Of a DNA stretch of 64,000 nt, positions 1-64,000 are shown one piece after another. Source of the DNA: Halogeometricum pallidum JCM 14848 (GTDB lineage: Archaea > Halobacteriota > Halobacteria > Halobacteriales > Haloferacaceae). The stretch covers positions 1-64,000 of the forward strand of contig NZ_AOIV01000045.1 in assembly GCF_000337095.1 (NCBI RefSeq), given 5' to 3'. The notes under the pieces are model-generated. The model was not told where the DNA came from. It saw only the letters and a program-made list of their open reading frames with translations, and did no database searches. The position numbers were made by a program, and so were the translations under genes. Numbering within the stretch: position 1 is the first letter of the stretch; each line of letters starts with the position of its first letter.

Positions 1-1434
1 TTCACGTTCCTCATCTTCGGCGTGTTCCTCCCCGCCGCGAAGGTGTGGATGGACCGCCGCAAGGAGTCGTGGCCGATTCCGACGTTCAGTCAGAAACCGC
101 TCGGGCGCGAGGGCTCCTCGCTCGGCGAGGTGCTCGGCGTCGGCGTCGGTATCGCCGACCGAATTCCCGTGCTGTTCGTCCTCGCGGCCCTCCTGTTCAG
201 CGCCGGCGCGGCGGGCTACGCGACGGGCGTCGACACCTCGTTCACGCAGGAGGACTTCCTCCCGCCCGAGGAGGTGCCCTCCTACCTGCGGTCGCTGCCG
301 GAACCGTTCGCGCCGAGCGACTACTCCGTCGTCGCCACGCTGAACTTCCTCGAAGAGCGCTTCACGAGTTCGCAGGGGGGGTCGGTGACGATATACGTCG
401 AGCGGCCGATGGAGCAGGACTCGGCGCTCGAAGAGATACACCGCGCCGGCGAGGACCCGCCGGACTCCTTCGTCGTCACGGACGGCCGCGCCGAGTCGAC
501 GAGCGTCGTCACCGTCATCCGCGACTACGCCGAGCAGGACCCCGAGTTCGCCCGCCTCGTCGCCCGGAACGACGCGAACGATAACGGCATCCCCGACGAC
601 GACCTCGGAGAGATATACGACTACTTGGAGACGTCGCCGGCGTCCTCGCAGGTCGACCGGTACCTCGCCGAGGATCATCGCAGCGCCCGCGTCGTCTACA
701 CCGTCTCGGCCGACGTGGCGGACGCCGAGGCGACCGAGGACGGCGAGCAGATGGCCGAGCGCTTCCGGTACGAGGCCGTCGCGACGGGCGACATCGTCGT
801 CTTCCAGGCGGTGTCGGATCTCATCTTCAACTCCGCGGTGACGAGTCTCGCTCTCGCCCTCGGGGGGACGGTGGTGTTCCTCGTGTTCAGCTACTGGCTC
901 CTCGACGGCCTCCCCTCCATCGCCCTCGCCAACCTCCTGCCCATCGTGGTGTCGGTGGCGGGCGTCGCGGCGACGATGCGCCTCCTGGGAATCTCGTTCA
1001 ACGCGTTCACCGCAACCATCCTCTCGCTCACCATCGGGTTGGGCATCGACTACTCCGTCCACGTCGTCCACCGCTTCGTCGACGAGCGAAAGGGGGCGGA
1101 CCTGCACACGGCGCTGCGGCGGACCGTCGTCGGCACGGGCGGTGCCCTCATGGGGAGCATGTTCACGACGGCGTTCGGCATCGGCGTCCTCGTCCTCTCG
1201 CTGCTCTCGGTGCTGGGGCAGTTTGGCGTGCTCACGGCCGTCTCCATCGTCTACTCGTTCCTCACGTCGCTCGTCATCCTCCCCTCGGCGCTGGTCATCT
1301 GGGACCGCTTCGCCAACGAGAGCCCCGACGTGCCGATGGGCGGGGCGCCGGCGGGCGCGGACGCGGATGCAGATTCGGGGTCGGATTCGGACCGCCTCGC
1401 CACCGACGGCGGCCGGAACCGCGAGGGTCGGTAA
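1..1434 (+). CDS. RND/MMPL-family transporter, C-terminal half (5' truncated by window)
   Basis: The reading frame is open from base 1, so the start lies upstream. The visible 477 residues match the second half of a haloarchaeal RND-superfamily exporter (COG1033/MMPL type). They show the end of one membrane helix, a helix around residues 55-78, an extracellular loop domain of about 190 residues, then a bundle of helices with the conserved segment SLTIGLGIDYSVHVVHR carrying the G-x-x-x-D-Y motif. The C-terminal tail (last 35 residues) is hydrophilic and Ala/Asp-rich, as in many haloarchaeal membrane proteins. The family moves lipids or hydrophobic compounds with ion-gradient energy; the substrate here is unknown. 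The membrane topology is clear, the exact function inferred. Confidence 0.85.
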   Translation, partial: FTFLIFGVFLPAAKVWMDRRKESWPIPTFSQKPLGREGSSLGEVLGVGVGIADRIPVLFVLAALLFSAGAAGYATGVDTSFTQEDFLPPEEVPSYLRSLPEPFAPSDYSVVATLNFLEERFTSSQGGSVTIYVERPMEQDSALEEIHRAGEDPPDSFVVTDGRAESTSVVTVIRDYAEQDPEFARLVARNDANDNGIPDDDLGEIYDYLETSPASSQVDRYLAEDHRSARVVYTVSADVADAEATEDGEQMAERFRYEAVATGDIVVFQAVSDLIFNSAVTSLALALGGTVVFLVFSYWLLDGLPSIALANLLPIVVSVAGVAATMRLLGISFNAFTATILSLTIGLGIDYSVHVVHRFVDERKGADLHTALRRTVVGTGGALMGSMFTTAFGIGVLVLSLLSVLGQFGVLTAVSIVYSFLTSLVILPSALVIWDRFANESPDVPMGGAPAGADADADSGSDSDRLATDGGRNREGR

Positions 1435-1500
1435 CGACCGACTCGAGCCGTCTCGGCCACCGCCCGAGGCTATTTCTCGGTGGCCGCCGACTGCCCGACC

Positions 1501-2277
1501 ATGACCGACAGAGCGACGGTCGCCGAGGAGTCGGCGACCGCAGGCGCGAACGTAGCGATGGGGATGTTCGAGGAGGACATCGCGACCGAAGAGAAGACCT
1601 CGAAGACGGACGTGGTGAGCGAGGCGGACGCCGCCGCCCAGGACGAGATACTGGACGTCATCGCCGAGCACTACCCCGACGACGCCGTCGTCGGCGAGGA
1701 GGGGGACACGCCGAAGGAGGCCCCCGAGGAGGGCGACGCCTGGATCGTCGACCCCATCGACGGCACGTCGAACTACCTCCACGGCTTCACCGCGTGGTGT
1801 CAGGCGGTGGCGGCCGTCCGCGACGCCGAACCCGTCGCCGCCGCGGTGACGCGGCCGGCCGTCGGGCACACGTTCGTCGCCGACGAGGACACCCTCCGCA
1901 AGAACGGCGAGGAGACGACGGTGAGCGACGAGACGGACCCCGAGCGCTTCGTCGTCTCGCCCACGCTGAAGGTGAGCGACGACAACCGCGGACAGTACAT
2001 GTCGGTCATCGAGACCTGCTTCGAGGAACTGGGCGACATGCGGCGCATCGGGTCGGCGCAGGTGACGTTCGCCATGGTCGCCGCGGGGTCGATAGACGCC
2101 GCCCTCGGCATCGGTCAGGCGCACCCGTGGGACACCGTCGCGGGCGTCCACATGGTCCGGGCGGCGGGCGGCACCGTCACCGACCTCGACGGGAACCGCT
2201 GGCGGCACGACAGCGACGGCATCCTCGCCTCGAACGGCGAGGCCCACGAGGACGTCCTGGAGATGCTCGGTTTCTGA
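1501..2277 (+). CDS. inositol monophosphatase family protein
   Basis: This 258-residue soluble enzyme belongs to the Mg2+-dependent inositol monophosphatase/FBPase-like sugar phosphatase superfamily. The metal-binding signature VDPIDGTSNY lies near residues 82-91, preceded by GEEG near 66, and the second signature WDTVAG near 216. Archaeal members often hydrolyse myo-inositol-1-phosphate and sometimes fructose-1,6-bisphosphate, so the true substrate is open. I chose the ATG at 1501 instead of a longer frame from 1480 because a TATA-like box at 1470-1475 fits a leaderless transcript starting at 1501. It stands alone between the exporter and two opposite-strand genes. Confidence 0.92.
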   Translation: MTDRATVAEESATAGANVAMGMFEEDIATEEKTSKTDVVSEADAAAQDEILDVIAEHYPDDAVVGEEGDTPKEAPEEGDAWIVDPIDGTSNYLHGFTAWCQAVAAVRDAEPVAAAVTRPAVGHTFVADEDTLRKNGEETTVSDETDPERFVVSPTLKVSDDNRGQYMSVIETCFEELGDMRRIGSAQVTFAMVAAGSIDAALGIGQAHPWDTVAGVHMVRAAGGTVTDLDGNRWRHDSDGILASNGEAHEDVLEMLGF

Positions 2278-2286
2278 GTCGGGCAG

Positions 2287-2529
2287 TCAGAACCGGCCGA
2301 CCCGCGCGGCGCGCGTCGCCCCCCACGCGAGGACGACGACGCCGACGACGAATCCCCCGAGGGCGACCATCAACGGAACGGGTTCGAGAAGCGCCCCGCC
2401 GAGGAACGGGCCGCGGACGAGGAGGTAGCCGGTGCCGGCGGTGACGGCGAGGCCGACGAGCGTCACGAACCCGTAGACGTACGCGAGGACGCCGAACCCG
2501 CCGCGGTCCGTTCTCGGGCGATTACTCAT
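2287..2529 (-). CDS. small two-helix membrane protein, unknown function
   Basis: This 80-residue protein has a short polar N terminus followed by two hydrophobic segments, roughly residues 12-38 and 50-70, and a positively charged C terminus (RAARVGRF). That gives a helical hairpin in the cytoplasmic membrane. I recognise no family. It ends 9 bases from the 3' end of the convergent phosphatase gene and sits just downstream of the acylphosphatase gene on the same strand, about 40 bases away, so the two may share a transcript. Start ATG at 2529. Composition is normal for the neighbourhood. Confidence 0.7.
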   Translation of the reverse strand: MSNRPRTDRGGFGVLAYVYGFVTLVGLAVTAGTGYLLVRGPFLGGALLEPVPLMVALGGFVVGVVVLAWGATRAARVGRF

Positions 2530-2570
2530 ACCCTCCCAGACGCTCTCAGCGACTTAGCCTTCGCCCTCTC

Positions 2571-2852
2571 TCACCACTCGATTTGGAACCCCGACTCGCC
2601 CTCGGGGTCGCCGTACTCGACGTCGACGGACTCCACCTCGGCGGCGTCGCTGCCGGTGTGACACCACTCGACCACTTCTTCGACGTCGCCTTCGGGGCCC
2701 TCGAACACGGCCTCCACGCGGCCGTCGTCGAGATTCTTCACCCAGCCGTCGAGGTTCCGTTCGCGGGCGGCGTCGCGCGTGCTGGCCCGGTAGTAGACGC
2801 CCTGCACCCTGCCGGTGACGAAGACGTGGGCGCGCGTTCGCTCGTCTGTCAT
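2571..2852 (-). CDS. acyP: acylphosphatase
   Basis: This 93-residue protein matches the acylphosphatase fold in length and motifs. The phosphate-binding loop VTGRVQGVYYR near residues 12-22 contains the catalytic Arg, and the motif GWVKNLDDGRVEAVFEG near 36-52 supplies the catalytic Asn. It hydrolyses carboxyl-phosphate mixed anhydrides such as acetyl- or carbamoyl-phosphate in the cytosol. The reading frame stays open far upstream, antisense to the mutase gene. The ATG at 2852 gives the family's normal length, so the upstream extension was discarded. The highly acidic surface is typical of haloarchaea. Confidence 0.95.
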   Translation of the reverse strand: MTDERTRAHVFVTGRVQGVYYRASTRDAARERNLDGWVKNLDDGRVEAVFEGPEGDVEEVVEWCHTGSDAAEVESVDVEYGDPEGESGFQIEW

Positions 2853-2948
2853 ACCCACGCGTTCAGGCGCCACCGTCAAGTATCGGCCGGCCGCGGAACC
2901 GCCCCGAGAACCGAAGCCATCTAAGTGACGGGCCGCCGACTCGCCCAC

Positions 2949-4331
2949 ATGGAACTCTTCGGAACCGCCGGGATTCGGGGGGACGCGGCGACGCGCGTCA
3001 CGCCCGAACTGGCGCTCTCGGTCGGTCGTGCGGTGGGTCTGGACGCGGTGGAGTCGAACAGGCGGGCGGAAGTCGTCGTCGGACGCGACGGTCGGACGAC
3101 GGGGCCGGCGCTCGCCGCCGCCGTCGAGGCGGGCCTCGAATCCGCCGGCGCCGACGTGCGCCGCGCGGGCACCCTCCCCACGCCCGCCCTCGCGTTCGCC
3201 TCGCAGGGTCGCCGCGGCGTCATGCTCACCGCCTCGCACAACCCGCCGACGGACAACGGAATCAAGGTGTTCGTCGACGGCGAGGAGTACGACCGCGGCC
3301 TCGAACGAGGGGTCGAGGAGCGCGTCGCCGCCGACCCCTCGCCGGCGCCGTGGGAACTCTGGGGAGACGGCGAATCCGTCGACGTGCTCGCGGACTACCG
3401 CGAGGCGGTGGTCCGCTACGCCCGCGGGTTCGGCGCCGACCCCAAGGGCCTGAACGTCGTCGTCGACTGCGGCAACGGGATGTCCGCGCTCGGGACGCCA
3501 CAGGTCCTCGGCCGACTGGGCGCGCGCGTCGTCACCCTCAACGGGCAGGTGGACGGTCACTTCCCCGGCCGGGGGTCGAAGCCGACGCCGGAGACGCTCT
3601 CTGACCTCCGGGCGTTCCTCGCCGACGAGGAGACCGAACCCGGCGGCGACTACGACTTCGGCATCGCCCACGACGGCGACTCCGACCGCATCGTCGTCGT
3701 CGACTCCGACGGCGATATCGTCCACGAGGACACCGTCGTGGCCATCCTCGCCGAACAGTTCGTGCGCGACGCCGAAGCCGACGACCCGGTGGTGGTGACG
3801 ACGCCGAACGCCTCGGGCCGCATCGACGAACGGGTCCGCGCGGCGGGCGGCCGGGTCGAACGCGTCCGACTCGGCGCCCTCCACGAGGGTATCGCGTCGG
3901 CGCGCGCCGCCGGCGGCGACGTGGTGTTCGCCGCCGAACCCTGGAAGCACGTCCACCCCGAACTCGGCGGGTGGATAGACGGCGTCGCCTCCGCGGCCGT
4001 CTTCACCCGTCTCGTCGCCGAACGGGGTCTCGACGACCTACGCGAACCCGTCACCGAACGCCCGTACCGCAAGGTGAGCGTCGAGTGTCCCGACGAGGCG
4101 AAGCAGGCCGCCATGGCGCGCGTGTCGGAGGCGCTCCCCGAGGCGTTCCCCGAGGCCGACGTGGACACCGAGCACGGCGTCCGCATCGAACGCGCGGACG
4201 CGTCGTGGGCGCTCGTCCGGCCCTCGGGGACGGAACCGTACGTCCGGGTGTACGCCGAGGCCGACGACGTGGACGCGTTCGTCGACGCCGTCACCGACGT
4301 GGTGGCGGCGGCCGTCGACGCGGCCGCGTAA
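2949..4331 (+). CDS. glmM: phosphoglucosamine mutase / phosphomannomutase family protein
   Basis: This 460-residue alpha-D-phosphohexomutase has all four expected domains. It shows the phospho-serine loop TASHNPPTDNGIKVF (about residues 97-111), the Mg2+ loop DGDSDR (about 241-246), a sugar-binding region with the segment AAEPWKHVHP, and the C-terminal phosphate-binding loop RPSGTEPYVRVY. The family interconverts hexose 6- and 1-phosphates; archaeal homologues supply glucosamine-1-phosphate or mannose-1-phosphate for glycan precursors. ATG 2949 is preferred to an ATG 24 bases upstream because the protein then opens with the conserved MELFGTAGIRG and a TATA-like box at 2920-2927 fits a leaderless start. 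The glmM name is a family-level guess. Confidence 0.9.
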   Translation: MELFGTAGIRGDAATRVTPELALSVGRAVGLDAVESNRRAEVVVGRDGRTTGPALAAAVEAGLESAGADVRRAGTLPTPALAFASQGRRGVMLTASHNPPTDNGIKVFVDGEEYDRGLERGVEERVAADPSPAPWELWGDGESVDVLADYREAVVRYARGFGADPKGLNVVVDCGNGMSALGTPQVLGRLGARVVTLNGQVDGHFPGRGSKPTPETLSDLRAFLADEETEPGGDYDFGIAHDGDSDRIVVVDSDGDIVHEDTVVAILAEQFVRDAEADDPVVVTTPNASGRIDERVRAAGGRVERVRLGALHEGIASARAAGGDVVFAAEPWKHVHPELGGWIDGVASAAVFTRLVAERGLDDLREPVTERPYRKVSVECPDEAKQAAMARVSEALPEAFPEADVDTEHGVRIERADASWALVRPSGTEPYVRVYAEADDVDAFVDAVTDVVAAAVDAAA

Positions 4332-4419
4332 CTGTACGGACGTGCGCGATTCCGCCGGCGAGAACAGCGTTCGTCCGCGTACGGCTGTTTCACTCACGGA
4401 ATGAGAACGGAAACGACGC

Positions 4420-4427
4420 ACTTATGG
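4420..4427 (+). promoter_or_regulatory. TATA-like box of the BMP-type ABC importer operon
   Basis: The sequence acttatgg lies about 28 bases before a GTG at 4453 and 40 bases before the ATG at 4465. It would place the transcript start near 4450, giving a very short or absent leader. Confidence 0.5.
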
Positions 4428-4464
4428 CCACCTCTCCTCGGTTATCTGGTAGGTGTCCACAGTC

Positions 4465-5610
4465 ATGGATAGACGCAGATTCTTAAAGGCGACGGGTGTG
4501 GCAGGTATCGCGGGACTGGCCGGCTGTTCCGGCGGTCCCACGAGCGAGGGCGACGGAACGACCGCGGAGGGCACGGAGACGTCCTCCGACGGGGAGTCGA
4601 CGGGAACGGGAACGGGCGAGGAGTCGACCGCGGGGTCGGGCCAGACCATCAACGTCGGGATGGTGTACGCCACCGGCGGACTGGGCGACGGGTCGTTCAA
4701 CGACCAGGCGCAGCAGGGAATCCAGCAGGCGGCGAAGGAGTTCAACGTCCAGTACGACGAGGCGCAACCCGACTCCGTCTCGCAGTTCCAGAACTTCCAA
4801 CAGCAGTTCGCCAGTTCGACCAGCCCGGAGTACGACCTCGTCAGCTGTATCGGTTACCTGCAGGCCGACGCCCTCTCGCAGACCGCCTCGGACTACCCCG
4901 ACCAGCGGTTCATGATCGTCGACAGCGCCGTCGAAGCCGACAACGTGTCGAGCTACGTGTTCAAAGAGCAGCAGGGGTCGTTCCTCGCCGGCGTCATGGC
5001 GGGGAAACTCACGACCATGGAGTTCAGCGCGGGCGGCGGGTCGACGAAGCCCGACGAGAAGGTCGTCGGGTTCGTCGGCGGCGAGGAGGGCGACCTCATC
5101 GGCAAGTTCGAGGCCGGGTACACCGCCGGCGTCAAATACGTCGACGACTCCATCGAGGTCCAATCGACGTACGTCGGCAGCTTCAACGAACCGACGGCCG
5201 GGAGCGAGGCGGCCATCGCGATGTACAACAGCGGCGCCGACATCATCTTCCACGCGTCCGGTAACACCGGGACCGGCGTGTTCCAGGCCGCCCAGGAGAA
5301 GGGCAACTACGCCATCGGCGTCGACCGCGCTCAGTCCGTCACGAAGCCGTCGTACGCCGACGTCATCCTCGGGAGCATGGTCAAGCGCGTCGACACGGCG
5401 GTGTACACGTCCGTCGAGGCCATCGCCAACGACTCGTTCGACGGCGGGGCCGTCACGACGCTCGGCTTAGAGCAGGACGGGGTCGACCTCGTCTACGGGG
5501 ACACGCTCGAATCGGAGATTCCCTCCGGGGTCAAAGACGCCGTCTCCGCCGCCCGCGAAGAGGTCGTCGGCGGGTCCGTCTCCGTCCCGACCGACCCCTC
5601 GAACGTCTAA
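4465..5610 (+). CDS. BMP-family substrate-binding lipoprotein of a nucleoside-type ABC importer
   Basis: This protein of about 381 residues starts with a twin-arginine signal (MDRRRFLKATG) followed by a lipobox ending LAGC, so it should be exported folded and lipid-anchored outside the membrane. A Gly/Thr/Glu-rich spacer of about 45 residues leads to the periplasmic-binding fold of the BMP/PnrA family, seen in VGMVYATGGLGDGSFND and in IIFHASGNTGTGVFQAA. PnrA-type proteins bind purine nucleosides. It heads a four-gene operon with the matching ATPase and permeases. A GTG at 4453 in frame could be the true start, adding four residues. The exact ligand is inferred from the family. Confidence 0.92.
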   Translation: MDRRRFLKATGVAGIAGLAGCSGGPTSEGDGTTAEGTETSSDGESTGTGTGEESTAGSGQTINVGMVYATGGLGDGSFNDQAQQGIQQAAKEFNVQYDEAQPDSVSQFQNFQQQFASSTSPEYDLVSCIGYLQADALSQTASDYPDQRFMIVDSAVEADNVSSYVFKEQQGSFLAGVMAGKLTTMEFSAGGGSTKPDEKVVGFVGGEEGDLIGKFEAGYTAGVKYVDDSIEVQSTYVGSFNEPTAGSEAAIAMYNSGADIIFHASGNTGTGVFQAAQEKGNYAIGVDRAQSVTKPSYADVILGSMVKRVDTAVYTSVEAIANDSFDGGAVTTLGLEQDGVDLVYGDTLESEIPSGVKDAVSAAREEVVGGSVSVPTDPSNV

Positions 5611-5613
5611 ATC

Positions 5614-5636
5614 GAATCGGCGGAGATAAACGATTC
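5614..5636 (+). repeat. inverted repeat (stem-loop) between binding-protein and ATPase genes
   Basis: A perfect 6-base inverted repeat, gaatcg at 5614-5619 and cgattc at 5631-5636, encloses an 11-base loop in the 45-base gap after the lipoprotein gene. In RNA it would form a small hairpin that could act as a partial terminator or 3'-end stabiliser. This would suit higher expression of the binding protein than of the membrane components. Confidence 0.4.
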
Positions 5637-5655
5637 CTCACTCATTTCACCAACG

Positions 5656-7251
5656 ATGCCACCAGCCGTCCGACTCGACGGGATAACCAAGCGGTTCCCG
5701 GGAGTCGTCGCCAACGACGACGTCGACCTCACCGTAGAGGCTGGGACGGTGCACGCGCTTCTCGGCGAGAACGGGGCCGGGAAGACCACGCTGATGAACG
5801 TCCTCTACGGCCTGTACGAACCGACCGAAGGAACGGTGTCCCTCGACGGCGAGGCGCGCGAGTTCGACTCGCCGCGCGACGCCATCGACGCCGGCGTCGG
5901 CATGATCCACCAGCACTTCATGCTGGTCGACCCGATGACCGTCGCCGAGAACATCACCCTGGGGAACGAACCGCGGAAGTGGGGCGGCCTCGCCGTGGAC
6001 CGCGAACGCGCCCGCGAGGAGGTCACCGACCTGTCGGGTCGCTACGGATTCGACGTCGACCCCGACGCGCGAATCGAGGACGTCTCCGTCGGCGTCCAAC
6101 AGCGCGTGGAGATTCTGAAGGCGCTCTACCGCGGCGCGGACGTCCTCATCCTCGACGAACCGACGGCGGTGTTGACCCCCCAGGAGGTCGAAGAACTGTT
6201 CACCGTCCTGGAGGAACTCACCGCGCAGGGTAAGACGATAATCTTCATCACGCACAAGCTCGGCGAGGCGCTCGAAGCGGCCGACGAGGTGACCGTCCTC
6301 CGCAACGGGAAGAACGTCGGTTCGCTCCCCACCGCCGAGACGGACCGCGAGGAACTGGCGACGCTGATGGTCGGCCGCGAGGTGCTGATGCAGTTCGACA
6401 AGTCGCCCGCCTCCCCCGGCGAGACGGTGCTCTCCGTCCGCGACGTCGGCGTCGAGGACGAACGCGGCGTCGACGTCGTCCGCGACGTGTCGTTCGACGT
6501 GCGCGAGGGCGAGGTGTTCGGCATCGCCGGCGTCGACGGGAACGGGCAGTCCGAACTCGTCGAGGCCGTCACCGGCCTCCGCGAACAGACCGAGGGCTCC
6601 GTCTCCTTCGAGGGCCAGCAGATAGACGACTGGTCGCGCCGCCGCCGCATCCGGGAGGGGATGGCCTACATCCCCGAGGACCGACAGGAACGCGGCCTCG
6701 TGATGGAGTTCGACCTCGTCGAGAACGCGATTCTCGGGAGCCAACACCGCGAGCCGTTCGCGGAGGGCGGCCGCATCGACTGGAAGCGCTCGCGTCAGCA
6801 CGCCGAAGACGTCATCGAACGGTACGACGTCCGCCCGCCGAACGCCGACGCGGAGGCCCACTCTTTCTCCGGCGGGAACCAACAGAAGTTCATCGTCGGC
6901 CGCGAGTTCGAACGCGACCCGTCGCTCGTCGTCGCGACGCATCCGACGCGCGGCGTCGACATCGGGTCGACCGAGTTCATCCACGAGCGACTGCTCGACC
7001 TGCGGGACGACGGACGGGGGGTCCTCCTCGTCTCCTCCAAACTCGACGAGGTGCAGGGGCTCTCCGACCGCCTCGGGGTCATGTACGAGGGGGAACTGAT
7101 GGACGTCGTCGACCCCGAGACGGTGACCGAGGAGGAACTCGGACTGTTGATGGCCGGCGAGTACCCCGACTCCTACGAGCGCGCCGCCCTCGCGGCGGAC
7201 GCGTCCGCGGACGACGCGACGAACACGAACGTGGCGGGTGAGCGGTCGTGA
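5656..7251 (+). CDS. nucleoside-type ABC importer, double ATPase subunit
   Basis: This 531-residue protein carries two fused ABC ATPase domains. Domain 1 has Walker A GENGAGKTT (near residue 38) and Walker B LILDEPTAVLTPQE. Domain 2 starts near residue 255 with the degenerate P-loop GVDGNGQSEL and has the signature FSGGNQQKFIVGRE. This asymmetric tandem layout is typical of the sugar/nucleoside importers of the RbsA/BmpA-associated class. It follows the binding-protein gene by 45 bases and overlaps the first permease gene by four bases (GTGA), showing translational coupling. It powers import at the inner face of the membrane. A disordered Ala/Asp-rich tail closes the protein. Confidence 0.95.
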   Translation: MPPAVRLDGITKRFPGVVANDDVDLTVEAGTVHALLGENGAGKTTLMNVLYGLYEPTEGTVSLDGEAREFDSPRDAIDAGVGMIHQHFMLVDPMTVAENITLGNEPRKWGGLAVDRERAREEVTDLSGRYGFDVDPDARIEDVSVGVQQRVEILKALYRGADVLILDEPTAVLTPQEVEELFTVLEELTAQGKTIIFITHKLGEALEAADEVTVLRNGKNVGSLPTAETDREELATLMVGREVLMQFDKSPASPGETVLSVRDVGVEDERGVDVVRDVSFDVREGEVFGIAGVDGNGQSELVEAVTGLREQTEGSVSFEGQQIDDWSRRRRIREGMAYIPEDRQERGLVMEFDLVENAILGSQHREPFAEGGRIDWKRSRQHAEDVIERYDVRPPNADAEAHSFSGGNQQKFIVGREFERDPSLVVATHPTRGVDIGSTEFIHERLLDLRDDGRGVLLVSSKLDEVQGLSDRLGVMYEGELMDVVDPETVTEEELGLLMAGEYPDSYERAALAADASADDATNTNVAGERS

Positions 7252-8465
7252 ATCTCCGCGACAGCGCGGAACGACTCGTCCGCGCCTCGGCGTTCGAGCG
7301 CTTCCTCATCAGCGCCGCGGCGCTCCTGTTGTCTATCGCCGTCGGCTTCGTCCTCATCCTCGCCGCGGGGCGGATGACGACGTGCGGGACGGCGGCTACC
7401 TCCTTTTTGGGCGTCGGCTTCTGTTACGACCCGATCACCGTCTACGACCGCCTGTTCCTCGGCGCGTTCGGCAACGTCTTCGCCGACCCGCTGAACGGGC
7501 AGTTCGCGACGACGCTGTCGGAGACGACGGTGTTGATGTTCACCGGCGTCGCCGTCGCCGTCGCCTTCCGCGCGGGCATCTTCAACATCGGGACGCAGGG
7601 GCAACTCGTGGTCGGCGCGTTGGCGACGGCCGTCTCCGTGTTAGCCGCCTCGACGCTCGTCAGCGGCCTCCTCGGGACGGTGCTTCTCGTCCCGTTCGGC
7701 CTCCTCGTCGGCGCCCTCTTCGGCGCCGCCTACGGGGCGATTCCGGGGCTGTTGAAGGCCTACGCGGACGCCAACGAGGTCATCACGACCATCATGCTGA
7801 ACTTCGTCGCCACCTCCGTGGCGCTGTATCTCGTGCAGGACCACTTCGCGGACCCCGAGAGCGCCGCAACGCAGACGGTTCCGCTCCCGGACTACGCGGT
7901 GTTTCCGAGCACCGTGTTCAGACCGCGCGACGACTTCTCGCTCCTCGCCTTCCTCTTCGCCGCCGCCGTCCTCGTGGGCATCTACGTCTTCCTCGAACGG
8001 ACCTCGTTCGGCTACGACCTCCGGACGAGCGGAATTCAGCCCGAGGCCGCCGAGTACGGCGGCGTCGACGCGCCGCGAACCGTCGTTACCAGCATGGCGC
8101 TGTCGGGCGCGCTGGGCGGCCTCGGCGGCGCGGTGTACGTGCTCATGATTCTCGGGAACTTCCAGACCGGCATCCCCTCGTACGGCTTCGATGGCATCAC
8201 CGTCTCCATCCTCGCGGGGAACAACCCGCTCGGCGTCGGCTTCGCGGCCCTGCTGTTCGGCGTCCTCAAGAGCGGTTCCATCGTCGTCGACGTCGGGACG
8301 GACGTGCCGCCGCAACTGGTCGGCGTCCTCCGGGGTCTCATCATCCTGTTCGTCGCCATGCCGGAGTTCTTCCGGATGATCGGACGGCGCGTGTGGACGT
8401 TCGAGGACGACCCGAGTTCCCGTCCGGTCGCCGACGGCGGTTCGGGGGGTGAGACCGATGAGTAG
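7248..8465 (+). CDS. nucleoside-type ABC importer permease, first subunit
   Basis: This 405-residue integral membrane protein of the BPD_transp_2 (RbsC/LivH-like) permease family has roughly nine hydrophobic segments. The conserved segment FRAGIFNIGTQGQLVVGAL and the coupling region GIQPEAAEYGGVD are both visible. The N-terminal region holds an unusual Cys-containing loop (CGTAATS) between the first two helices. The GTG start overlaps the ATPase stop codon. The second permease starts before this gene ends, so the two are probably made in stoichiometric amounts and form the heterodimeric channel of the importer. Confidence 0.94.
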   Translation: MNLRDSAERLVRASAFERFLISAAALLLSIAVGFVLILAAGRMTTCGTAATSFLGVGFCYDPITVYDRLFLGAFGNVFADPLNGQFATTLSETTVLMFTGVAVAVAFRAGIFNIGTQGQLVVGALATAVSVLAASTLVSGLLGTVLLVPFGLLVGALFGAAYGAIPGLLKAYADANEVITTIMLNFVATSVALYLVQDHFADPESAATQTVPLPDYAVFPSTVFRPRDDFSLLAFLFAAAVLVGIYVFLERTSFGYDLRTSGIQPEAAEYGGVDAPRTVVTSMALSGALGGLGGAVYVLMILGNFQTGIPSYGFDGITVSILAGNNPLGVGFAALLFGVLKSGSIVVDVGTDVPPQLVGVLRGLIILFVAMPEFFRMIGRRVWTFEDDPSSRPVADGGSGGETDE

Positions 8466-9510
8466 CGATTCGTTCGGCGACCTGTCGTGGCGCCGCGTCG
8501 TCGGCGGCGCCGCGGTTCTCGGACTCGCCGTCCTCGCCGTCGCCGGCGTCGTCGCCCCCGAGTCCGACGCCGGTCGACTGCTCGACATCCTGACGGCGCA
8601 GACCACGCTCGCGGCGACGCTCCGCCTCTCGGTCCCCATCGCGTTCGCGGCGCTCGGCGGAATCTTCGCGGAGAAGAGCGGCGTCATCAACATCGGGCTC
8701 GAAGGTCTGCTCATCATCGCGGCGTTCACCGGCGTCTACCTCACCGACGTCACCGGCAGCGTCTGGATGGGCGTCCTCGGCGGCGTCGTCGCGAGCACCG
8801 TCCTCGCGGCGCTGTTCGCCGTCGTCTGCATCGAGTTCCGCGCCGACCAGGTCATCGCCGGCCTCGCCGTCTGGCTCATCGCGCTCGGACTCGCCCCGTT
8901 CGCCTCGCAGGTGGTGTACGGTGGACCGAACACGACCAGCGTCGAGACGGTGGGAACGCTGACGATTCCCCTGCTCTCGAGGATTCCGTTCTTCGGCGCG
9001 CTGTTCGACGCGACGCCGTTCGTCTACCTCATGTTCGTCGCCGTTGCCCTCTCGTGGTACACCATCAACCGGACGACGTTCGGTCGCTGGGTCCGCGCCA
9101 GCGGCGAGAACCCGAAGGCGCTCGATACCGCCGGCGTCGACGTCCAGCGCGTGCGCTACGCGGCCGTGCTGCTGTCGGGCGTCCTCGCAGGCGTCGGCGG
9201 CGCGGCGCTCTCTCTGAGCCTCGGACAGTTCACGGGCAACGGGGCGACGATGGTCAACGGCAAGGGGTTCATCGCCATCGTCGCCTACCTCTTCGGCAAC
9301 TACAACCCGGTCGGCGCGCTCCTCTCGACGATGCTGTTCGCCGGCCTGGACGCCCTGCAGTTGACGCTGCAGGCGCGGGACGTGTTCGCCGTCCCGAAAC
9401 CGCTCGTCCGGACCATCCCCTACGTGACGGTCATCGTCGTCCTCGCGCTGTTCGGGCGGACGCGCACGCCGGAGGCCGCGGGCGACCACTACGAGTCCGG
9501 CGACGACTGA
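8458..9510 (+). CDS. nucleoside-type ABC importer permease, second subunit
   Basis: This 350-residue permease is a paralogue of the upstream gene and shares the BPD_transp_2 family features: AEKSGVINIGLEGLLIIAAF near the N-terminal third and the coupling segment GENPKALDTAGVDVQRVRY. About nine membrane helices can be drawn. The ATG at 8458 overlaps the previous gene by eight bases. It is the last gene of the importer operon; the next gene has its own promoter-like box. With the binding protein and double ATPase it completes a BMP-NupABC-like nucleoside uptake system. Confidence 0.94.
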   Translation: MSSDSFGDLSWRRVVGGAAVLGLAVLAVAGVVAPESDAGRLLDILTAQTTLAATLRLSVPIAFAALGGIFAEKSGVINIGLEGLLIIAAFTGVYLTDVTGSVWMGVLGGVVASTVLAALFAVVCIEFRADQVIAGLAVWLIALGLAPFASQVVYGGPNTTSVETVGTLTIPLLSRIPFFGALFDATPFVYLMFVAVALSWYTINRTTFGRWVRASGENPKALDTAGVDVQRVRYAAVLLSGVLAGVGGAALSLSLGQFTGNGATMVNGKGFIAIVAYLFGNYNPVGALLSTMLFAGLDALQLTLQARDVFAVPKPLVRTIPYVTVIVVLALFGRTRTPEAAGDHYESGDD

Positions 9511-9586
9511 GTTCGCCGGACGGGCCGGTTCTCAATTCGTGTAACCGGGACGGGAGAGTTAACTACCGACTCGACGACCACCGCGC

Positions 9587-10426
9587 ATGCGATTGCGAGA
9601 CGCCGTTCGACGCGCCGTCGGCTACCACCTCGGAGCGGTCCCGCCGACGCTCGCGGGCCTCGGCATCGCCGGCGCGGGCGTCTGGTACGGCGTCGGCGCC
9701 GGCGCTTCCGCGTCGGCGCTGGTCGGGAGCGGCCGTCTCGCGCCGACGCTCGGTTTCGTCCTCGTCGGTACCGCCGTCGCCGCCGTCGGCCGGACGGCCG
9801 TCCGCATCGACGCGACGGCCGCCGCCGTCTCCGACCGCCTCGGAGGCGGAGATAGCCTCGACCAGGACGACCTGCGGGAGACCGTTGCCATCGCCACCGA
9901 CCGGGCCGTCGCCGCGTCATTCGAGGGCGCGGCCGCGGAGATAGAGGCGCGCGTCGTCGACGCTGTCGACCGCGCCGCCGCGGAGTCCGAACCCTCGCCC
10001 GACGCTCGACCCGACTCGAATCACGGCGACGGCGTCTCCCGCGCTGACGCCGCCTCTCGCGCCGACGCCCTCGACGCGTTCGCGGCGTCGGACCCCTCCG
10101 GACCGAACTCGCTCGCCGACGCCACCCGCCGCGCGAGCGAACGGGTCGAGTCCTACCTCGCGGAGGGGGACGCGGGAGCGTTCCGCGGACTCGCCGAGGG
10201 CGCCGACGGTGTCGCTTCCGCCGCCTCCGACGGTGCCACGTCCGCGGGCGCCGCGCCCGCAGACGGCGCGGAGATTCTCGACGGCGACCGCTCGGAGGGC
10301 GGTCTGCCGGACGGCACCGCCGGGGGCGACGACGCCGTCATCATCGACGGCGACGGCGAGGAGGCCGAAGGGAACGAGATGGTGTTCGGCGGCGACGTCC
10401 GGGATCCCGAGACCGACGGGGCGTAA
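9587..10426 (+). CDS. haloarchaeal membrane-anchored protein, unknown function
   Basis: I do not recognise this 279-residue protein. Two hydrophobic helices (about residues 18-38 and 52-70) form an N-terminal hairpin. A predicted helical region of about 100 residues rich in Ala, Arg and Asp follows, then a flexible Ala/Gly/Asp-rich tail ending in short acidic patches such as DAVIIDGDGEEAEGNEM. The cytosolic part may be disordered or coiled. ATG 9587 is supported by a TATA-like box agttaact at 9557-9564. The gene lies between the importer operon and a very small gene on the same strand. Confidence 0.7.
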   Translation: MRLRDAVRRAVGYHLGAVPPTLAGLGIAGAGVWYGVGAGASASALVGSGRLAPTLGFVLVGTAVAAVGRTAVRIDATAAAVSDRLGGGDSLDQDDLRETVAIATDRAVAASFEGAAAEIEARVVDAVDRAAAESEPSPDARPDSNHGDGVSRADAASRADALDAFAASDPSGPNSLADATRRASERVESYLAEGDAGAFRGLAEGADGVASAASDGATSAGAAPADGAEILDGDRSEGGLPDGTAGGDDAVIIDGDGEEAEGNEMVFGGDVRDPETDGA

Positions 10427-10463
10427 CGAACCACCTATCGCCACGCGGTCCGAACAGCGTGCC

Positions 10464-10622
10464 ATGAGTTCACTCGACTCGGATATCGACGCCCTCGCGC
10501 GCCGCATCGAGCGAGAGATCCGGCGGAACGAGACGCGACTGGCCGCCCTCCCGGAGTTTAGTGGCGAGTGGCAGCGCGGCGCGACGGCGTCGATACCGGA
10601 CGCGGACGACCTGTTCTTCTGA
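10464..10622 (+). CDS. small acidic/basic protein, unknown function (52 residues)
   Basis: A 52-residue frame starts at ATG 10464, 38 bases after the preceding gene. The first 30 residues, from SLDSDIDALARRIEREIRRN onward, look like one amphipathic charged helix, followed by LPEFSGEWQRG and a short acidic C terminus ending DDLFF. No family is recognised. Codon use agrees with neighbours and the helix periodicity argues for a real protein, perhaps a partner of the preceding membrane protein. It could also be a chance frame. Confidence 0.5.
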   Translation: MSSLDSDIDALARRIEREIRRNETRLAALPEFSGEWQRGATASIPDADDLFF

Positions 10623-10693
10623 GTCGGCGACGCGGTTCGGTCGGCGTCCGTGGCCCGCCGCTGCGACCGCCGAACCGCGCCACCGCGCAAACG

Positions 10694-10703
10694 ACAAATA
10701 AAG
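10694..10703 (+). promoter_or_regulatory. TATA-like box of the geranylgeranyl reductase-like gene
   Basis: The A/T-rich stretch acaaataaag stands out in GC-rich sequence. It lies about 36 bases before the ATG at 10736, predicting a short leader of around ten bases. Confidence 0.55.
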
Positions 10704-10735
10704 AGTTTTCCGCTCGCCCACGAGAGTCTGAACCA

Positions 10736-12109
10736 ATGAGCACGACCCACGAGTACGACGTCGCCGTCGTCGGCGCGGGCACCGCCGGGTGCTACGCCGC
10801 CGCGACCATCGCTCGCGAGGGCCTCGACGTCGTCGTTGTCGAGCGAAAGACCGCCGAGGAGGCGGGACACATCGCCTGCGGCGACGCGCTGAAGGGGGCG
10901 AACGCGTTCCCCGACGCCATCCCGAAAGAGCAGATTCAGCCCGCGTTCACGAACACGGACGTCGACCACGGCCGCTTCGAGATTCCGCAGGAGGACTCCG
11001 TCCTCGAAATCCCGGTTCCGGGCGAACTCGCGGTCATCGACCGCTGGGAGTACGGCCGCCGCCTCATCGACGGCGCGGAGAACGCGGGCGCGGAGTTCCA
11101 CTACGACACCGTCGTGCAGGACGTGACGCAGGACGACGACGGCCGGGTGACGGGCGTCCGCGCCAAGCGGAAGGGCGACGTCGTCGAGTACGAAGCCGAC
11201 GTCACCGTCGACGGGGCGGGCGCGCTCTCCATCCTGCAGGACAAGGCGGACCTCGCGGACGCGACGTTCGACACGAACGTCGCCTACTCGCAGTTCTGCT
11301 CGGCGTACCGCGAAATCATCGAGGTCGAAGAGCCCGTCGACTGGTCCGACGCCCTCGTGTTCAAACCCGCGGAGGTCGCCGCCGGCTACATCTGGTACTT
11401 CCCGCGGACGGAGACGACCATCAACGCCGGCCTCGGTTTCCAGATGACCGAGGAACCGATGAAACTCGTCGACGACCTGAAGAAGGACCTCCGGTCTCGA
11501 CCCGAGTTCAAGAACGCGACGGTGACGGACAAACTCGGCGCGGCCCTGCCGACGCGCCGCCCCTACGACTCCGCCGTCGCGCCCGGGTTCGTCGCCGTCG
11601 GCGACTCGGCGGGCCACGTCAACCCCACCACCGGCGGCGGCATCGCCGGCGCCGCCTACGCCGGCAAGTACGCGGGCGAACAGGCCGTCCGCGCCATCGG
11701 CGAGGGCGACGTGAGCGAGGAGGCCCTCTGGCACTACAACGAGCGCGTGATGGACCACTTCGGCGCCCGCTACGCCGGCCTCGACGTCTACAACATCCTC
11801 TCGACGGCCATCGACGTAAACGGCCTCACGGGACTCTTGGCCCGTCTGCCGGGCGAGAAACTCGCCGAGGCGCTCTACTCCGGGACCACCTCGTTCAGTC
11901 CGCGACTCGTCGCGAAGACCGCCAAGGAGTCCTACGGGTTCTGGGAGGAGATCTATCAGTTCTACCAGACGAAGAACGTCGCGGACGACCTGATGGGCCA
12001 CTACAACCGCTACCCGCGCCGTCCGGGCGCACTCGACGGGTGGCAGTCCGAACGCGACCGCCTGATGGAGGAGGCGTACGCGGTCACCGGCGCCGACCCG
12101 AAGTACTGA
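10736..12109 (+). CDS. geranylgeranyl reductase family flavoprotein
   Basis: This 457-residue FAD-dependent oxidoreductase has the N-terminal dinucleotide-binding motif VVGAGTAGCYAA (about residues 11-22), followed by the ribityl-binding acidic residue in VVVVERK. The second FAD motif is VAVGDSAGHVNPTTGGGIAG (about 289-308). Haloarchaeal homologues of this size include digeranylgeranylglycerophospholipid reductases, which saturate the isoprenoid chains of membrane lipids; others hydrogenate menaquinone side chains. I cannot separate these from sequence alone. ATG 10736 opens with the usual MSTTHEYDVAVVGAG and follows a TATA box. The gene is transcribed alone. Confidence 0.9.
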   Translation: MSTTHEYDVAVVGAGTAGCYAAATIAREGLDVVVVERKTAEEAGHIACGDALKGANAFPDAIPKEQIQPAFTNTDVDHGRFEIPQEDSVLEIPVPGELAVIDRWEYGRRLIDGAENAGAEFHYDTVVQDVTQDDDGRVTGVRAKRKGDVVEYEADVTVDGAGALSILQDKADLADATFDTNVAYSQFCSAYREIIEVEEPVDWSDALVFKPAEVAAGYIWYFPRTETTINAGLGFQMTEEPMKLVDDLKKDLRSRPEFKNATVTDKLGAALPTRRPYDSAVAPGFVAVGDSAGHVNPTTGGGIAGAAYAGKYAGEQAVRAIGEGDVSEEALWHYNERVMDHFGARYAGLDVYNILSTAIDVNGLTGLLARLPGEKLAEALYSGTTSFSPRLVAKTAKESYGFWEEIYQFYQTKNVADDLMGHYNRYPRRPGALDGWQSERDRLMEEAYAVTGADPKY

Positions 12110-12140
12110 GTCGCGAACCGCCCGCCGTCGCCCCGTCGGA

Positions 12141-13412
12141 TTACGGACGCGACGACGCGATGTCGAGAACCGCTCCCGCGAGCACTTCGACGCCGAGTCC
12201 GATGGACTCCTCGTCGACGTCGAACGTCCGGGTGTGGTGGCCGCCGGGGTGGTCGGTGCCGACGCCGACGTACGCCGCGAGGCCGCCGTTGTCTTGGACC
12301 TCCTGCATGAGGTACGTCGCGTCCTCGCTCCCGCCGAGCGCGTCGGTTTCGATGACCGACTCGACGCCGCCGTTCGCCCTCGCGACGGCCGAGACGATGG
12401 AGACGAGTTCCTCGTCGCTCCTCGCCGAGGGGGCCTTCCCCTCCGTGGAGACGTCCACCTCACAGCCGTGCATCTCGGCGGCCGACCGGACGACTCGACG
12501 CCCCTTCTCCTCCATGTACTGCATCAGTTCGGTGGTTTCACCGCGCACTTCGCCGCCGATGGACGCCTCCTCGGGGATGATGTTCGAGGCGGTGCCGCCC
12601 TCGACGACGCCGGCGTTCACGCGCGTCGCGCCGTCGGCGTGGCGGGGGATGCCGTAGAGGTTCTGTATCGCCGTCGCCATCGCCTGCACGGCGTTGTCCC
12701 CCTCCTCGGGTTTCGCGCCGGCGTGCGCCGGAGCCCCCGTGAACGTCGCCTCGAAGTGCGAGACGGCGAGGAAGCCGTTGACGCCGGCGACGATTTCGCC
12801 GGAGGGGTGGTCGAGGCCGACGTGCACCGCGAGAAGGTAGTCCACGTCGTCGAGGTGTCCCGACTTCGCCATCGCCTTTCCGCCGGCTATCTGCTCCTCA
12901 CCGGGTTGGAAGAACACCTTCAGCGTGCCCGCGAAGTCGCTCTCGGCCACCGCGTCGAGGACGCCGACGCCGATGGTCGCGTGGGCGTCGTGCCCGCAGG
13001 CGTGCATGTACCCCTCGTTCTCCGAGTGGAACCCGCCGGAGAAGGGGACGTGGTCGTCGCCATCGGACTCGGTGATCGGGAGGCCGTCGATGTCGACGCG
13101 GAGGGCGACGGTCGGTCCCTCGCCGCGTTCTAACACCGCCACCGCCCCGGTGTACCCGCCCCGGAGACGGTCGAGGATGTCCTCGCGCGCGCCGGCCTCG
13201 CGGGCGCGGTCGAACCACGTTTCGAGTTCCTCCTCGCCGGGCACGGCCATCCGGTCCTCCTCCGAGAGCACCTCGGGGCCGACGTAGAGGGCGTCGAGGT
13301 CGCGCGTCTCCAGTTCGTCGACGAGGCGGGCGGTGGTGTAGAACTCGCGCCAGGCGGGTTCGGGATGGCGGTGCAGGTCGCGTCGGAGTTCGACGAGGTC
13401 CGAGGACGTCAT
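12141..13412 (-). CDS. M20-family amidohydrolase, AbgA (p-aminobenzoyl-glutamate hydrolase)-like
   Basis: This 423-residue zinc peptidase/amidohydrolase carries the metal motifs MHACGHDAHAT (about residues 134-144) and FFQPGEEQ with the catalytic Glu pair. A dimerisation domain (TGAPAHAGAKPEEGDN) follows, and a C-terminal HHTRTFDVDE provides the last metal ligand. A roughly 45-residue insert after the N-terminal helix (EVLSEEDRMAVPGEEELETW, then GGYTGAVAVL) resembles the AbgA subunit of bacterial p-aminobenzoyl-glutamate hydrolase more than ordinary IAA-amino-acid or N-acyl-amino-acid hydrolases. This suggests folate-catabolite cleavage, which is an inference from remembered sequence likeness. 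The gene is convergent with its left neighbour and divergent from the antiporter gene. Confidence 0.88.
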   Translation of the reverse strand: MTSSDLVELRRDLHRHPEPAWREFYTTARLVDELETRDLDALYVGPEVLSEEDRMAVPGEEELETWFDRAREAGAREDILDRLRGGYTGAVAVLERGEGPTVALRVDIDGLPITESDGDDHVPFSGGFHSENEGYMHACGHDAHATIGVGVLDAVAESDFAGTLKVFFQPGEEQIAGGKAMAKSGHLDDVDYLLAVHVGLDHPSGEIVAGVNGFLAVSHFEATFTGAPAHAGAKPEEGDNAVQAMATAIQNLYGIPRHADGATRVNAGVVEGGTASNIIPEEASIGGEVRGETTELMQYMEEKGRRVVRSAAEMHGCEVDVSTEGKAPSARSDEELVSIVSAVARANGGVESVIETDALGGSEDATYLMQEVQDNGGLAAYVGVGTDHPGGHHTRTFDVDEESIGLGVEVLAGAVLDIASSRP

Positions 13413-13570
13413 ACCCAGGGGTCGACGTGCGCCGTGATAAATCTCGGTAACCCCGGGGGGTTTACCGGGAGGTCAGGGTCCGGGTTCGGGTTCCTCGGCG
13501 CTCGCGTTCCGCCGTTCGTTCACGGCGACGAGAACGTCTCAGGGGTCGTCTACTCGGACGAGAGCGGGCG

Positions 13571-13578
13571 GTTTATCA
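13571..13578 (+). promoter_or_regulatory. TATA-like box of the NhaC antiporter gene
   Basis: The sequence gtttatca is positioned about 30 bases before ATG 13604, compatible with a leaderless transcript. Confidence 0.55.
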
Positions 13579-13603
13579 TGGTCCGTCGTGACCGTGCGAG
13601 CGA

Positions 13604-15124
13604 ATGACCGAACTGACCGAGGACGGCGGCGAGTTGCGGTTCCGCGGCGGCCGCCTCGCCAGCGCCGTCCCCATCGCGTTTTTCATCGTCTGGGCTATCG
13701 TCCAGAGCGGAGTGCTCGGCGTCGGCGACACGACCGGACTCGTCATCGGGATGCTCGTCGGACTCGTCGTCGGGATGTTCCTCGTGAAAGGGCCGTGGAA
13801 GAACTACGCCGACGCCGTCTTCGACGGGATGACCGAACGCGTCGCCGCGACGGCCATCGTCGCGTGGTTGTGGGCCGGCATGTTCGCCGAGACCATCCAG
13901 GTCGGCGGCTTCGTCGACGGCCTCGTCTGGGCCGCCGACGCCGTCAGCGTCGGGCCGTCGCTGTTCCCTGCGCTCACGTTCCTGCTCGCCGCCCTCCTCG
14001 CGACGGGCATCGGCACCGGCTACGGCACCGCCATCGCGTTCACCGCGTTGGTCTTCCCCGCGGGCGTCGCCCTCGGGGCCAATCCGGTGCTCCTGTTCGG
14101 CGCCATCCTCTCGGGGGCTGTCTTCGGCGACAACCTCGCGCCCGTCAGCGACACCACCATCGTCTCGGCCGTCACGCAGAACGCCGACATCGGCGGCGTG
14201 GTCGCTTCACGATTGAAGTACGCCCTCGTCGCGGCCGTCCTCGCGTTCGCCGCGTACCTCGTGGCCGGGCAGGCCATGAGCGGCGACCCCGTCAACGCGG
14301 GCACGGTCGGACAGGGGGTATCGGCGCTCGGACTCGTCCACCTCGTCTCCATTGCCATCGTCATCGCCACCGCCGTCGCCGGTCGGCACATCATCGAGGC
14401 CGTCTCGTGGGGACTGCTCGTCTCCGCCGTCCTCAACGTCGCCCTCGGCCTCGCCGAACCGTCGGCGATGCTCGCGTTCCGGGCGTCGCAGGAGTCGGGG
14501 CTCGTTCAGACCGTGGATTCGATTCCCGTCATCGGCGCGTTCGTCGTCCCCGTCGCGCCGGGCGAGACGGCCGTCGCCGGAAGCCTGTACGCGGGTGCGT
14601 CCGGCTTCTTCCCGCTCATCGTCCTCGTCCTGCTCATCGTCGCCGGCGCGCAGGTGATGCAGCGCGGCGGCGCGTTCGACGCCATCCTGAGTTTCCTGCT
14701 CGACAGCGTCGCCACCACCGTCCGCCGCGCGGAGACGACGATGGTGCTGGGCACCGCCCTCGTCAACGCGATGATAACCATCAACACCGCCGCCGAAATC
14801 GCCATCGCCCCGTACATCCGTACCCTGGGTCGACGGTTCAACATTAACGGCTACCGCCGCGCGAACATCCTCGACGCCAACACCTCCGCGCTGGGGTACA
14901 TCTTCCCGTGGGGCGGCGGTCTGCTGGCGGGTTATACCTCGATGCAGAGTCTCCCTCAAGAGTACGAGTGGTTCACGCAGGCGATGGTCGTCAACCCGGC
15001 CAGCGTCTGGCCGTACGTGTTCCACGGCTGGTTCCTCGTCGGCGTCTTCCTGTTCGCCGCGTGGACCGGCTACGGATTGGAGTACGTTCCCGACCGCGTC
15101 AGCGAGGAGGTGAAGCGCGTATGA
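13604..15124 (+). CDS. nhaC: Na+/H+ antiporter, NhaC family
   Basis: This 506-residue polytopic membrane protein has about 12 helices. The diagnostic segment GDNLAPVSDTTIVSAV near residues 176-191 contains the Asp/Thr residues implicated in Na+ binding in NhaC-type exchangers. Further conserved stretches include GTGYGTAIAFTALVFP and NAMITINTAAEIAIAPYIR. It would expel Na+ in exchange for protons, which matters in a cell living in molar salt. Some family members instead exchange organic acids. It overlaps the following small gene by four bases (ATGA), so the two are translationally coupled. Confidence 0.92.
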   Translation: MTELTEDGGELRFRGGRLASAVPIAFFIVWAIVQSGVLGVGDTTGLVIGMLVGLVVGMFLVKGPWKNYADAVFDGMTERVAATAIVAWLWAGMFAETIQVGGFVDGLVWAADAVSVGPSLFPALTFLLAALLATGIGTGYGTAIAFTALVFPAGVALGANPVLLFGAILSGAVFGDNLAPVSDTTIVSAVTQNADIGGVVASRLKYALVAAVLAFAAYLVAGQAMSGDPVNAGTVGQGVSALGLVHLVSIAIVIATAVAGRHIIEAVSWGLLVSAVLNVALGLAEPSAMLAFRASQESGLVQTVDSIPVIGAFVVPVAPGETAVAGSLYAGASGFFPLIVLVLLIVAGAQVMQRGGAFDAILSFLLDSVATTVRRAETTMVLGTALVNAMITINTAAEIAIAPYIRTLGRRFNINGYRRANILDANTSALGYIFPWGGGLLAGYTSMQSLPQEYEWFTQAMVVNPASVWPYVFHGWFLVGVFLFAAWTGYGLEYVPDRVSEEVKRV

Positions 15125-15384
15125 GCCTCTGGAACAAGCTAACCGCCGGCCTCCACCTCCGCACGGCGACGCCGACGTACGAACCGGGCGAGGAACTGGT
15201 CGCGTTCGTCACCGGCGCCGAGGGGTCGACGCTCCTCGTCCGCATCGGCGACTCCGTCATCGAACTGCCCGACGGGGACCCGGCGCTGGTGGACGCGACG
15301 GTCCGGTTCGAGGTGGAGTCCTTCGACGCCGGGACGCACCGCGGCCGCGGGCGACTGCTCGAAGTCGTCGAAGAAGCGGAGTGA
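15121..15384 (+). CDS. small haloarchaeal protein, DUF7513-like, coupled to the antiporter
   Basis: This 87-residue protein opens with the amphipathic helix MSLWNKLTAGLHLRTATP, followed by beta-strand-rich sequence (GEELVAFVTGAEGSTLLVRI and later FEVESFDAGTHRGRGRLLEV). The strand order and Gly placement resemble a small OB-fold or TRAM-like barrel, an inference from pattern only. I recall similar haloarchaeal proteins filed as DUF7513. Its ATG overlaps the antiporter stop codon, suggesting joint expression. No enzyme motif is visible, and a regulatory or RNA-binding role is speculative. Confidence 0.8.
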   Translation: MSLWNKLTAGLHLRTATPTYEPGEELVAFVTGAEGSTLLVRIGDSVIELPDGDPALVDATVRFEVESFDAGTHRGRGRLLEVVEEAE

Positions 15385-15434
15385 GACGCGGCGGAGAACG
15401 GGAGAGAGACGAGACGTAGGTCGAACCGACGCCG

Positions 15435-15767
15435 CTACTTGTTGCGGTGGCCGAGCGGTTTCTTCTGTTCGACCTCTATCTCGACGTGCAGGCTCTCGGG
15501 GAAGTCCATGTGGCCCACCTCGCGGGCGATGTGGTCGTTTCCGTGTATCTCCAGTTTCCGGGAGTAGACGGTGTAGTCCCACGAGGAGAACTCGTCGCCC
15601 GGGGCGAGGTTTCGGTACTGCGGGACGGTGTGGTGCTCCGTCGGGGCGGCGTGCGGCCCCTTGCACTCGGCGCCCTTGCGTTCGATCATCTCCTGCAGGT
15701 CGGACAGTTGGTCCTCCAGTTCGTAGCGATTCCCGCTTTGGAACGTGAGTTTGGTTACGAAGGTCAT
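15435..15767 (-). CDS. uS10/mL48-like ribosomal protein-related protein
   Basis: This 110-residue protein resembles ribosomal protein S10: a first strand MTFVTKLTF, a helix rich in Glu/Gln, then the GP-x-x-x-PT motif in CKGPHAAPTEHHTVPQY, and a strand-helix-strand end with SRKLEIHGND and SLHVEIEVEQKKPLG. It lacks S10's usual ribosomal-operon setting and stands alone, so it is a paralogue of uncertain role. The frame continues 25 codons upstream, but ATG 15767 gives the S10-like start. A palindromic A-rich element gcgtaaaaacgc at 15803-15814 lies about 40 bases upstream and may hold the promoter. Confidence 0.75.
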   Translation of the reverse strand: MTFVTKLTFQSGNRYELEDQLSDLQEMIERKGAECKGPHAAPTEHHTVPQYRNLAPGDEFSSWDYTVYSRKLEIHGNDHIAREVGHMDFPESLHVEIEVEQKKPLGHRNK

Positions 15768-15898
15768 GGCTGGGTGCGCGTAGGACGTGAGAGGATACCG
15801 AGGCGTAAAAACGCACCTACACGTCGTCTCCGTGCCGTTCACTCACGTCCCCCGACTGATGAACGGACGCGCGAAGCCGCTACAGGCACCGATAGCCT

Positions 15899-15906
15899 CT
15901 TAAAAC
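15899..15906 (+). promoter_or_regulatory. TATA-like box of the Nudix hydrolase gene
   Basis: The sequence cttaaaac is positioned 22-29 bases before ATG 15928, consistent with a leaderless transcript. Confidence 0.55.
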
Positions 15907-15927
15907 CCGACACGGTTACGTATAGTA

Positions 15928-16401
15928 ATGCCAGTGCAAGCGGTGAGCGCTGGAGCCATCCTCTTCCGCGACACCCGCGGCCGAAGGGAGTACTTGCTCC
16001 TGAAGAGCCGACCGGGGGACTGGGAGTTCCCCAAAGGCGGGGTCGAAGGGAAAGAGGAACTCCAGCAGACTGCCATCCGCGAGGTCAAAGAGGAGGCGGG
16101 CATCGAAGAGTTCCGCCTCGTCGACGGCTTCCGCGAAGATTACGACTACGTGTTCGAGGCGAACGGGAAGACCATCCACAAGACGGTACACCTGTTCATC
16201 GCCCGGTCGTTCGAGGCCAGCGCCGAACTGTCGACCGAGCACCGCGACCTCCAGTGGCGCGACTACGAACAGGCGCTCAACACCATCACGCAGGACGGGC
16301 CGAGAAACATCCTGAAGAAGGCCCACCAGTACCTCGACGACGTCGCCAGCGACGGCGACGGCGACGACGACGAGGAGGGCTCCCGCCAGTACCTCGCCTG
16401 A
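15928..16401 (+). CDS. Nudix hydrolase (Ap4A-hydrolase-like)
   Basis: This 157-residue enzyme has a complete Nudix box. It begins with GGVEGKEELQQTAIREVKEE and continues AGIEE, with the catalytic REVKEE glutamates intact, near residues 37-61. The preceding DWEFPKGG and following FREDYDYVFEANGKTIHKTV resemble diadenosine-tetraphosphate hydrolases, which cleave nucleotide polyphosphates. Substrate specificity cannot be decided here. A 20-residue acidic tail (DGDGDDDEEGS) is probably a halophilic extension. The gene is leaderless by promoter position and is followed 143 bases later by the nuclease-like gene on the same strand. Confidence 0.93.
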   Translation: MPVQAVSAGAILFRDTRGRREYLLLKSRPGDWEFPKGGVEGKEELQQTAIREVKEEAGIEEFRLVDGFREDYDYVFEANGKTIHKTVHLFIARSFEASAELSTEHRDLQWRDYEQALNTITQDGPRNILKKAHQYLDDVASDGDGDDDEEGSRQYLA

Positions 16402-16544
16402 GTTCCGCGTCGTCGCGGTGGTCGCGTTCGTCCCCGTCCGCTCCGTCGGGGCCGTCGGTAGTGACCGCTCCGTCGACGACGCCCCGCGCGGACGCGAACG
16501 TCGAACCCGAAATCCACTTGCTGACGCGGCGCCGACCGACCCAC

Positions 16545-17585
16545 GTGTACCCCGGAGACGCCGAGTTCGGCTTCGAGTTGCTCGTCTGTCGGTGGGCCGA
16601 GGAAGCGTGGCCCCCAGACGGAGAACGGAGCGAGGACGGGAGCGCCGTCCTCGTCGCCCGGCAACTCGGCACCAAGCGGCGGCGCTGGGACACCGTCGTC
16701 GTCGAGTGTGACCCGGCCGGACTGACGGCGCGCGCGCGCTTCGGCGACCGCGAACTCGACTCGGACCTCCTGCACGTCGTCCGTAACGCGCCCGCGGAGT
16801 GGGCGTGGTACCGCGACGCCCTGCCGCACCCCGGCTACCCGTGGCGCTACGTCCGCGCCGCCGTCCACCGCGCGGCCGGGCGCGGGGTCGTGGAGAAGCG
16901 CCGACGCGGCAACCGCATCGAGATTCGCCGCGTCGCGCCCTACCCCGATTGGGTGCGGCGCATCGTGGCCATAGAGAACAAGCCTGACCTCGACGCGTCG
17001 GCGGCGCGCGCCCTCTCTGACCAACTCACGCGCGACGTCGAGGACGCCCTCGCCGACGAGGTGTGGGTGGCGACGCACGCGACCGGGAACCGGGTCGAAC
17101 CCGCCCTCCTCGAAGACGTGCCCGTCGAAGTCGGCATCCTCGCCTTCGCGTTCGACGCCGACGCGCCCGGCGAGGGGTGGGCCGACGCCGCCGTCGAGTG
17201 GCACCCGAGCGACGTGACGCCGCCGGACGCGGAGAGCGACGAGGAGCGACGGACGACGCGCCTCGAACTCGCCGAACGCGCCTACGGGTCCGGTTGGCGC
17301 TCGTACCACGATACGATGCGTCCGGACTGCCGGCACTTCGAACTCCGGCGGTTCGGCCGCGCCCTCGTGCCCCACTGTGCGGCGAAGGAGCGGTCGCAGA
17401 CGGCCGCCGAGTGCGCCGGGTCCTGCCCGGAGTTCGAACCGGAACCGCCCGTCTGGCGCACCCGCGGGTGGCCCATCGAGGGCGGCCCGGGAAAGGGTAT
17501 CAAGCGTCTCCTCGGCGACCGGCGAACACGGGTCAGAGAGTGCGAGGCCGCCGCCGAGGGGAAAGAGCGACCGTTCAGTCGGTGA
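16545..17585 (+). CDS. DUF5787-like protein, predicted PD-(D/E)xK-type nuclease with cysteine cluster
   Basis: This 346-residue protein starts at GTG 16545 (VYPGDAEFGFELLVCRW), matching how I remember DUF5787 proteins beginning. Residues 48-56 (WDTVVVECD) and 140-150 (IVAIENKPDLD, with the E-x-K triad part E144-N-K146), followed by Q160-L (SDQLTRDV), have the order and spacing of the RecB/Cas4-type nuclease core. After a Glu-rich linker come four cysteines, C262, C278, C290 and C294 (DCRHFE, PHCAAKE, ECAGSCPEF), that could bind Fe-S or zinc. Nuclease activity is an inference. The frame is open far upstream but lacks sense there. It overlaps the convergent downstream gene by 11 bases. Confidence 0.8.
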   Translation: MYPGDAEFGFELLVCRWAEEAWPPDGERSEDGSAVLVARQLGTKRRRWDTVVVECDPAGLTARARFGDRELDSDLLHVVRNAPAEWAWYRDALPHPGYPWRYVRAAVHRAAGRGVVEKRRRGNRIEIRRVAPYPDWVRRIVAIENKPDLDASAARALSDQLTRDVEDALADEVWVATHATGNRVEPALLEDVPVEVGILAFAFDADAPGEGWADAAVEWHPSDVTPPDAESDEERRTTRLELAERAYGSGWRSYHDTMRPDCRHFELRRFGRALVPHCAAKERSQTAAECAGSCPEFEPEPPVWRTRGWPIEGGPGKGIKRLLGDRRTRVRECEAAAEGKERPFSR

Positions 17586-18081
17586 CTTCCACGTCGACTT
17601 CGTCGCGTTCGACGGCGAGGCGGAACGTCGGAACGGTCCGATAGACGACTTCGACGACGCCCTTCCGACGGAGGCTCTGGAGGGCGCGGCGGACCTCGTC
17701 GACCTCCGGGTCGGCGTCGTACGCCTCGCGGACCTTGTTCAACACGCTGACGACGCTCTCGGAGCGTTCGTCCGGTCCGGCGAGCACCTCGAACACCCGC
17801 GCTTCGAGGGCGGGCACGCGGATGACCGACGGTACCCCTCCCTCCTCCGCGTCGTCCACCTCGACGCCGGGTTCGACGTCGACCAACTCGGCGGCGTCGG
17901 CCGTCGCGCGGATGAGGCTGTTGTCGTCGCGGTAGTAGTACTCCTTCAGTTCGTTCTCGAGGTACTGGTGCACCTCGCTGCCGGACTCCAACCCCCAGCT
18001 ATCTTGCAACTCCTTGTTCTTCGTCGGTTGGAGACGGACGACGTCCGCCAACCGTTCTTTCGCCTTCTCAGAGAGGGTCAT
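17575..18081 (-). CDS. winged-helix domain protein, DUF5797-like
   Basis: This 168-residue soluble protein has an N-terminal helix-turn-helix-like part (MTLSEKAKERLADVVRLQPT, then a GSEVHQYLENELKEYYY segment). A variable middle follows, and a C-terminal winged-helix pattern: VDEVRRALQSLRRKGVVEVVY, written here only in part as DEVRRALQSLRRKGVVEVV. I recall haloarchaeal relatives as DUF5797. DNA binding is plausible but the regulon is unknown. A TATA-like box on the minus strand at 18103-18111 (taatagac region) supports ATG 18081. Its 3' end overlaps the nuclease-like gene by 11 bases. Confidence 0.8.
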   Translation of the reverse strand: MTLSEKAKERLADVVRLQPTKNKELQDSWGLESGSEVHQYLENELKEYYYRDDNSLIRATADAAELVDVEPGVEVDDAEEGGVPSVIRVPALEARVFEVLAGPDERSESVVSVLNKVREAYDADPEVDEVRRALQSLRRKGVVEVVYRTVPTFRLAVERDEVDVEVTD

Positions 18082-18182
18082 ACCGGGGTGGTTCTTCCGG
18101 GACGTAATAGACCTGTTTCATGCCGGACGCGAGTTGACCGGAGGACCGCGACCCCATCCGGGGAGGCGCCGTCCGGGCGAAC

Positions 18183-18190
18183 GTTTACCC
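18183..18190 (+). promoter_or_regulatory. TATA-like box of the enoyl-CoA hydratase gene
   Basis: The sequence gtttaccc lies about 27 bases before ATG 18214, in line with the leaderless pattern of neighbouring genes. Confidence 0.45.
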
Positions 18191-18213
18191 TCCCGCCCCG
18201 CGTCGCCTCGGCC

Positions 18214-18987
18214 ATGTCGTGGGATACCATCAGACTCGACTGGGACGGCGACGTAGCGACCCTCGTCGTCGACAGACCCGACCGGATGAACGCCCTGAAC
18301 GCCGACGCGTTGGACGCCATCGAGGAGGCTCTCGACGAGGCGCGCGAGGCGGAGGCGCGGTGTCTCGTCGTCACCGGCGAGGGCGACGAGGCGTTCGTCG
18401 CCGGCGCGGACATCGGCCACATGAAGGACCTCGGGACGGTCGAGGCGCAGGCGTACGCCGAGCAGGGCCACCGCATCGCCGCGGCCATCGAATCGTTCCC
18501 CGCGCCGACCATCGCCGCCATCAACGGCTACGCCTTCGGCGGCGGGTGCGAACTCGCCCTCGCCTGCGACCTGCGCGTCGCCTCCGAGCGCGCCCTCCTC
18601 GGGCAGACGGAGATAGACCTCGGCATCATCCCCGGCTGGGGGGGTACGCAGCGCCTCCCGGCGCTGGTCGGCGACGAGACGGCCCGGCGGATGATATTCT
18701 TCGGCGAACGCGTCGACGCGACGGACGCCTACCAGCGCGGACTCGTCGGCGAGGTGGTCGCGCACGACGAACTCAGAGGGCACGTCGCGGAGATGGCGGC
18801 CGAACTCGCAGGGAAGCCGCGGTTCGCCCTCCGCGCGGCGAAGGAGGCGATGAACGCCGTCCACGAGGCGCCGCGGGCGACCGGCCTCGACTTGGAGACG
18901 CGGGCGTGGAGCGGACTGTTCGGCACCCACGACCAGCGGGAGGGGATGGACGCCTTCCTCGACAAGCGGGACGCCGAGTTCGAGTGA
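18214..18987 (+). CDS. enoyl-CoA hydratase/isomerase family protein
   Basis: This 257-residue crotonase-fold protein shows the oxyanion-hole segments FVAGADIGHM (about residues 61-70) and INGYAFGGGCELALACDLR (about 104-122). The catalytic region GQTEIDLGIIPGWGGTQRLP has the Glu of the hydratase active site in place. The C-terminal helices complete the trimer interface. It would hydrate trans-2-enoyl-CoA in beta-oxidation or related acyl-CoA metabolism. The frame remains open upstream through antisense of the convergent gene, and ATG 18214 with a TATA-like box is the credible start. No partner gene is adjacent; the acyl-CoA genes lie 6-13 kb downstream. Confidence 0.93.
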   Translation: MSWDTIRLDWDGDVATLVVDRPDRMNALNADALDAIEEALDEAREAEARCLVVTGEGDEAFVAGADIGHMKDLGTVEAQAYAEQGHRIAAAIESFPAPTIAAINGYAFGGGCELALACDLRVASERALLGQTEIDLGIIPGWGGTQRLPALVGDETARRMIFFGERVDATDAYQRGLVGEVVAHDELRGHVAEMAAELAGKPRFALRAAKEAMNAVHEAPRATGLDLETRAWSGLFGTHDQREGMDAFLDKRDAEFE

Positions 18988-19047
18988 CGGAGCGAGCGAA
19001 CAGCGAACGACCGAATCGCTGAAAAGAGAACGCCCGACCGACGGGGG

Positions 19048-20589
19048 TTACTCCGCGCCCGGAGCGGTCTGGGGGGCCTCGGCTGCCTCCGAGACGTCGT
19101 TTCGGACGTCGACGCCGGAGGCGTTCACGTCGATGTCGGCGATAGCTGCTCCGAGTTGCTCCAGCGACGCGGCGATTTCGCCGACGAGTCTGACCTGCTC
19201 CTCGTTCGCCTCTGCCGCCGTCTCGACCTCCGCGCAGACCTGTTTGGAGCGTTCGGTCGCGGTGTCTATCATGCTCGCCACCTCCTCGGTGCGGACCGCC
19301 TGGTCGTCCGTCGCGCCGGCGATGTCTTCCATCCCGGTCGACGTGGCGCTCACGGCGTCCACGATGGCCTCTTGGTTGTCCACCATCTCGCGGACGGCCT
19401 CGGCGCTGCTCCGGACTTCTTCGGTGACCGATTCGATGCTCCGGACCGTTTCGCCGGCGTCCTCGCGAGTCTCGTGGATTATCTCCTCGATGCGCTCGGA
19501 CTCGGTCTGGACCTCGTTGGCGAGCGATTTGACCTCGTTGGCGACGACGGCGAACCCCTCGCCGGCCTCGCCCGCCCGCGCGGCCTCGATGTTGGCGTTC
19601 AGCGCGAGGATGTTCGTCTGGTCGGCGATGTCGTTGATGACCTCGACGATGTCGTCGATTTCGGCCACCTGGTCGGCGAGTTCGCGCGTCTGTTCGGCGG
19701 CCTCCTCGCCGGAGACGGCGACGTTCTCCATTCGCTCGACCGCGCGTTCGCCCGACTCGGTGCTCTCGGCGGCCAGTGTCTCGGCCTCCTCGGAGCGCTC
19801 GTTTATCTCGTCTGCCGAGGCGGCTATCTCCTCGACGGTCGCCGACAGCGACCCCACCTCGCCGGACACCTCGTCCATGTTCTCGGCCTGCTCGCCGGCC
19901 AGCGTCCGCGCCTCGTGGACGGCCTCGCCGACGCGGTCGGCGACCTGCGTCGCCTCGTCGGCGGTCGTCCGCATCTCTTCGGAGACCTGGCTCTGTGCGC
20001 CCGTTATCGCCCTGTTCTGCTCGACGAGGTCCGTGACGTCCGAAGCCATCTCCAACCCGGCGACGACCTCTCCCTCGGGGTTCCGGAGGGCGACGCCGGT
20101 CGAGCGGAACCACCCGTCCGCGTCGCCCGTGGTGACGTGTCGGAACTCGTCCTCACTGCGCGATTCCCCCTCGCGCGCGACGGTCTGTGCGAACGTCTCG
20201 ACGTCGGCGGGAATCGGGAACGCATCGTAGACGTTCGTGCCGACGACATCGGTTCCCTCCATTTGGAACGCCGCCTCCGCGGCGGGGTTGAGATACGCGA
20301 CGACGTCGTCGTCGTCGACGACGAACGCCGACTCGGGGTGCGATTCGACGACCTGTTCGAAGAGCCCGCGCCAGTAGTCCCGTTCGTAGCGGACCCGTTC
20401 CATCTCGTCCGTCGCGTCGGGTTCCGGCCGCAGTCCGCCCGTTGGGGCGGTGTGTCCGTCCAACGACGCGCCGCCGGCCGACGCGCCGCGCGCCGTCGCC
20501 GACTCCTCGGCGACGCCCCCGTCGGTCCGTTTCGCCGGTTCGTCCGTTCCTCTCACCGCTCTCCGTACCGCGCTTATCAAATCCCTCAT
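19048..20589 (-). CDS. soluble PAS-containing methyl-accepting chemotaxis transducer
   Basis: This 513-residue protein has a variable N terminus, a PAS domain (about residues 65-185, with FVVDDDDVVAYLNPAAEAAF) and a long coiled-coil signalling domain. The hairpin tip IVEVINDIADQTNILALNAN, followed by IEAARAGEAGEGFAVVA, is the hallmark that contacts CheA/CheW. Glu/Gln-rich methylation helices flank it. No transmembrane helix or HAMP domain is visible, so it should sense a cytosolic signal, like soluble halobacterial transducers. ATG 20589 is supported by a minus-strand TATA-like box at 20612-20620. The frame extends a further 46 codons upstream without support. Confidence 0.93.
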   Translation of the reverse strand: MRDLISAVRRAVRGTDEPAKRTDGGVAEESATARGASAGGASLDGHTAPTGGLRPEPDATDEMERVRYERDYWRGLFEQVVESHPESAFVVDDDDVVAYLNPAAEAAFQMEGTDVVGTNVYDAFPIPADVETFAQTVAREGESRSEDEFRHVTTGDADGWFRSTGVALRNPEGEVVAGLEMASDVTDLVEQNRAITGAQSQVSEEMRTTADEATQVADRVGEAVHEARTLAGEQAENMDEVSGEVGSLSATVEEIAASADEINERSEEAETLAAESTESGERAVERMENVAVSGEEAAEQTRELADQVAEIDDIVEVINDIADQTNILALNANIEAARAGEAGEGFAVVANEVKSLANEVQTESERIEEIIHETREDAGETVRSIESVTEEVRSSAEAVREMVDNQEAIVDAVSATSTGMEDIAGATDDQAVRTEEVASMIDTATERSKQVCAEVETAAEANEEQVRLVGEIAASLEQLGAAIADIDVNASGVDVRNDVSEAAEAPQTAPGAE

Positions 20590-20611
20590 GTGACAGTGGG
20601 GCCGCCGCCGC

Positions 20612-20620
20612 GTAATAAAT
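20612..20620 (-). promoter_or_regulatory. TATA-like box of the chemotaxis transducer gene
   Basis: Reading on the minus strand, atttattac lies 23-31 bases before the ATG at 20589, fitting a leaderless transcript. Confidence 0.5.
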
Positions 20621-20745
20621 CCCGTATCCCGAATATCAAAGATGGTACCAGTGGAGATTTGGCGGTCGTCGCCGTCGAACGGCGTCGTCTCTGGGGACCG
20701 ACCGGCTCCCCGCAAGGATAAGTGCACGGACGACGACAGTAAAAT

Positions 20746-21003
20746 ATGACCGAACAGATAAAACTGAGTCGCGTCGAGCCCCGTCTGGAGGAGCTTTCGT
20801 ACCCCGTTACGCGTGACGATGCGGCGATGGAACTGTCGGACGTGACGGTGCTCTTGGCCGACGGCGAGGAGAACCTCGGCGCCCTCGTCTCGGAGGTGGG
20901 GAGCGACTCCTTCTCCTCCGCGACGGACCTGTTCGAGGAACTGCAGAACGTAATGCCCATCGAAGCCGTCGGCGAACCCGGACAGTCCGACGGCGACGCC
21001 TAA
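20746..21003 (+). CDS. small haloarchaeal protein, DUF5789-like
   Basis: This 85-residue protein of the type I recall as DUF5789 carries the segment LEELSYPVTRDDAAMEL, followed by the distinctive VLLADGEENLGALVSEV. A helix with FSSATDLFEELQNVMP comes next. It is acidic and soluble with no catalytic motif. Function is unknown to me. A box ggataagtg at 20716-20724 lies about 27 bases before the ATG, so the gene is probably leaderless. It is divergent from the transducer and followed by the TFS gene, which has its own promoter. Confidence 0.85.
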   Translation: MTEQIKLSRVEPRLEELSYPVTRDDAAMELSDVTVLLADGEENLGALVSEVGSDSFSSATDLFEELQNVMPIEAVGEPGQSDGDA

Positions 21004-21048
21004 TTCCCCAGGGAGGGAGGCGACGGCGCGCGGACGGGTTCCCCGACG

Positions 21049-21057
21049 CTTAAGTAC
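21049..21057 (+). promoter_or_regulatory. TATA-like box of the TFS gene
   Basis: The sequence cttaagtac ends 23 bases before ATG 21081, the standard haloarchaeal leaderless spacing. Confidence 0.55.
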
Positions 21058-21080
21058 GAGAAGCGACTGCGTTCGGTAAC

Positions 21081-21404
21081 ATGGAGTTCTGCGACGAGTG
21101 CGGTTCGATGATGAAGACGGACGGCGGCGTCTGGGTCTGCGGGAACTGCGGCTTCGAGAAGGCGCGGGACTCGGCGAAGGAAGACCACATGACGTCGACG
21201 GCGGCCCGCGAGGACAGCGAGGTCGTCGACATGTCCGAGGTCGACGACGCCGAAATCGGACCCACGACCACGGTGAAGTGTCCCGAGTGCGGTCACGACC
21301 GCGCCCGGTACGAGATGAAACAGATCCGCTCGGCCGACGAGTCCGAGACGCGCTTTTTCACCTGCGTCGAGTGCGGCCACAAGTGGCGCGAGGACGACCA
21401 CTGA
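21081..21404 (+). CDS. tfs: transcription factor S (TFS), RNA polymerase cleavage factor
   Basis: This 107-residue protein has an N-terminal zinc ribbon (FCDECGSMM and VCGNCG, residues 3-24) like RPB9/RPA12. The C-terminal zinc ribbon (KCPECGHDRARYEMKQIRSA, then DESETRFFTCVECGHKW) is like TFIIS. The acidic hairpin residues Asp-Glu in SADESETRFF, which insert into the polymerase active site and stimulate transcript cleavage, are present. TFS rescues arrested archaeal RNA polymerase and improves fidelity. A short acidic linker joins the two domains. The gene is monocistronic and leaderless. Confidence 0.97.
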   Translation: MEFCDECGSMMKTDGGVWVCGNCGFEKARDSAKEDHMTSTAAREDSEVVDMSEVDDAEIGPTTTVKCPECGHDRARYEMKQIRSADESETRFFTCVECGHKWREDDH

Positions 21405-21521
21405 ACGGCGACGCGGCGGGTCGCCCCCTCGGCGATGAGGCGAACGATAGTGGCGTCCCCCCCTTCGCTCGCTCGACCGCACGACGCCGTACGGTCGGAT
21501 GCGTACTCGGTCGCGGACGTC

Positions 21522-21530
21522 ACTATAAGG
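21522..21530 (+). promoter_or_regulatory. TATA-like box of the 21555 gene
   Basis: The sequence actataagg lies about 29 bases upstream of GTG 21555 and supports that non-ATG start on a leaderless transcript. Confidence 0.55.
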
Positions 21531-21554
21531 GCGTCGCCGCCGTAGCGACGCACA

Positions 21555-22166
21555 GTGACGAGCGAACGCGCGCCGCCGTCGGTCCGCGTCCCCGACGGAT
21601 GGGACCGGACGGCCTCGACGACGGAGACGGTGTTCGATATCAGAGTAGTCACCGTCGAGGCACACACGGTCGTCTTCGAGGACGCCCGCCTCGCGGACCG
21701 CGTCCGCGACCGGACGGGCGCCGACGGGACGTGGCGTTTCTTCTTCGCCAGTCGCCTCCGCTTCCGACCGAAGACCGGCGGGTCGAAGGCGCTGACCGAA
21801 CTGGTCACCGACCGGGCAGACGACGGCTTCGTCGACCGACTGCGCGACCGGGGGTTCCGCGACGTCGAGCGTATCGAGTCCCGTCGCTTCGCCGTCGGCC
21901 GCACCGAGGCGAACCTGACGCGGTACCGCGCCGCCGTCGACGCCGTCGGAGACGGCGCGACCAGCGAAGGACCCGACGGTCGAGAGTCGACGACGGTGAC
22001 CGCCGAGGCGTACCTCGCGGTGTGGCCCGCCGACGGCGAGTTCCTGGCGGCCGGCGGCGCGTACCCGGTAGGCGTCGACGGCGCGCTCTCGGAGGCGTTA
22101 GCGCCGTCGCTGGAACCGGAGCGACATAGAGAAGAATTGTTCGAGATGATTCGTTCCGTCGAGTGA
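21555..22166 (+). CDS. conserved-looking haloarchaeal hypothetical protein
   Basis: This 203-residue soluble protein begins at GTG 21555. The sequence alternates predicted strands and helices: FDIRVVTVEAHTVVFED, then WRFFFASRLRFRP, then a basic-acidic helical stretch ending DVERIESRRFAVGRTEANL, and a final segment TVTAEAYLAVWPADGEFLAA. There are no membrane helices and no recognised catalytic motif. Codon usage and composition match neighbouring genes and the start is backed by a good TATA box, so I take it as real. Its function is unknown. The downstream neighbour is convergent. Confidence 0.75.
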   Translation: MTSERAPPSVRVPDGWDRTASTTETVFDIRVVTVEAHTVVFEDARLADRVRDRTGADGTWRFFFASRLRFRPKTGGSKALTELVTDRADDGFVDRLRDRGFRDVERIESRRFAVGRTEANLTRYRAAVDAVGDGATSEGPDGRESTTVTAEAYLAVWPADGEFLAAGGAYPVGVDGALSEALAPSLEPERHREELFEMIRSVE

Positions 22167-22217
22167 ACCGACGCGTCGTGAAGCCGGTCCGACCCGACCG
22201 ACCCGCGGAGGGACGGA

Positions 22218-22952
22218 CTACTCGTAGCGCGCGAACACGAGGTAGCCGGTGTGACCGACGCCCGCTGTCGACGGTCGGGAGCCGCGGTCCTCGAAGTCCA
22301 TCCGCCGCTGGATGGTCTCGAACGTCTCGACCTCGCTCAGCCCCGCCTCCCGGGCCGCTTCGACGGCGGCGCGACTGTTCTCGACGAACGGCGAGTAGAC
22401 GGCGACGTAGCCGCCCGAGCGGAGGAGGTCGGGGGCGCGGGCGACCACGTCCGCCGCGTCGCCGGTATCGAGCGTCAGGAGGTCGAACGGCTCCTGTCCC
22501 TCCTCGCCGAGGGCGTCGAGTTCCTCGGTCACGTCGCCGGCGCGGACGTCGACGTACTCCTCGACGCCCGCGAGGCGCATGTTCTCGCGCGCCACGTCGG
22601 CGAACTCGGGGTCGCGCTCGTACGTCGTCACCTCGGCGCGCATCCGGCCGAGGTACGCCGAGAGGACGCCCGTGCCGGTGCCGGCGTCGAGGACGCGGTC
22701 GCCGGCGGCCGCGCCGGTGTGGCCGACGATGAGGCCGATGTCGCGCGGCATCATCGGCGCGCCGGTGCGTTCGAGGTGGTTGAACAGGTCCGGACCGCGG
22801 AGTCGGCGGACGACGAACGGTTCGCCGAGATGCGTCTCGACGGTGTCGCCGGGTTCGGCGTCCTCGGGAACGGTGAGCACGCCGAGGTCAGTCTGGAGTT
22901 CGTCCCCCGGTGCGCGGAGGTACTCTCTGTTCTCGTGGACGAGCAGATACAC
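22218..22952 (-). CDS. trmI: tRNA (adenine-N1)-methyltransferase TrmI
   Basis: This 244-residue class I methyltransferase has an N-terminal small beta domain (about residues 1-60), then the SAM-binding motif VLDAGTGTGVLSAYLG (about 86-101) and an acidic motif II in VTTYERDPEFADVA. Later motifs include FDLLTLDTGD and GGYVAVYSPFVEN. This is the arrangement of archaeal TrmI, which makes 1-methyladenosine in the tRNA T-loop (positions 57/58). It starts with GTG directly after the stop codon of the NAC gene with no gap, so the two form an operon linking translation-associated functions. Confidence 0.93.
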   Translation of the reverse strand: MYLLVHENREYLRAPGDELQTDLGVLTVPEDAEPGDTVETHLGEPFVVRRLRGPDLFNHLERTGAPMMPRDIGLIVGHTGAAAGDRVLDAGTGTGVLSAYLGRMRAEVTTYERDPEFADVARENMRLAGVEEYVDVRAGDVTEELDALGEEGQEPFDLLTLDTGDAADVVARAPDLLRSGGYVAVYSPFVENSRAAVEAAREAGLSEVETFETIQRRMDFEDRGSRPSTAGVGHTGYLVFARYE

Positions 22953-23369
22953 TTACTCGAGACGCGAGATGGCGGCCGCGAGGTCGCCGTTCTCGGCCTC
23001 TAGCGCCTCCCGCGCGTCGCTCTTGGGGACGCCGGCGCGTTGGGCGACGAGTTCCACGTCCGACTCGGGAATCTCCGCCTCGCCGTCGTCGTCGGTCGGT
23101 TCGACCGCGAGGGCGTCGTCGCCGTCGCCGCCCTCGACTCTCGTCGCACCGCCGCCGCTCCCGGGTTCGCGCGATTCGGGCTGACCGACGATCTGGTAGG
23201 TCTCCTGGCCCTGCGCGTCCATGCGCGTGACCTGGGCGTCCGAGAACACGAGTTCCTCGTCGGCCGTCCTGATGACGACCTCCTCGGCGTCGAGTTCGGT
23301 GACGTCGATTCCCATCTGTTTCATCATCTGCTGCATCTTCCGCGGGTTCATGCCGCCTCCGCCAAACAT
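22953..23369 (-). CDS. nac: nascent polypeptide-associated complex (NAC) protein
   Basis: This 138-residue archaeal NAC homologue has the Gly/Met-rich N terminus [20 protein letters not shown], a NAC domain beta-barrel ([20 protein letters not shown]) and a disordered acidic linker. A C-terminal UBA domain follows ([20 protein letters not shown]). It binds ribosomes and nascent chains as a homodimer. ATG 23369 begins the canonical N terminus; a GTG or ATG nine codons upstream is less likely. Directly abutting trmI downstream, it is the first gene of that pair. Confidence 0.95.
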
Positions 23370-23525
23370 ACTCGCACGGACGTCCCCCAGCGCCAAAAAG
23401 GGTGGCGGACCGCCGCCGTCGTCGCGTCTACGACTCGAACTCGAAAACGGCGGGCGGACGGAGGCGCCGCGGGAGGCGGGCCGTAGGACCGTGACCGCGG
23501 AAGCGGACCCGCGGGCGAGGGAGCG

Positions 23526-24182
23526 CTACTCGCCGGTGCGGACGCTCACCGTGAGACCGCTGCCGACGGGGAGGACCGTCGTCTCGAAGTCCGGCGCCGC
23601 CCGCACGGCGTCGAGGTAGGCGGCAATGCCCCGCGTCGCCGCGGAGGCGTCGTCCGGCACCCCTTCTCCCTCCGCGTACTCGACCAACGTCTCGAAGTCC
23701 GCCGGCCCGCGCACTACGTTGTCGGCGACGACGACGCCGCCGAGGGCGACTTTGTCGGCCACCTCGTGGAACCCGTCGACGTAGCGCTCCTTCTCGTGGT
23801 CGATGAGGACGCAGTCGAAGGGTCCTTCGTACTCGCCGACCAGTTCGAGGGCGTCGCCCACCTGGCAGTCGAACGTCGGGGCGTAGTCGGCTTCCGAGAG
23901 CCAGTCGTACGCCATGTCGAGTTCCTCGCGGTCGTGTTCGGTCAGTATCACCTCGCCGGCGTCCATCCCGCGGGCCCACCACGTCGCCGAGTAGCCGAAC
24001 CCCGACCCGAACTCGAAGACGCGTTCGGCGTCGGTGAGGCGGGCGAGGACGCGGAGCGTTCCCCCGGCCGCCGGTCCGATGTTGGGGAACCCCTCCCGGT
24101 CGGCGTGGTCGGCCATCTCCGCCTGCACGTCGTCGTGTTCCGGCGCCATTCCGTCGAGGTATCGACCGAGGAGTTCGTCCAT
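23526..24182 (-). CDS. SAM-dependent O-methyltransferase, CCoAOMT-like
   Basis: This 218-residue methyltransferase resembles the caffeoyl-CoA O-methyltransferase/catechol-OMT superfamily. SAM motif I is [19 protein letters not shown] (about residues 56-74). Asp/His residues in [13 protein letters not shown] (about 121-133) and [10 protein letters not shown] correspond to the metal and substrate site. The natural substrate in haloarchaea is unknown. The gene is isolated: an intergenic gap of 156 bases separates it from the NAC gene and it is divergent from the mutase gene. Confidence 0.9.
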
Positions 24183-24249
24183 ACGTTCGCTTTAGGAGGC
24201 CGGCACCTCAGTCTACCCCCTACGTACCTTTGGCCCCCCAATCCACGCC

Positions 24250-24257
24250 GTTAAGTC
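24250..24257 (+). promoter_or_regulatory. TATA-like box of the methylmalonyl-CoA mutase gene
   Basis: The sequence gttaagtc lies 24-31 bases before ATG 24281, consistent with leaderless initiation. Confidence 0.5.
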
Positions 24258-24280
24258 GGAGCCGACCGTCATCTTCGACC

Positions 24281-25957
24281 ATGTTCGACCCCGACGAATT
24301 AGAGCGGATCAGGGAGGCCAAGGCCGAGTGGGAGGAGGAGACGCTCGCGCCGACGCTGGAACGCTTCGGGGAGCGCCAAGAGGAGTTCACGACCGACACC
24401 CAGGGTCAGGAGGTCAAACGGCTGTACACCCCTGACGACGTGGCCGACCACGACTACCGCGAGGACGCCGGCTTCCCGGGCGAGGAGCCGTACACCCGCG
24501 GCGTCTACCCGACGATGCACCGCGGCCGCCTCTGGACCATGCGGCAGTACGCCGGGATGGGCACCGCCGCGGAGACGAACGAGCGCTTCGAGTACCTCAT
24601 CGAGAACGGCTCCTCGGGGCTGTCGATGGCGTTCGACCTTCCGACGCAGAAGGGCTACGACTCCGACGCGGCGATGGCGGCGGGCGAAGTCGGCAAGGCC
24701 GGCGTCGCCATCGACACCCTGCGCGACATGGAAGTCGTCTTCGACGGCATCCCGCTGGACGAGGTGTCCACGTCGATGACCATCAACGCGCCCGCGGCGG
24801 TCCTTCTCGGGATGTACATCGCCATCGGCGACCAGCAGGGCGTGCCGCGCGAGGACCTGCGCGGGACCATCCAGAACGACATCCTCAAAGAGTACATCGC
24901 GCGCAACCTCTACATCTACCCACCGGAGGCGTCGATGCGCCTCATCACGGATATCTTCGAGTTCTGCGGGACGGAGACGCCGAACTTCAACACCATCTCC
25001 ATCTCGGGCTACCACATCCGCGAGGCGGGGTCGACCGCCGCACAGGAGATAGCGTTCACCCTCGGCGACGGCATCGAGTACGTGCAGGCCGCCCTCGACG
25101 CCGGCCTCGACGTGGACGAGTTCGCCCCGCAGCTCTCCTTTTTCTTCAACGCGCACAACAACGTCTTCGAGGAGGTGGCGAAGTTCCGCGCCGCCCGGCG
25201 CATGTGGGCGAAGATCATGGAGGAACGATTCGGCGCGGAGAACCCGAAGTCCAAGCAGTTGAAGTTCCACACGCAGACGGGCGGCTCCACCCTGACGGCC
25301 CAGCAGGTGGAGAACAACGTCGTCCGCGTGGGGTATCAGGCGCTCGCGGCGGTGCTCGGCGGGACTCAGAGCCTCCACACGAACGGGAAAGACGAGGCGC
25401 TGTCGCTCCCCACCGAGAAGTCCGTCCGGACGGCCCTGCGCACCCAGCAGATTCTCGCGCACGAGTCGGGCGCCGCGGACACCATCGACCCCCTCGCCGG
25501 CAGTTACTACGTCGAGTCGCTGACCGACGACTTGGAGGAGGAGGCGTTCGAGATTATAGAGGACGTCGACCGCCGGGGCGGCATGCTCGACGCCGTGAAG
25601 TCCCAGTGGGTCCAGCGGCAGATTCAGGACGTGGCGTACGAACGCCAGCAGGAGATAGAGGAGGGAGAGCGCGTCATCGTCGGCGTCAACGAGTACCAGG
25701 TCGACGAGGAACCCGACCCCGACGTCGAAGATATGGACGAAGAAAACGAGGGGCGACAGAAGGAGCGGCTGGCCGAGGTGAAAGAAGAACGCGACGAGGA
25801 GGCCGTCGAGGAGGCCCTCGCCGCCCTCCGGGACGCCGCCGCGGGCGACGCCAACCTCGTCCCGCCCATCGTCGACGCCGTGAAGACGTACGCGACGGTC
25901 GGCGAGATATCGAACGCGCTCCGCGAGGAGTTCGGCGAGTACCGCCCGTCGGCCTGA
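24281..25957 (+). CDS. methylmalonyl-CoA mutase, large (catalytic) subunit
   Basis: This 558-residue protein matches the catalytic TIM-barrel subunit of archaeal methylmalonyl-CoA mutase. It has [18 protein letters not shown] (about residues 86-103), [31 protein letters not shown] and [14 protein letters not shown]. The B12-binding domain is absent, so a separate small subunit must be encoded elsewhere, as usual in archaea. It isomerises (R)-methylmalonyl-CoA and succinyl-CoA with adenosylcobalamin. The epimerase gene lies 0.7 kb downstream on the same strand. A charged segment near residues 485-525 ([20 protein letters not shown]) is typical of halophilic homologues. Confidence 0.96.
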
Positions 25958-25980
25958 CTGTCCGGCCGCCGCCCCGACCG

Positions 25981-25995
25981 CGATACGTGTTATCG
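25981..25995 (+). repeat. short inverted repeat after the mutase gene
   Basis: The sequence cgata-cgtgt-tatcg is a perfect 5-base inverted repeat with a 5-base spacer, followed by an A-run (tcaaaaatg). It may mark the end of the mutase transcript or an operator for the small gene downstream; neither can be shown here. Confidence 0.3.
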
Positions 25996-26079
25996 TGCCT
26001 CAAAAATGTTGATTGTCCGACACTCTGTGGTAGCGGTACGATGCTCCTTCGCACCTGACCGGCCACCCTTCGGCCCGTT

Positions 26080-26113
26080 CGCCCGCCGGCCCTCGCGGAT
26101 TGGGAGGCGGGCG
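26080..26113 (+). repeat. GC-rich hairpin in the mutase-epimerase gap
   Basis: The segments cgcccgcc (26080-26087) and ggcgggcg (26106-26113) are perfectly complementary. G-U pairs and one further G-C pair could extend the stem to 11 pairs. It sits in 263 bases without a recognised gene. In DNA this rich in G and C such a hairpin may be chance. Confidence 0.3.
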
Positions 26114-26220
26114 GGCGGTCCGTCCGGTTCGCCGCCCGTCGCATTCGGACGCGGCCGCGCTGCCCACCGGCGCCGCCCGCGTCGTCGTCTCGTTCTCCGA
26201 CCGAACCCTCAGAGACATCC

Positions 26221-26535
26221 ATGTCACGAAAACCATCAGACGACTCGCACCGCAACCGCTCGTCCCCCTCGCTCGTCGCGCCGCGCGTCTACCGCCGGGC
26301 CCCCTGCGACGCCCCGCCGCTGACCGTTCAGGTCGGGTTCCTCGGCGTCGTCGTCGCCGGCGTCGTCGTCCTCTCGTACCCCGCCGCGGCGGCCGCGGCG
26401 GCGGTCACCGCCGCCGTCGTCGGACTGCTCGTCACGGCCGCGGGCCGCGCGGTGCGGCGCGCTGCCGTCCGCGAGACGACGGTTCGCGTCCCCCTCGCCG
26501 GCGTCGAACTGACCGTCGCCCGGTCGGGCGAGTAG
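26221..26535 (+). CDS. small two-helix membrane protein, unknown function
   Basis: This 104-residue frame has a polar, Arg/Ser-rich N terminus of about 33 residues, two hydrophobic segments (VQVGFLGVVVAGVVVLSYPA and AVTAAVVGLLVTAAG), and a short charged tail. No family is recognised. It lies between the mutase and epimerase genes on the same strand but without signs of coupling to either. Coding potential is moderate. The N-terminal helical hairpin pattern and in-frame ATG make it more likely real than not. Confidence 0.5.
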   Translation: MSRKPSDDSHRNRSSPSLVAPRVYRRAPCDAPPLTVQVGFLGVVVAGVVVLSYPAAAAAAAVTAAVVGLLVTAAGRAVRRAAVRETTVRVPLAGVELTVARSGE

Positions 26536-26595
26536 TCCGTTCGAGGCGACGAACCGACGCCCCCGCTTCGCTCCTGCCCCGCTTCCCAGCCTCCG

Positions 26596-26604
26596 GATTT
26601 ATTC
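26596..26604 (+). promoter_or_regulatory. TATA-like box of the methylmalonyl-CoA epimerase gene
   Basis: The sequence gatttattc lies about 29 bases before ATG 26629, supporting that start over the one 24 bases upstream. Confidence 0.55.
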
Positions 26605-26628
26605 GTGCGCCCGTCGACCACGCGCACG

Positions 26629-27012
26629 ATGGAGTTCGACCACATCGGCGTCGCCACGGCGGACGCCACCGGCCTCGCCGCCCTGTTCGCAGAACTGTTC
26701 GACGCGCCCGTCGCGCACGAGGAGGAGTTCGACGGGATGAGCGTCGTGTTCCTCGAACTGGGGTCCGGCTACTTCGAGTTGCTCGAACCGCACGAGGGCG
26801 GCGCGATATCGAGGTACTTAGACGAGAACGGTCCCGGCATCCACCACGTCGCCCTTCGGACGGACGACGTCACGGGTGCGCTGGAGACGGCGCGCGGCGC
26901 GGGCGTCGAGTGCATCGACGAGGACCCCCGGCCGGGCGCGTGGGGTCACGAGGTGGCCTTCTTACATCCGAAATCGACCGGCGGCGTGCTGGTGGAGTTC
27001 GTCGAGCACTGA
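26629..27012 (+). CDS. mce: methylmalonyl-CoA epimerase
   Basis: This 127-residue vicinal-oxygen-chelate protein has two beta-alpha-beta-beta-beta modules. The metal ligands are visible: His in FDHIGVA near residue 5, Glu in GYFELLEPHE, His in GIHHVALRTDD and Glu in VLVEFVEH at the end. It racemises (S)- to (R)-methylmalonyl-CoA for the mutase encoded just upstream, which completes the propionyl-CoA to succinyl-CoA route. Start ATG 26629 gives the family's typical beginning. It probably has its own leaderless promoter and is not in one transcript with the mutase. Confidence 0.95.
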   Translation: MEFDHIGVATADATGLAALFAELFDAPVAHEEEFDGMSVVFLELGSGYFELLEPHEGGAISRYLDENGPGIHHVALRTDDVTGALETARGAGVECIDEDPRPGAWGHEVAFLHPKSTGGVLVEFVEH

Positions 27013-27125
27013 CGGCGGGCGACTCCGCTCCCGAGAGGTTCGGCGCTGCACCGTGCACGCACCGTCCCCCGCCGTCCCGGGCGAATCGCGAAAGGTAGTT
27101 CACCGCGGCCCGCGAGGTGGAAACG

Positions 27126-28865
27126 ATGCGAGATTGGCTCTCTCACCGCGTTCGGGCGTCGCCCGACGAGACGGCGCTCGTCCGGGCCGCCACGGGCGAG
27201 TCGTGGACGTTCGCCGAGTTGGACGGGTTGGTCGAGGAGACGGCGGGGCGACTCGCCGCCCTCGGCGTCGAACCGGGGGACCACCTCGGGACCGTTCTCG
27301 GCCCGCGCGTGGAGTACGTCGCGCTGATTCACGCGGCGATGCGCCTCGGCGTGACGCTCGTGCCGATGGGGGACGCGCTCACCGTTCCGGAACTCCGGGA
27401 GCAGGTCGAGACGGCGGACGTGACCGCTCTCGTCTGCGACGCGGAGACGGAGGCCGTCGCCGCCGACGTCGCGGACGCCGCCGCCGCCCCCGTTGTCAGT
27501 GTCGACGACCCGACGACGGACGACGCCGTCCGCCTCTCGGCGGTGCCACCCGACCTGGTGACGCCGGCGTCGTGGTCGTTCGAAGACGTGCAACTCCTCC
27601 TCTTTACCTCGGGGACCACCGGCGACCCCAAGGCGGTGAAACTGACGACGGGGAACCTCCTCGCCAGCGCCGTCGCCTCGGTGTTCCGCCTCGGCTTCGA
27701 CCCCGAGGACCGCTGGCTGGTGACGCTGTCGCTGCACCACATGGGCGGTATCGCGCCCGTCCTGCGGATGCCGCTGTACGGGATGACGGTCGTCCTCCGC
27801 GAGGAGTTCGACGCCGGGGGCGCCGCCGACGACGTGGACCGCTTCGACGTGACCGCCGTCTCCCTCGTTCCGACGATGCTGCGCCGGATGCTGGACAGTC
27901 GCGGGACGCTGGATTCGTCGCTCCGGACGGTTCTGCTCGGCGGCGCGCCCGCCCCGCGCGAACTCGTCGCGCGGTGTCGGGACTACTCCGTCCCCGTCTA
28001 CCCCACCTACGGGATGACCGAGACGGCCTCGCAGATGGCGACGGCGACGCCCGAGGAGGCGTTCGAGCACGCCGGCACCGTCGGCCGACCCCTGTTCTGG
28101 ACGGACGTGACCGTCGTCGGCGAGGACGGCGAGCGACTGCCGCCGGGCGAGACGGGCGAGTTCGTCGTGGACGGCCCGACAGTCTCCCCTGGCTACTACG
28201 GGAACCCGGCGGCGACGGACGAGGCGTTCGGCGAACGCGGCCTGCGGACCGGCGACGTGGGATACGTCGACGACGGCGGCCGCCTGTACGTCCTCAACCG
28301 CGTGGACGACCGCATCATCACCGGGGGTGAGAACGTCGACCCCGGCGAGGTGGCGGACGTGCTCCGCTCGCATCCCGACGTGCGCGACGTCGCCGTCGTC
28401 GGCGTCCCGGACGACGAGTGGGGCGAACGCGTCTCCGCGCTGGTCGTCCCCGCGGGCGACGTACTCGACCGAACCGCCCTCGTCGCGTTCGCCCGGGAGC
28501 GACTGGCCGGGTTCAAGATTCCCCGCCTCGTCGCCGTCGCCGACGAACTCCCGCGGACCGTCTCGGGCACCGTGAAGCGCGACGCGGTGCGCGAACTGCT
28601 CGCGGACCGGGAGGTAGAGCGAAGCGACGAGGCGACGGAACGCGGCGCTCGCGGCGCCGAACCGGACGACGATGCCGAACCCGCGCCGTCCGAGAGCGAC
28701 GGGGAAGGGGCGGGTGAACGCGCGGACGAGAGGGTCACCGACGGGACGAACGCGGGCGCGGAGACCGAGGACGACGAGCAGGCGGACGACGCGGATACGG
28801 ACGCGGAGACGGTCGACTCGACCGAGGACGCCGACCGGCCGTCGGACTCGAACGCCGACCCCTGA
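27126..28865 (+). CDS. menE: acyl-adenylate ligase, o-succinylbenzoate-CoA ligase (MenE)-like, with acidic tail
   Basis: This 579-residue ANL-superfamily enzyme shows motif A3 LLFTSGTTGDPKAVKLT (about residues 158-174), A5 YPTYGMTETASQ, A7/A8 LRTGDVGYVDDGGRLYVLNR and the C-terminal Lys motif PRTVSGTVKRDAV. Haloarchaeal sequences of this type are usually annotated MenE, the CoA-ligase step of menaquinone synthesis. No other men gene is adjacent, so specificity is uncertain. Unusually, the catalytic Lys region is followed by about 80 residues of Glu/Asp/Ala-rich low-complexity sequence. ATG 27126 was chosen over a GTG three codons earlier. Confidence 0.85.
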   Translation: MRDWLSHRVRASPDETALVRAATGESWTFAELDGLVEETAGRLAALGVEPGDHLGTVLGPRVEYVALIHAAMRLGVTLVPMGDALTVPELREQVETADVTALVCDAETEAVAADVADAAAAPVVSVDDPTTDDAVRLSAVPPDLVTPASWSFEDVQLLLFTSGTTGDPKAVKLTTGNLLASAVASVFRLGFDPEDRWLVTLSLHHMGGIAPVLRMPLYGMTVVLREEFDAGGAADDVDRFDVTAVSLVPTMLRRMLDSRGTLDSSLRTVLLGGAPAPRELVARCRDYSVPVYPTYGMTETASQMATATPEEAFEHAGTVGRPLFWTDVTVVGEDGERLPPGETGEFVVDGPTVSPGYYGNPAATDEAFGERGLRTGDVGYVDDGGRLYVLNRVDDRIITGGENVDPGEVADVLRSHPDVRDVAVVGVPDDEWGERVSALVVPAGDVLDRTALVAFARERLAGFKIPRLVAVADELPRTVSGTVKRDAVRELLADREVERSDEATERGARGAEPDDDAEPAPSESDGEGAGERADERVTDGTNAGAETEDDEQADDADTDAETVDSTEDADRPSDSNADP

Positions 28866-28910
28866 CTATCGGCGGAACCAACTCGTCCGCGTAGGGCCAG
28901 CAGTTCACAA

Positions 28911-28919
28911 ACGATAATG
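28911..28919 (+). promoter_or_regulatory. TATA-like box of the acyl-CoA ligase gene
   Basis: The sequence acgataatg is centred about 30 bases before ATG 28945. Confidence 0.5.
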
Positions 28920-28944
28920 ATGGTCGGGTGCGTCCGTTCACAGT

Positions 28945-30606
28945 ATGCCTGGTGCAACGGCCCAGACGCTTCGACCGTTCTTGTGGCGCGCACGGCGGAT
29001 GTTTCCCGACCGAGAGGTGGTCTCTCGGACCCACGAGGGGATTCACCGCTACACGTACGCCGAGTACGCCGACCGAGTGGGACAGTTGGCGAACGCCCTC
29101 GACGGGGCGGGCGTCGAACGCGGCGACCGAGTGGGGACGTTCTGCTGGAACCACCACCGCCACTACGAGACGTACTTCGCCGCGCCGTCGATGGGCGGGC
29201 AACTGCACACCATCAACCCCCTGCTTCCGGACCACCACGTGCAGTACATCGTGGAGAACGCGGCGGACCGAATCATCCTCGTCGACCCGTCGCTGGTGGA
29301 GAAATTGGCCGGCGCGTACGACGAGGAGGCGTTCGCGTCCGTAGAGCAGTTCGTCGTGATGGGCAGTGAGGTACCCGACACCTCCCTGGAGAACGTCGTC
29401 GACTACGAGTCGTTCATCGGAGACGAGGACGCGACGTACGACTGGCCGGACCTGCCGGGGGACCAACCGGCGGGGATGTGCTACACCTCGGGGACGACGG
29501 GGAAACCGAAGGGCGTCGAGTACACCCAAGAGATGCTGTGGTCGCACACGATGGCGACGCTCCCCGAGGCGGGTCTGGACCTCCGCTCCTCGGACGTGGT
29601 GATGCCCGTCGTGCCGATGTTCCACGTCAACGCGTGGGGAATGCCCTTTTCGACCACCGCGGCCGGCGCGAAGCACGTCTACCCCGGGCCGTCCCCGTCG
29701 CCCGCCGACCTCGCTTCGCTCATCGAGGAGGAGGGCGTGACGCTCACCGCGGGCGTGCCGACGGTGTGGCTCGGACTGTTGGAGTACTTAGAGGAGAACG
29801 ACGCCGACCTCTCCTCCCTCGAGACCATCGTCATCGGCGGGTCCGCCGCGCCGAAGTCGGTCATCCGCCGGTTCGACGAGGAGTACGACGTGGACGTCCT
29901 CCACGCGTGGGGGATGACCGAGATGTCGCCCATCGGCACCGTCGCGCGTCTCAAACCCGGCATGGAGTCGCTGCCGGCGGAGGAACGGTACGACAAGCAG
30001 GCCAAGCAGGGCCTCCTGATTCCGGGCTTGGAGATGCGCGTCGTCGGCGACGGCGGGGAGGAACTCCCGTGGGACGGCGAGGCGTTCGGCGAACTCCACG
30101 TCCGCGGGCCGTGGGTGACGACGGAGTACTTCGAGCGTCCCGAGGCCACCGAGGAGGACTTCGAGGACGGGTGGCTGAAGACGGGCGACGTGGTGACCGT
30201 CGACGAGGAGGGGTACGTGAAGATAGTCGACCGGGCGAAGGACGTCATCAAATCGGGCGGAGAGTGGATCTCCTCGGTGGAACTGGAGAACGCCCTCATG
30301 GCCCACGACGGCGTGGCCGAGGCGACGGTGGTCGGCGTCCCCCACCAACGGTGGCAGGAACGCCCCGTCGCGTTCGTCGTCCCCGCGGCGTCGGCCGACG
30401 AGGAGTCGCTGAAGACCGAACTGGTCGAGATGGTGAAATCGGAGTTCCCGAAGTGGTGGGCGCCCGACGAGGTGGTTTTCATCGAGGAGGTGCCGAAGAC
30501 GGCCACCGGGAAGTTCGACAAGAAGGTGCTCAGAAACCAGTACGACGACGAATCGCTGGTCGAGGGGAAGGCGCCGGAGGACGCCGCGCCCGACGCCAAC
30601 GACTGA
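28945..30606 (+). CDS. long- or medium-chain fatty acid-CoA ligase
   Basis: This 553-residue ANL ligase contains A3 CYTSGTTGKPKGVEYT (about residues 179-194), A5 HAWGMTEMSP, A8 WLKTGDVVTVDEEGYVKIVD and the catalytic Lys motif PKTATGKFDKKVLR. The sequence resembles the AlkK/medium- to long-chain acyl-CoA synthetases common in haloarchaea. It activates fatty acids to acyl-CoA with ATP. The acyl-CoA dehydrogenase gene follows 79 bases downstream on the same strand, supporting a role in beta-oxidation. The substrate chain length is not decidable from sequence. Confidence 0.92.
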   Translation: MPGATAQTLRPFLWRARRMFPDREVVSRTHEGIHRYTYAEYADRVGQLANALDGAGVERGDRVGTFCWNHHRHYETYFAAPSMGGQLHTINPLLPDHHVQYIVENAADRIILVDPSLVEKLAGAYDEEAFASVEQFVVMGSEVPDTSLENVVDYESFIGDEDATYDWPDLPGDQPAGMCYTSGTTGKPKGVEYTQEMLWSHTMATLPEAGLDLRSSDVVMPVVPMFHVNAWGMPFSTTAAGAKHVYPGPSPSPADLASLIEEEGVTLTAGVPTVWLGLLEYLEENDADLSSLETIVIGGSAAPKSVIRRFDEEYDVDVLHAWGMTEMSPIGTVARLKPGMESLPAEERYDKQAKQGLLIPGLEMRVVGDGGEELPWDGEAFGELHVRGPWVTTEYFERPEATEEDFEDGWLKTGDVVTVDEEGYVKIVDRAKDVIKSGGEWISSVELENALMAHDGVAEATVVGVPHQRWQERPVAFVVPAASADEESLKTELVEMVKSEFPKWWAPDEVVFIEEVPKTATGKFDKKVLRNQYDDESLVEGKAPEDAAPDAND

Positions 30607-30614
30607 CGCTTCTC

Positions 30615-30633
30615 GAAACGATAAACTCGTTTC
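30615..30633 (+). repeat. inverted repeat between acyl-CoA ligase and dehydrogenase genes
   Basis: gaaacg (30615-30620) and cgtttc (30628-30633) form a perfect 6-base inverted repeat with the A/T-rich spacer ataaact. It lies just after the ligase stop and about 25 bases upstream of the dehydrogenase TATA box. It could be a transcript-end hairpin or an upstream operator. Confidence 0.4.
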
Positions 30634-30653
30634 AAGGTTTCCACAGTTCCGAG

Positions 30654-30663
30654 GATTATTTTA
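30654..30663 (+). promoter_or_regulatory. TATA-like box of the acyl-CoA dehydrogenase gene
   Basis: The strong A/T box gattatttta is centred about 28 bases before ATG 30686, predicting a leaderless transcript separate from the ligase. Confidence 0.6.
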
Positions 30664-30685
30664 CCTCACGATTCTTTCACCGGGT

Positions 30686-31834
30686 ATGGACCTTCTAGAG
30701 GAGAGCGTCGTCCCGGAGCACGCCCGAGACGTGAAGCAGACGGCGCGCGAGTTCGCAGACGAGCATATTCGCCCCAACGCGGAGGAGTATTTCGAGAGCG
30801 GGGAGTATCCGTGGGACATCTTGGAGGCCGGCATGGACGCCGGCCTCGTCGCGCAGGACATCGGCGAGGAGTACGGCGGGAAGGGCTACGACCTCCTGCA
30901 GGTCCTCGCCATCAACGAGGAACTGTACCGGGCGGACGCGGGCATCGCGCTGACGATGATGCTCGCCTCGTTCGGGTGTGAGATGGTCGAACACTACGGC
31001 ACCGAAGAGCAGAAGGACGAGTACCTGCGTCCCGTCGCCGCGAACGAGCAGATTTCGGGGCTCGCCGTGTCGGAACCGCAGACCGGGTCCGACATGGCCG
31101 GGATGACGACCCGCGCCGAGAAGACCGACGAGGGCTGGGCGCTCAACGGCGAGAAGTACTGGGTCGGCAACGCCGTCGAGGCCGACTGGCTGACCGTCTA
31201 CGCGAAGACGGACGACAGCGACGACCGCTACTCGAACTACACGATGTTCATCGTGGAGACGGACCGCGAGGGGTACGAGGCCGAGCACATCCCCGAGAAG
31301 ATGGGCATGCGCGCCTCCAAGCAGGGCCACATCGTCTTCGACGACTGCGTCGTCCCCGAGGAGAACGTCATCGGCACGGCCGGCGGCGGCTTCTACATGC
31401 TCGCGGACTTCTTCAACCACGGGCGCATCGTCGTCGGCGGCCACGGCATCGGCCTCGCCGCGCGCGCCATCGAGGAGACGTGGGAGTTCGTTCACGACCG
31501 CGAAGCGTTCGGCCGCAACATCTCCGATTTCCAGTCGACGCAGCACATCCTCGCGGACATGCGCATGGAGTTCGAGGCCGCTCGCTCGCTGAACTGGCGC
31601 GCCGCGAAGAAGGTGGCCGACGACGAGAACGCCGGCTTCTGGGCGGCGTCGGCGAAGACCAAGTCCACGGAGACGGCCGTGTTCTGCGCCGAACGCGGGA
31701 TGCAACTGCACGGCGGCCGCTCGGTGCTCAACGAGTACCCCATCTCGCGCGTCTACCGCGACGTGCGCATCCCGGTCATCTACGAGGGCGCAAACGAGAT
31801 TCAGCGCAACCTCATCTACCGGCAGTCGAAGTAA
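30686..31834 (+). CDS. acyl-CoA dehydrogenase
   Basis: This 382-residue flavoenzyme has the three-domain acyl-CoA dehydrogenase layout. The FAD/substrate segment is GLAVSEPQTGSDMAGM (about residues 126-141), followed by WVGNAVEADWLTVYAKT. The C-terminal MQLHGGRSVLNEYPISRVYR and VIYEGANEIQRNL segments carry the active-site Glu (YEGANE). It introduces the 2,3-double bond in acyl-CoA, passing electrons to ETF. Its place beside an acyl-CoA ligase supports fatty-acid oxidation. The chain-length preference is unknown. Confidence 0.95.
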   Translation: MDLLEESVVPEHARDVKQTAREFADEHIRPNAEEYFESGEYPWDILEAGMDAGLVAQDIGEEYGGKGYDLLQVLAINEELYRADAGIALTMMLASFGCEMVEHYGTEEQKDEYLRPVAANEQISGLAVSEPQTGSDMAGMTTRAEKTDEGWALNGEKYWVGNAVEADWLTVYAKTDDSDDRYSNYTMFIVETDREGYEAEHIPEKMGMRASKQGHIVFDDCVVPEENVIGTAGGGFYMLADFFNHGRIVVGGHGIGLAARAIEETWEFVHDREAFGRNISDFQSTQHILADMRMEFEAARSLNWRAAKKVADDENAGFWAASAKTKSTETAVFCAERGMQLHGGRSVLNEYPISRVYRDVRIPVIYEGANEIQRNLIYRQSK

Positions 31835-31889
31835 GCGGGACCCGCCCGTCCCGCGCGGTCGGGACCGCTCGAATAGATCATTTATCTGT

Positions 31890-33149
31890 CTATTGAGCGC
31901 GCCGGCGTTGCGACCCCGCCGCCGCGCCGTTCTCTCCCGGCGTCACCCGACGCTCTAACAACAGGACGCCGACGGCCAAGAACCCGCAGACGACCGCCAG
32001 CGTCGGCCACAGCAGGGATTGAAGCCCGGCGTCGAAGAACGCCCCGCCGACGACGGACCCGAGGCCGAAGCCGAGGCGCTTGGCCACTTCGAGGAGGGAC
32101 AACTGCGACCCGCGGTCCTCCGCGCGCCCGAGCGACGACGCCAGAGACGTGATGAGCGGCGCGTGCAGAATCTCCCCGAGCGTTCTGAGGACGAGGAACG
32201 CGCCGACGAGGGCGATTCCGAGCGTCGTCGACACCGACCCGACGAGGCCGACGGCGAGGACGCTCGCGGCCCACAGGAGTGCCGAGACGGCCAACCCGCG
32301 CGTCCGCCGCCACGGGGCGACGGCGGCGACGAGGGGGAGTTGGAAGAGGACGATGACCAGCGGATTGAGAACGTACAGCGTCCCCAACTCGGAACTCGTC
32401 AGTCCCAACACCGCCTCGGCGACGACGGGCACCGTCGTCTGCATCTGCGCGTACATGACGGCGAAGCCGACGTTGAGCAGACAGAGCGCCAGGAGTCGGC
32501 GCTCCGAGAGCGCGCGGCCCCAGTCGCCGACGGCGTCGCGGAGGGAGGCGTCGGCGTTCCCCTCGTGGAGACGCGGCAGGGCGTACCAGAGGACGGCCGC
32601 GACGGCGGCGCAGGTGAGGCCGTCGAGGACGAACACCGACAGTTTCGCCGCCTCGTAGAGGACGCCGCCGACGACGAACCCTGCGCCGAAGCCCGCGTTG
32701 TTGCCGACTTTCAGGAGGGCGAACGCCCTGTCCCGGTCGCCGCCCTCGGTCAGGTCCGCGACGGTAGCGTGACTCGCCGGCGTGTAGAGACCGAGGGTGA
32801 GGCCGGCCGCCGCGGCGACGGCGACGAACTGGGCGCCGGTGTCGACGAGGGCGTAGGCGGCGAGCGTGACGGAGGACAGCGCCATGCTCGCCACCATGAC
32901 GGGTTTCCGCCCGCGGCGGTCCGCGAGGTACCCCCCGACGACGGTGCCGGCGGCGGTGGCGACGTTGTTGGCGAGGAGGCCCACGCCGACGACGGCCAGG
33001 GAGATACCCACCGCGAGGTGGAAGTGAACGGTGGCGAACGGGTAGACGAGTCCGGACCCGAACAGGTTGACGAGTTGGCCGACGGCGACGGCGTAGACGG
33101 GCCGCGGGAACCCGCGGAGAGCGTCGAGCGAGAGCGACGGACGGGGCAC
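31890..33149 (-). CDS. major facilitator superfamily transporter
   Basis: This 419-residue membrane protein has 12 predicted helices in two halves. The MFS motif between helices 2 and 3 is GGYLADRRGRKPVMVASMA, and a second-half equivalent is weak. It resembles multidrug or sugar efflux carriers (MFS_1), but the substrate is unknown. The frame is open far upstream, antisense to the divergent hydrolase gene. The GTG at 33149 (protein begins VPRPSLSLDALRGF) leaves a sensible cytosolic N terminus and a TATA-like ctttcc box about 27 bases upstream on the minus strand. Confidence 0.88.
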   Translation of the reverse strand: MPRPSLSLDALRGFPRPVYAVAVGQLVNLFGSGLVYPFATVHFHLAVGISLAVVGVGLLANNVATAAGTVVGGYLADRRGRKPVMVASMALSSVTLAAYALVDTGAQFVAVAAAAGLTLGLYTPASHATVADLTEGGDRDRAFALLKVGNNAGFGAGFVVGGVLYEAAKLSVFVLDGLTCAAVAAVLWYALPRLHEGNADASLRDAVGDWGRALSERRLLALCLLNVGFAVMYAQMQTTVPVVAEAVLGLTSSELGTLYVLNPLVIVLFQLPLVAAVAPWRRTRGLAVSALLWAASVLAVGLVGSVSTTLGIALVGAFLVLRTLGEILHAPLITSLASSLGRAEDRGSQLSLLEVAKRLGFGLGSVVGGAFFDAGLQSLLWPTLAVVCGFLAVGVLLLERRVTPGENGAAAGSQRRRAQ

Positions 33150-33230
33150 GGGGAAGGGTTCGACGGGTCGGGTGGAAAGTCCCCCGGACGCGGTGAGCGA
33201 CGCGCCGCGAGGCCGGCCGTCCGAACGAAC

Positions 33231-33238
33231 AGTTATCG
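33231..33238 (+). promoter_or_regulatory. TATA-like box of the lactonase-type hydrolase gene
   Basis: agttatcg lies 23-30 bases before ATG 33261. Confidence 0.45.
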
Positions 33239-33260
33239 CCGGTCTCTCCGTAGTTCGACC

Positions 33261-34064
33261 ATGGTCGATGCAGCAGTCAGACTGGTGGACCGAGGCCGCG
33301 TCTTCGCCGACGAGGGCTACGTCGTCGACGGCGCGGCGATGGGAACCGCGTCGAATCCGAACCCCGACCGCGAACGCGTCGAGTTCGTCGTCTGGAACGC
33401 CGTCGTCGACCACCCCGAAGGGACGTTCCTCTGGGACACCGGGTCGCACCCCGAGGCGGGCGACGGCTACTGGCCCGACCCCCTCTACCAGGCGTTCGAG
33501 CACGTCGACGCCGCAGATCACGACCTCGAATCGGACCTGGACGCGGTCGGCTACGACCGCTCGGACATCGACGCCGTGGTGATGAGCCACCTCCACCTCG
33601 ACCACGCGGGCGGCCTCCGTCACTTCGAGGGGACGGACGTGCCGATATACGTCCACGAAGAGGAACTGAAGTTCGCCTACTACTCCGCGAAGACGACGGA
33701 GGGTTCCATCGCCTACCTCGCGAAGGATTTCGACCGCGACCTGAACTGGGAGGTGGTCCACCGGCACCGCCACACCCTCGCCGAGGGCGTCGAGTTGTAC
33801 CACCTGCCGGGCCACACGCCGGGCGTGCTGGGGGCGCGAATCGACCTGCCGGGGGAGACGGTGATAATCGCCGGCGACGAGTGCTACGTCGACGCCAACT
33901 ACGCCGACGAGGTGCCGTTGGGGCCGGGACTGCTCTGGTCGGAGCGCGACTGGTTCGAGAGCCTCCAGACGGTGAAGGAACTGGAACGCCGGACCGGCGG
34001 CGACGTGCTGTACGGGCACGACTTAGCACGGTTCGAGTCGTTCGGCGACGGCTGGAACCTCTGA
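33261..34064 (+). CDS. metallo-beta-lactamase superfamily hydrolase (N-acyl homoserine lactonase-like)
   Basis: This 267-residue zinc hydrolase has the dinuclear-site motif SHLHLDHAGG (about residues 110-119), a later His in HLPGHTPGVLGAR, the bridging Asp in IIAGDECY and a final His in LYGHDL. The order and spacing resemble the AiiA/AttM quorum-quenching lactonase branch of the superfamily. A generic lactonase is the best call; true acyl-homoserine lactone activity is not shown. ATG 33261 with a TATA-like box sets the start. It is divergent from the MFS gene, with 111 bases between them holding both promoters. Confidence 0.9.
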   Translation: MVDAAVRLVDRGRVFADEGYVVDGAAMGTASNPNPDRERVEFVVWNAVVDHPEGTFLWDTGSHPEAGDGYWPDPLYQAFEHVDAADHDLESDLDAVGYDRSDIDAVVMSHLHLDHAGGLRHFEGTDVPIYVHEEELKFAYYSAKTTEGSIAYLAKDFDRDLNWEVVHRHRHTLAEGVELYHLPGHTPGVLGARIDLPGETVIIAGDECYVDANYADEVPLGPGLLWSERDWFESLQTVKELERRTGGDVLYGHDLARFESFGDGWNL

Positions 34065-34296
34065 ACAGCGTCGGGATGCGGACGCGTCGGAGGTGACGAC
34101 TCGGCGAGCGGATGTCTCAGACGCTGTCAGGGAGTTCCGCGACGAGTCCGACGCCGAGACGCCGCGCGACGAAGTCGCCGCCCCGCGGTAAGCGGGTCCG
34201 GTCTGCCGGTCGTCTCGCCGCCGATTCGGGGCGCCCTAACGGATTAGGCTCACTGTCTATGCCCGTGACGCCGTTACCAGTAAGTGGCGAACCACA

Positions 34297-34497
34297 ATGT
34301 CGAAGAGTGAACCGGGACTCACCGAGTTGACGGAGTATTGTGACGACTGTGGGCGACGGACGCCCCACAACGTCTCTATCGAGCTGAAGACGGAGAGTTC
34401 GAAGCAGACGAACCAGGAGTTCTCGCGCGAACCGTACCGCGTCACCGAGTGCGCGTCGTGCGGTGACGAGAGCTTCCAGCGAATGAACGACGCGTGA
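34297..34497 (+). CDS. small zinc-ribbon protein (66 residues), DUF7835-like
   Basis: This 66-residue protein has two CxxC knuckles, CDDCGRRTPH near residues 15-24 and CASCGDESF near 51-59, which together make a single zinc beta-ribbon. The loop between them is polar, with Ser/Gln/Glu-rich sequence. Haloarchaeal proteins of this look are filed as DUF7835 putative zinc beta-ribbon proteins as I recall. Function is unknown; nucleic-acid or protein contacts are likely for such micro-proteins. It stands alone with 232 bases before it that hold no recognised gene. Confidence 0.85.
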   Translation: MSKSEPGLTELTEYCDDCGRRTPHNVSIELKTESSKQTNQEFSREPYRVTECASCGDESFQRMNDA

Positions 34498-34603
34498 GCG
34501 ACGACGCGTCCGTGTCGTTCGGCGACCACTCGCCCCCGAACCCGCTAGGCAGACGGGTGACCCCCGGGGTCGAGACCGGCCATTCGACGGACTAACCAAA
34601 ACC

Positions 34604-35017
34604 ATGACCGTAACTTCCGCTGACGTGCCTTCGGAGCGCCCCACCGTCCTCATCGCGGACGACGAGGCCGCTCTCACAGATAGCATGGCCGTGTGGCTGT
34701 CCGACCACTACCAAGTGCGGACGGCGTACACCGGCCACGAGGCGCTCAGGGAGTTCGACCCGACCGTCGATGTGGTCCTCCTCGACCGGCACATGCCCGG
34801 TCTCTCGGGAGAGCGAGTCATGGAAGAGTTGAACGAGACGGACGTGACGCCGCGCGTCGCGCTTCTCACGGCGACGTGCGCGGACGACCTCGGGCCCGAA
34901 CTGGAGGAGCTCGGTTTCGACGAGCACCTCACGAAGCCCATCTCCCGAGACGAGCTTCTCGAAGCCGTCTCGGCGCTGGTGTCGGCGTCGTCGGCCTCCG
35001 AACCCGCACGGCGCTGA
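34604..35017 (+). CDS. receiver-domain response regulator, stand-alone
   Basis: This 137-residue protein consists almost only of a CheY-like receiver domain. It shows the acidic pocket IADDE (residues 17-21), the phospho-acceptor D61 in VVLLDRHMPG, Thr89 in LLTATC and Lys111 in LTKPIS. The segment resembles the receiver of the HalX-type regulator encoded at 35214-37010 (both contain VDVVLLDR-x-MP-x-LSG), but the HalX domain that would follow is missing. It could be a phosphate sink, a partner of the nearby histidine kinase, or a shortened HalX regulator. The codons and promoter are normal. Confidence 0.92.
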   Translation: MTVTSADVPSERPTVLIADDEAALTDSMAVWLSDHYQVRTAYTGHEALREFDPTVDVVLLDRHMPGLSGERVMEELNETDVTPRVALLTATCADDLGPELEELGFDEHLTKPISRDELLEAVSALVSASSASEPARR

Positions 35018-35039
35018 CCCGACCTGACGACTGCGATTT

Positions 35040-35048
35040 CCCCCCCCC
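35040..35048 (+). repeat. run of nine C residues
   Basis: A homopolymer of nine C lies in the 196-base gap between the convergent receiver and regulator genes. No function is assigned; it is a possible site of length variation or sequencing error. Confidence 0.5.
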
Positions 35049-35213
35049 GACGGTGCCCCCGCCGTCGACCCCACCGCGGATGTGTGGTGGCCCTGATTCT
35101 CCCCGCTCTCTCGTCCCAACGAGCGACGCCTCTCTCCGCTTCGCGAGGCGGTGTGCGATGTCACTACGCGACTCGGAGTACGCGGCAGAACGCAACAGGC
35201 GACACGTTCGCGG

Positions 35214-37010
35214 TCAGTTGTTGGTTACGCGGCGCTTCTCGGTCGTCGCCGTCTCCGTCGTCTCCTCGAAGAACGTCTCCATCAGTTTTCGCTCGCCGGA
35301 GCGGAGGTGCTCGTGGAACGTCGGCGCGGAGATGCCGAGCGACTCGGCCACCTCCTCGGCGGTGCTCCCCCGCGGCCAGTCGAAGTACCCCGAGACGAAC
35401 GCCGTCTCCAGCACGTCGTGCTGTCTGCTCGTGAGTTTGTCCTCCAGTTCGCGCTTGAACGTCTCCGTCGATTGGACCGACTGTTCGACTTCGCGCTTGG
35501 CGACGACTTCGATGGCGGGGAACGCCGACTGCACCGTGTCGCTCAGGACGCGGAGGTCCGCGTCGGGCGAGACGGTGACGGCCAGCGACCCGTCGCCGTT
35601 CGTCGCGGTGAGCGTGTTGACGCTGGCGCCGAACTCGATCAGCGGACCCAGCACCGTCGAGCCCGTGATCCGCACCTCGAACATGGACTCCTCGGGGCCG
35701 TCCGTGATGGTCCGGGCGCTCTCGACCGAGTCGTGGGTGGTGAGATACTCGAGGACCGCTTCGGTATCGGCGCCCTCGGTGCTCACGTAGCAGGAGATGC
35801 CCCCGTCCGCGGCGGGTGAGAACCCCTGAAGCGTGACGCGGCAGTCGACGGTCGCCGAGAGGTCGACGAACAGGTCGTCTCTGTCCTCGTGGGAGAACTC
35901 CAGTTCGACCGCGGTGTCGCTGTACAGGAGGCGCTTCGACTCCGCGGCGTTGATGCCGTGGCCGATGGTCGCGCCGAGTTCTTCGAACACCGTCCGGTCG
36001 TCCTCGTCGAGCGAGTCCGCCCGGTCGGTGTAGATGACGAGCGCGCCGTAGGCGGTATCGCGGTACGTGACGGGAACGACGACGGCCGAGAGGCTCTCGC
36101 GGTCGAGGTCCGGCGGAGCCGTCCCGTTCGTCTCGAACACCGCCGCGAAGTGCTCGGCGCTCACCTCATCGACCAACTGGACCTGCCGTTCCTGCAGGGC
36201 CGAGCGGACGACCGGCGTGACCGCGTCCGCCGTGCCGTTGAGTTGCGGCGGCGCGACGCCCGCCGAGGTCCGACAGGTGACCGCGTCCACGGCGTCGCTG
36301 TAGCGGGCGACCCACGCGGCGGCGTAGGCGTCGAACGACGCCAGCGACTCGCAGACGGTTTCCTCTATCTCCTCGCGGGTCGTCGCGTCGACGAGCGCCC
36401 GGTCGACCTTCCGGAGCAGGTCGTTGATGTGGTGCAGACGGTCGAGTTGCCGCTGTCGCTTCTCGATTTCGTCGGCCTGTCCGCGGCGGACCGTCTCGAC
36501 CTGCTCGCGGAGTTCGTTCAGAACCGCCGGGTCGCGCAGGTCGTCGACGTCGCGCGTCTTGAGCGCTTCCTGGGTCGATTCGAGCGCGAAGAACTCCCGC
36601 ACCTCCTCGTCGAAGTCGGATCGGACGACGAGTTCGTCGACGGCCTCGCGGACGTCCGTCTTCGTCACGGGTTTCACGAGGTAGTCGTCGAACGGCATGT
36701 CGACGATGTCGGTGTCGGGTTCGACCGCGGTCATCATCGCCACGTGGCAGTCGAGGCCGCGGTCGCGGAGGGCCTCGAGGACGTCGTCGCCCGAGAGGTT
36801 AGGCATCCGACGGTCGAGGAGGACCACGTCGACCGTCTCGTCGATCTGGTTTAGAGCGTCCTCGCCTCCGTACGCGACGCGGACGTCGTAGTCGTCTCGG
36901 AGCCAGTATTCGCAGGTGTCCGCTAAGTCCTCGTCGTCGTCGACGACCAAGACGACCGGCTTCGCTGAGCGACCGTCCTTCTCCTCACCCAGCGAGCGTT
37001 CGGTGGACAT
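35214..37010 (-). CDS. bacterio-opsin-activator-type regulator: receiver-HalX-GAF-BAT-HTH
   Basis: This 598-residue multidomain regulator starts with a receiver (residues 18-130, phospho-acceptor D66 in VVLLDRRMP, Lys in LVKPVT). A HalX-like helical segment (about 140-200) and a coiled coil follow, then a GAF sensor domain (about 225-385) and a BAT/GAF-HTH-associated domain (about 395-530). It ends with an HTH_10 DNA-binding domain: LTSRQHDVLETAFVSGYFDW, then STAEEVAESLGISAPTFHEH. It probably receives phosphate from the adjacent kinase and controls transcription. ATG 37010 is supported by a strong minus-strand TATA box at 37036-37046. Confidence 0.93.
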   Translation of the reverse strand: MSTERSLGEEKDGRSAKPVVLVVDDDEDLADTCEYWLRDDYDVRVAYGGEDALNQIDETVDVVLLDRRMPNLSGDDVLEALRDRGLDCHVAMMTAVEPDTDIVDMPFDDYLVKPVTKTDVREAVDELVVRSDFDEEVREFFALESTQEALKTRDVDDLRDPAVLNELREQVETVRRGQADEIEKRQRQLDRLHHINDLLRKVDRALVDATTREEIEETVCESLASFDAYAAAWVARYSDAVDAVTCRTSAGVAPPQLNGTADAVTPVVRSALQERQVQLVDEVSAEHFAAVFETNGTAPPDLDRESLSAVVVPVTYRDTAYGALVIYTDRADSLDEDDRTVFEELGATIGHGINAAESKRLLYSDTAVELEFSHEDRDDLFVDLSATVDCRVTLQGFSPAADGGISCYVSTEGADTEAVLEYLTTHDSVESARTITDGPEESMFEVRITGSTVLGPLIEFGASVNTLTATNGDGSLAVTVSPDADLRVLSDTVQSAFPAIEVVAKREVEQSVQSTETFKRELEDKLTSRQHDVLETAFVSGYFDWPRGSTAEEVAESLGISAPTFHEHLRSGERKLMETFFEETTETATTEKRRVTNN

Positions 37011-37035
37011 GCTGATAACTTTTCGAACTGCCCCC

Positions 37036-37046
37036 ACTAATATATA
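37036..37046 (-). promoter_or_regulatory. strong TATA box of the BAT-type regulator gene
   Basis: On the minus strand the sequence tatatattagt lies about 30 bases before ATG 37010. It is one of the most A/T-rich promoter boxes in the window. Confidence 0.65.
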
Positions 37047-37118
37047 TCTGGCCCCTCGTCGGTCGAATTTATCCGCCGGGGGACACTAACGAACGTAAAG
37101 AACGCACCGGGTTCGGGT

Positions 37119-39470
37119 TTATACTATCTGGAGCGTGATGGTGAAGACGGCGCCGGTGGGGTCGTTGTCGCTCACGTCGATCGTGCCGCCGTAACTGTTG
37201 ACGAGTTCCTTCACGAGATAGAGGCCGAACCCGCCGCCGGGCGTCGACAGCCCTTCGACGCCTTTCTCGACGATGTGCCGTTTCTCCTCGTCGGGGACGC
37301 CCGGACCGTTGTCCTCGATGCGGACGGCGACGGTGCCGTCGTCGAGATCTTCGACGTCGACGGCGACGCGCGGGACGGCCTTGTCGTTGTGCTGGACGGC
37401 GTTCGTGAGGAGGTTCTCGAACACCTGCGGCAGCAGGTCGTCGGCGAGGACGTCCACGTCCGGGATGGGCCGCTCCGTCGAGATGACGACGTGCTCGTTG
37501 TCGTCGTCGATGTGTTCGAGTTCGCGCACGAGCGTCTTTCCGAGGGGCATCGCCTCCAGTTCGTGCGCCTCGCTGTGGACGATGGCTTTCGTGAACGAGC
37601 GCATCGTCTCCACGAGGTCGACCATCTCGTCGATGCGGTCGCGCACCGTCGAGAGATGCGTCCGGCCCGGTTCGTCGACGAAGTCCTCGAGAATCTCCGT
37701 TCGCGCGCTGACGACGTTGAGACCGTTGAGGAGGTTGTGCCGGAGGATGCGATTCATGAACTCCAGTCGCTCGCGCTCCTGTCTGAGTTCGCGTTCGCGC
37801 TGTTTGCGCTCGGTGATGTCGCGCCCCTCCGGGACTAAGAGGACGACTTCGCCCATCTCGTCGGTGACGGGCGTGATGGAGAAATCGAGGACGAGTTCAT
37901 CGCCCGTCCGCGGGTCCGCCCCGGTGGCCTCGTAGCGGACGAACTCGCCCGCGGCCGCCCACCTGATGGCGTCTTTCAGTCCGGCGACGGTGTCCTCGCT
38001 GGCGTCCCACCACGGCGCCTCCCAGAAGCGCTTGCCGATGAGTTCCTCGCGGTCGGCGCCCGCGAACTCCGTGGCGGCGTCGTTCACCTTCACCACCGTC
38101 CCGTCGGGGTCCATCAGCCCCATGAACTGGAAGGTGCGATTAAACACGGCATCGAGGCGTCGCTCGCGGCGCTTCCGGTCGGTCATGTCCCGGACGACCT
38201 TCACGAACCCCCGGCAGGACCCTCTGTCGTCGGTCAGCGCGGTGATCGTCACCAGCGCCCAAAAGCGCGTGCCGTCCTTGCGGACGCGCCACCCCTCGTC
38301 CTTGACTTGCCCCTCCGTGCGCGCCTGTTCCAGTATCTCCAGGGGGTAGTCGTTCGCGACGTCCTCCTCGGGGTAGAAAATCGAGAAGTGCTTGCCGAGC
38401 ACCTCCGACTCCTCGTAGCCTTTGATGTTCTCGGCGCCGCGGTTCCAGCTAGCGACGTGGCCGTCGGGGTCCAGTCGGAAGATTGCGTACTCCTCGACGT
38501 CCTTGACGAACGTGCTGAACTCCTCGCGCCGACGCTTCAGTTCGCGCTCCTCCTCTCTCCGTTCGACGGTGTCGATGGCGTGAGCGACGGCGTCGCCGAG
38601 CTGCTTGAGGGGGTCTTTCGGACCGTCCTCGTCGCCGAACGCCCCCTCCCGCTCGGAGTAGAGGGAGAGGGCGCCGTAGTTCGACCCCCGGTACTCCAAC
38701 GGGACGCAGACGCAGGATTTGAACCCGCGTTCGAGGGCCGCCTCGCGCCAGGGCCCCCACGCGTCGTCCGCCTCGATGTTCGACGTTATCTGCACCTCGT
38801 TCCGTCTGAACGCCCGACCCACCGGTCCCTGACCGGTCATCTTCTCGGCGTCGACGGAGAACGACGACTCCGAGAGGTAGCCGTGCTCGGCGCCGGCCCA
38901 CGCCGAGGGTTCGATGATGTCGTCGTCGATGCGGCCGATCCAGGCGAACGTCAGCGGCGTCGTCTCGACCAACCGACTGCACACCAACTGCTCGATGTGC
39001 GCCCGCGAGATGGCGTCCTCGCTGGCGCTGCTCACCTCGCTGATGACCTGCGTGAACGTCTCTAAGATGTCGAGGCGGTCCTGCTGGCGTTCGAGGCGCT
39101 CCTCGCGGCGTCGCTGGTCGGTCACGTCGTGGAAGTAGACGGTGATGCTCCGCTCTTCGGGGAAGACGCTCACGTCGAACCACTTCTGCAGGGGGGTGTA
39201 GTAGTCGGTGAACGTCGCCGGCTCTCCCTCGGCGAACGCTCGCTCGCACTCCCGGAGGAACCGTGAGCCCTCCGCGTCCGGGAACACGTCGGTGACCGTT
39301 GCGCCGACCAGGTCGTCCCGCTCTCGGTCCAACACCTCCGCCGCCTTGCTGTTTAGATAGGTAAACCGGTAGTCGGCGTCGACGGTGAACACGGCGTCCG
39401 AGACGCGTTCGAGGTGCTCGCGAACGCTCGTCTCGAAGTCGCCCGTCGGCCGTTTCGTAGAGTCCTCCAT
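37119..39470 (-). CDS. PAS/GAF multisensor histidine kinase
   Basis: This 783-residue kinase has the order PAS (about 15-125), GAF (about 130-300), PAS (about 315-440), PAS (about 445-560), phospho-acceptor helix and ATPase. The H-box RILRHNLLNGLNV places the phospho-histidine at H578. The ATPase has N, G1 and G2 boxes in QVFENLLTNAVQHN, IEDNGPGVP and GGGFGLYLVKELV. There is no membrane helix, so it senses cytosolic cues such as redox or light via PAS/GAF ligands. A further 22 codons upstream are open; ATG 39470 begins a normal PAS N terminus. The regulator gene lies 108 bases downstream, suggesting a pair. Confidence 0.94.
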   Translation of the reverse strand: MEDSTKRPTGDFETSVREHLERVSDAVFTVDADYRFTYLNSKAAEVLDRERDDLVGATVTDVFPDAEGSRFLRECERAFAEGEPATFTDYYTPLQKWFDVSVFPEERSITVYFHDVTDQRRREERLERQQDRLDILETFTQVISEVSSASEDAISRAHIEQLVCSRLVETTPLTFAWIGRIDDDIIEPSAWAGAEHGYLSESSFSVDAEKMTGQGPVGRAFRRNEVQITSNIEADDAWGPWREAALERGFKSCVCVPLEYRGSNYGALSLYSEREGAFGDEDGPKDPLKQLGDAVAHAIDTVERREEERELKRRREEFSTFVKDVEEYAIFRLDPDGHVASWNRGAENIKGYEESEVLGKHFSIFYPEEDVANDYPLEILEQARTEGQVKDEGWRVRKDGTRFWALVTITALTDDRGSCRGFVKVVRDMTDRKRRERRLDAVFNRTFQFMGLMDPDGTVVKVNDAATEFAGADREELIGKRFWEAPWWDASEDTVAGLKDAIRWAAAGEFVRYEATGADPRTGDELVLDFSITPVTDEMGEVVLLVPEGRDITERKQRERELRQERERLEFMNRILRHNLLNGLNVVSARTEILEDFVDEPGRTHLSTVRDRIDEMVDLVETMRSFTKAIVHSEAHELEAMPLGKTLVRELEHIDDDNEHVVISTERPIPDVDVLADDLLPQVFENLLTNAVQHNDKAVPRVAVDVEDLDDGTVAVRIEDNGPGVPDEEKRHIVEKGVEGLSTPGGGFGLYLVKELVNSYGGTIDVSDNDPTGAVFTITLQIV

Positions 39471-39702
39471 GGTTGTCGTGACGCCCCGCGGACTTCGCCG
39501 CCGGAGCGTCGTTGCTTGTTTCGTGTCCTCGGCCAAAACGTATACCCCTTTCCCAATTCCCCCGCCGCCGCCCTAACCACGTAGGAAGGCGACTTACGGC
39601 CGCTCCAAGGTTCTCGGAGAACGAGCATGTCAGACCGAACTCCGGTTTCCGGCGAGTCGACCGCCCCGAAGCAGGCATCGGCCCCCGTCGAGGTGACGCG
39701 GG

Positions 39703-39864
39703 ATGCCTAGGTGTCAGAACTGCGAATCGTTCGTGACGAGAGACTACGTCCGGGTGTTCGCTCCCAACGACGCGGACGACCCGCGCGTCTGCCCCCACTG
39801 CGAGGACAAACTGCGCGACGGCGCGGACGTCCGCGAGGCGCGGGCGAAACGCGTCTCCTCCTGA
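39703..39864 (+). CDS. tiny zinc-ribbon protein (53 residues), DUF7563-like
   Basis: This 53-residue frame has two CxxC knuckles, RCQNCESF (residues 3-10) and VCPHCEDKL (29-37), joined by FVTRDYVRVFAPNDADDPR. The arrangement is a compact zinc ribbon that I recall in haloarchaea as DUF7563. The C-terminal Arg/Ala/Lys-rich tail (VREARAKRVSS) could contact nucleic acid. The motif spacing makes chance unlikely despite the size. It is divergent from the histidine kinase gene, 232 bases away. Confidence 0.82.
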   Translation: MPRCQNCESFVTRDYVRVFAPNDADDPRVCPHCEDKLRDGADVREARAKRVSS

Positions 39865-39987
39865 ACCGGCGAGCGGCCCCCCTCGCTTCGGCCGCTTCTC
39901 TCGCCTTCGTCCCCGACGCCCCGCCCGCGTCGCCGCGTTCTCACGCGGGCGGGAAACTTACCCGCCCCGAGCCCCTAGGTCGCTCGG

Positions 39988-40239
39988 ATGAAGAAGAACG
40001 AACTGGTCCATCTGCACGCCCTCCTGACGTGCGTGGCCGAGGACTTCGTCGATCGCGGGGTCGTCGACGCCGATGCGTTCGCGGAGTACCGCGCGCTCGG
40101 TATCTCCTCTCGGTCGCTCCGCGCCTCGCGCGAGGACCACGAGACCGCCGTCCGTCGCCTCGCCGAGACGCTCTCGTCCGCGGCCGCCGAGGACCCGGAC
40201 TGCGGGGCCCCGGGCGACACGCATCTCTCGCCCCCGTAG
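39988..40239 (+). CDS. UPF0058 family protein
   Basis: This 83-residue helical protein begins MKKNELVHLHALLTCVAEDF, the recognisable start of UPF0058 proteins, which are small, conserved and uncharacterised in euryarchaea. It continues with ALGISSRSLRASREDHETAV and a disordered Asp/Pro-rich tail. There are no catalytic residues. The related archaeal fold is a helical bundle and the role is unknown. A TATA-like aaacttac at 39954-39961 lies about 30 bases before the ATG, supporting independent leaderless transcription. Confidence 0.88.
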   Translation: MKKNELVHLHALLTCVAEDFVDRGVVDADAFAEYRALGISSRSLRASREDHETAVRRLAETLSSAAAEDPDCGAPGDTHLSPP

Positions 40240-40347
40240 TCGACGTCTTCTCGCCGCCGAAACGACCGGGGACGGTCGGTCGCCGCCGCGCCGACTCCGG
40301 TGACGGAGACGAGGAACCTACAAGGCCGGCCGCGCCCAGTCTCCGGT

Positions 40348-42084
40348 ATGCGACTGCAGGACTACTGGGGGGTCGGCCCGAAGACGAGCGAGCGACTCCG
40401 CGAATCGCTCGGCGTCGAACGGGCCGTCGAGGCTATCGAGGGTGCCGACATCAGGACGCTCGCCGACGCGGGACTGCCCCGCGGGCGGGCCGTCCGCATC
40501 CTCCGGCGCGCGAACGGCGCCGCCGGGATGGACGCTCTCGGCACGCGGGACGTCCACGAGGTGTACGACGAACTGTTGACGCTCGCCAGCGAGTACGCCG
40601 TCACCGACCACGCGGCCGACCGCATCCGCGTGCTGACGCCGTTGGACCGCGTCGAGGACCGCGAGACCCGTCTCGACGCCGTCCTCGACGCCCGCGAGGC
40701 GTGGGAGTCGCTGGACGACGACGCGAGGGACGCCGTCCTCGACGCCTTCGCGCGCTACGACGAGGCGGGCGGCTCCGACCGGGCGGCCGTCGAGGCGGCA
40801 CTCTCGCTCCGCGAGGCGGGGCTGAGGGGGGCCACGTTCGCCGCCCTCGACGGCATCGACGACGACGCCCTCCGCGACGCCGCGGGCGCCCTCGGCTACG
40901 TCGGGGACGACGGCTCCGTGTCGGCGGGCGTCGACGAGGAACTCGACCGCCTGCGCGCCCGCCTCGACTCTGTCAGGGACCTCGAGAGCGGCGCCCTCGA
41001 CGCGCTCGAATCCGTCCGTTCGCGCGGCGTCCGTAGCCTCGCGGAGTTCCAGTCGGCGTTCGTCGAGTACGTCACCGAAGAGACCGACCTCCGGCGGGGG
41101 CGCGTCGAGTCGGCGACGACCGACGACGCCTACGACGAGGCCGACTTCGCCTCCACGACGCTCCGGAACCTCGTCACGGAACTCGAAGCCGACGCCGACG
41201 CCCGCGAGGAATCTGTCGCCGCGGACCTCCGCGCGGACGTAGAGGCTGCCCGCGCGGACGTCGACGCCGCCGTCGCCGCCGTCTCAGACATCGCTTTCGA
41301 GCTCTCGTTGGGCCGGTTCGCCGCCGAACACGACCTCGTGCGGCCGAAACTGGTCGAGGACGGACTGGCCGTCACGGGCGCGCGCAACCTGACCATTCCG
41401 GGGGACGTCGACCCCGTCTCCTACGCCGTCGGCACCCACGGGCTGACCGGCGGCGACCCGACTCCGCCGTCGGGCGACCGGGTGGCCGTGCTGACCGGCG
41501 CGAACTCCGGCGGGAAGACCACCCTGTTGGAGACGCTGTGTCAGGTGGCGCTGCTCGCGTCGATGGGGCTCCCGGTGCCGGCCGAAGAGGCTGAAGTCGG
41601 GACGTTCGACACCGTTGTCTTCCACCGTAGGCACGCCAGTTTCAACGCGGGCGTACTCGAATCCACGCTGAAGTCCATCGTGCCGCCCCTCGCCTCCGGC
41701 GGACGAACGCTGATGCTGGTCGACGAGTTCGAGGCCATCACCGAACCCGGGCGGGCGGCCGACCTGCTCGAAGGGCTGGTGTCGCTCACGGTTCGACAGG
41801 ACGCGTTAGGAGTGTACGTGACGCACCTCGCGGACGAACTGAGTCCGCTCCCGGAGGCGGCGCGCATCGACGGCATCTTCGCGGAGGGGCTGACCGAGGA
41901 GTTGGCGCTCCGGGTCGACTACCAACCGCGGTTCGGCACCGTCGGCAAGTCGACGCCGGAGTTCATCGTCTCGCGACTGGTCGCCAACGCCCGCGACCGC
42001 TCGGAGCGACAGGGGTTCGAGGCGCTGGCGGCCGCCGTCGGCGAGGAGGCGGTCCAGCGGACGCTGTCCGACGCGGTTCAGTGA
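40348..42084 (+). CDS. MutS-like ATPase with N-terminal helix-hairpin-helix domain
   Basis: This 578-residue protein joins a helix-hairpin-helix DNA-binding module (residues 1-57, YWGVGPKTSERLRESLGVER and LADAGLPRGRAVRILRR) to a MutS core/lever region. The C-terminal MutS ATPase has Walker A VLTGANSGGKTTLLETL (about residue 380) and Walker B TLMLVDEFEAIT. The mismatch-recognition domain of MutS1 is not visible, so it belongs to the MutS-related lineages that bind branched DNA or recombination intermediates. ATG 40348 starts the HhH directly. Its 3' end is one base from the convergent gene. Confidence 0.9.
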   Translation: MRLQDYWGVGPKTSERLRESLGVERAVEAIEGADIRTLADAGLPRGRAVRILRRANGAAGMDALGTRDVHEVYDELLTLASEYAVTDHAADRIRVLTPLDRVEDRETRLDAVLDAREAWESLDDDARDAVLDAFARYDEAGGSDRAAVEAALSLREAGLRGATFAALDGIDDDALRDAAGALGYVGDDGSVSAGVDEELDRLRARLDSVRDLESGALDALESVRSRGVRSLAEFQSAFVEYVTEETDLRRGRVESATTDDAYDEADFASTTLRNLVTELEADADAREESVAADLRADVEAARADVDAAVAAVSDIAFELSLGRFAAEHDLVRPKLVEDGLAVTGARNLTIPGDVDPVSYAVGTHGLTGGDPTPPSGDRVAVLTGANSGGKTTLLETLCQVALLASMGLPVPAEEAEVGTFDTVVFHRRHASFNAGVLESTLKSIVPPLASGGRTLMLVDEFEAITEPGRAADLLEGLVSLTVRQDALGVYVTHLADELSPLPEAARIDGIFAEGLTEELALRVDYQPRFGTVGKSTPEFIVSRLVANARDRSERQGFEALAAAVGEEAVQRTLSDAVQ

Positions 42085-42085
42085 C

Positions 42086-42328
42086 TCAGCGCATCTCGTT
42101 GAGACCGACGAAGGAGTCGAGGTCCGCCGATATCCACGCCTCGACGCGTTCGAGACAGCGGTCCCGCCGCGGGTACACCGTGCATCGGTCGGGTCCGTCC
42201 TCGTAGCTGACGACCACGCTGTGGAGTTCGAAGTCCTGGCCGTCGATACCGTGCGACCGACCGACGTCGGCGCCGGTGATGTTCCGCGCCTCTGACGTCC
42301 CGTCGGGACCGGCGGATGAGTCGGACAT
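42086..42328 (-). CDS. small haloarchaeal protein, DUF7511-like
   Basis: This 80-residue protein has a flexible N terminus and a compact core: LHSVVVSYEDGPDRCTVYP, then RVEAWISADLDSFVGLNEMR at the C terminus. The DRCTVYPR stretch and the ending WISADLDSFVGLNEMR match a haloarchaeal family I recall as DUF7511. A single Cys pair (C at 49 and 58 by rough count) is present, but no zinc motif is clear. Function is unknown. It is convergent with the MutS-like gene. Confidence 0.8.
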   Translation of the reverse strand: MSDSSAGPDGTSEARNITGADVGRSHGIDGQDFELHSVVVSYEDGPDRCTVYPRRDRCLERVEAWISADLDSFVGLNEMR

Positions 42329-42469
42329 GACGCTTCGTTCGAAGAACGCTTCTCCACCCTACATAACCTCTACTAACTGCGCTCAATAGTTCACGTTTCG
42401 GAAATATAGATTCCCTACGGACAGTCTCCGAATCGGTCCGGTACGCGGCCGCGTCGCGTCGGGCGTGTG

Positions 42470-42491
42470 TCGGCGTCAGTATCGGCGTCAG
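42470..42491 (+). repeat. direct repeat upstream of the FG-GAP gene
   Basis: tcggcgtcag occurs at 42470-42479 and again at 42482-42491, a 12-base period (about one helical turn). A partial third copy (tcggcgtcgg) begins near 42510. The repeats lie 40-60 bases upstream of the ATG, so they could be an operator; chance is possible in this GC-rich DNA. Confidence 0.35.
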
Positions 42492-42530
42492 ACCCGGATG
42501 CTTTTCGGCGTCGGCCGTCGAGGTGGGGGC

Positions 42531-43910
42531 ATGTTCGAGGACCGCTCCGGCCGTCTCCCCGACAGGCGGCCGCTCAAGGGGTACGGCACGGCCGTCACGA
42601 CGGGCCCGGGCGGTCCCTTCCTGTTCGTCGGGGGGTACGGCACCGACAACCGGATGCTGGCGGCCGGCGACGACGGACTCGCGGACGTGACGCCGGACCC
42701 CGTCAGAGACCCCCTCGGGCACGCCTTCGGCGTGGTCGCCGCCGACGTCGACGCCGACGGCGACGAGGAGGTGTACGTCCACAACAGCGACGCCTACGGC
42801 GGCATCTCGACGGAGCGGGACCGCCTGTTCGACCGGACGGCGGTCGGGTGGCGGGACCTGTTCGGCCTCCCGGTCAACGCCGGCCGGGAGAACGTCCGTG
42901 CCGGCCGGTCCGTCGCGGCCGTCGACCGACTCGGAACCGGCCGCTACGGCCTGCTGCTCGCCTGCTACGGCGCGCCGATGCGCTTCTACGAACTCGGCGA
43001 CGACGGCGAGGTGACCGACATGGCCGAGGACGTCGGCGTCGACTTCCTCACCGGCGGCCGGTCGCTGGTCTCGGGGCCCATCGTCACCGACCGGACGGAC
43101 GTGTTCGTCGGCAACGAACGCGGGCCGAACTACCTCCTCCGCAACGACGGCGGCCGATTCACCGACGTTGCCGACGAGTTCGACCTCGACGCGCCCGGCG
43201 AACACGCCCGCGGCGTCGCCCTCGTCGACCCCGACGGCGACGGCGTGTTCGACCTCGTGGTCGGCAACTGGGAGGGGGCGAACCGCGTCTTCGAGCGTCG
43301 GGACGGAGCGTTCGTCGACGTCGCCCCCGCCGAGTGGGCGGAACCCACGCGGACGCGAACCGTCCTCGCCGCCGACTTCGACAACGACGGGACCTGCGAG
43401 GTGTTCGTCAACGCGATGGGCGCGCCGAACCGACTCCTCCGGCACCGCGACGGCCGGTGGGTCATCGGCGACCCCGGCGCGGCGGCGGAACCGCGCGGCC
43501 TCGGCACCGGCGCGACGGTGTGCGACGTCGACGGCGACGGGACGTTGGAACTGCTCGTCGTCCACGGCGAAATCGGGTCGCAACCGCTGTCGCTGTACGC
43601 CGCCCCGAACGACAACGGATGGCTCCGCGTCCGACCGCTGACCGAACACGGCGCGCCCGCGCGCAACGCCGTGGTGACGCTCCGAACCGACCGCGGCACC
43701 CAGACCCGCCTCGTCGACGGCGGGTCGGGCTACCTCTGTCAGACCGAACCGGTCGCGCACTTCGGCCTCGGCGGCGACACCGCGCCGGCGGCGACGCCCC
43801 GGGAAGTCCGGGTCCGCTGGCCCGACGGGCGCGAACGGCGCGTCGAGGTCGAAGGGGCCGACGCGGAGACGGAACTCGCGGTCGACCACCCGGCGAACCG
43901 CGACGCGTAA
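42531..43910 (+). CDS. FG-GAP/VCBS-repeat protein with UnbV (ASPIC) domain
   Basis: This 459-residue protein is built of repeated beta-propeller blades with calcium-binding-type D-x-D-x-D-G loops, for example VDADGDEEVYVHN, VDPDGDGVFDLVVGNW and VDGDGTLELLVV. A C-terminal ASPIC/UnbV domain follows, with VRVRWPDGRERRVEVEG (in sequence REVRVRWPDGRERRVEVEG). The family (CRTAC1-like) is usually secreted or surface-bound. Here no signal peptide is visible in the start MFEDRSGRLPDRRPLKGYG, so cytosolic or non-classical location is implied. The role is unknown. ATG 42531 is used; upstream frame is Arg-rich and unconvincing. Confidence 0.88.
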   Translation: MFEDRSGRLPDRRPLKGYGTAVTTGPGGPFLFVGGYGTDNRMLAAGDDGLADVTPDPVRDPLGHAFGVVAADVDADGDEEVYVHNSDAYGGISTERDRLFDRTAVGWRDLFGLPVNAGRENVRAGRSVAAVDRLGTGRYGLLLACYGAPMRFYELGDDGEVTDMAEDVGVDFLTGGRSLVSGPIVTDRTDVFVGNERGPNYLLRNDGGRFTDVADEFDLDAPGEHARGVALVDPDGDGVFDLVVGNWEGANRVFERRDGAFVDVAPAEWAEPTRTRTVLAADFDNDGTCEVFVNAMGAPNRLLRHRDGRWVIGDPGAAAEPRGLGTGATVCDVDGDGTLELLVVHGEIGSQPLSLYAAPNDNGWLRVRPLTEHGAPARNAVVTLRTDRGTQTRLVDGGSGYLCQTEPVAHFGLGGDTAPAATPREVRVRWPDGRERRVEVEGADAETELAVDHPANRDA

Positions 43911-43983
43911 CTCGGACCGCGCCGAGGCAAGTTCCGCCACCTGGGTCGGAGTGAAGTGCGTCGGGCCGTTTTCTCCGCGAAAG

Positions 43984-44166
43984 ATGGTAGACCCGACCTC
44001 TAGTCTCGGGGAGGACGTCGACGAATCTAACGCTCCCACCTGCGCGAACTGCGACGAACCGATACTCAACTCGCCTACGCACCGCGTCGTCACGTGGGTC
44101 GAAGACGAGAAGGCCCGACGCCGGCACTTCTGCTCGGACGAGTGCCGCGAGGAGTACGACGGGTAG
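43984..44166 (+). CDS. small zinc-finger protein (60 residues), DUF7576-like
   Basis: This 60-residue protein has an N-terminal acidic segment and the zinc motif CANCDEPILNSPTHRVVTW (about residues 20-38), completed by HFCSDECREEYDG at the C terminus. The C-x-x-C ... C-x-x-x-C layout resembles the MYM/TRASH treble-clef fingers. I recall haloarchaeal relatives as DUF7576. ATG 43984 begins MVDPTSSLGED; a GTG 11 codons upstream is possible. Its stop codon abuts the end of the convergent helicase gene with no base in between. Confidence 0.85.
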   Translation: MVDPTSSLGEDVDESNAPTCANCDEPILNSPTHRVVTWVEDEKARRRHFCSDECREEYDG

Positions 44167-46515
44167 TCACTCCACCGACGACCAAAAGCGGTCGACGCCG
44201 AACCGGAGCATGTCCGGGCTGACCGGCGAGAACTCCGCTCGTTCCTCTTCGGGGAGGTACTCCCGCACGCCGTTCCACGAGTCGCGAGCGTAGCGCGCGT
44301 CGACCAGCGCGCGGATACCCACCTCCTCGGGCCCGCGGATGACGCGGCCGACGGCCTGTCTGGCTTTTCTGACCGCGGGGACGGTCAACGCGGCCTCGAA
44401 TCCGTCGCCGAACTCACGGTCGTACGCCGTCTTCACCGCTCGCGTGCGCGGACTCGACGTGTTGATGATGGGGACGCCGCAGACGACGGCCGCGGCGAGT
44501 CGGTCGCCGCGGTAGTCGACTCCTTCCGTCAAGGTCCCGCGCAGACTCGTCACGAGCACCTTCTCCTCGCCGCCGAAGAAGTCGGCCTTCAGACGCTCGG
44601 TCGCGCCGTCGTCGGACGCCTCGTCCAAGAGGACCGTCTTCGACAGTCGCGTCTCCAGTTCGCCCGCCATCCACTCCGCCTCGGCGTAACTCGGCATCCC
44701 GACGAGGACGTTGCCCGGCGACCGGGCTATCTCGGCGCAGGCGTCGACGTACGCGCGCCGCGTCCCGTTCTCCTCGCCCGGCGGCCCGCGGTTCTCGTAG
44801 GTGAACTTCGGCGCGTCGACGGCGAACGACGCGCGGTTCTCCTCGGGGAACGCGAGGCCGTACGTCCGCCCGACGACGGGTCGCCCCTCGGATTCGAGGG
44901 CGTTCAAGCCGGTCACCTCCCGGAAGACGTCGAGGGGGGCGAGCGTCGCGGACATGAGGACGCCGCCGCCGAACTCCCCCAACCGCTCGGCGATGGCGTC
45001 GCCGGGGATGCAGTTGTGCAGGGCGAGGTGCGCGTTGTACGCGCGGCGCCACGAGTCTTCTCGCTCGCTCTCGTCCCACGTCCGGTCGAGTTCTATCTCG
45101 CGGAAGTAGCCGGTGTGGTCCGCGCGCGCCCAGTTGGCCAGCGTCCGCCCGACGCCGGGGGCGGCGCGGCGCACGTCCTCCTCCTCGGCGCTGTTCAGCA
45201 CGCGGGCGACGACGGCGCCGACCCCCTCCGCCCGGACCCACGTCCCCTCGTCGTAGCCCTCATCGGTCGCCCACGCGGTCAGTTCGTCCTCGGCGGGTTC
45301 CTCCGGGTCGCGCAGGGGAATCTCGTCGTCGTCCAGTCGGGTGAGGTCGGCGCGCCAGTCGGGGAGTTTCCCGTCCAGATGCGCCGTCACGCGCCGGTCG
45401 AGTTCCTCCCGCAGGTCCCGCAGGAAGTCGCGCGTCTCCTTCAGTTCGCGGAGCGTCACGTCCGACTCCTCGAGTTCGCCGCGCACCAGGTCGGCGTCCG
45501 CCGTTCCCTTCCCGCCGTCGTCGAACTCGACGGGCTGAATCACGCGCGTCAGTTCGTTCTCGGCGTCGCGCAGGGTGGCGTCGCCCACGCCGTCGCTGAC
45601 GAGTTCGCGGACGCGCGGTTCGAGCATGTGCGCCTCGTCGCAGACGACGAACGTCGACTCGTCGAGGAGCGCACCCGTGAACGATCCGACGGTCGTCGGG
45701 TCGAATGCGTGGTAATAGTTGCCGACGACCACCTCCACGTGCGGCAGGACCGCGCCCATGACCGAGTGCGGGCAGGTGCCGTACCCGGCAGACAGGCGGA
45801 CGAGTTCCTCGGTGTCGATGAGTCCCGACTCGGTCACGTCGAACGGGACGGCCTCTATCGGGTCGCCGTCCTCCGGCAGGTCGTCGAGGAACGTCGCGTA
45901 GAAGGGGCAGTACTCGGTGTCCTCGTACTCCGCTGTCTCGGGGAGGTACGGCGTCGGTTCGCCGGCGGTTTCGAGGTAGTCCGGCCCGCCGGTCGCCCCC
46001 GAGTCGAGCAGGCCCGTCTGCGCCGCGCGCGCCTCCTTCACGAGCGTTCCGGTGGAGGCGAGGCCGCCGTCCCCAACGAGGTTGCGCGTGCGCTCTCTGA
46101 GGCCCTCACAGCGGTCGTACACCGTCGAGTCGTCGATACCGGCGACGTTCTCCCTGCTGTAGGGGCAGACATCGGCCTTCCCCACGAGCGTCAGCCCGGA
46201 GATGGGGTTCCAGTCGTCGGGCAGGTTGTCGTTGATGGTTCGCAGGTCCGCCTCGAACTGCCTGAGTTGCTGTTTCACGCTCGTCAGCACGAGCACTTGC
46301 TCGTAGTCGGAGTCGGGGTCGCGGACCCGGTCGATGCCGGCCGTGAGCGCGAGCATCGTCTTGCCCGTCCCGCACGCGCCCTCCACGAGAAGGAATCCGC
46401 CGTCCTCGGCGGCGTCGACGGCGGCGTCGATGCCGTCGGCTTGCTCGGCGTAAGGTTCGGGGTGGCCGAAGACGGCCTGCCAGTTCACGCGCCTCACTCG
46501 CGTCGCGGCGGTCAT
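44167..46515 (-). CDS. XPD/DinG-type ATP-dependent DNA helicase with Fe-S cluster motif
   Basis: This 782-residue SF2 helicase has Walker A LLVEGACGTGKTMLAL (about residue 42) and Walker B DEAH in FVVCDEAHML. The motif V/VI region includes LRGTLTEGVDYRGDR and QAVGRVIRGPEE. Four cysteines (in VCPYSREN, YDRCEG, EYCPFYA and GTCPHSV) between motifs Ia and II fit the XPD/DinG Fe-S domain. It should unwind DNA 5' to 3', in repair or removal of structures. The start ATG 46515 gives the family N terminus. It is convergent with the small zinc-finger gene. Confidence 0.93.
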   Translation of the reverse strand: MTAATRVRRVNWQAVFGHPEPYAEQADGIDAAVDAAEDGGFLLVEGACGTGKTMLALTAGIDRVRDPDSDYEQVLVLTSVKQQLRQFEADLRTINDNLPDDWNPISGLTLVGKADVCPYSRENVAGIDDSTVYDRCEGLRERTRNLVGDGGLASTGTLVKEARAAQTGLLDSGATGGPDYLETAGEPTPYLPETAEYEDTEYCPFYATFLDDLPEDGDPIEAVPFDVTESGLIDTEELVRLSAGYGTCPHSVMGAVLPHVEVVVGNYYHAFDPTTVGSFTGALLDESTFVVCDEAHMLEPRVRELVSDGVGDATLRDAENELTRVIQPVEFDDGGKGTADADLVRGELEESDVTLRELKETRDFLRDLREELDRRVTAHLDGKLPDWRADLTRLDDDEIPLRDPEEPAEDELTAWATDEGYDEGTWVRAEGVGAVVARVLNSAEEEDVRRAAPGVGRTLANWARADHTGYFREIELDRTWDESEREDSWRRAYNAHLALHNCIPGDAIAERLGEFGGGVLMSATLAPLDVFREVTGLNALESEGRPVVGRTYGLAFPEENRASFAVDAPKFTYENRGPPGEENGTRRAYVDACAEIARSPGNVLVGMPSYAEAEWMAGELETRLSKTVLLDEASDDGATERLKADFFGGEEKVLVTSLRGTLTEGVDYRGDRLAAAVVCGVPIINTSSPRTRAVKTAYDREFGDGFEAALTVPAVRKARQAVGRVIRGPEEVGIRALVDARYARDSWNGVREYLPEEERAEFSPVSPDMLRFGVDRFWSSVE

Positions 46516-46573
46516 AGGGATGTCGGTGATGGGCCCGCGCTCGTATTTGAACCCTCGCGGCGCGGCGACCCGG

Positions 46574-47755
46574 TCACGAGGAGATGGCGCGGCGGTCGGT
46601 CCCGGGAATCCGGCCGAGAACGTACAGCGCGACGAGCACCGCGACGACGCCCGCGAGGCCGAACGCGAACGTCCGGAACACGTCGTCGAAAGCGTAGCCC
46701 GCTTCGGTGAGGACGCCGACGACGCCGCTCCCGTTCGCCTCGATGAGCAGGGAGGCGCCGCTGAAGACGGCGTACGCGCTGCTGCGCACCTCCGCCGGGA
46801 GCGTACCGAGCAGCCACGCGTCGAGTGCTGGGAACATGCTGTGGATGGTGTAGCCGAGGACGGCGGTGACGGCGAGTACCGGGAGGAAGCCGGTGACCTC
46901 CGTCAGGGCGAACAGCGAGGCGACGTACGCGGCGAGCACGGTCAGGATGTACGGCACCGTGGGAAAGCGGTCCGCGAGGCGGCCCGAGAGCCAGAACGCG
47001 GGGACGCCCGCCGCGAAGACGACGGTGAGCATCGTGCTCGCCTGCGTCGTCGAGAACGACTTCGCCGCCACGAGGTAGGTGACGTAGAAGTTGAACAGCC
47101 CCTGCCAGACGAACCCCGCCGTCGATATCATCAACATCCCGACGAGCAGCAGTCGCCAGTAGCGGAGGGCGCCGACGAAATCCCGGTCGACGTCCGCCTC
47201 GACGACGGCGTCGCTGTCGCGGGCGGTGTACGCGAGAACGGCGGTGATGACGGCCGAGAGCACCGCGAGGAGCCAGAACGTCGCGCGCCAGTCGGCGACG
47301 GCGACGAACCCGACGACGACGGGCGCGGCGCCGACGGCGGCGAGTTGGGCGGCGGTGCCGTGGATGCCGATGGCGCGCCCCACGGCGTCGGGGTAGAGTT
47401 CGCCGACGAGGGGGACGGCGGCGACGAAGTACGCTCCCGAGGCGAGACCGATGCCGAGGGCGCCGATTTGGACCGCCAGAATCGACGGGGCGAGGGCGGT
47501 GAACGCGGCGGCGAGCGAGAGGAGCGCCCCCGTCGCGAGGACGACGCGGTGGCGGGCGACGCGCGTGAGGAGGTAGCCGACGGGGATGCGCGGCACCGCC
47601 GTCCCCATCCAGACGAGCGTCGTCACCAGCCCCACCGTCGCCGGTCCGACGCCGAACTGCGTCTGGAACGTCTCGACCAGCGGCGCGAACACCGTCCGAC
47701 CGAGATTGACGAGGAAGACCAACCCGCAGAGCGTGCCGAACAGTCGTGTGGTCAC
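46574..47755 (-). CDS. major facilitator superfamily transporter
   Basis: This 393-residue 12-helix carrier has the MFS loop motif in VPRIPVGYLLTRVARHRVV between helices 2 and 3, and a second-half copy GRLADRFPTVPYI. The frame stays open far upstream, antisense to the NAD(P)HX repair gene. The GTG at 47755 (VTTRLFGTLCGLVFLVNLG) gives a normal first helix. It sits downstream of the helicase promoter region without obvious partners. Substrate is unknown. Proteins of this type in haloarchaea are often annotated only as MFS efflux or nitrate/sugar-like carriers. Confidence 0.88.
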   Translation of the reverse strand: MTTRLFGTLCGLVFLVNLGRTVFAPLVETFQTQFGVGPATVGLVTTLVWMGTAVPRIPVGYLLTRVARHRVVLATGALLSLAAAFTALAPSILAVQIGALGIGLASGAYFVAAVPLVGELYPDAVGRAIGIHGTAAQLAAVGAAPVVVGFVAVADWRATFWLLAVLSAVITAVLAYTARDSDAVVEADVDRDFVGALRYWRLLLVGMLMISTAGFVWQGLFNFYVTYLVAAKSFSTTQASTMLTVVFAAGVPAFWLSGRLADRFPTVPYILTVLAAYVASLFALTEVTGFLPVLAVTAVLGYTIHSMFPALDAWLLGTLPAEVRSSAYAVFSGASLLIEANGSGVVGVLTEAGYAFDDVFRTFAFGLAGVVAVLVALYVLGRIPGTDRRAISS

Positions 47756-47882
47756 GCCGGCCGATTCGGTCACCGGGGTGAGGAAGGTACCGGAAGGGGC
47801 GAACGGGGGAGGTGGGCGGCGAGGACCGGGGCCGACGACCGGCGGCCGGCGGGGTCGCTGAGCGGGAGCCGTCAGGCCACCT

Positions 47883-47890
47883 CCTTTACC
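47883..47890 (+). promoter_or_regulatory. TATA-like box of the nnr-moaC operon
   Basis: The sequence cctttacc region is centred about 28 bases before ATG 47915, supporting a leaderless start and this choice of codon. Confidence 0.45.
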
Positions 47891-47914
47891 ACGGCACCGG
47901 ACGAACGCCCGCGT

Positions 47915-49348
47915 ATGATTTCGAGCGACCGCATGGCAGCGGTGGACGAGAACAGCGAAGCGCTCGGCGTCCCGCGGAAACAGCTGATGGAGTCGAGCGG
48001 GAACGCCGTCGCCCGCGCGGTCCGCGAACTCGCGGACCCCGGCGCGAGCGTCGTCGTCGTCGCCGGACGCGGCAACAACGGAGGCGACGCGTTCGTCGCC
48101 GCGCGCTTCCTCGACGACTACGACGTGTCGGTTCGACTGCTCGGCCGCCCCGAGAGCATCTCGACCGACATCGCCCGGGAGAACTGGGACGCCCTGCGGG
48201 CGGCCGAGTACGACGCCGAGGCGGTGACGGACTCGAAGGACCTCTCGTTCGACGACCCGGACGTGGCCGTCGACGCGATGCTCGGAACCGGCGTCACCGG
48301 GTCGCTCCGCGAACCCGAGGCGACCGCGGCGAGGGAGATGAACGACCTCGACGCGGCGGTCCTCGCCGTGGACGTCCCCTCCGGCGTCGACGCCGACACG
48401 GGCGAGTCGGAGGGCGTCGCCGTCGACGCCGACCGGACCGTCACCTTCCACGACGGAAAACCCGGTCTCGCGGACCTCGACTGCGAGGTGACCGTCGCGG
48501 ACATCGGCATCCCCCCGGCCGCCGAGGAGTTCGTCGGCCCCGGCGACCTGCGCTCGGTTCGCGAGGGCGTCCGCGGCGGCGACTCGCGTGTGTTCGTCGT
48601 CGGCGGCGGCCCGTACACCGGCGCGCCCGCCCTCTCCGGGCAGTCCTCCCTGCGGGCCGGCGCGGACCTCACGTTCGTCGCCGCGCCGTCGAAGGTGTCC
48701 GGGCAGATACAGGGGTACGCCGAGGACCTCATCGTGCAGGACTACGAGGGCGACCACCTGACGCCCGACCAGGTCGACGGCCTCGTCGAGACGGCGCACG
48801 ACTACGACGACGTGGTCGTCCTCGGTCCGGGCCTCGGCAACGACGACGAGACGCTGGAGGCCGCGAAGGCGTTCTTAGAGCGGTTCGAGGGGAAGGCCGT
48901 GGTCGACGCGGACGCCCTCGCCGTCGTCTCCGAGGTGGACACCGACGCGACACTCGTCTGCACGCCGAACCGCAAGGAACTGGCGAAGATGGGCGGCCCG
49001 GACGTCGACGGACCGCTCCGAGACGCCCGCGAGGACATCGAGTCGTTCGCGGCCGACCTCGGCCACGTCGTCGTCGCCAAGGCGGCCGAGGACGTGGTCT
49101 CGGACGGGGAGCGAACCCGACTCGTCCGCGCGGGCACGCCGGCGATGACCGTCGGGGGCACCGGCGACGTCCTCGCCGGCATCGTCGCCGGCCTCCTCGG
49201 CACGCAGGAACCGTTCGACGCGGCCTGCGCCGGCCCGTTCGTCAACGGTCGCGCGGCCGAACTCCTCGAGGACGAACGCGCCGGCGGACTCCTCGCCTCG
49301 GACCTCCTGCAGACCATCCCGCGGGCGATTCGGGGTGAGGCGGAGTGA
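47915..49348 (+). CDS. nnr: bifunctional NAD(P)HX epimerase/dehydratase
   Basis: This 477-residue enzyme fuses the two NAD(P)H repair activities. The N-terminal NnrE epimerase (YjeF_N, about residues 1-210) has VVVAGRGNNGGDAFVAARFL and DVPSGVDADTGE. The C-terminal NnrD dehydratase has VVLGPGLGNDDE, VDADALAVV and the ATP/ADP site GGTGDVLAGIVAGLL. It reconverts hydrated NAD(P)H, a metabolic damage product, to NAD(P)H. It overlaps moaC by four bases (GTGA). An open frame extends 465 codons upstream but is antisense to the MFS gene and is not coding. Confidence 0.95.
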   Translation: MISSDRMAAVDENSEALGVPRKQLMESSGNAVARAVRELADPGASVVVVAGRGNNGGDAFVAARFLDDYDVSVRLLGRPESISTDIARENWDALRAAEYDAEAVTDSKDLSFDDPDVAVDAMLGTGVTGSLREPEATAAREMNDLDAAVLAVDVPSGVDADTGESEGVAVDADRTVTFHDGKPGLADLDCEVTVADIGIPPAAEEFVGPGDLRSVREGVRGGDSRVFVVGGGPYTGAPALSGQSSLRAGADLTFVAAPSKVSGQIQGYAEDLIVQDYEGDHLTPDQVDGLVETAHDYDDVVVLGPGLGNDDETLEAAKAFLERFEGKAVVDADALAVVSEVDTDATLVCTPNRKELAKMGGPDVDGPLRDAREDIESFAADLGHVVVAKAAEDVVSDGERTRLVRAGTPAMTVGGTGDVLAGIVAGLLGTQEPFDAACAGPFVNGRAAELLEDERAGGLLASDLLQTIPRAIRGEAE

Positions 49349-49860
49349 GCGACCGAGACGGCACCGACCCGGACGGAGGAGACGACGATACGGACCTGAC
49401 CCACGTCGACGACGACGGCGACGCGCAGATGGTCGACGTCGGGACGAAACCCGACAGTCGCCGCCGCGCCGTCGCCCGCGGGACGATTCACCTCACCGAA
49501 CCGACCGTCGGCGCGATTCACGCCGACGAGATAGGCAAGGGCGATGTGCTGTCGACTGCCAGAATCGGCGCGATTCAAGCCGTCAAGCACACCTGGGAGA
49601 CCATCCCCATGTGCCACCAGATTCCCGTCACGAACGTCGACACCGAGTTCGAGGTGGGCGACGACGACGTGACGCTCTCCGTCGCCGTCGAGACCACGGG
49701 TAAGACCGGTTGCGAGATGGAGGCGCTGCAGGGCGTCACCACCGGTCTGAACGTCGTCTGGGACATGGTGAAAGCCGCCGAGAAGGACGCGGAGGGGCAG
49801 TATCCGGAGACGTGCATCTCGGACGTGCGCGTGGTGGAGAAGGAGAAACGGACGGGCTGA
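49345..49860 (+). CDS. moaC: cyclic pyranopterin monophosphate synthase MoaC
   Basis: This 171-residue protein carries MoaC signatures KHTWETIPMCHQIPVTNVD (about residues 78-96) and GCEMEALQGVTTGLNVVWDM (about 117-136), with the catalytic Lys/Asp region MVKAAEKDAEG. It catalyses the second half of molybdopterin-precursor formation with MoaA. The first 30 residues are a Gly/Asp-rich halophilic extension. The GTG start overlaps the nnr stop, so the two are translated together. No other molybdopterin gene is adjacent. Confidence 0.97.
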   Translation: MSDRDGTDPDGGDDDTDLTHVDDDGDAQMVDVGTKPDSRRRAVARGTIHLTEPTVGAIHADEIGKGDVLSTARIGAIQAVKHTWETIPMCHQIPVTNVDTEFEVGDDDVTLSVAVETTGKTGCEMEALQGVTTGLNVVWDMVKAAEKDAEGQYPETCISDVRVVEKEKRTG

Positions 49861-49965
49861 CCGTCCCCTCGATGGTCGGTCGTTCCGAACTTTCGACTTC
49901 GGTTCTCACGGTTGATTTTTTGAGAGCAACAGGTATACATCGTCTTCCCAGACCTGTCACAAGGT

Positions 49966-50019
49966 ATGAAACTCCCGAACGCACCTCGTTTGGCGTCGGG
50001 CGTACCAGACATTACATGA
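49966..50019 (+). other. possible 17-codon mini-ORF overlapping the start of the surface-protein gene
   Basis: ATG 49966 opens MKLPNAPRLASGVPDIT and stops with TGA at 50017-50019, overlapping the ATG at 50016 (ATGA). An aaggt element precedes it. It could be a leader peptide or accidental; see the finding for a test. Confidence 0.3.
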
Positions 50020-51728
50020 CAGACAACAATAACACGACGCGCAGAGCAGGTTTGGTCCTGATGGCGTTCCTCGTCGTTTTCGGAGGAATCGTCGGTTCGG
50101 TCTCCGCGACAGCAGCATTTTCGTCTACCCCGAGCGGCTCGGCACAGTCGACAGAACAGGTATCATTCACTGCGACGGCACAGAGCGGCAACGACCTCAC
50201 GTTCGCCATCGACGCCGACCAGAGCACTAGCATCGAATCGGGCGAGTACATTGACACGGTGGTGCCAACGAACGGCGAAGCGACAGTCACGTTCTCGGCG
50301 GCCGATTTCGGCGTCAGCGCGGACGGTGACTACACCGTCTACGTCATTGAGGAAACCACTGCCGACGCCAGCGACGACACGACGTACTCAGTCGCCGACC
50401 CGTCCACGTTTTACGACGAGAGTGCGACGTTCACCGTCGACGACAGCGCTCCGACGCTTGACAGCGCATCGAAGGTGGATAACACGCATATCGACGTCAC
50501 CATCAGCGACAACGTGAACATCAACGAGTCGTCCATCGCGGCAAGCGACTTTGCCCTTTCAACGGGATCCGTCAGTGACGCCTCGGCGTCCGACTCCGGG
50601 ACGACAACGACGGTGACGCTCACCCTAGCGAACCCCGTCGACGCTGACTCCGTCAACGTCAGCATCGCGTCCGGTCAGAGCATCGCCGACACGGCGGGCA
50701 ACACGCTGGACGACACGGCGATCGCCGTCACCGCGAACAACATGGACGGCGTCGCGCCGGCAGTCACCTCTGTCACCGTCACGCGGGACGGCGGCGACGA
50801 CACCGTCGCGACGGGCGACACCGTGAACGTCACGGCGTCCGTCGCCGACGGCGGTTCCGGCGTCGGGTCGGTGACCCTCAACGCCTCCGCGCTCGGCGGT
50901 TCGAGCGCGTTGACGCTGAACGACGCCGACAGTGACGGTACGTACAACGCGACGTTCCAAGTCAGCAGTCCGACCGCGGACGACGGCGCGGTCTCGCTGA
51001 CCGTGAACGCGACCGACAACAACGGAAACTTCAACGACACCGAATCCGACTCGGTGACGCTCGACACTACGGGTCCCGCGGCGTCGAACTTCGACCCCGC
51101 CGACGGCGAGACGGTGACGACGAAGCAACCGACGCTCGGCGTCGATCTCACTGACGCGACCAGCGTCAACGCCTCCGCCGTCTCCGTCACGGTGAACAAC
51201 ACCGACGGCTCGAAGACGTACCTCGACGGCGTCGGCACGTCCGAAACGGGCGTGAGCTACTCCTCGAATCGCCTCAGCGTCGACCTCTCGTCCGCGGGCG
51301 TCACGCTCGACGAGAAGCAGGTCACCGTCGAAGTGACGGTCAACGACGGCCTCGACAACGCCGCGACGCACGTCTGGAACTTCACCGTCGACGCGGCGGA
51401 CAAGAAGAGCGGTTCCGACGACGACTGGGGCCGCGACGACGACACGACCGAGGAGCCGTCGGAGACGACGACCGAATCCGACGACTCGGCGGCCGACGAC
51501 AACGACGACGGGTCGGACGAGTCGACCCCCTCGACGACCGAAGCGGCCGACGACGTGACGACGGCCGGCCCGACGGCGGAATCGACCGGCACCTCCGCCG
51601 CGACCGAGGTCTCGGACGCGACCGACGCGGACGGCGAGACGACGGCCACGGGCGTGCCCGGATTCGGCGCCCTCGTCACCGTCGTGGCGCTCCTCGCCGC
51701 CGCGCTCCTCGCACGGCGCGAATCGTAA
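50016..51728 (+). CDS. PGF-CTERM surface glycoprotein with Ig-like repeats
   Basis: This 570-residue exported protein has a Sec-type signal sequence: RAGLVLMAFLVVFGGIVGS, cleaved near SVSATAAF. The body holds beta-sandwich repeats, including VDDSAPTLDSASKVDNTHID (SwmB/Big-like) and VTRDGGDDTVATGDTVNVTA, with many N-x-S/T sites. A Thr/Ser/Asp/Glu-rich wall-spanning linker follows (residues about 470-540), then the archaeosortase signal GVPGFGALVTVVALLAAALL and basic end RRES. It is therefore expected to be processed and lipid-anchored at the cell surface. GC content is lower than in neighbours, especially in the first third. Start ATG 50016 follows MTDNNNTTRRAG. Confidence 0.93.
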   Translation: MTDNNNTTRRAGLVLMAFLVVFGGIVGSVSATAAFSSTPSGSAQSTEQVSFTATAQSGNDLTFAIDADQSTSIESGEYIDTVVPTNGEATVTFSAADFGVSADGDYTVYVIEETTADASDDTTYSVADPSTFYDESATFTVDDSAPTLDSASKVDNTHIDVTISDNVNINESSIAASDFALSTGSVSDASASDSGTTTTVTLTLANPVDADSVNVSIASGQSIADTAGNTLDDTAIAVTANNMDGVAPAVTSVTVTRDGGDDTVATGDTVNVTASVADGGSGVGSVTLNASALGGSSALTLNDADSDGTYNATFQVSSPTADDGAVSLTVNATDNNGNFNDTESDSVTLDTTGPAASNFDPADGETVTTKQPTLGVDLTDATSVNASAVSVTVNNTDGSKTYLDGVGTSETGVSYSSNRLSVDLSSAGVTLDEKQVTVEVTVNDGLDNAATHVWNFTVDAADKKSGSDDDWGRDDDTTEEPSETTTESDDSAADDNDDGSDESTPSTTEAADDVTTAGPTAESTGTSAATEVSDATDADGETTATGVPGFGALVTVVALLAAALLARRES

Positions 51729-51745
51729 CACCTCACGACCCTTCG

Positions 51746-51767
51746 GTTCGTTCTTTCTTTCGCGAAC
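51746..51767 (+). terminator. putative hairpin/T-rich terminator between convergent genes
   Basis: gttcg (51746-51750) pairs with cgaac (51763-51767) around the pyrimidine-rich loop ttctttctttcg, just after the surface-protein stop. Archaeal polymerases end on T-rich tracts such as ttctttcttt, so this may end transcription of the surface-protein gene. Confidence 0.4.
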
Positions 51768-51791
51768 AGAGTCGGTTCGGCAGCGACGCCG

Positions 51792-53135
51792 TCAGTTCCG
51801 ACGCCCGCCGTCCGTCTCGGCCTCCGCCCCGGCGCCGCCCGTCCGCACGTCGGCGGCTTTCGCTCGCGCCTTCTCGACGATGGCGGGTCGGGCCTCGAAC
51901 TCCACGAGGACGTTCTCGCCGTCGTACTCCTCGTTCTCGACGTGCCCGTGGTCGTACAGCCACGAGACGAGGCTCATCGAGTCGTCCGACATCGGCAGGA
52001 GGAGGCGCTCCTCGCGCCAGTCGGGCAGTTCGTCCTCGATGCGGTCGGCGAGTCCGGAGACGTTCTCGCCGGTCAGTCCCGAGACGACGACGGGATTGGG
52101 CGCGAGGGCGCGGAGCGCGTCCGTCTTCCGTTCGAGTTCGTCGGGGTCGACGAGGTCTATCTTGTTCAGCACCGTCACGATGGGTGCTTCGTTCCGCTCG
52201 TACAGCGTGTCGTGACAGGTGACGAGTTTATCGCGCATCTCCTCGACCGGTTCGGAGGCGTCGACGACGAGGAGGACCAAGTCGGCGCGGTACACCGAGT
52301 CGAGCGTCGACTTGAACGACTCGACCAGCCAGTGCGGCAGGTCCGAGACGAAGCCGACGGTGTCGGTGAGGAGTACGTCGCGCGTCCCCGTCTCGGCGCG
52401 GCGCGTCGTCGTCCCGAGCGTGGTGAACAGGCGGTCCTCGGACTCGGCGGTCGGATCCAAGTCGGGGTGCAAGTCGTCGTTCTCGCCCACCTCCAGGTCC
52501 TCCGCGAGGCGGCGCATCAGCGTGGACTTCCCGGCGTTCGTGTAGCCGGCGAGGGCGACCAGGTCGAACCCGGACTCGCGGCGCTGTTCGCGCCGCGTCT
52601 CCTCTTTGTCCGCGATGGAGTCGAGTTCGTTCTTGATGCGCGATATCTGGGCCTTGATGTCCTGTTCGCGGGACTCGTCGTACTCGCCGAGGCCCATGAA
52701 CCCCGGACGCTCGTCGCGCTTGGCGAGGGAGGCTTTCGCCTCCGCCCGCGGGAGTTCGTAGCGGAGTTCCGCGAGTTCGACCTGCAGTTGCGCCTTCCGG
52801 GCGTTGGCTCGCTGGCCGAATATCTCCAAGATGAGCGTGAAGCGGTCGATGACCTCGACGCCCTCCGGGAGTTTGCCGCCGATGTTGTACGTCTGGTAGG
52901 GGCCGAGGCTGTTGTCGACGATGACCGCCGCGGCGCCCGTGTCGACGACGAGGGCGGTGAGTTCGTCCACCTTTCCCTCCCCGAAGTGGAAGGCGGCGTC
53001 CTCCTCGCGCGACTGCGAGAGTTCGCCGACCACCTCGTACCCCGCGGCGTGCGCGAGGTCCGTTATCTCCGAGAGGTCGGCCGACTCGCCGGCGTCGACG
53101 CGCTTGGCGATGACGGCGGGGGTGCCGTCGCTCAT
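51792..53135 (-). CDS. hflX: GTPase HflX
   Basis: This 447-residue TRAFAC GTPase has the HflX N-terminal domain (AAFHFGEGKVDELTALV, then VDNSLGPYQTYNIGGKLPEG), a coiled linker with ELAELRYELPR, and a GTPase core. G1 is GYTNAGKSTLM, G3 DTVGFVSDLPHW, G4 NKIDLVD and G5 VSGLTGEN. HflX binds the large ribosomal subunit and can split stalled ribosomes. ATG 53135 gives the usual length; an open stretch of 22 upstream codons is unsupported. A disordered Ala/Gly-rich end (TGGAGAEAETDGG) follows the final domain. Confidence 0.95.
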   Translation of the reverse strand: MSDGTPAVIAKRVDAGESADLSEITDLAHAAGYEVVGELSQSREEDAAFHFGEGKVDELTALVVDTGAAAVIVDNSLGPYQTYNIGGKLPEGVEVIDRFTLILEIFGQRANARKAQLQVELAELRYELPRAEAKASLAKRDERPGFMGLGEYDESREQDIKAQISRIKNELDSIADKEETRREQRRESGFDLVALAGYTNAGKSTLMRRLAEDLEVGENDDLHPDLDPTAESEDRLFTTLGTTTRRAETGTRDVLLTDTVGFVSDLPHWLVESFKSTLDSVYRADLVLLVVDASEPVEEMRDKLVTCHDTLYERNEAPIVTVLNKIDLVDPDELERKTDALRALAPNPVVVSGLTGENVSGLADRIEDELPDWREERLLLPMSDDSMSLVSWLYDHGHVENEEYDGENVLVEFEARPAIVEKARAKAADVRTGGAGAEAETDGGRRN

Positions 53136-53383
53136 CGGTGGCCCTCGACCGTTCGCCGGTAGTTCACTCGCACGCGTGCGAAGATGCCGCCGCCGACGCA
53201 CGTGAACGCTGTTCGGAGCGAATCAGGGGAGATGCCGGTCCGTCACCCCGATTGTCCCGCCTGCGGTCTGTTCGCAGTCCATACCCCCGGGTTGGACGCC
53301 GCGGGACTTGTAAGTTCCCCGCGGCGACGAATACCGTCACCGCCGCGGACAGGTGCTGTCTCTGACCTGTCTATATTCACAAA

Positions 53384-53392
53384 GGTTATAAC
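53384..53392 (+). promoter_or_regulatory. TATA box of the FUN14 gene
   Basis: ggttataac lies 23-31 bases before ATG 53415. Overlapping its end, acatctgatgt (53391-53401) is a perfect 11-base palindrome that could be an operator. Confidence 0.55.
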
Positions 53393-53414
53393 ATCTGATG
53401 TAACAGTGGAGAGT

Positions 53415-53747
53415 ATGCCCGACCCGCTACAACTATCGATAGACCCCACCTCCCTCGGATTGGAGTTCGGGAGCGGCGCCGCCGTCGGCGGCATCATCGG
53501 TTTCGCGGCCAAGAAGGTGGCCAAAGTGCTCGCCGTCATCGTCGGTCTCGAACTGGCGGTGTTCAAGTTCCTCGAATCGCGCGGGATACTGTCGGTCGAC
53601 TGGGAGAAACTCACCGCCGGGATGCTGAAGACCACCGAGGCGGCCGCGTCCGGCACGCCGCCGAGTTGGCTGTCGACGCTCCTCTCGACGCTCTCCGTCT
53701 CGGCGGGGTTCACCGGCGGGTTCCTCGTCGGTTTCAAGAAAGGATAA
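53415..53747 (+). CDS. FUN14 domain protein
   Basis: This 110-residue membrane protein resembles FUN14/FUNDC proteins. It has the Gly-rich first helix FGSGAAVGGIIGFAAKKVAK, a second hydrophobic segment LAVIVGLELAVFKFLESRG and a last helix with SVSAGFTGGFLVGFKKG. Eukaryotic FUN14 is a mitochondrial outer-membrane mitophagy receptor. The archaeal role is unknown and not to be assumed the same. ATG 53415 is preferred to the longer frame from 53184 because the promoter is directly upstream. It is leaderless and monocistronic. Confidence 0.9.
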   Translation: MPDPLQLSIDPTSLGLEFGSGAAVGGIIGFAAKKVAKVLAVIVGLELAVFKFLESRGILSVDWEKLTAGMLKTTEAAASGTPPSWLSTLLSTLSVSAGFTGGFLVGFKKG

Positions 53748-53837
53748 CTCGAGACGCGCGAGGCGTCTCTCTTTTCCTCGCCGTCCGCTCGTTACCGTCC
53801 GCCCGTCGCCGTCACCGCCCGCGCGTCCCCGCTTCGC

Positions 53838-54563
53838 TCACCGGGTGCTCAGTTCGTCTTTGTCCTTCACGATGCGCGTCTCCGCCTCGCCGGAGGTGTA
53901 GTCGTTCACCATGTCGTAGAACTCGTTCTGCATCCCCGCCGGGAAGGTGATGACGCCGACCCACGACCCGTCGTTCTGCCACTCTTCACGCTCTAAGTCG
54001 CCGTACTCGCGCACCTGCGCCTGCGTCTTGCCGGCGTACTGCGCGGGAATCTGGACGGCGACGGTCACCTCGTCGAAGCGGATGGGAATGACGGGACGGA
54101 GGGCGTCGAGCGCCTCGTCCACCTGCGACTCCACCGTCTCCATCGGGTCGACTTTGAATCCCGCCTGTTCGAGGGCGCGTTCGATGCGGTCCGGCGGGTG
54201 CGGCGCGTTGTCCATCTGCGGGTTGACGGCGTTGCGCGTGATGGTGTTGATGAGCTGTTTGCGCTTTTGCTCCTGCATCTCGCGGCGCTGTTCGGCCGTG
54301 ATCTGTATCTCGCCGCGCTTGACGACCTCCGGAATTATCTCCATCGGGTCCGTCGTGCCGAACACGGTTTCGAGGTCCTCCTCGGCCGGTCTGTCGCCGC
54401 GGGAGGCGTCCTCGAAGACGTCCTCCGCCGCGATGACGTCCTCCAACTCGCCCTCGAACTCGCCTCGTTTCATGGCGAGGGCGGCGTCGGGGTCGATGAG
54501 CACCTCGAAGCGTTCGCCGTGGGACTCCAGTCGGGCGGTCACCGCTTCGTCGAGTGAAATCAT
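53838..54563 (-). CDS. ribosome maturation protein SBDS
   Basis: This 241-residue archaeal SBDS orthologue has the N-terminal FYSH domain ([20 protein letters not shown] to about residue 90) and a helical middle domain with [20 protein letters not shown], a well-conserved stretch. The C-terminal ferredoxin-like domain has [19 protein letters not shown]. It helps release the anti-association factor (eIF6) from the large subunit in eukaryotes, with a similar role presumed in archaea. The frame is open 106 codons upstream, but ATG 54563 gives the normal N terminus and has a minus-strand TATA box. Confidence 0.96.
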
Positions 54564-54582
54564 ACGACGTGATACTCGCTCC

Positions 54583-54594
54583 GAATTAAAAAGC
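54583..54594 (-). promoter_or_regulatory. TATA box of the SBDS gene
   Basis: Read on the minus strand, gctttttaattc lies 20-31 bases upstream of ATG 54563, giving a leaderless start. Confidence 0.55.
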
Positions 54595-54633
54595 CCTCCC
54601 CGAACGTCGGCGCGCGTGGCCTCGGAGCGAAGC

Positions 54634-54642
54634 GCTATATCG
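54634..54642 (+). promoter_or_regulatory. TATA-like box of the NifU-like gene
   Basis: gctatatcg lies 22-30 bases before ATG 54664 and supports that start. Confidence 0.5.
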
Positions 54643-54663
54643 ACCCCACCCCTCCGCTCGGAT

Positions 54664-54987
54664 ATGAGCATCGACACTGCGGACGACGCCGCGACCCTCG
54701 AAGACCGACTCGCCCGGTTCATGCGGCGCAACTTCCCGCAGATACAGATGCACGGCGGGACCGCCGGCATCGACGCCATCGACGAGGAGTCCGGCGAGGT
54801 GTGGATATCCCTCGGCGGCGCCTGCTCGGGGTGCGGCATCTCCCCGATGACGGTGCAGGCGCTGAAGTCCCGCATGGTCACGGAGTTCGAGGAGATATCG
54901 CAGGTGCACGCGACGACGGGTGGGTCGTTCGACTACGATACCCCCGAGGACCCCTTCGCGCGCAGTCGCGACGACGCGCCGTTCTGA
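54664..54987 (+). CDS. NifU C-terminal domain protein (Fe-S scaffold)
   Basis: This 107-residue protein is a stand-alone NifU C-terminal/Nfu domain. Its cluster-binding motif [17 protein letters not shown] (about residues 52-68, CxxC) is intact, preceded by [17 protein letters not shown]. Nfu proteins carry or hand on [4Fe-4S] clusters. A flexible acidic tail follows ([17 protein letters not shown]). The frame is open far upstream through the antisense of the SBDS gene; ATG 54664 gives the family length and has a TATA-like box at 54634-54642. Confidence 0.93.
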
Positions 54988-55090
54988 GTTCTGAACGGGA
55001 CCTCCGTTCGAGCCGCGGGACGCGAACCCCGCCGTTAATGACCCGCTTACCGCGCGAACGGTGCCGCTAAACGCTCGCTAGGCGAGTCGT

Positions 55091-55100
55091 ACCTATATGG
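55091..55100 (+). promoter_or_regulatory. TATA box of the small 55122 gene
   Basis: acctatatgg is centred about 27 bases before ATG 55122. Just upstream, ctcgc-tag-gcgag (55074-55086) is a perfect inverted repeat where an operator or activator site could sit. Confidence 0.55.
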
Positions 55101-55121
55101 TAACGCCGACTTTCTCGGAGT

Positions 55122-55292
55122 ATGTCTAAACCGGCACCCCACCGCTCGAACACCGCGCGCTACCACGTCGTCTGCCGCGACTGCCCGACCGAGTCCGTCG
55201 AACGGACCGGCGTGGCGGCCGCGCAGATGCGCAGCGAACACGTCGCCGAGACGGGGCACCGCGTCGTCGTCGGCGCGCTCTCGAGCGAGTAA
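55122..55292 (+). CDS. tiny zinc-finger-like protein (56 residues)
   Basis: This 56-residue frame starts at ATG 55122 and has Cys and His placed as in a C2H2 finger: VVCRDCPTESV (residues 17-27) and SEHVAETGHRV (39-48). The helical middle VAAAQMRSEHVAETGHRVVV sits between the pairs. It matches a pattern seen in tiny haloarchaeal proteins, though I cannot name the family. The strong TATA box and normal codon use support it. It stands between NifU-like and thioredoxin genes. Confidence 0.75.
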   Translation: MSKPAPHRSNTARYHVVCRDCPTESVERTGVAAAQMRSEHVAETGHRVVVGALSSE

Positions 55293-55319
55293 CGAAAAGC
55301 GGTCGCGTCGCGGACGCGC

Positions 55320-55658
55320 TCAGTTCGACAGTTCGTCGATGATGTCGAGCAGGTCGTCTTTGTCCTGCACGCCGATGACGCGCTTGGCCTGTTCGCCGCC
55401 CTGATAGAACTGCAGCGTCGGCACCGAGCGGACGCCCTCGTCGCGGGCGAGTTCCTGCAGTTCGTCGATGTCGACTTTCAGGACCAGCGCGTCCGTCTCG
55501 GCGGCGATCTCCTCGACGGTCGGTTCGAGCATCTTGCACGGTCCGCACCAGTCCGCGTGGAAGTCCACGAGCACCACGTCGTGCTCGGAGACGAGTTGTT
55601 CGAGGTGGTCTTGGCTCTCGACGTGAACGGGACTTCCCTTGCTTTCGGGCGTACTCAT
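55320..55658 (-). CDS. trxA: thioredoxin
   Basis: This 112-residue protein has the thioredoxin fold and active site DFHADWCGPCKMLEPTVEEI (redox pair C38 and C41), with the cis-Pro motif RSVPTLQFYQGG. It reduces protein disulphides in the cytosol. The first 18 residues are a polar extension. On the minus strand a TATA-like box (tagttaag, 55684-55691) lies about 29 bases upstream of ATG 55658, so the gene is probably leaderless. No reductase gene is nearby in this window. Confidence 0.96.
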   Translation of the reverse strand: MSTPESKGSPVHVESQDHLEQLVSEHDVVLVDFHADWCGPCKMLEPTVEEIAAETDALVLKVDIDELQELARDEGVRSVPTLQFYQGGEQAKRVIGVQDKDDLLDIIDELSN

Positions 55659-55756
55659 TACCCGACGATACTCGCGGGACGCCCTTAACTATTGAGAGGA
55701 AATGTCGGTCGACCGCACGACCGTCCGGGGGCGGGCCCGCGCGCCCGCGGCGTCGG

Positions 55757-56419
55757 TCACCGGACGTCGTACCCGAGGAGGACCCCGTCGTCGATTCGTT
55801 CGACGTCCCTGAGTTCGAGTCGGGGGAACGACTCCACGAACCCGTCGCCGTCGGCCAACGTCGGGGCGTCGCAGCCGCCGAACACCACCGACCCGACGTA
55901 CAGGGTGAGTTCGTCGACCAGACCGTCCTCGAACAGCGAGAAGATGACCTCGCCGCCGCCCTCGACCATGAGTCGCTCCACCCCGCGCGATTCGAGTTCC
56001 GCGAGGGCGTCAGGGAAGGAAACGCGCGTCCGGCCGGCGACGACAATCTCCGCGCCCGCCTCGCGGAGGGCGGACAGCCGTTCCGCCGGGGCGGCCTCGC
56101 TCGCGAGGAGGTACGTCGTCGCGGCGTCGTCGAGGATTCGGGCGTCCGTCGGCGTCCGCGCCCGGGAGTCGGCGACGACGCGCGCGGGGGAGGGGTCGCG
56201 GCCGGCCGTCCGCCGTTCGTCCCGGTAGTCGTCGCCGTCGAGAGTGAGATGCGGGTCGTCCGCGAGGACGGTGCCGACGCCGACGAGGACGGCGTCGCTG
56301 TCGGCGCGGACGCGGTCGACCCGGGCGAGGTCGTCCGCGCCGCTTATCTTCACCTGTTCGCGCCGCCGCGTCGACAGTTTCCCGTCGACGCTCGCGGCGG
56401 CGTTGACGACGACGTGCAT
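55757..56419 (-). CDS. riboflavin-pathway reductase (RibD C-terminal domain / ArfC type)
   Basis: This 220-residue protein matches 2,5-diamino-6-(ribosylamino)-4(3H)-pyrimidinone 5'-phosphate reductases. The N-terminal substrate segment is VNAAASVDGKLSTRRREQVK and the NADPH region DAVLVGVGTVLADDPHLT. The late motif MVEGGGEVIFSLFEDGLVDE is the RibD_C hallmark. It reduces the ribosyl side chain early in flavin and F420-precursor synthesis. The gene is alone on its strand; the glycosyltransferase gene is divergent with a promoter region of 121 bases. Confidence 0.92.
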   Translation of the reverse strand: MHVVVNAAASVDGKLSTRRREQVKISGADDLARVDRVRADSDAVLVGVGTVLADDPHLTLDGDDYRDERRTAGRDPSPARVVADSRARTPTDARILDDAATTYLLASEAAPAERLSALREAGAEIVVAGRTRVSFPDALAELESRGVERLMVEGGGEVIFSLFEDGLVDELTLYVGSVVFGGCDAPTLADGDGFVESFPRLELRDVERIDDGVLLGYDVR

Positions 56420-56505
56420 ACCGTCTCATAGCGGGAGGGCCGAAAACGGGTTTCGGTCGACGGCGCCGGTCGGACTGCGAGACTATCCGACGAAGGCAGA
56501 CAGGA

Positions 56506-56516
56506 GTTATATATAC
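56506..56516 (+). promoter_or_regulatory. strong TATA box of the glycosyltransferase gene
   Basis: gttatatatac lies 25-35 bases before ATG 56541 and is among the strongest boxes in the window. Confidence 0.65.
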
Positions 56517-56540
56517 GCCTCGGTGGTAGTTCCCTGCAGA

Positions 56541-57590
56541 ATGCCGCCGAAAGTGCTGATGCTAGGTTGGGGCTTCCCGCCGAACGTGAGCGGAGGTCTC
56601 GACACGCACGTCGGGGAGATGTTCGACGGACTCAGAGCGCGGGACGTGGACATCGAACTCGTCCTTCCGGCGGAGTACGCGCCGGAGGACCGAGAGGGAA
56701 TCCACGGCGTCCCGACCGGGCAGGGTGACATCATCACCCGCATCGGTCGACTCAGTTCGGCGTTCGCCGAACGCGCCGAGGACGCCGATATCGTTCACAC
56801 CCACGACTGGTTCGGCTACGGTCCGGGCTCCCGCGCGAAGTCGAACGCGGACGTGGAGTGGGTGACGACGTTCCACTCGCTGTCGTCGGACCGCAACCTC
56901 GACCCGCCGAAGCGCGAAGTCGAGACCGAGCGCCGAATCGCCGAGCGCTGCGACCACCTGCTGGCGGTGAGCGAACTCACCGCCGGCCGCGTCAAGGAAC
57001 TGTACGGGGGCGACCCGGAGGTCATCTACAACGGGTTCTCGAAGTGCGAGACGACGGGCCGCGACCTGAAGGAGGAGTTCGACATCGACGGCGACATGCT
57101 CTTTTTCGTCGGCCGGCACACCGACCAGAAGGGAATCTCGCACCTCGTCTACGCGATGGAGAGGCTCCGACGCGACGACGTGACGCTCGTCGTCGGCGGG
57201 TCGGGACACCTCACCGCGCAACTGAAGAAGTTCGCCCAACTGCTCGACGTGGAGGACCAACTGGAGTGGGCCGGCTACATCCCCGAAGAGGAACTCGGCG
57301 ACTACTACGCCTCGGCGGATCTGTTCGTCTCTCCCTCCCTGTCGGAGCCGTTCGGAATCACCATCACGGAGGCGCTCTCGGCCGGCACGCGCGTCGTCGC
57401 CACCGAGAGCGGCGTCAACGAGGTGCTCCCCGAGGACTGCGTCATCGAGGTCGAACCCGCCTCCGACTCCATCGCCGACGGCATCGACTACGGACTCTCG
57501 CTGGAGGGGCCGCCGGAGTACGACCCCGTCACCTGGGAGGACGTCGTCGACGAGACCATCGACTTCTACGAACGCATCGCTCCCGAGTGA
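56541..57590 (+). CDS. glycosyltransferase family 4/5-type protein
   Basis: This 349-residue GT-B glycosyltransferase has an N-terminal half with VLMLGWGFPPNVSGGLDTHV (starch/glycogen synthase-like acceptor site) and an HTHDWFGYGPG loop. The C-terminal half has FFVGRHTDQKG and the nucleotide-sugar site SEPFGITITEALSAGTRVV with the E-x7-E motif. It could extend a polysaccharide or glycolipid from a nucleotide-sugar; a glycogen-synthase-like role is only one option. ATG 56541 is leaderless by promoter position. The neighbours do not suggest a glycan cluster. Confidence 0.9.
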   Translation: MPPKVLMLGWGFPPNVSGGLDTHVGEMFDGLRARDVDIELVLPAEYAPEDREGIHGVPTGQGDIITRIGRLSSAFAERAEDADIVHTHDWFGYGPGSRAKSNADVEWVTTFHSLSSDRNLDPPKREVETERRIAERCDHLLAVSELTAGRVKELYGGDPEVIYNGFSKCETTGRDLKEEFDIDGDMLFFVGRHTDQKGISHLVYAMERLRRDDVTLVVGGSGHLTAQLKKFAQLLDVEDQLEWAGYIPEEELGDYYASADLFVSPSLSEPFGITITEALSAGTRVVATESGVNEVLPEDCVIEVEPASDSIADGIDYGLSLEGPPEYDPVTWEDVVDETIDFYERIAPE

Positions 57591-57669
57591 GAACGAACGG
57601 GGGGCGAACGAGCCACGAACGGCAGAGCGGGCGGCTGAACCGCCGAACGGCCCGCGCTGGTCCGACTTC

Positions 57670-58047
57670 TTATCGCAGCAGTCGCACGTCGGTGACCGGT
57701 TCGGGGTGACGGATCCGATAGCCGTCGGCGGTCGGGACCATCCCCTCGCGGGGGAGACTCTGCCGTGCGGCCTGGTACGGCGAATCGTCGCTCGCGGACT
57801 GGTAGGGACTGTCGCTGCGCGAGGACTGGTACGGGCTGTCCCGGTCGGCCGGTTGGTACGGGCTGTCACTCTGTTGGCGTGCCCCGCGCTCGAAGTCCTC
57901 GGGCGGCAGGTAGATGCGCTCGCCGGATTCCGATTCGACGACGACGGCGGTGTCCCGGTCCCCCCGCATCGTGATGACCGTCTCCTCGTCGTCGACGGTC
58001 AGGGTGAACGAGACGTCCTCCTCTCTCTCTGCCTCGGCGTCGCTCAT
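57670..58047 (-). CDS. DUF7510-like protein with DSPYQ tandem repeats
   Basis: This 125-residue protein begins with a small acidic beta domain (VSFTLTVDDEETVITMRGD, VVVESESGERIYLPPEDF). Residues 61-96 are four tandem 9-residue repeats starting DSPYQ, followed by a C-terminal segment GYRIRHPEPVTDVRLLR that may fold back. I recall a haloarchaeal DUF7510 of this layout. Function unknown; tyrosine-bearing repeats are unusual in halophile low-complexity regions. ATG 58047 begins MSDAEAEREED; the frame is open 15 codons further but lacks support. Confidence 0.8.
   Translation of the reverse strand: MSDAEAEREEDVSFTLTVDDEETVITMRGDRDTAVVVESESGERIYLPPEDFERGARQQSDSPYQPADRDSPYQSSRSDSPYQSASDDSPYQAARQSLPREGMVPTADGYRIRHPEPVTDVRLLR
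57760..57867 (-). repeat. four tandem 27-base repeats encoding DSPYQxxxx
   Basis: The units encode DSPYQPADR, DSPYQSSRS, DSPYQSASD and DSPYQAARQ. The first five codons of each unit are nearly invariant, the last four vary. The array is inside the DUF7510-like gene and in frame, so unit number could change without frameshift. Confidence 0.85.
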
Positions 58048-58189
58048 ACCCCGTCCTGCGACGGCCTCGCACTTAGCAGTTCGTGCTCTCACGGCGGCCT
58101 CGGCGGAGCGGCCGCAGTCGCGTGCTCTGAGGCCCCCTCCGCCGTTCCGGCACCTCCCGAGACGGTCCCCGACAGCCCCCGCCGGGAAC

Positions 58190-58199
58190 CCTTTTTACG
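58190..58199 (+). promoter_or_regulatory. TATA box of the rpa1 operon
   Basis: cctttttacg lies 24-33 bases before ATG 58223, predicting a leaderless rpa1-rpap1-rpe transcript. Confidence 0.6.
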
Positions 58200-58222
58200 G
58201 GACGAGGCAGTAGTTTACGACG

Positions 58223-59494
58223 ATGAACGTCGACGAACACGCCGAGGAACTCGCCTCCACCCTCGGAGTAGACAAAGCGGAGGTCAAATCCGACCTGGAG
58301 AACCTGCTGTCGTACAGCGTGCCGATAGACGAGGCCAAACAGAGCATTCGCCGGAAGCACGGCGGCGACTCCGGCGCCAGCGCCGCGCCCACCTCGAAGG
58401 ACGTGGCCGACATCGACACCGACGACGGCAACGTCACCGTCACCGTCCAAGTGCTGACCGTGGGCAAGCGCTCCATCCGCTATCAGGGCGAAGAGCAGAC
58501 CATCCGCGAGGGCGAATTCGCGGACGCGACCGGGAAGATATCCTACACGGCGTGGCAGGACTTCGGCTTCGAGGCCGGCGACTCCGTGACGGTCGGCAAC
58601 GCCAACGTCCGCGAGTGGGACGGCAAGCCCGAACTGAACCTCGGGCAGAGCACCACCGTCGCGGTGGAAACGAACCCCGTCGAGACGGCCCACGAGACGG
58701 GCGGCGACACGGACCTCGTGGACCTGCGCGCCGGCGACCGGGGGCGCAACGTCGAAGTCCGCGTCCTCGAATCCGAGGAGCGGGTCATCTCCGGACGCGA
58801 CGGCGACACCACCATCCGGTCGGGCGTCGTCGCCGACGAGTCGGCCCGACTGCCCTTCACCGACTGGGGGGCGCGCCCTGAACTCCGCGAGGGCGAGGCG
58901 TTCCGCTTCGAGGACGTGTACGTCCGCGAGTTCCGCGGTGTCCCGCAGGTGAACCTCTCGGAGTTCACCACGGTCACCCCCCTCTCCCGGGAGGTGGAGG
59001 TGAACGAGAACGCCCCGCGGATGCGGATCGGCGAGGCCGTCGGTTCCGGCGGGATGTTCGACGTGGAGGTCGTCGGCAACCTTCTGGAAGTGCGCGACGG
59101 CTCCGGCCTCATCGAGCGCTGTCCCGACTGCGGGCGCGTCCTGCAGAACGGCCAGTGCCGCACGCACGGCGACGTGGACGGTGAGGACGACATGCGCGTG
59201 AAGGCCATCCTCGACGACGGGAACGGGACCGTGACGGCCGTGCTGGACCGCGAGTTGACCGAGCGACTGTACGGCGCGCCGATGGACGACGCGATGGAGG
59301 CCGCCCGCGAGGCGATGGACAAAGAGGTCGTCGCCGACGAGATTCGGCGGCGGGTCGTGGGGCGGGAGTTCCGCGTCCGCGGCAACCTCTCGGTCGACGA
59401 CTACGGGGCGAACCTCGAAGCGACCGAGTTCGAGGAGACCGAGGACGACCCGGCCGACCGCGCCGCGGCCGTCCTCTCGGAGGTGTCGGCATGA
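58223..59494 (+). CDS. rpa1: replication protein A, RPA1 type (single-stranded DNA-binding)
   Basis: This 423-residue protein has a helical N-terminal module (residues 1-48, VDEHAEELASTLGVDKAEVK) and three OB folds: about 70-165 (TVTVQVLTVGKRSIRY, WQDFGFEAGDSVTVGNANVR), about 170-265 (VEVRVLESEERVISGR, WGARPELREGEAFRF) and about 275-400. The last contains a zinc knuckle, CPDCGRVLQNGQCRTHGD. It coats single-stranded DNA in replication, repair and recombination. It heads the operon rpa1-rpap1-rpe, overlapping rpap1 by four bases; this gene order is known from Haloferax volcanii. The gene name follows that synteny. Confidence 0.94.
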   Translation: MNVDEHAEELASTLGVDKAEVKSDLENLLSYSVPIDEAKQSIRRKHGGDSGASAAPTSKDVADIDTDDGNVTVTVQVLTVGKRSIRYQGEEQTIREGEFADATGKISYTAWQDFGFEAGDSVTVGNANVREWDGKPELNLGQSTTVAVETNPVETAHETGGDTDLVDLRAGDRGRNVEVRVLESEERVISGRDGDTTIRSGVVADESARLPFTDWGARPELREGEAFRFEDVYVREFRGVPQVNLSEFTTVTPLSREVEVNENAPRMRIGEAVGSGGMFDVEVVGNLLEVRDGSGLIERCPDCGRVLQNGQCRTHGDVDGEDDMRVKAILDDGNGTVTAVLDRELTERLYGAPMDDAMEAAREAMDKEVVADEIRRRVVGREFRVRGNLSVDDYGANLEATEFEETEDDPADRAAAVLSEVSA

Positions 59495-61578
59495 GCGTCA
59501 TCGAGAACCGCCGCGAGGTGGCCTACCGCGTGTTCGCCGCGGAGTTCGACGACGCGACGCTCTCGTACTCCGAGGGCGACGAGGAGCGGGCGCCGAACTA
59601 CGTCGTCACGCCGACCGGCGCGCGCGTGAACCGCCTGTTCGCCGTCGGCGCCCTCACCGAAGTCGAATCGGTGAACGAAGAGGTGCTGCGGGGGAGAATC
59701 GCCGACCCGACGGGCGTGTTCGTCACCTACGCCGGGCAGTACCAACCGGAGGCGATGAACTTCCTCGACCGCGCGACGCCGCCGATGTTCGTCTCCATCA
59801 CGGGCAAGGCGCGGACGTACGAACCCGACGACGGCGACCGGGTGTTCACCTCGGTCCGCCCAGAGAGCATCAACGAAGTCGACGCCGGCACGCGGGACCG
59901 CTGGGTCGTCGCCGCCGCGAGAGCGACGCTCGAACGCGTGGCGACGATGCGGGCCGCATTGGCGATGGACCGCCGCGGCGACGACCTGCGCGTCGCCCTC
60001 GAAGCGCGCGGCGTGGACGAGTCGCTGGCCGCGGGCGTCCCCCTCGCCATCGACCACTACGGCACGACCGAGCACTACCTCGAAGCGGTCCGCGCGATGG
60101 CCGTGCAGGCGCTCGAACTCGTCGCGGGCGACCGCGACGCCGTCGACTCCCTGGCGGTCGACCCCGACGAAGTCGGACCGGACGAACTCGGTCCGCTTCC
60201 GACGGTCCCGGCGGCGACGGAACCCGAGGGCGGCGACGCGGCCCTCACCGAGGTCCGCGAGGGCGGTGAAACGGCGGAGAATGCCGTGACCGACTCCGAC
60301 GACGCGGAGAGCGGGACCGGCGACGGCGCGGAACCGACCGGGGCGGGCGCCGACTCGGAACTCGAATCCGACCCCGAATCCGAGTCCGTCGCCGACGACC
60401 CGACGACGGGGACGACCGCTGACGCTGACGCGGACGCCGACGCGAACGCGGCCGCCGAGTCGTCCGAGACCGAACGAGAGACGACCGAACCCGGAATGGA
60501 GACGGCGGCCGACGCGGCGTCGGCGCCCGACTCGTCCGCAACTGACCCGTCCGGACCCGACCCGTCGACGGAGGCGCCCGACGCCGCGTCGGAGTCGGAT
60601 GAGGCGTCCGGTCAGACCGAGACCGAAACGGAGTCGGACTCGACCGAACGGACCGCCGCCTCCGCGACGGCGGACGCCGGCGGGTCGCGGAGCGACTCGG
60701 AGCCGTCCGGGTCGACGGACGGACTGGGCGACTTCGATGAGGGGTCGTCCGCGGCCTCGAAAGCACCCGGAGACGAGACGGTCGAATCCGAAGACGGGGC
60801 GGCGGGCGGACTGGGCGATTTCGACGCGGCCGACGCCGGACCCGACGAGACGGAAGACGCCGAGTCGGATGCAATGGAGTCGGGTACCACCGAGTCCGAC
60901 GCCGCCGAGGACGGATCGCTGGCGGCGGCCGAGGCCCGAGACGAGGAGACGGCCGCGTCCTCGGGCGAGATGTACGAGATGGGAGACGACGAACGCGCCG
61001 AGTTAGAAGAGGAGTTCGGCGCGGAGTTCTCCACCGGGAACGAGGTCGACGACGCCGGCGAGGCCGACATCGACGTGCCCGACGCCGACGAGGTGGAGGC
61101 GCAGGCGGCCGAGGCGAACGCGACGACGAACGGGGAGTCCCCGTCGCCCGCCGAGTCGGCGGCGTCCGAATCCGACGCGGCGACGGAGGAACCGGCGGCG
61201 TCGCCGGACGACCCCCGTCCGGACACGCAGGCCCCCGACGCGGCGGCCGCGGACTCGCCCGAGACGGTCGACCCGTCCGACGCCGAGACGGAGGCGCCGA
61301 CGGCGGACGACGCCGGGACGAAGGCGGCCGAATCGGTCGATACCACGGAGGCGGCCGACGGCGCGGACGCCGAGGCCGAGGACGTGGACCTCGAAGACGC
61401 CGTCGTGGAGGTGATGGCCGACCTGGACGACGGCGACGGCGCGGACCGCGAGGCGGTCGTCGAGGCCATCGCCGACCGCTACGGCGCCGACCCCGACGAC
61501 GTGGACGACGCGATTCAGGACGCCCTCATGAGCGGCAAGTGCTACGAGCCGAACGAGGGCACGCTGAAGTCCATCTGA
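59491..61578 (+). CDS. rpap1: RPA-associated protein RPAP1, with long acidic linker
   Basis: This 695-residue protein has a conserved N-terminal OB-like domain of about 230 residues (COG3390 type; REVAYRVFAAEFDDATLSY, TRVNRLFAVGALTEVESVNE in part as ARVNRLFAVGALTEVESVNE). A very acidic Ser/Thr/Ala/Glu/Asp linker of about 380 residues follows, and a C-terminal winged-helix-like domain (VDLEDAVVEVMADLDDGDGA, then ALMSGKCYEPNEG). RPAP1 binds RPA1 in Haloferax volcanii. The linker holds two GLGDFD motifs (residues 411 and 440). The start overlaps the rpa1 stop. Confidence 0.93.
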   Translation: MSVIENRREVAYRVFAAEFDDATLSYSEGDEERAPNYVVTPTGARVNRLFAVGALTEVESVNEEVLRGRIADPTGVFVTYAGQYQPEAMNFLDRATPPMFVSITGKARTYEPDDGDRVFTSVRPESINEVDAGTRDRWVVAAARATLERVATMRAALAMDRRGDDLRVALEARGVDESLAAGVPLAIDHYGTTEHYLEAVRAMAVQALELVAGDRDAVDSLAVDPDEVGPDELGPLPTVPAATEPEGGDAALTEVREGGETAENAVTDSDDAESGTGDGAEPTGAGADSELESDPESESVADDPTTGTTADADADADANAAAESSETERETTEPGMETAADAASAPDSSATDPSGPDPSTEAPDAASESDEASGQTETETESDSTERTAASATADAGGSRSDSEPSGSTDGLGDFDEGSSAASKAPGDETVESEDGAAGGLGDFDAADAGPDETEDAESDAMESGTTESDAAEDGSLAAAEARDEETAASSGEMYEMGDDERAELEEEFGAEFSTGNEVDDAGEADIDVPDADEVEAQAAEANATTNGESPSPAESAASESDAATEEPAASPDDPRPDTQAPDAAAADSPETVDPSDAETEAPTADDAGTKAAESVDTTEAADGADAEAEDVDLEDAVVEVMADLDDGDGADREAVVEAIADRYGADPDDVDDAIQDALMSGKCYEPNEGTLKSI

Positions 61579-61582
61579 GCCG

Positions 61583-62377
61583 ATGGCGCGCCGACGCGAC
61601 GAACCGATAGTCGAACCCGTGCCGGGCGACCCGGCGGCCGTCGCGCGCCTCGGCCCCGACGCTGAAAGGGAGCGAGCGCTCGTCGTCGCCGACTACCACG
61701 CGGGCATCGAGGCGGGTCTGCGCTACGAACGCGGCGTCGAACTCGACAGCGACGCGGACGTGCGACTCGCCCGCCTCACCCGACTGCTGGACGAGACGGA
61801 CCCCGACCGACTGGTCGTGCTGGGGGACTTAGGACACCGCATCGGCAACCCGCGCGGCGACGAGACCGAGGAGTTGGAGACGCTCGTCGACCGAATCACG
61901 GAGAGAGTGCCCGTGACGCTCGTCCGCGGCAACCACGACGGCGGCATCGCGGAGGCGTTCGGTGACCGCATCGACGTGACCGAAGGGGCGGGCGTCCGAC
62001 TCGGCCGCGTCGGCTTCGTCCACGGCCACACGTGGCCGGCGCGCGAGGTGGTCGAGAGCGAGGCGGTCTGCGCGGCGCACGAACACCCCGCGGTGCGACT
62101 CGAAGACAGCGTCGGCGGGGGCCGAAAAGAGCGTGCGTGGCTTCGCGGCCCGATGAACCCCGACCCGTTCGCGGCGCAGTTGGGACTGGAGGTGGCCGAC
62201 CTCGACTGGAAATCGCCCGAACTCGTCGTCTTCCCGGCGTTCAACGACCGCTCCGGCGGGACGTGGGCGAACGTCGAGGGACAGGGCTTCCTCTCGCCGT
62301 TCCTCCCGGCGGGCGTCTTCGACGCGGACGCCTACCTGCTCGACGGAACGCGACTCGGCCCGTACCGCTCCGTGTGA
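61583..62377 (+). CDS. rpe: RPA-associated metallophosphoesterase Rpe
   Basis: This 264-residue calcineurin-like phosphoesterase has the dimetal motifs in order: VVADYHAGIEAG, VLGDLGHR, LVRGNHDGGIA and VGFVHGHTWPA. It follows rpap1 by four bases and is the third member of the rpa1-rpap1-rpe operon described in Haloferax volcanii. The biochemical substrate is not known to me; a nuclease or phosphodiesterase acting on DNA ends would fit the operon. The C-terminal part (FPAFNDRSGGTWANVEGQG) is a family-specific cap. Confidence 0.93.
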   Translation: MARRRDEPIVEPVPGDPAAVARLGPDAERERALVVADYHAGIEAGLRYERGVELDSDADVRLARLTRLLDETDPDRLVVLGDLGHRIGNPRGDETEELETLVDRITERVPVTLVRGNHDGGIAEAFGDRIDVTEGAGVRLGRVGFVHGHTWPAREVVESEAVCAAHEHPAVRLEDSVGGGRKERAWLRGPMNPDPFAAQLGLEVADLDWKSPELVVFPAFNDRSGGTWANVEGQGFLSPFLPAGVFDADAYLLDGTRLGPYRSV

Positions 62378-62405
62378 CGGGCGGAGGCGGGCCGACGCCC
62401 GACGG

Positions 62406-62888
62406 TCAGTTCGCTCTCGACCGACCGCCTCGACCGGAGTCGTCCTCTCGTTCTCCCTCGGCTTCGGTCCGCAGTTCGGAGAGCATCGACAGGACGGTCG
62501 AATACCCCTCCAGACGGCCCTTCTCGTACTCGCTCAGCGCCGCGTACGGGCGGTCGGGGTCGGCACCGTCCGCCTCCCGAACGACGGATTCGACGCGGGC
62601 GAGCGTCCGGGAGTCCAACTCGCCCGCGTCGACGCCGCCGTAGTGCGCGTCGGGGCGAGGCGCCGACTCGGACGGGTCCATCTCGTACTCGCCGTCATCG
62701 ACCCGGACGACGCCCTCTTCGACCAGTCGGTCGAGCACGTCCCGCGTCTGGGCCGGCGTCCCGTCCGCGAGGACGGCGACGTGCTCGGCGCTCCGAGGTT
62801 CGTCCAAAATCTCGACCGCGGAGACGACACGTTCGCGCAGCGTGAACACGTGCGTCCACGAGCCAGGGGACCACCGTGACCGCTTCAT
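62406..62888 (-). CDS. winged-helix domain protein, unknown regulator-like
   Basis: This 160-residue protein has a predicted winged helix: FTLRERVVSAVEILDEPRSA, then TPAQTRDVLDRLVEEGVVRV, followed by DDGEYEM as the wing (about residues 15-70). A second helical part with LARVESVVREAD and YEKGRLEGYSTVLSMLSELR may mediate oligomerisation. It resembles haloarchaeal HTH proteins of the DUF7342 sort, but I am not certain. A minus-strand TATA-like box (cataagtgg, 62908-62916) precedes ATG 62888. It is convergent with rpe. Confidence 0.8.
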   Translation of the reverse strand: MKRSRWSPGSWTHVFTLRERVVSAVEILDEPRSAEHVAVLADGTPAQTRDVLDRLVEEGVVRVDDGEYEMDPSESAPRPDAHYGGVDAGELDSRTLARVESVVREADGADPDRPYAALSEYEKGRLEGYSTVLSMLSELRTEAEGEREDDSGRGGRSRAN

Positions 62889-63093
62889 ACGTTCCCGCTA
62901 GGCGGAACCACTTATGACTGTGATGGCAGATTTGTTATATTTCATCTTTCAGCGGCCTACGAACAACGGTCTCGGCGGGTGAGTTCAACGAACCGGGGGA
63001 CCGCGCGTCCGGGGCGGGCGGGTCGCCGAACGACTGGCGGATGATGCGAGGGATGGCTTGGTCGGTCTTCCGACGAATCCGCCGACCCCCGTG

Positions 63094-63122
63094 AGCGGTG
63101 CGCTTAATCCGCTTGCACCGCT
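63094..63122 (+). promoter_or_regulatory. inverted repeat embracing the helicase TATA box (candidate operator)
   Basis: agcggtgc (63094-63101) and gcaccgct (63115-63122) are a perfect 8-base inverted repeat. The 13-base spacer gcttaatccgctt holds the TATA-like box gcttaatcc, about 26 bases before ATG 63133. A dimeric repressor on this site would block TBP. Confidence 0.5.
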
Positions 63123-63132
63123 AGTGCTGTCG

Positions 63133-64000
63133 ATGCGAGACGCGACGGCCGCGCAGGGTATGGACGCGTTCACGACGCTCGGCGAGAGGGTCCGCGCGGC
63201 GCTCTCCGAACGGGGATTCACGACGCCCACGGAGCCGCAGCGACGGGCGATTCCGCCGATAGCCGCCGGGCGGAACGCCCTCGTCCTCGCCCCCACGGGA
63301 ACCGGGAAGACGGAGACGGCGATGCTGCCGGTGCTCGACGCGATAGTCGAGTCCGACCCCGAGGAGCGGGAGGGCATCTCGGCGCTGTACATCACGCCGC
63401 TGCGCGCCCTCAACCGCGACATGCGGGAGCGCCTCGACTGGTGGGGCGAGGAACTCGATATCGAGGTGGACGTCCGCCACGGCGACACCACGCAGTACCA
63501 GCGAGGAAAGCAGGCGAACGACCCGCCGGACGTGCTCGTGACGACGCCGGAGACGCTGCAGGCGATGCTGACGGGGAAGAAGCTCCGGAAGGCGCTGTCG
63601 GACGTGCGCCACGTCGTCGTCGACGAAGTGCATGAACTCGCCTCGGCCAAGCGCGGCGCGCAGTTGACTATCGGTTTAGAGCGCCTCCGCGCCCTCGCCG
63701 GCCCGTTCCAGCGGGTCGGCCTCTCGGCGACGGTCGGGTCCCCCGAGGAGGTGGGGAAGTTCCTCACCGGCGACCGGGCGTTCGAAATCGTGGAGGTCGA
63801 CGCCGGGAGCAAGGTGGAGTTCACCGTCGTCCACCCCGAGATAACCCGCGAGGACCGGGAGTTGGCCGGGCGGTTGGCCTCCGAGGACGAGATGGCCAGC
63901 CACGTCCGCCTCATACGCGACATCGTGCGCGACCACGAGTCCACGCTCGTCTTCGTCAACACCCGTCAGACGGCCGAAGCCCTCGGCTCGCGGTTCAAAG
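63133..64000 (+). CDS. Lhr-like DEAD/DEAH-box helicase, 3' end beyond the window
   Basis: The first 289 residues of a superfamily 2 helicase are visible and the frame runs off the window without a stop. They show the Q-motif region GFTTPTEPQRRAIPPIAAGR, Walker A LAPTGTGKTETAMLPV (about residue 57), TPLRALNRDMRERL, the DEVH box in VVVDEVHELASAKRG, motif III GLSATVGSPEE and part of motif IV TLVFVNTRQTAEALG. The DEVHEL form and order match Lhr-type helicases of archaea. ATG 63133 is chosen over 63160 because its distance to the TATA-like box gives a leaderless start. Confidence 0.9.
   Translation, partial: MRDATAAQGMDAFTTLGERVRAALSERGFTTPTEPQRRAIPPIAAGRNALVLAPTGTGKTETAMLPVLDAIVESDPEEREGISALYITPLRALNRDMRERLDWWGEELDIEVDVRHGDTTQYQRGKQANDPPDVLVTTPETLQAMLTGKKLRKALSDVRHVVVDEVHELASAKRGAQLTIGLERLRALAGPFQRVGLSATVGSPEEVGKFLTGDRAFEIVEVDAGSKVEFTVVHPEITREDRELAGRLASEDEMASHVRLIRDIVRDHESTLVFVNTRQTAEALGSRFK

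What the first reader, a model, noticed from the sequence alone, without database searches (positions are those of the whole stretch)
16545..17585. DUF5787-like protein looks like a RecB/Cas4-type nuclease with a C-terminal four-cysteine cluster
Seen in sequence: W-D in WDTVVVECD, then IVAIENKPDLD (E144-x-K146), then Q160-L 14 residues after the K. This is the usual D ... E-x-K ... Q-L order of RecB/Cas4-like PD-(D/E)xK nucleases. Cysteines at 262, 278, 290 and 294 follow in the C-terminal part, as expected for an Fe-S or zinc site, and another Cys lies near the N terminus (C15), which recalls the one-plus-three cysteine plan of Cas4/AddB. I know of no stated function for this family. It is a single gene next to a Nudix hydrolase and a winged-helix protein, with no cas gene near.
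Basis: partly seen in the sequence, partly recalled or inferred. Interest (0 to 1): 0.6.

Follow-up and report, generated by a model that had tools for sequence, protein, structure and literature searches.

The report
Haloarchaeal paralogous PD-(D/E)xK nuclease pair
Nearly every salt-loving archaeon carries two sister copies of an unstudied protein that looks like a DNA-cutting enzyme, and the sister of the gene found here ends in the standard tag for docking on the replication clamp PCNA, which points to an overlooked DNA-maintenance enzyme pair.

Summary
The 346-aa DUF5787 protein (PF19100, E 1e-107) has every residue listed at the stated number. D49, E144, K146, Q160 and C262/C278/C290/C294 are invariant in 77/77 homologues spanning two paralogous clades. 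AlphaFold gives the alpha-beta-beta-beta-alpha-beta order of a PD-(D/E)xK core, with D49, E144xK146 and Q160 where they should be. Structure matches are weak but recurrently fall on PD-(D/E)xK nucleases.

The RecB/Cas4 label is not supported. C15 is replaceable, all four invariant cysteines are C-terminal, RecB's QhxxY reads QLxxD, no His is invariant, and profile comparison with Cas4, NucS and PDDEXK_1 finds nothing.

It is also not a lone gene. Nearly all haloarchaea carry two paralogues, A (the window gene) and B. In 43 of 44 B copies the C-terminus is a canonical PCNA-binding box (QxGLDRF), almost identical to that of haloarchaeal Fen1 (QTGLDQWT). Haloarchaeal NucS (0/20) and paralogue A lack it.

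Best reading: a haloarchaeal chromosomal PD-(D/E)xK DNA-nuclease family, with B clamp-tethered and A recruited differently. Activity and substrate are inferred, not shown.

The parts
16545..17585 (+). DUF5787 paralogue A, 346 aa, GTG start: predicted PD-(D/E)xK nuclease
   Evidence: (PF19100 E 1e-107)
16563..16607 (+). N-terminal helix (residues 7-21) with invariant E7, E11, E19; candidate active-site Glu of helix alpha-A
   Evidence: helix in AF2 model; invariance in 77/77; role inferred from Hjc/NucS-type nucleases (own knowledge)
16689..16691 (+). D49, predicted metal-binding Asp on strand 47-55
   Evidence: invariant 77/77; strand in model
16713..16934 (+). Residues 57-130: winged-helix DNA-binding domain inserted between the D strand and the ExK strand
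   Evidence: AF2 H57-66 H73-81 H89-92 H100-112 E116-121 E124-129; Foldseek matches of 75-80 columns to ArsR-type winged helices, prob up to 0.99, with the 1-224 model
16974..16982 (+). E144-N145-K146, the ExK motif at the end of strand 137-145
   Evidence: invariant 77/77
17022..17024 (+). Q160, conserved Gln in the helix (151-167) after the ExK strand; D164 four residues on is invariant too
17328..17426 (+). C-terminal Cys4 module C262-x15-C278-x11-C290-x3-C294 (Zn or Fe-S site, inferred)
   Evidence: all four Cys 77/77; modelled with moderate to low confidence
17439..17492 (+). A-specific conserved tail PEPPxWRTRGWPIEGGPG (residues 299-316), in the place where paralogue B leads to a PIP box
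15928..16401 (+). Nudix hydrolase gene directly upstream; conserved neighbour
   Evidence: PF00293 E 2.5e-18; found beside A in 92 of 100 loci
15435..15842 (-). Divergent ribosomal-protein-S10-like gene; conserved neighbour
   Evidence: PF00338 E 8e-11; 89 of 100 loci
17575..18081 (-). DUF5797 winged-helix protein, convergent, overlapping the end of A
   Evidence: PF19110 E 2.8e-84; 66 of 100 loci

Best explanation
DUF5787 is a haloarchaeal chromosomal family of metal-dependent DNA nucleases of the PD-(D/E)xK superfamily. SHOWN BY SEQUENCE OR COMPUTATION: the invariant D - ExK - Q signature, the core strand and helix order in the predicted model, a winged helix inserted between the D strand and the ExK strand, an invariant C-terminal Cys4 module, two paralogous clades (A and B) in nearly every haloarchaeal genome, and a canonical PCNA-binding box at the C-terminus of B. 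INFERRED: D49 and E144 (with one of E7/E11/E19) bind Mg/Mn and K146 positions the attacking water. The winged helix holds double-stranded or branched DNA beside the active site. The four Cys bind a structural Zn or Fe-S centre. B is tethered to PCNA and cuts DNA during replication-coupled repair or processing. A, the gene in this window, works on DNA with the same chemistry but is brought to its substrate by its own better-conserved winged helix and its conserved WRTRGWPIEGGPG tail rather than by PCNA.
For: The eight catalytic and Cys residues are invariant in 77/77 across two clades that are only about 31-37% identical. AF2 pLDDT is 80 (full length) and 86 (residues 1-224), with D49, ExK and Q160 at the classical positions. 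Foldseek matches recurrently to PD-(D/E)xK proteins: PaqCI (prob 0.60 full length; 0.72 over 232 columns with the 1-224 model), EcoO109I, MmcB-like repair proteins, herpesvirus UL24, T7-type endonuclease I; and to ArsR-type winged helices (prob 0.99). Distribution is core-genome: two copies in all 52 haloarchaeal genomes that match in the phylum sample, none in phages or IMG/VR, no convincing PADLOC match, one megaplasmid hit. PIP box: 40/40 then 43/44 B copies match Q-x-x-L-x-x-[FYW] at the C-terminus, against 8/3179 ORFs of background. Haloarchaeal Fen1, 12/12, carries the near-identical Q[TS][GS]LxxW. The published PIP consensus is QXXhXXaa (PMC4929162), and archaeal PIPs lie at the very C-terminus (PMC6881253). 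In B the winged helix is much less conserved than the core (48% against 73% mean identity); in A the two are close (61% against 67%).
Against: No Foldseek hit to the PDB reaches E 0.001 (best 0.03), and the single BFVD hit below 0.001 has no function. No sequence or profile search reaches a known nuclease family. The alignment for AF2 held A orthologues only, so the model is of moderate depth, and the Cys module is its least certain part. No activity, substrate, metal or PCNA binding has been measured, and no paper in the library names DUF5787. The neighbours (Nudix, S10-like, TFS; eIF2-gamma and Rpb7 for B) do not point to DNA repair.
Confidence: 0.72

Rival explanations
1. It is a Cas4/AddB/Dna2-type Fe-S ('iron staple') RecB nuclease that happens to lie outside cas loci, i.e. 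a solo-Cas4.
For: ExK and Gln order; Cys present N-terminally (C15) and C-terminally.
Against: C15 is Ser or Ala in 7/77 while four C-terminal Cys are 77/77; Cys spacing is 15-11-3 and not 2-5; QhxxY is QLxxD; no invariant His for RecB motif I. HHalign probability against haloarchaeal Cas4 and PDDEXK_1 is below 1%.
Confidence: 0.05
2. The nuclease acts on RNA rather than DNA, in transcription- or translation-linked RNA processing.
For: A sits by a Nudix hydrolase, an S10-like protein and TFS; B sits by eIF2-gamma, Rpb7 and TsaD.
Against: B's C-terminal PCNA box and the inserted ArsR-like winged helix both point to DNA; housekeeping neighbours are common around any core gene.
Confidence: 0.12
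3. A catalytically dead or purely regulatory DNA-binding protein: the winged helix is the working part and the nuclease fold is a scaffold (as in RecC or some regulators).
For: Winged-helix matches are the strongest Foldseek hits of the 1-224 model, and in A the recognition-helix region is as conserved as the core (69%).
Against: D49, E144, K146 and Q160 are invariant in 77/77 in both clades, whereas inactivated nuclease domains typically lose these residues.
Confidence: 0.11

Closest known systems
NucS/EndoMS (PF01939), archaeal PCNA-binding nuclease
   Same: PD-(D/E)xK-type D - ExK - Q logic; in Pyrococcus abyssi it docks on PCNA by a C-terminal PIP box (PMC4929162), as B is predicted to do.
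   Different: No detectable profile similarity; NucS has an N-terminal OB/Sm-like domain and no inserted winged helix or Cys4 module. Haloarchaeal NucS lacks the PIP box in 20/20 sampled.
Cas4 / AddB / Dna2 Fe-S RecB nucleases (PF01930, PF12705)
   Same: ExK catalytic motif, conserved Gln after it, four conserved Cys.
   Different: Cysteine plan, QhxxY and motif-I His are not met; no profile match.
MmcB-like DNA repair proteins, UL24, T7-type endonuclease I and type IIS restriction enzyme PaqCI (PD-(D/E)xK folds)
   Same: Recurrent fold matches of the model.
   Different: All weak in E-value (about 0.05-0.5); none is known to me to combine a winged helix between the D and ExK strands with a C-terminal Cys4 module (own knowledge).
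Fen1 of haloarchaea
   Same: Its C-terminal PIP box QTGLDQWT is almost the same as B's QSGLDRF.
   Different: Unrelated nuclease family; only the docking tag is shared.
NreA, haloarchaeal PCNA-dependent repair factor
   Same: Archaeal protein family with a C-terminal PIP box needed for repair in Haloferax volcanii (PMC4929162).
   Different: A different protein family without known biochemical activity; named only as a precedent for the genetic test.

Membership tests
DUF5787 (PF19100) | Pfam gathering score (25 bits) | tested here: met
   360.4 bits for A; 315.1 for B
PD-(D/E)xK nuclease superfamily | Conserved D ... (D/E)xK in order | tested here: met
   D49, E144, K146 invariant 77/77
PD-(D/E)xK nuclease superfamily | alpha-beta-beta-beta-alpha-beta core with D and ExK on strands 2 and 3 | tested here: met
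   Secondary-structure order of the AF2 models: H7-21, E34-42, E47-55, insert, E137-145, H151-167, E172-178, E196-203. Coordinates could not be superposed residue by residue.
PD-(D/E)xK nuclease superfamily | Significant structural match to a solved member | tested here: inconclusive
   Best PDB nuclease is PaqCI: E 0.08 and prob 0.60 with the full model; prob 0.72 over 232 columns with the 1-224 model; none below 0.001
PD-(D/E)xK nuclease superfamily | Metal-dependent nuclease activity lost on mutation of D/E/K | not testable with these tools
   needs purified protein
RecB-like / Cas4 (PF01930, PF12705) | Profile similarity to the family | tested here: not met
   HHalign probability below 1%; no Pfam hit in 16 members
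RecB-like / Cas4 (PF01930, PF12705) | QhxxY motif | tested here: not met
   Q160-L-x-x-D164, D invariant
RecB-like / Cas4 (PF01930, PF12705) | One N-terminal plus three C-terminal cluster Cys | tested here: not met
   four invariant Cys all C-terminal, spacing 15-11-3; C15 replaceable
NucS/EndoMS (PF01939) | Profile similarity | tested here: not met
   HHalign probability 0.3%
PCNA-interacting proteins, paralogue B | C-terminal QxxhxxA(A) box | tested here: met
   43/44 B copies; background 8/3179 ORFs
PCNA-interacting proteins, paralogue A (window gene) | C-terminal QxxhxxA(A) box | tested here: not met
   none among the 57 A C-termini listed
PCNA-interacting proteins, paralogue B | Physical binding to PCNA | not testable with these tools
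   needs peptide binding or co-purification

The most novel reading that the evidence does not exclude
DUF5787 is an undescribed, near-universal haloarchaeal genome-maintenance nuclease system: an ancient pair of PD-(D/E)xK enzymes with an inserted winged helix and a Cys4 module, in which B is a PCNA-tethered nuclease that may fill in haloarchaea the clamp-coupled role that NucS has elsewhere (haloarchaeal NucS lacks the PIP box), and A is its untethered partner.
Probability: 0.35. Interest if true: 0.8.

Novelty: new variant of a known kind. Interest (0 to 1): 0.58.

Why it matters
Haloarchaea, Haloferax volcanii among them, are main genetic models for archaeal DNA replication and repair, yet this family of unknown function sits as two conserved copies in almost all of them. 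If B is a clamp-bound nuclease, the list of archaeal PCNA clients gains a new enzyme, and the way haloarchaea process damaged or branched DNA becomes directly testable. The absence of the PIP box from haloarchaeal NucS adds a concrete question: has the clamp-coupled nuclease job moved from NucS to DUF5787-B?

Tried and rejected
Sequence search of the PDB with the A+B profile: four chance hits only. Pfam, NCBIfam, PADLOC and PHROGs at permissive thresholds: nothing beyond DUF5787 that most members share; the weak DUF7140 match over the Cys module (3 of 16 members, E 0.09) was not followed. HHalign against locally built Cas4, NucS, PDDEXK_1 and a Fen1 control: no signal, and no better than the control. 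IMG/VR, phage and plasmid searches: no viral homologue, one Natronorubrum megaplasmid copy, so a defence or mobile-element reading was dropped. A weak PF19100 hit outside the order (G273) proved to be the zinc region of methionyl-tRNA synthetase.

Full report
OBSERVATION. The reported reading frame is exact: window 16545-17585, plus strand, 346 residues from a GTG start. Pfam places the protein in DUF5787 (PF19100, E 1e-107), a family of unknown function; no paper in the library mentions it.

CONSERVATION. A search of 60 related genomes found a match in 55, mostly two per genome: an orthologue of the window gene (A, 52-92% identity) and a second, diverged copy (B, about 31-44% over the matched parts). 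The family model finds two copies in all 52 haloarchaeal genomes that matched in the 295-genome phylum sample, and nothing convincing outside the order (the one weak outside hit is the zinc region of a methionyl-tRNA synthetase). A tree separates A from B with full support, and each clade broadly follows host families, so the duplication is old. A few families of the order lack both (f2, f9, f11), and two incomplete f15 genomes show B only.

They are D49, E144, K146, Q160, C262, C278, C290 and C294. C15 is not invariant: Ser or Ala in 7 of 77. Further invariant acidic residues lie in the first helix (E7, E11, E19), where Hjc- and NucS-type nucleases keep an active-site Glu (own knowledge).

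FOLD. AlphaFold2 with 56 A orthologues from named genomes gives pLDDT 80 and pTM 0.77, and pLDDT 86 for residues 1-224 alone. Both models agree: helix 7-21 (9-21 in the short model), strand 34-42, strand 47-55 carrying D49, then strand 137-145 ending in E144-N-K146, helix 151-167 carrying Q160, and strands 172-178 and 196-203. That is the order of a PD-(D/E)xK core. Residues 57-130 between the D strand and the ExK strand form a winged helix: with the 1-224 model, the best PDB matches are ArsR-type winged helices (prob up to 0.99 over 76 columns). Matches to nucleases are weak in E-value but recur in the superfamily: PaqCI (prob 0.60 full length; 0.72 over 232 columns with the 1-224 model) and EcoO109I; MmcB-like repair proteins, UL24 and T7-type endonuclease I among viral models. 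No PDB hit passes 0.001, so the fold assignment rests on topology plus motif plus recurrence, not on one significant match.

THE CAS4 IDEA. [quoted passage not shown] PMC4176176). Here all four invariant Cys are C-terminal, with spacing C-x15-C-x11-C-x3-C; the QhxxY position reads QLxxD; no His is invariant; and HHalign to haloarchaeal Cas4, PDDEXK_1 or NucS finds nothing. So it works like a PD-(D/E)xK nuclease, but it is not a member of the RecB/Cas4 family by the features tested. The Cys4 module could hold Zn or an Fe-S centre; the evidence does not decide.

THE SISTER GENE AND PCNA. The B paralogue ends, nearly always at its last residues, in a motif close to Q-[ASTV]-G-L-D-[RQ]-[FY]. All 40 of the first B copies match Q-x-x-L-x-x-[FYW], and 43 of 44 after adding deeper lineages (the remaining one ends in a degenerate QMHLGDGW). 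Among 3179 ORFs from A loci only 8 have a loose match in their last 20 residues. The consensus equals the published PIP motif QXXhXXaa (PMC4929162), archaeal PIPs lie at the very C-terminus (PMC6881253), and Fen1 in these genomes ends in the near-identical QTGLDQWT or close variants, 12 of 12. Paralogue A has no such box. Haloarchaeal NucS has none either in 20 of 20, although Pyrococcus abyssi NucS does (PMC4929162). PCNA binding of B is therefore a strong prediction, not a demonstrated fact.

DIVISION OF LABOUR. In matched sets from 20 genomes, the catalytic part of B (strand 3 to strand 5) is better conserved than that of A (73% against 67%), while the winged helix is better conserved in A (61% against 48%; recognition-helix region 69% against 44%). 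A also keeps a tail of its own, PEPPxWRTRGWPIEGGPG. This fits B being aimed by the clamp and A by its own DNA-binding domain or another partner. This step is inference.

SURROUNDINGS. A lies in a conserved chromosomal block: S10-like gene, Nudix hydrolase, A, then DUF5797 on the other strand, with TFS farther on. B lies by eIF2-gamma, Rpb7, DUF359 and TsaD in most genomes. Homologues are absent from phage records and IMG/VR, and present in one megaplasmid only; no defence family of PADLOC matches convincingly. So it is core-genome housekeeping rather than defence. The neighbours are mostly transcription and translation genes, which keeps an RNA substrate alive as a rival.

VERDICT. My estimates: nuclease fold about 0.85, active nuclease about 0.75, PCNA binding of B about 0.85, DNA-repair or replication role of A about 0.5.

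Noticed in passing
window 15435-15842 (-): Divergent ribosomal protein S10-like gene (PF00338 E 8e-11; the archaeal uS10 model scores 34 bits, cut-off 96), found in 89 of 100 A loci; a conserved S10-like protein of unknown role.
   Followed up: partly
loci L194-L213 (NucS of related haloarchaea): Haloarchaeal NucS has no C-terminal PIP box in 20 of 20, ending instead at EFVSLEP or in an acidic tail, although P. abyssi NucS binds PCNA through one.
   Followed up: partly
genomes G049 and G339 (family f15), G036/G043/G045/G052/G058 (families f2, f9, f11): f15 genomes (76-78% complete) show only paralogue B; f2, f9 and f11 show neither, which may date the origin or loss of the pair.
   Followed up: no
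window 17575-18081 (-): DUF5797 winged-helix protein converges on and overlaps the end of the DUF5787-A gene by 11 bases; found in 66 of 100 A loci.
   Followed up: partly
L031:1144-9000 and B loci generally: Paralogue B lies next to eIF2-gamma, Rpb7, DUF359 and TsaD on one side and a metallo-beta-lactamase-fold protein and an AAA ATPase on the other in most genomes.
   Followed up: partly
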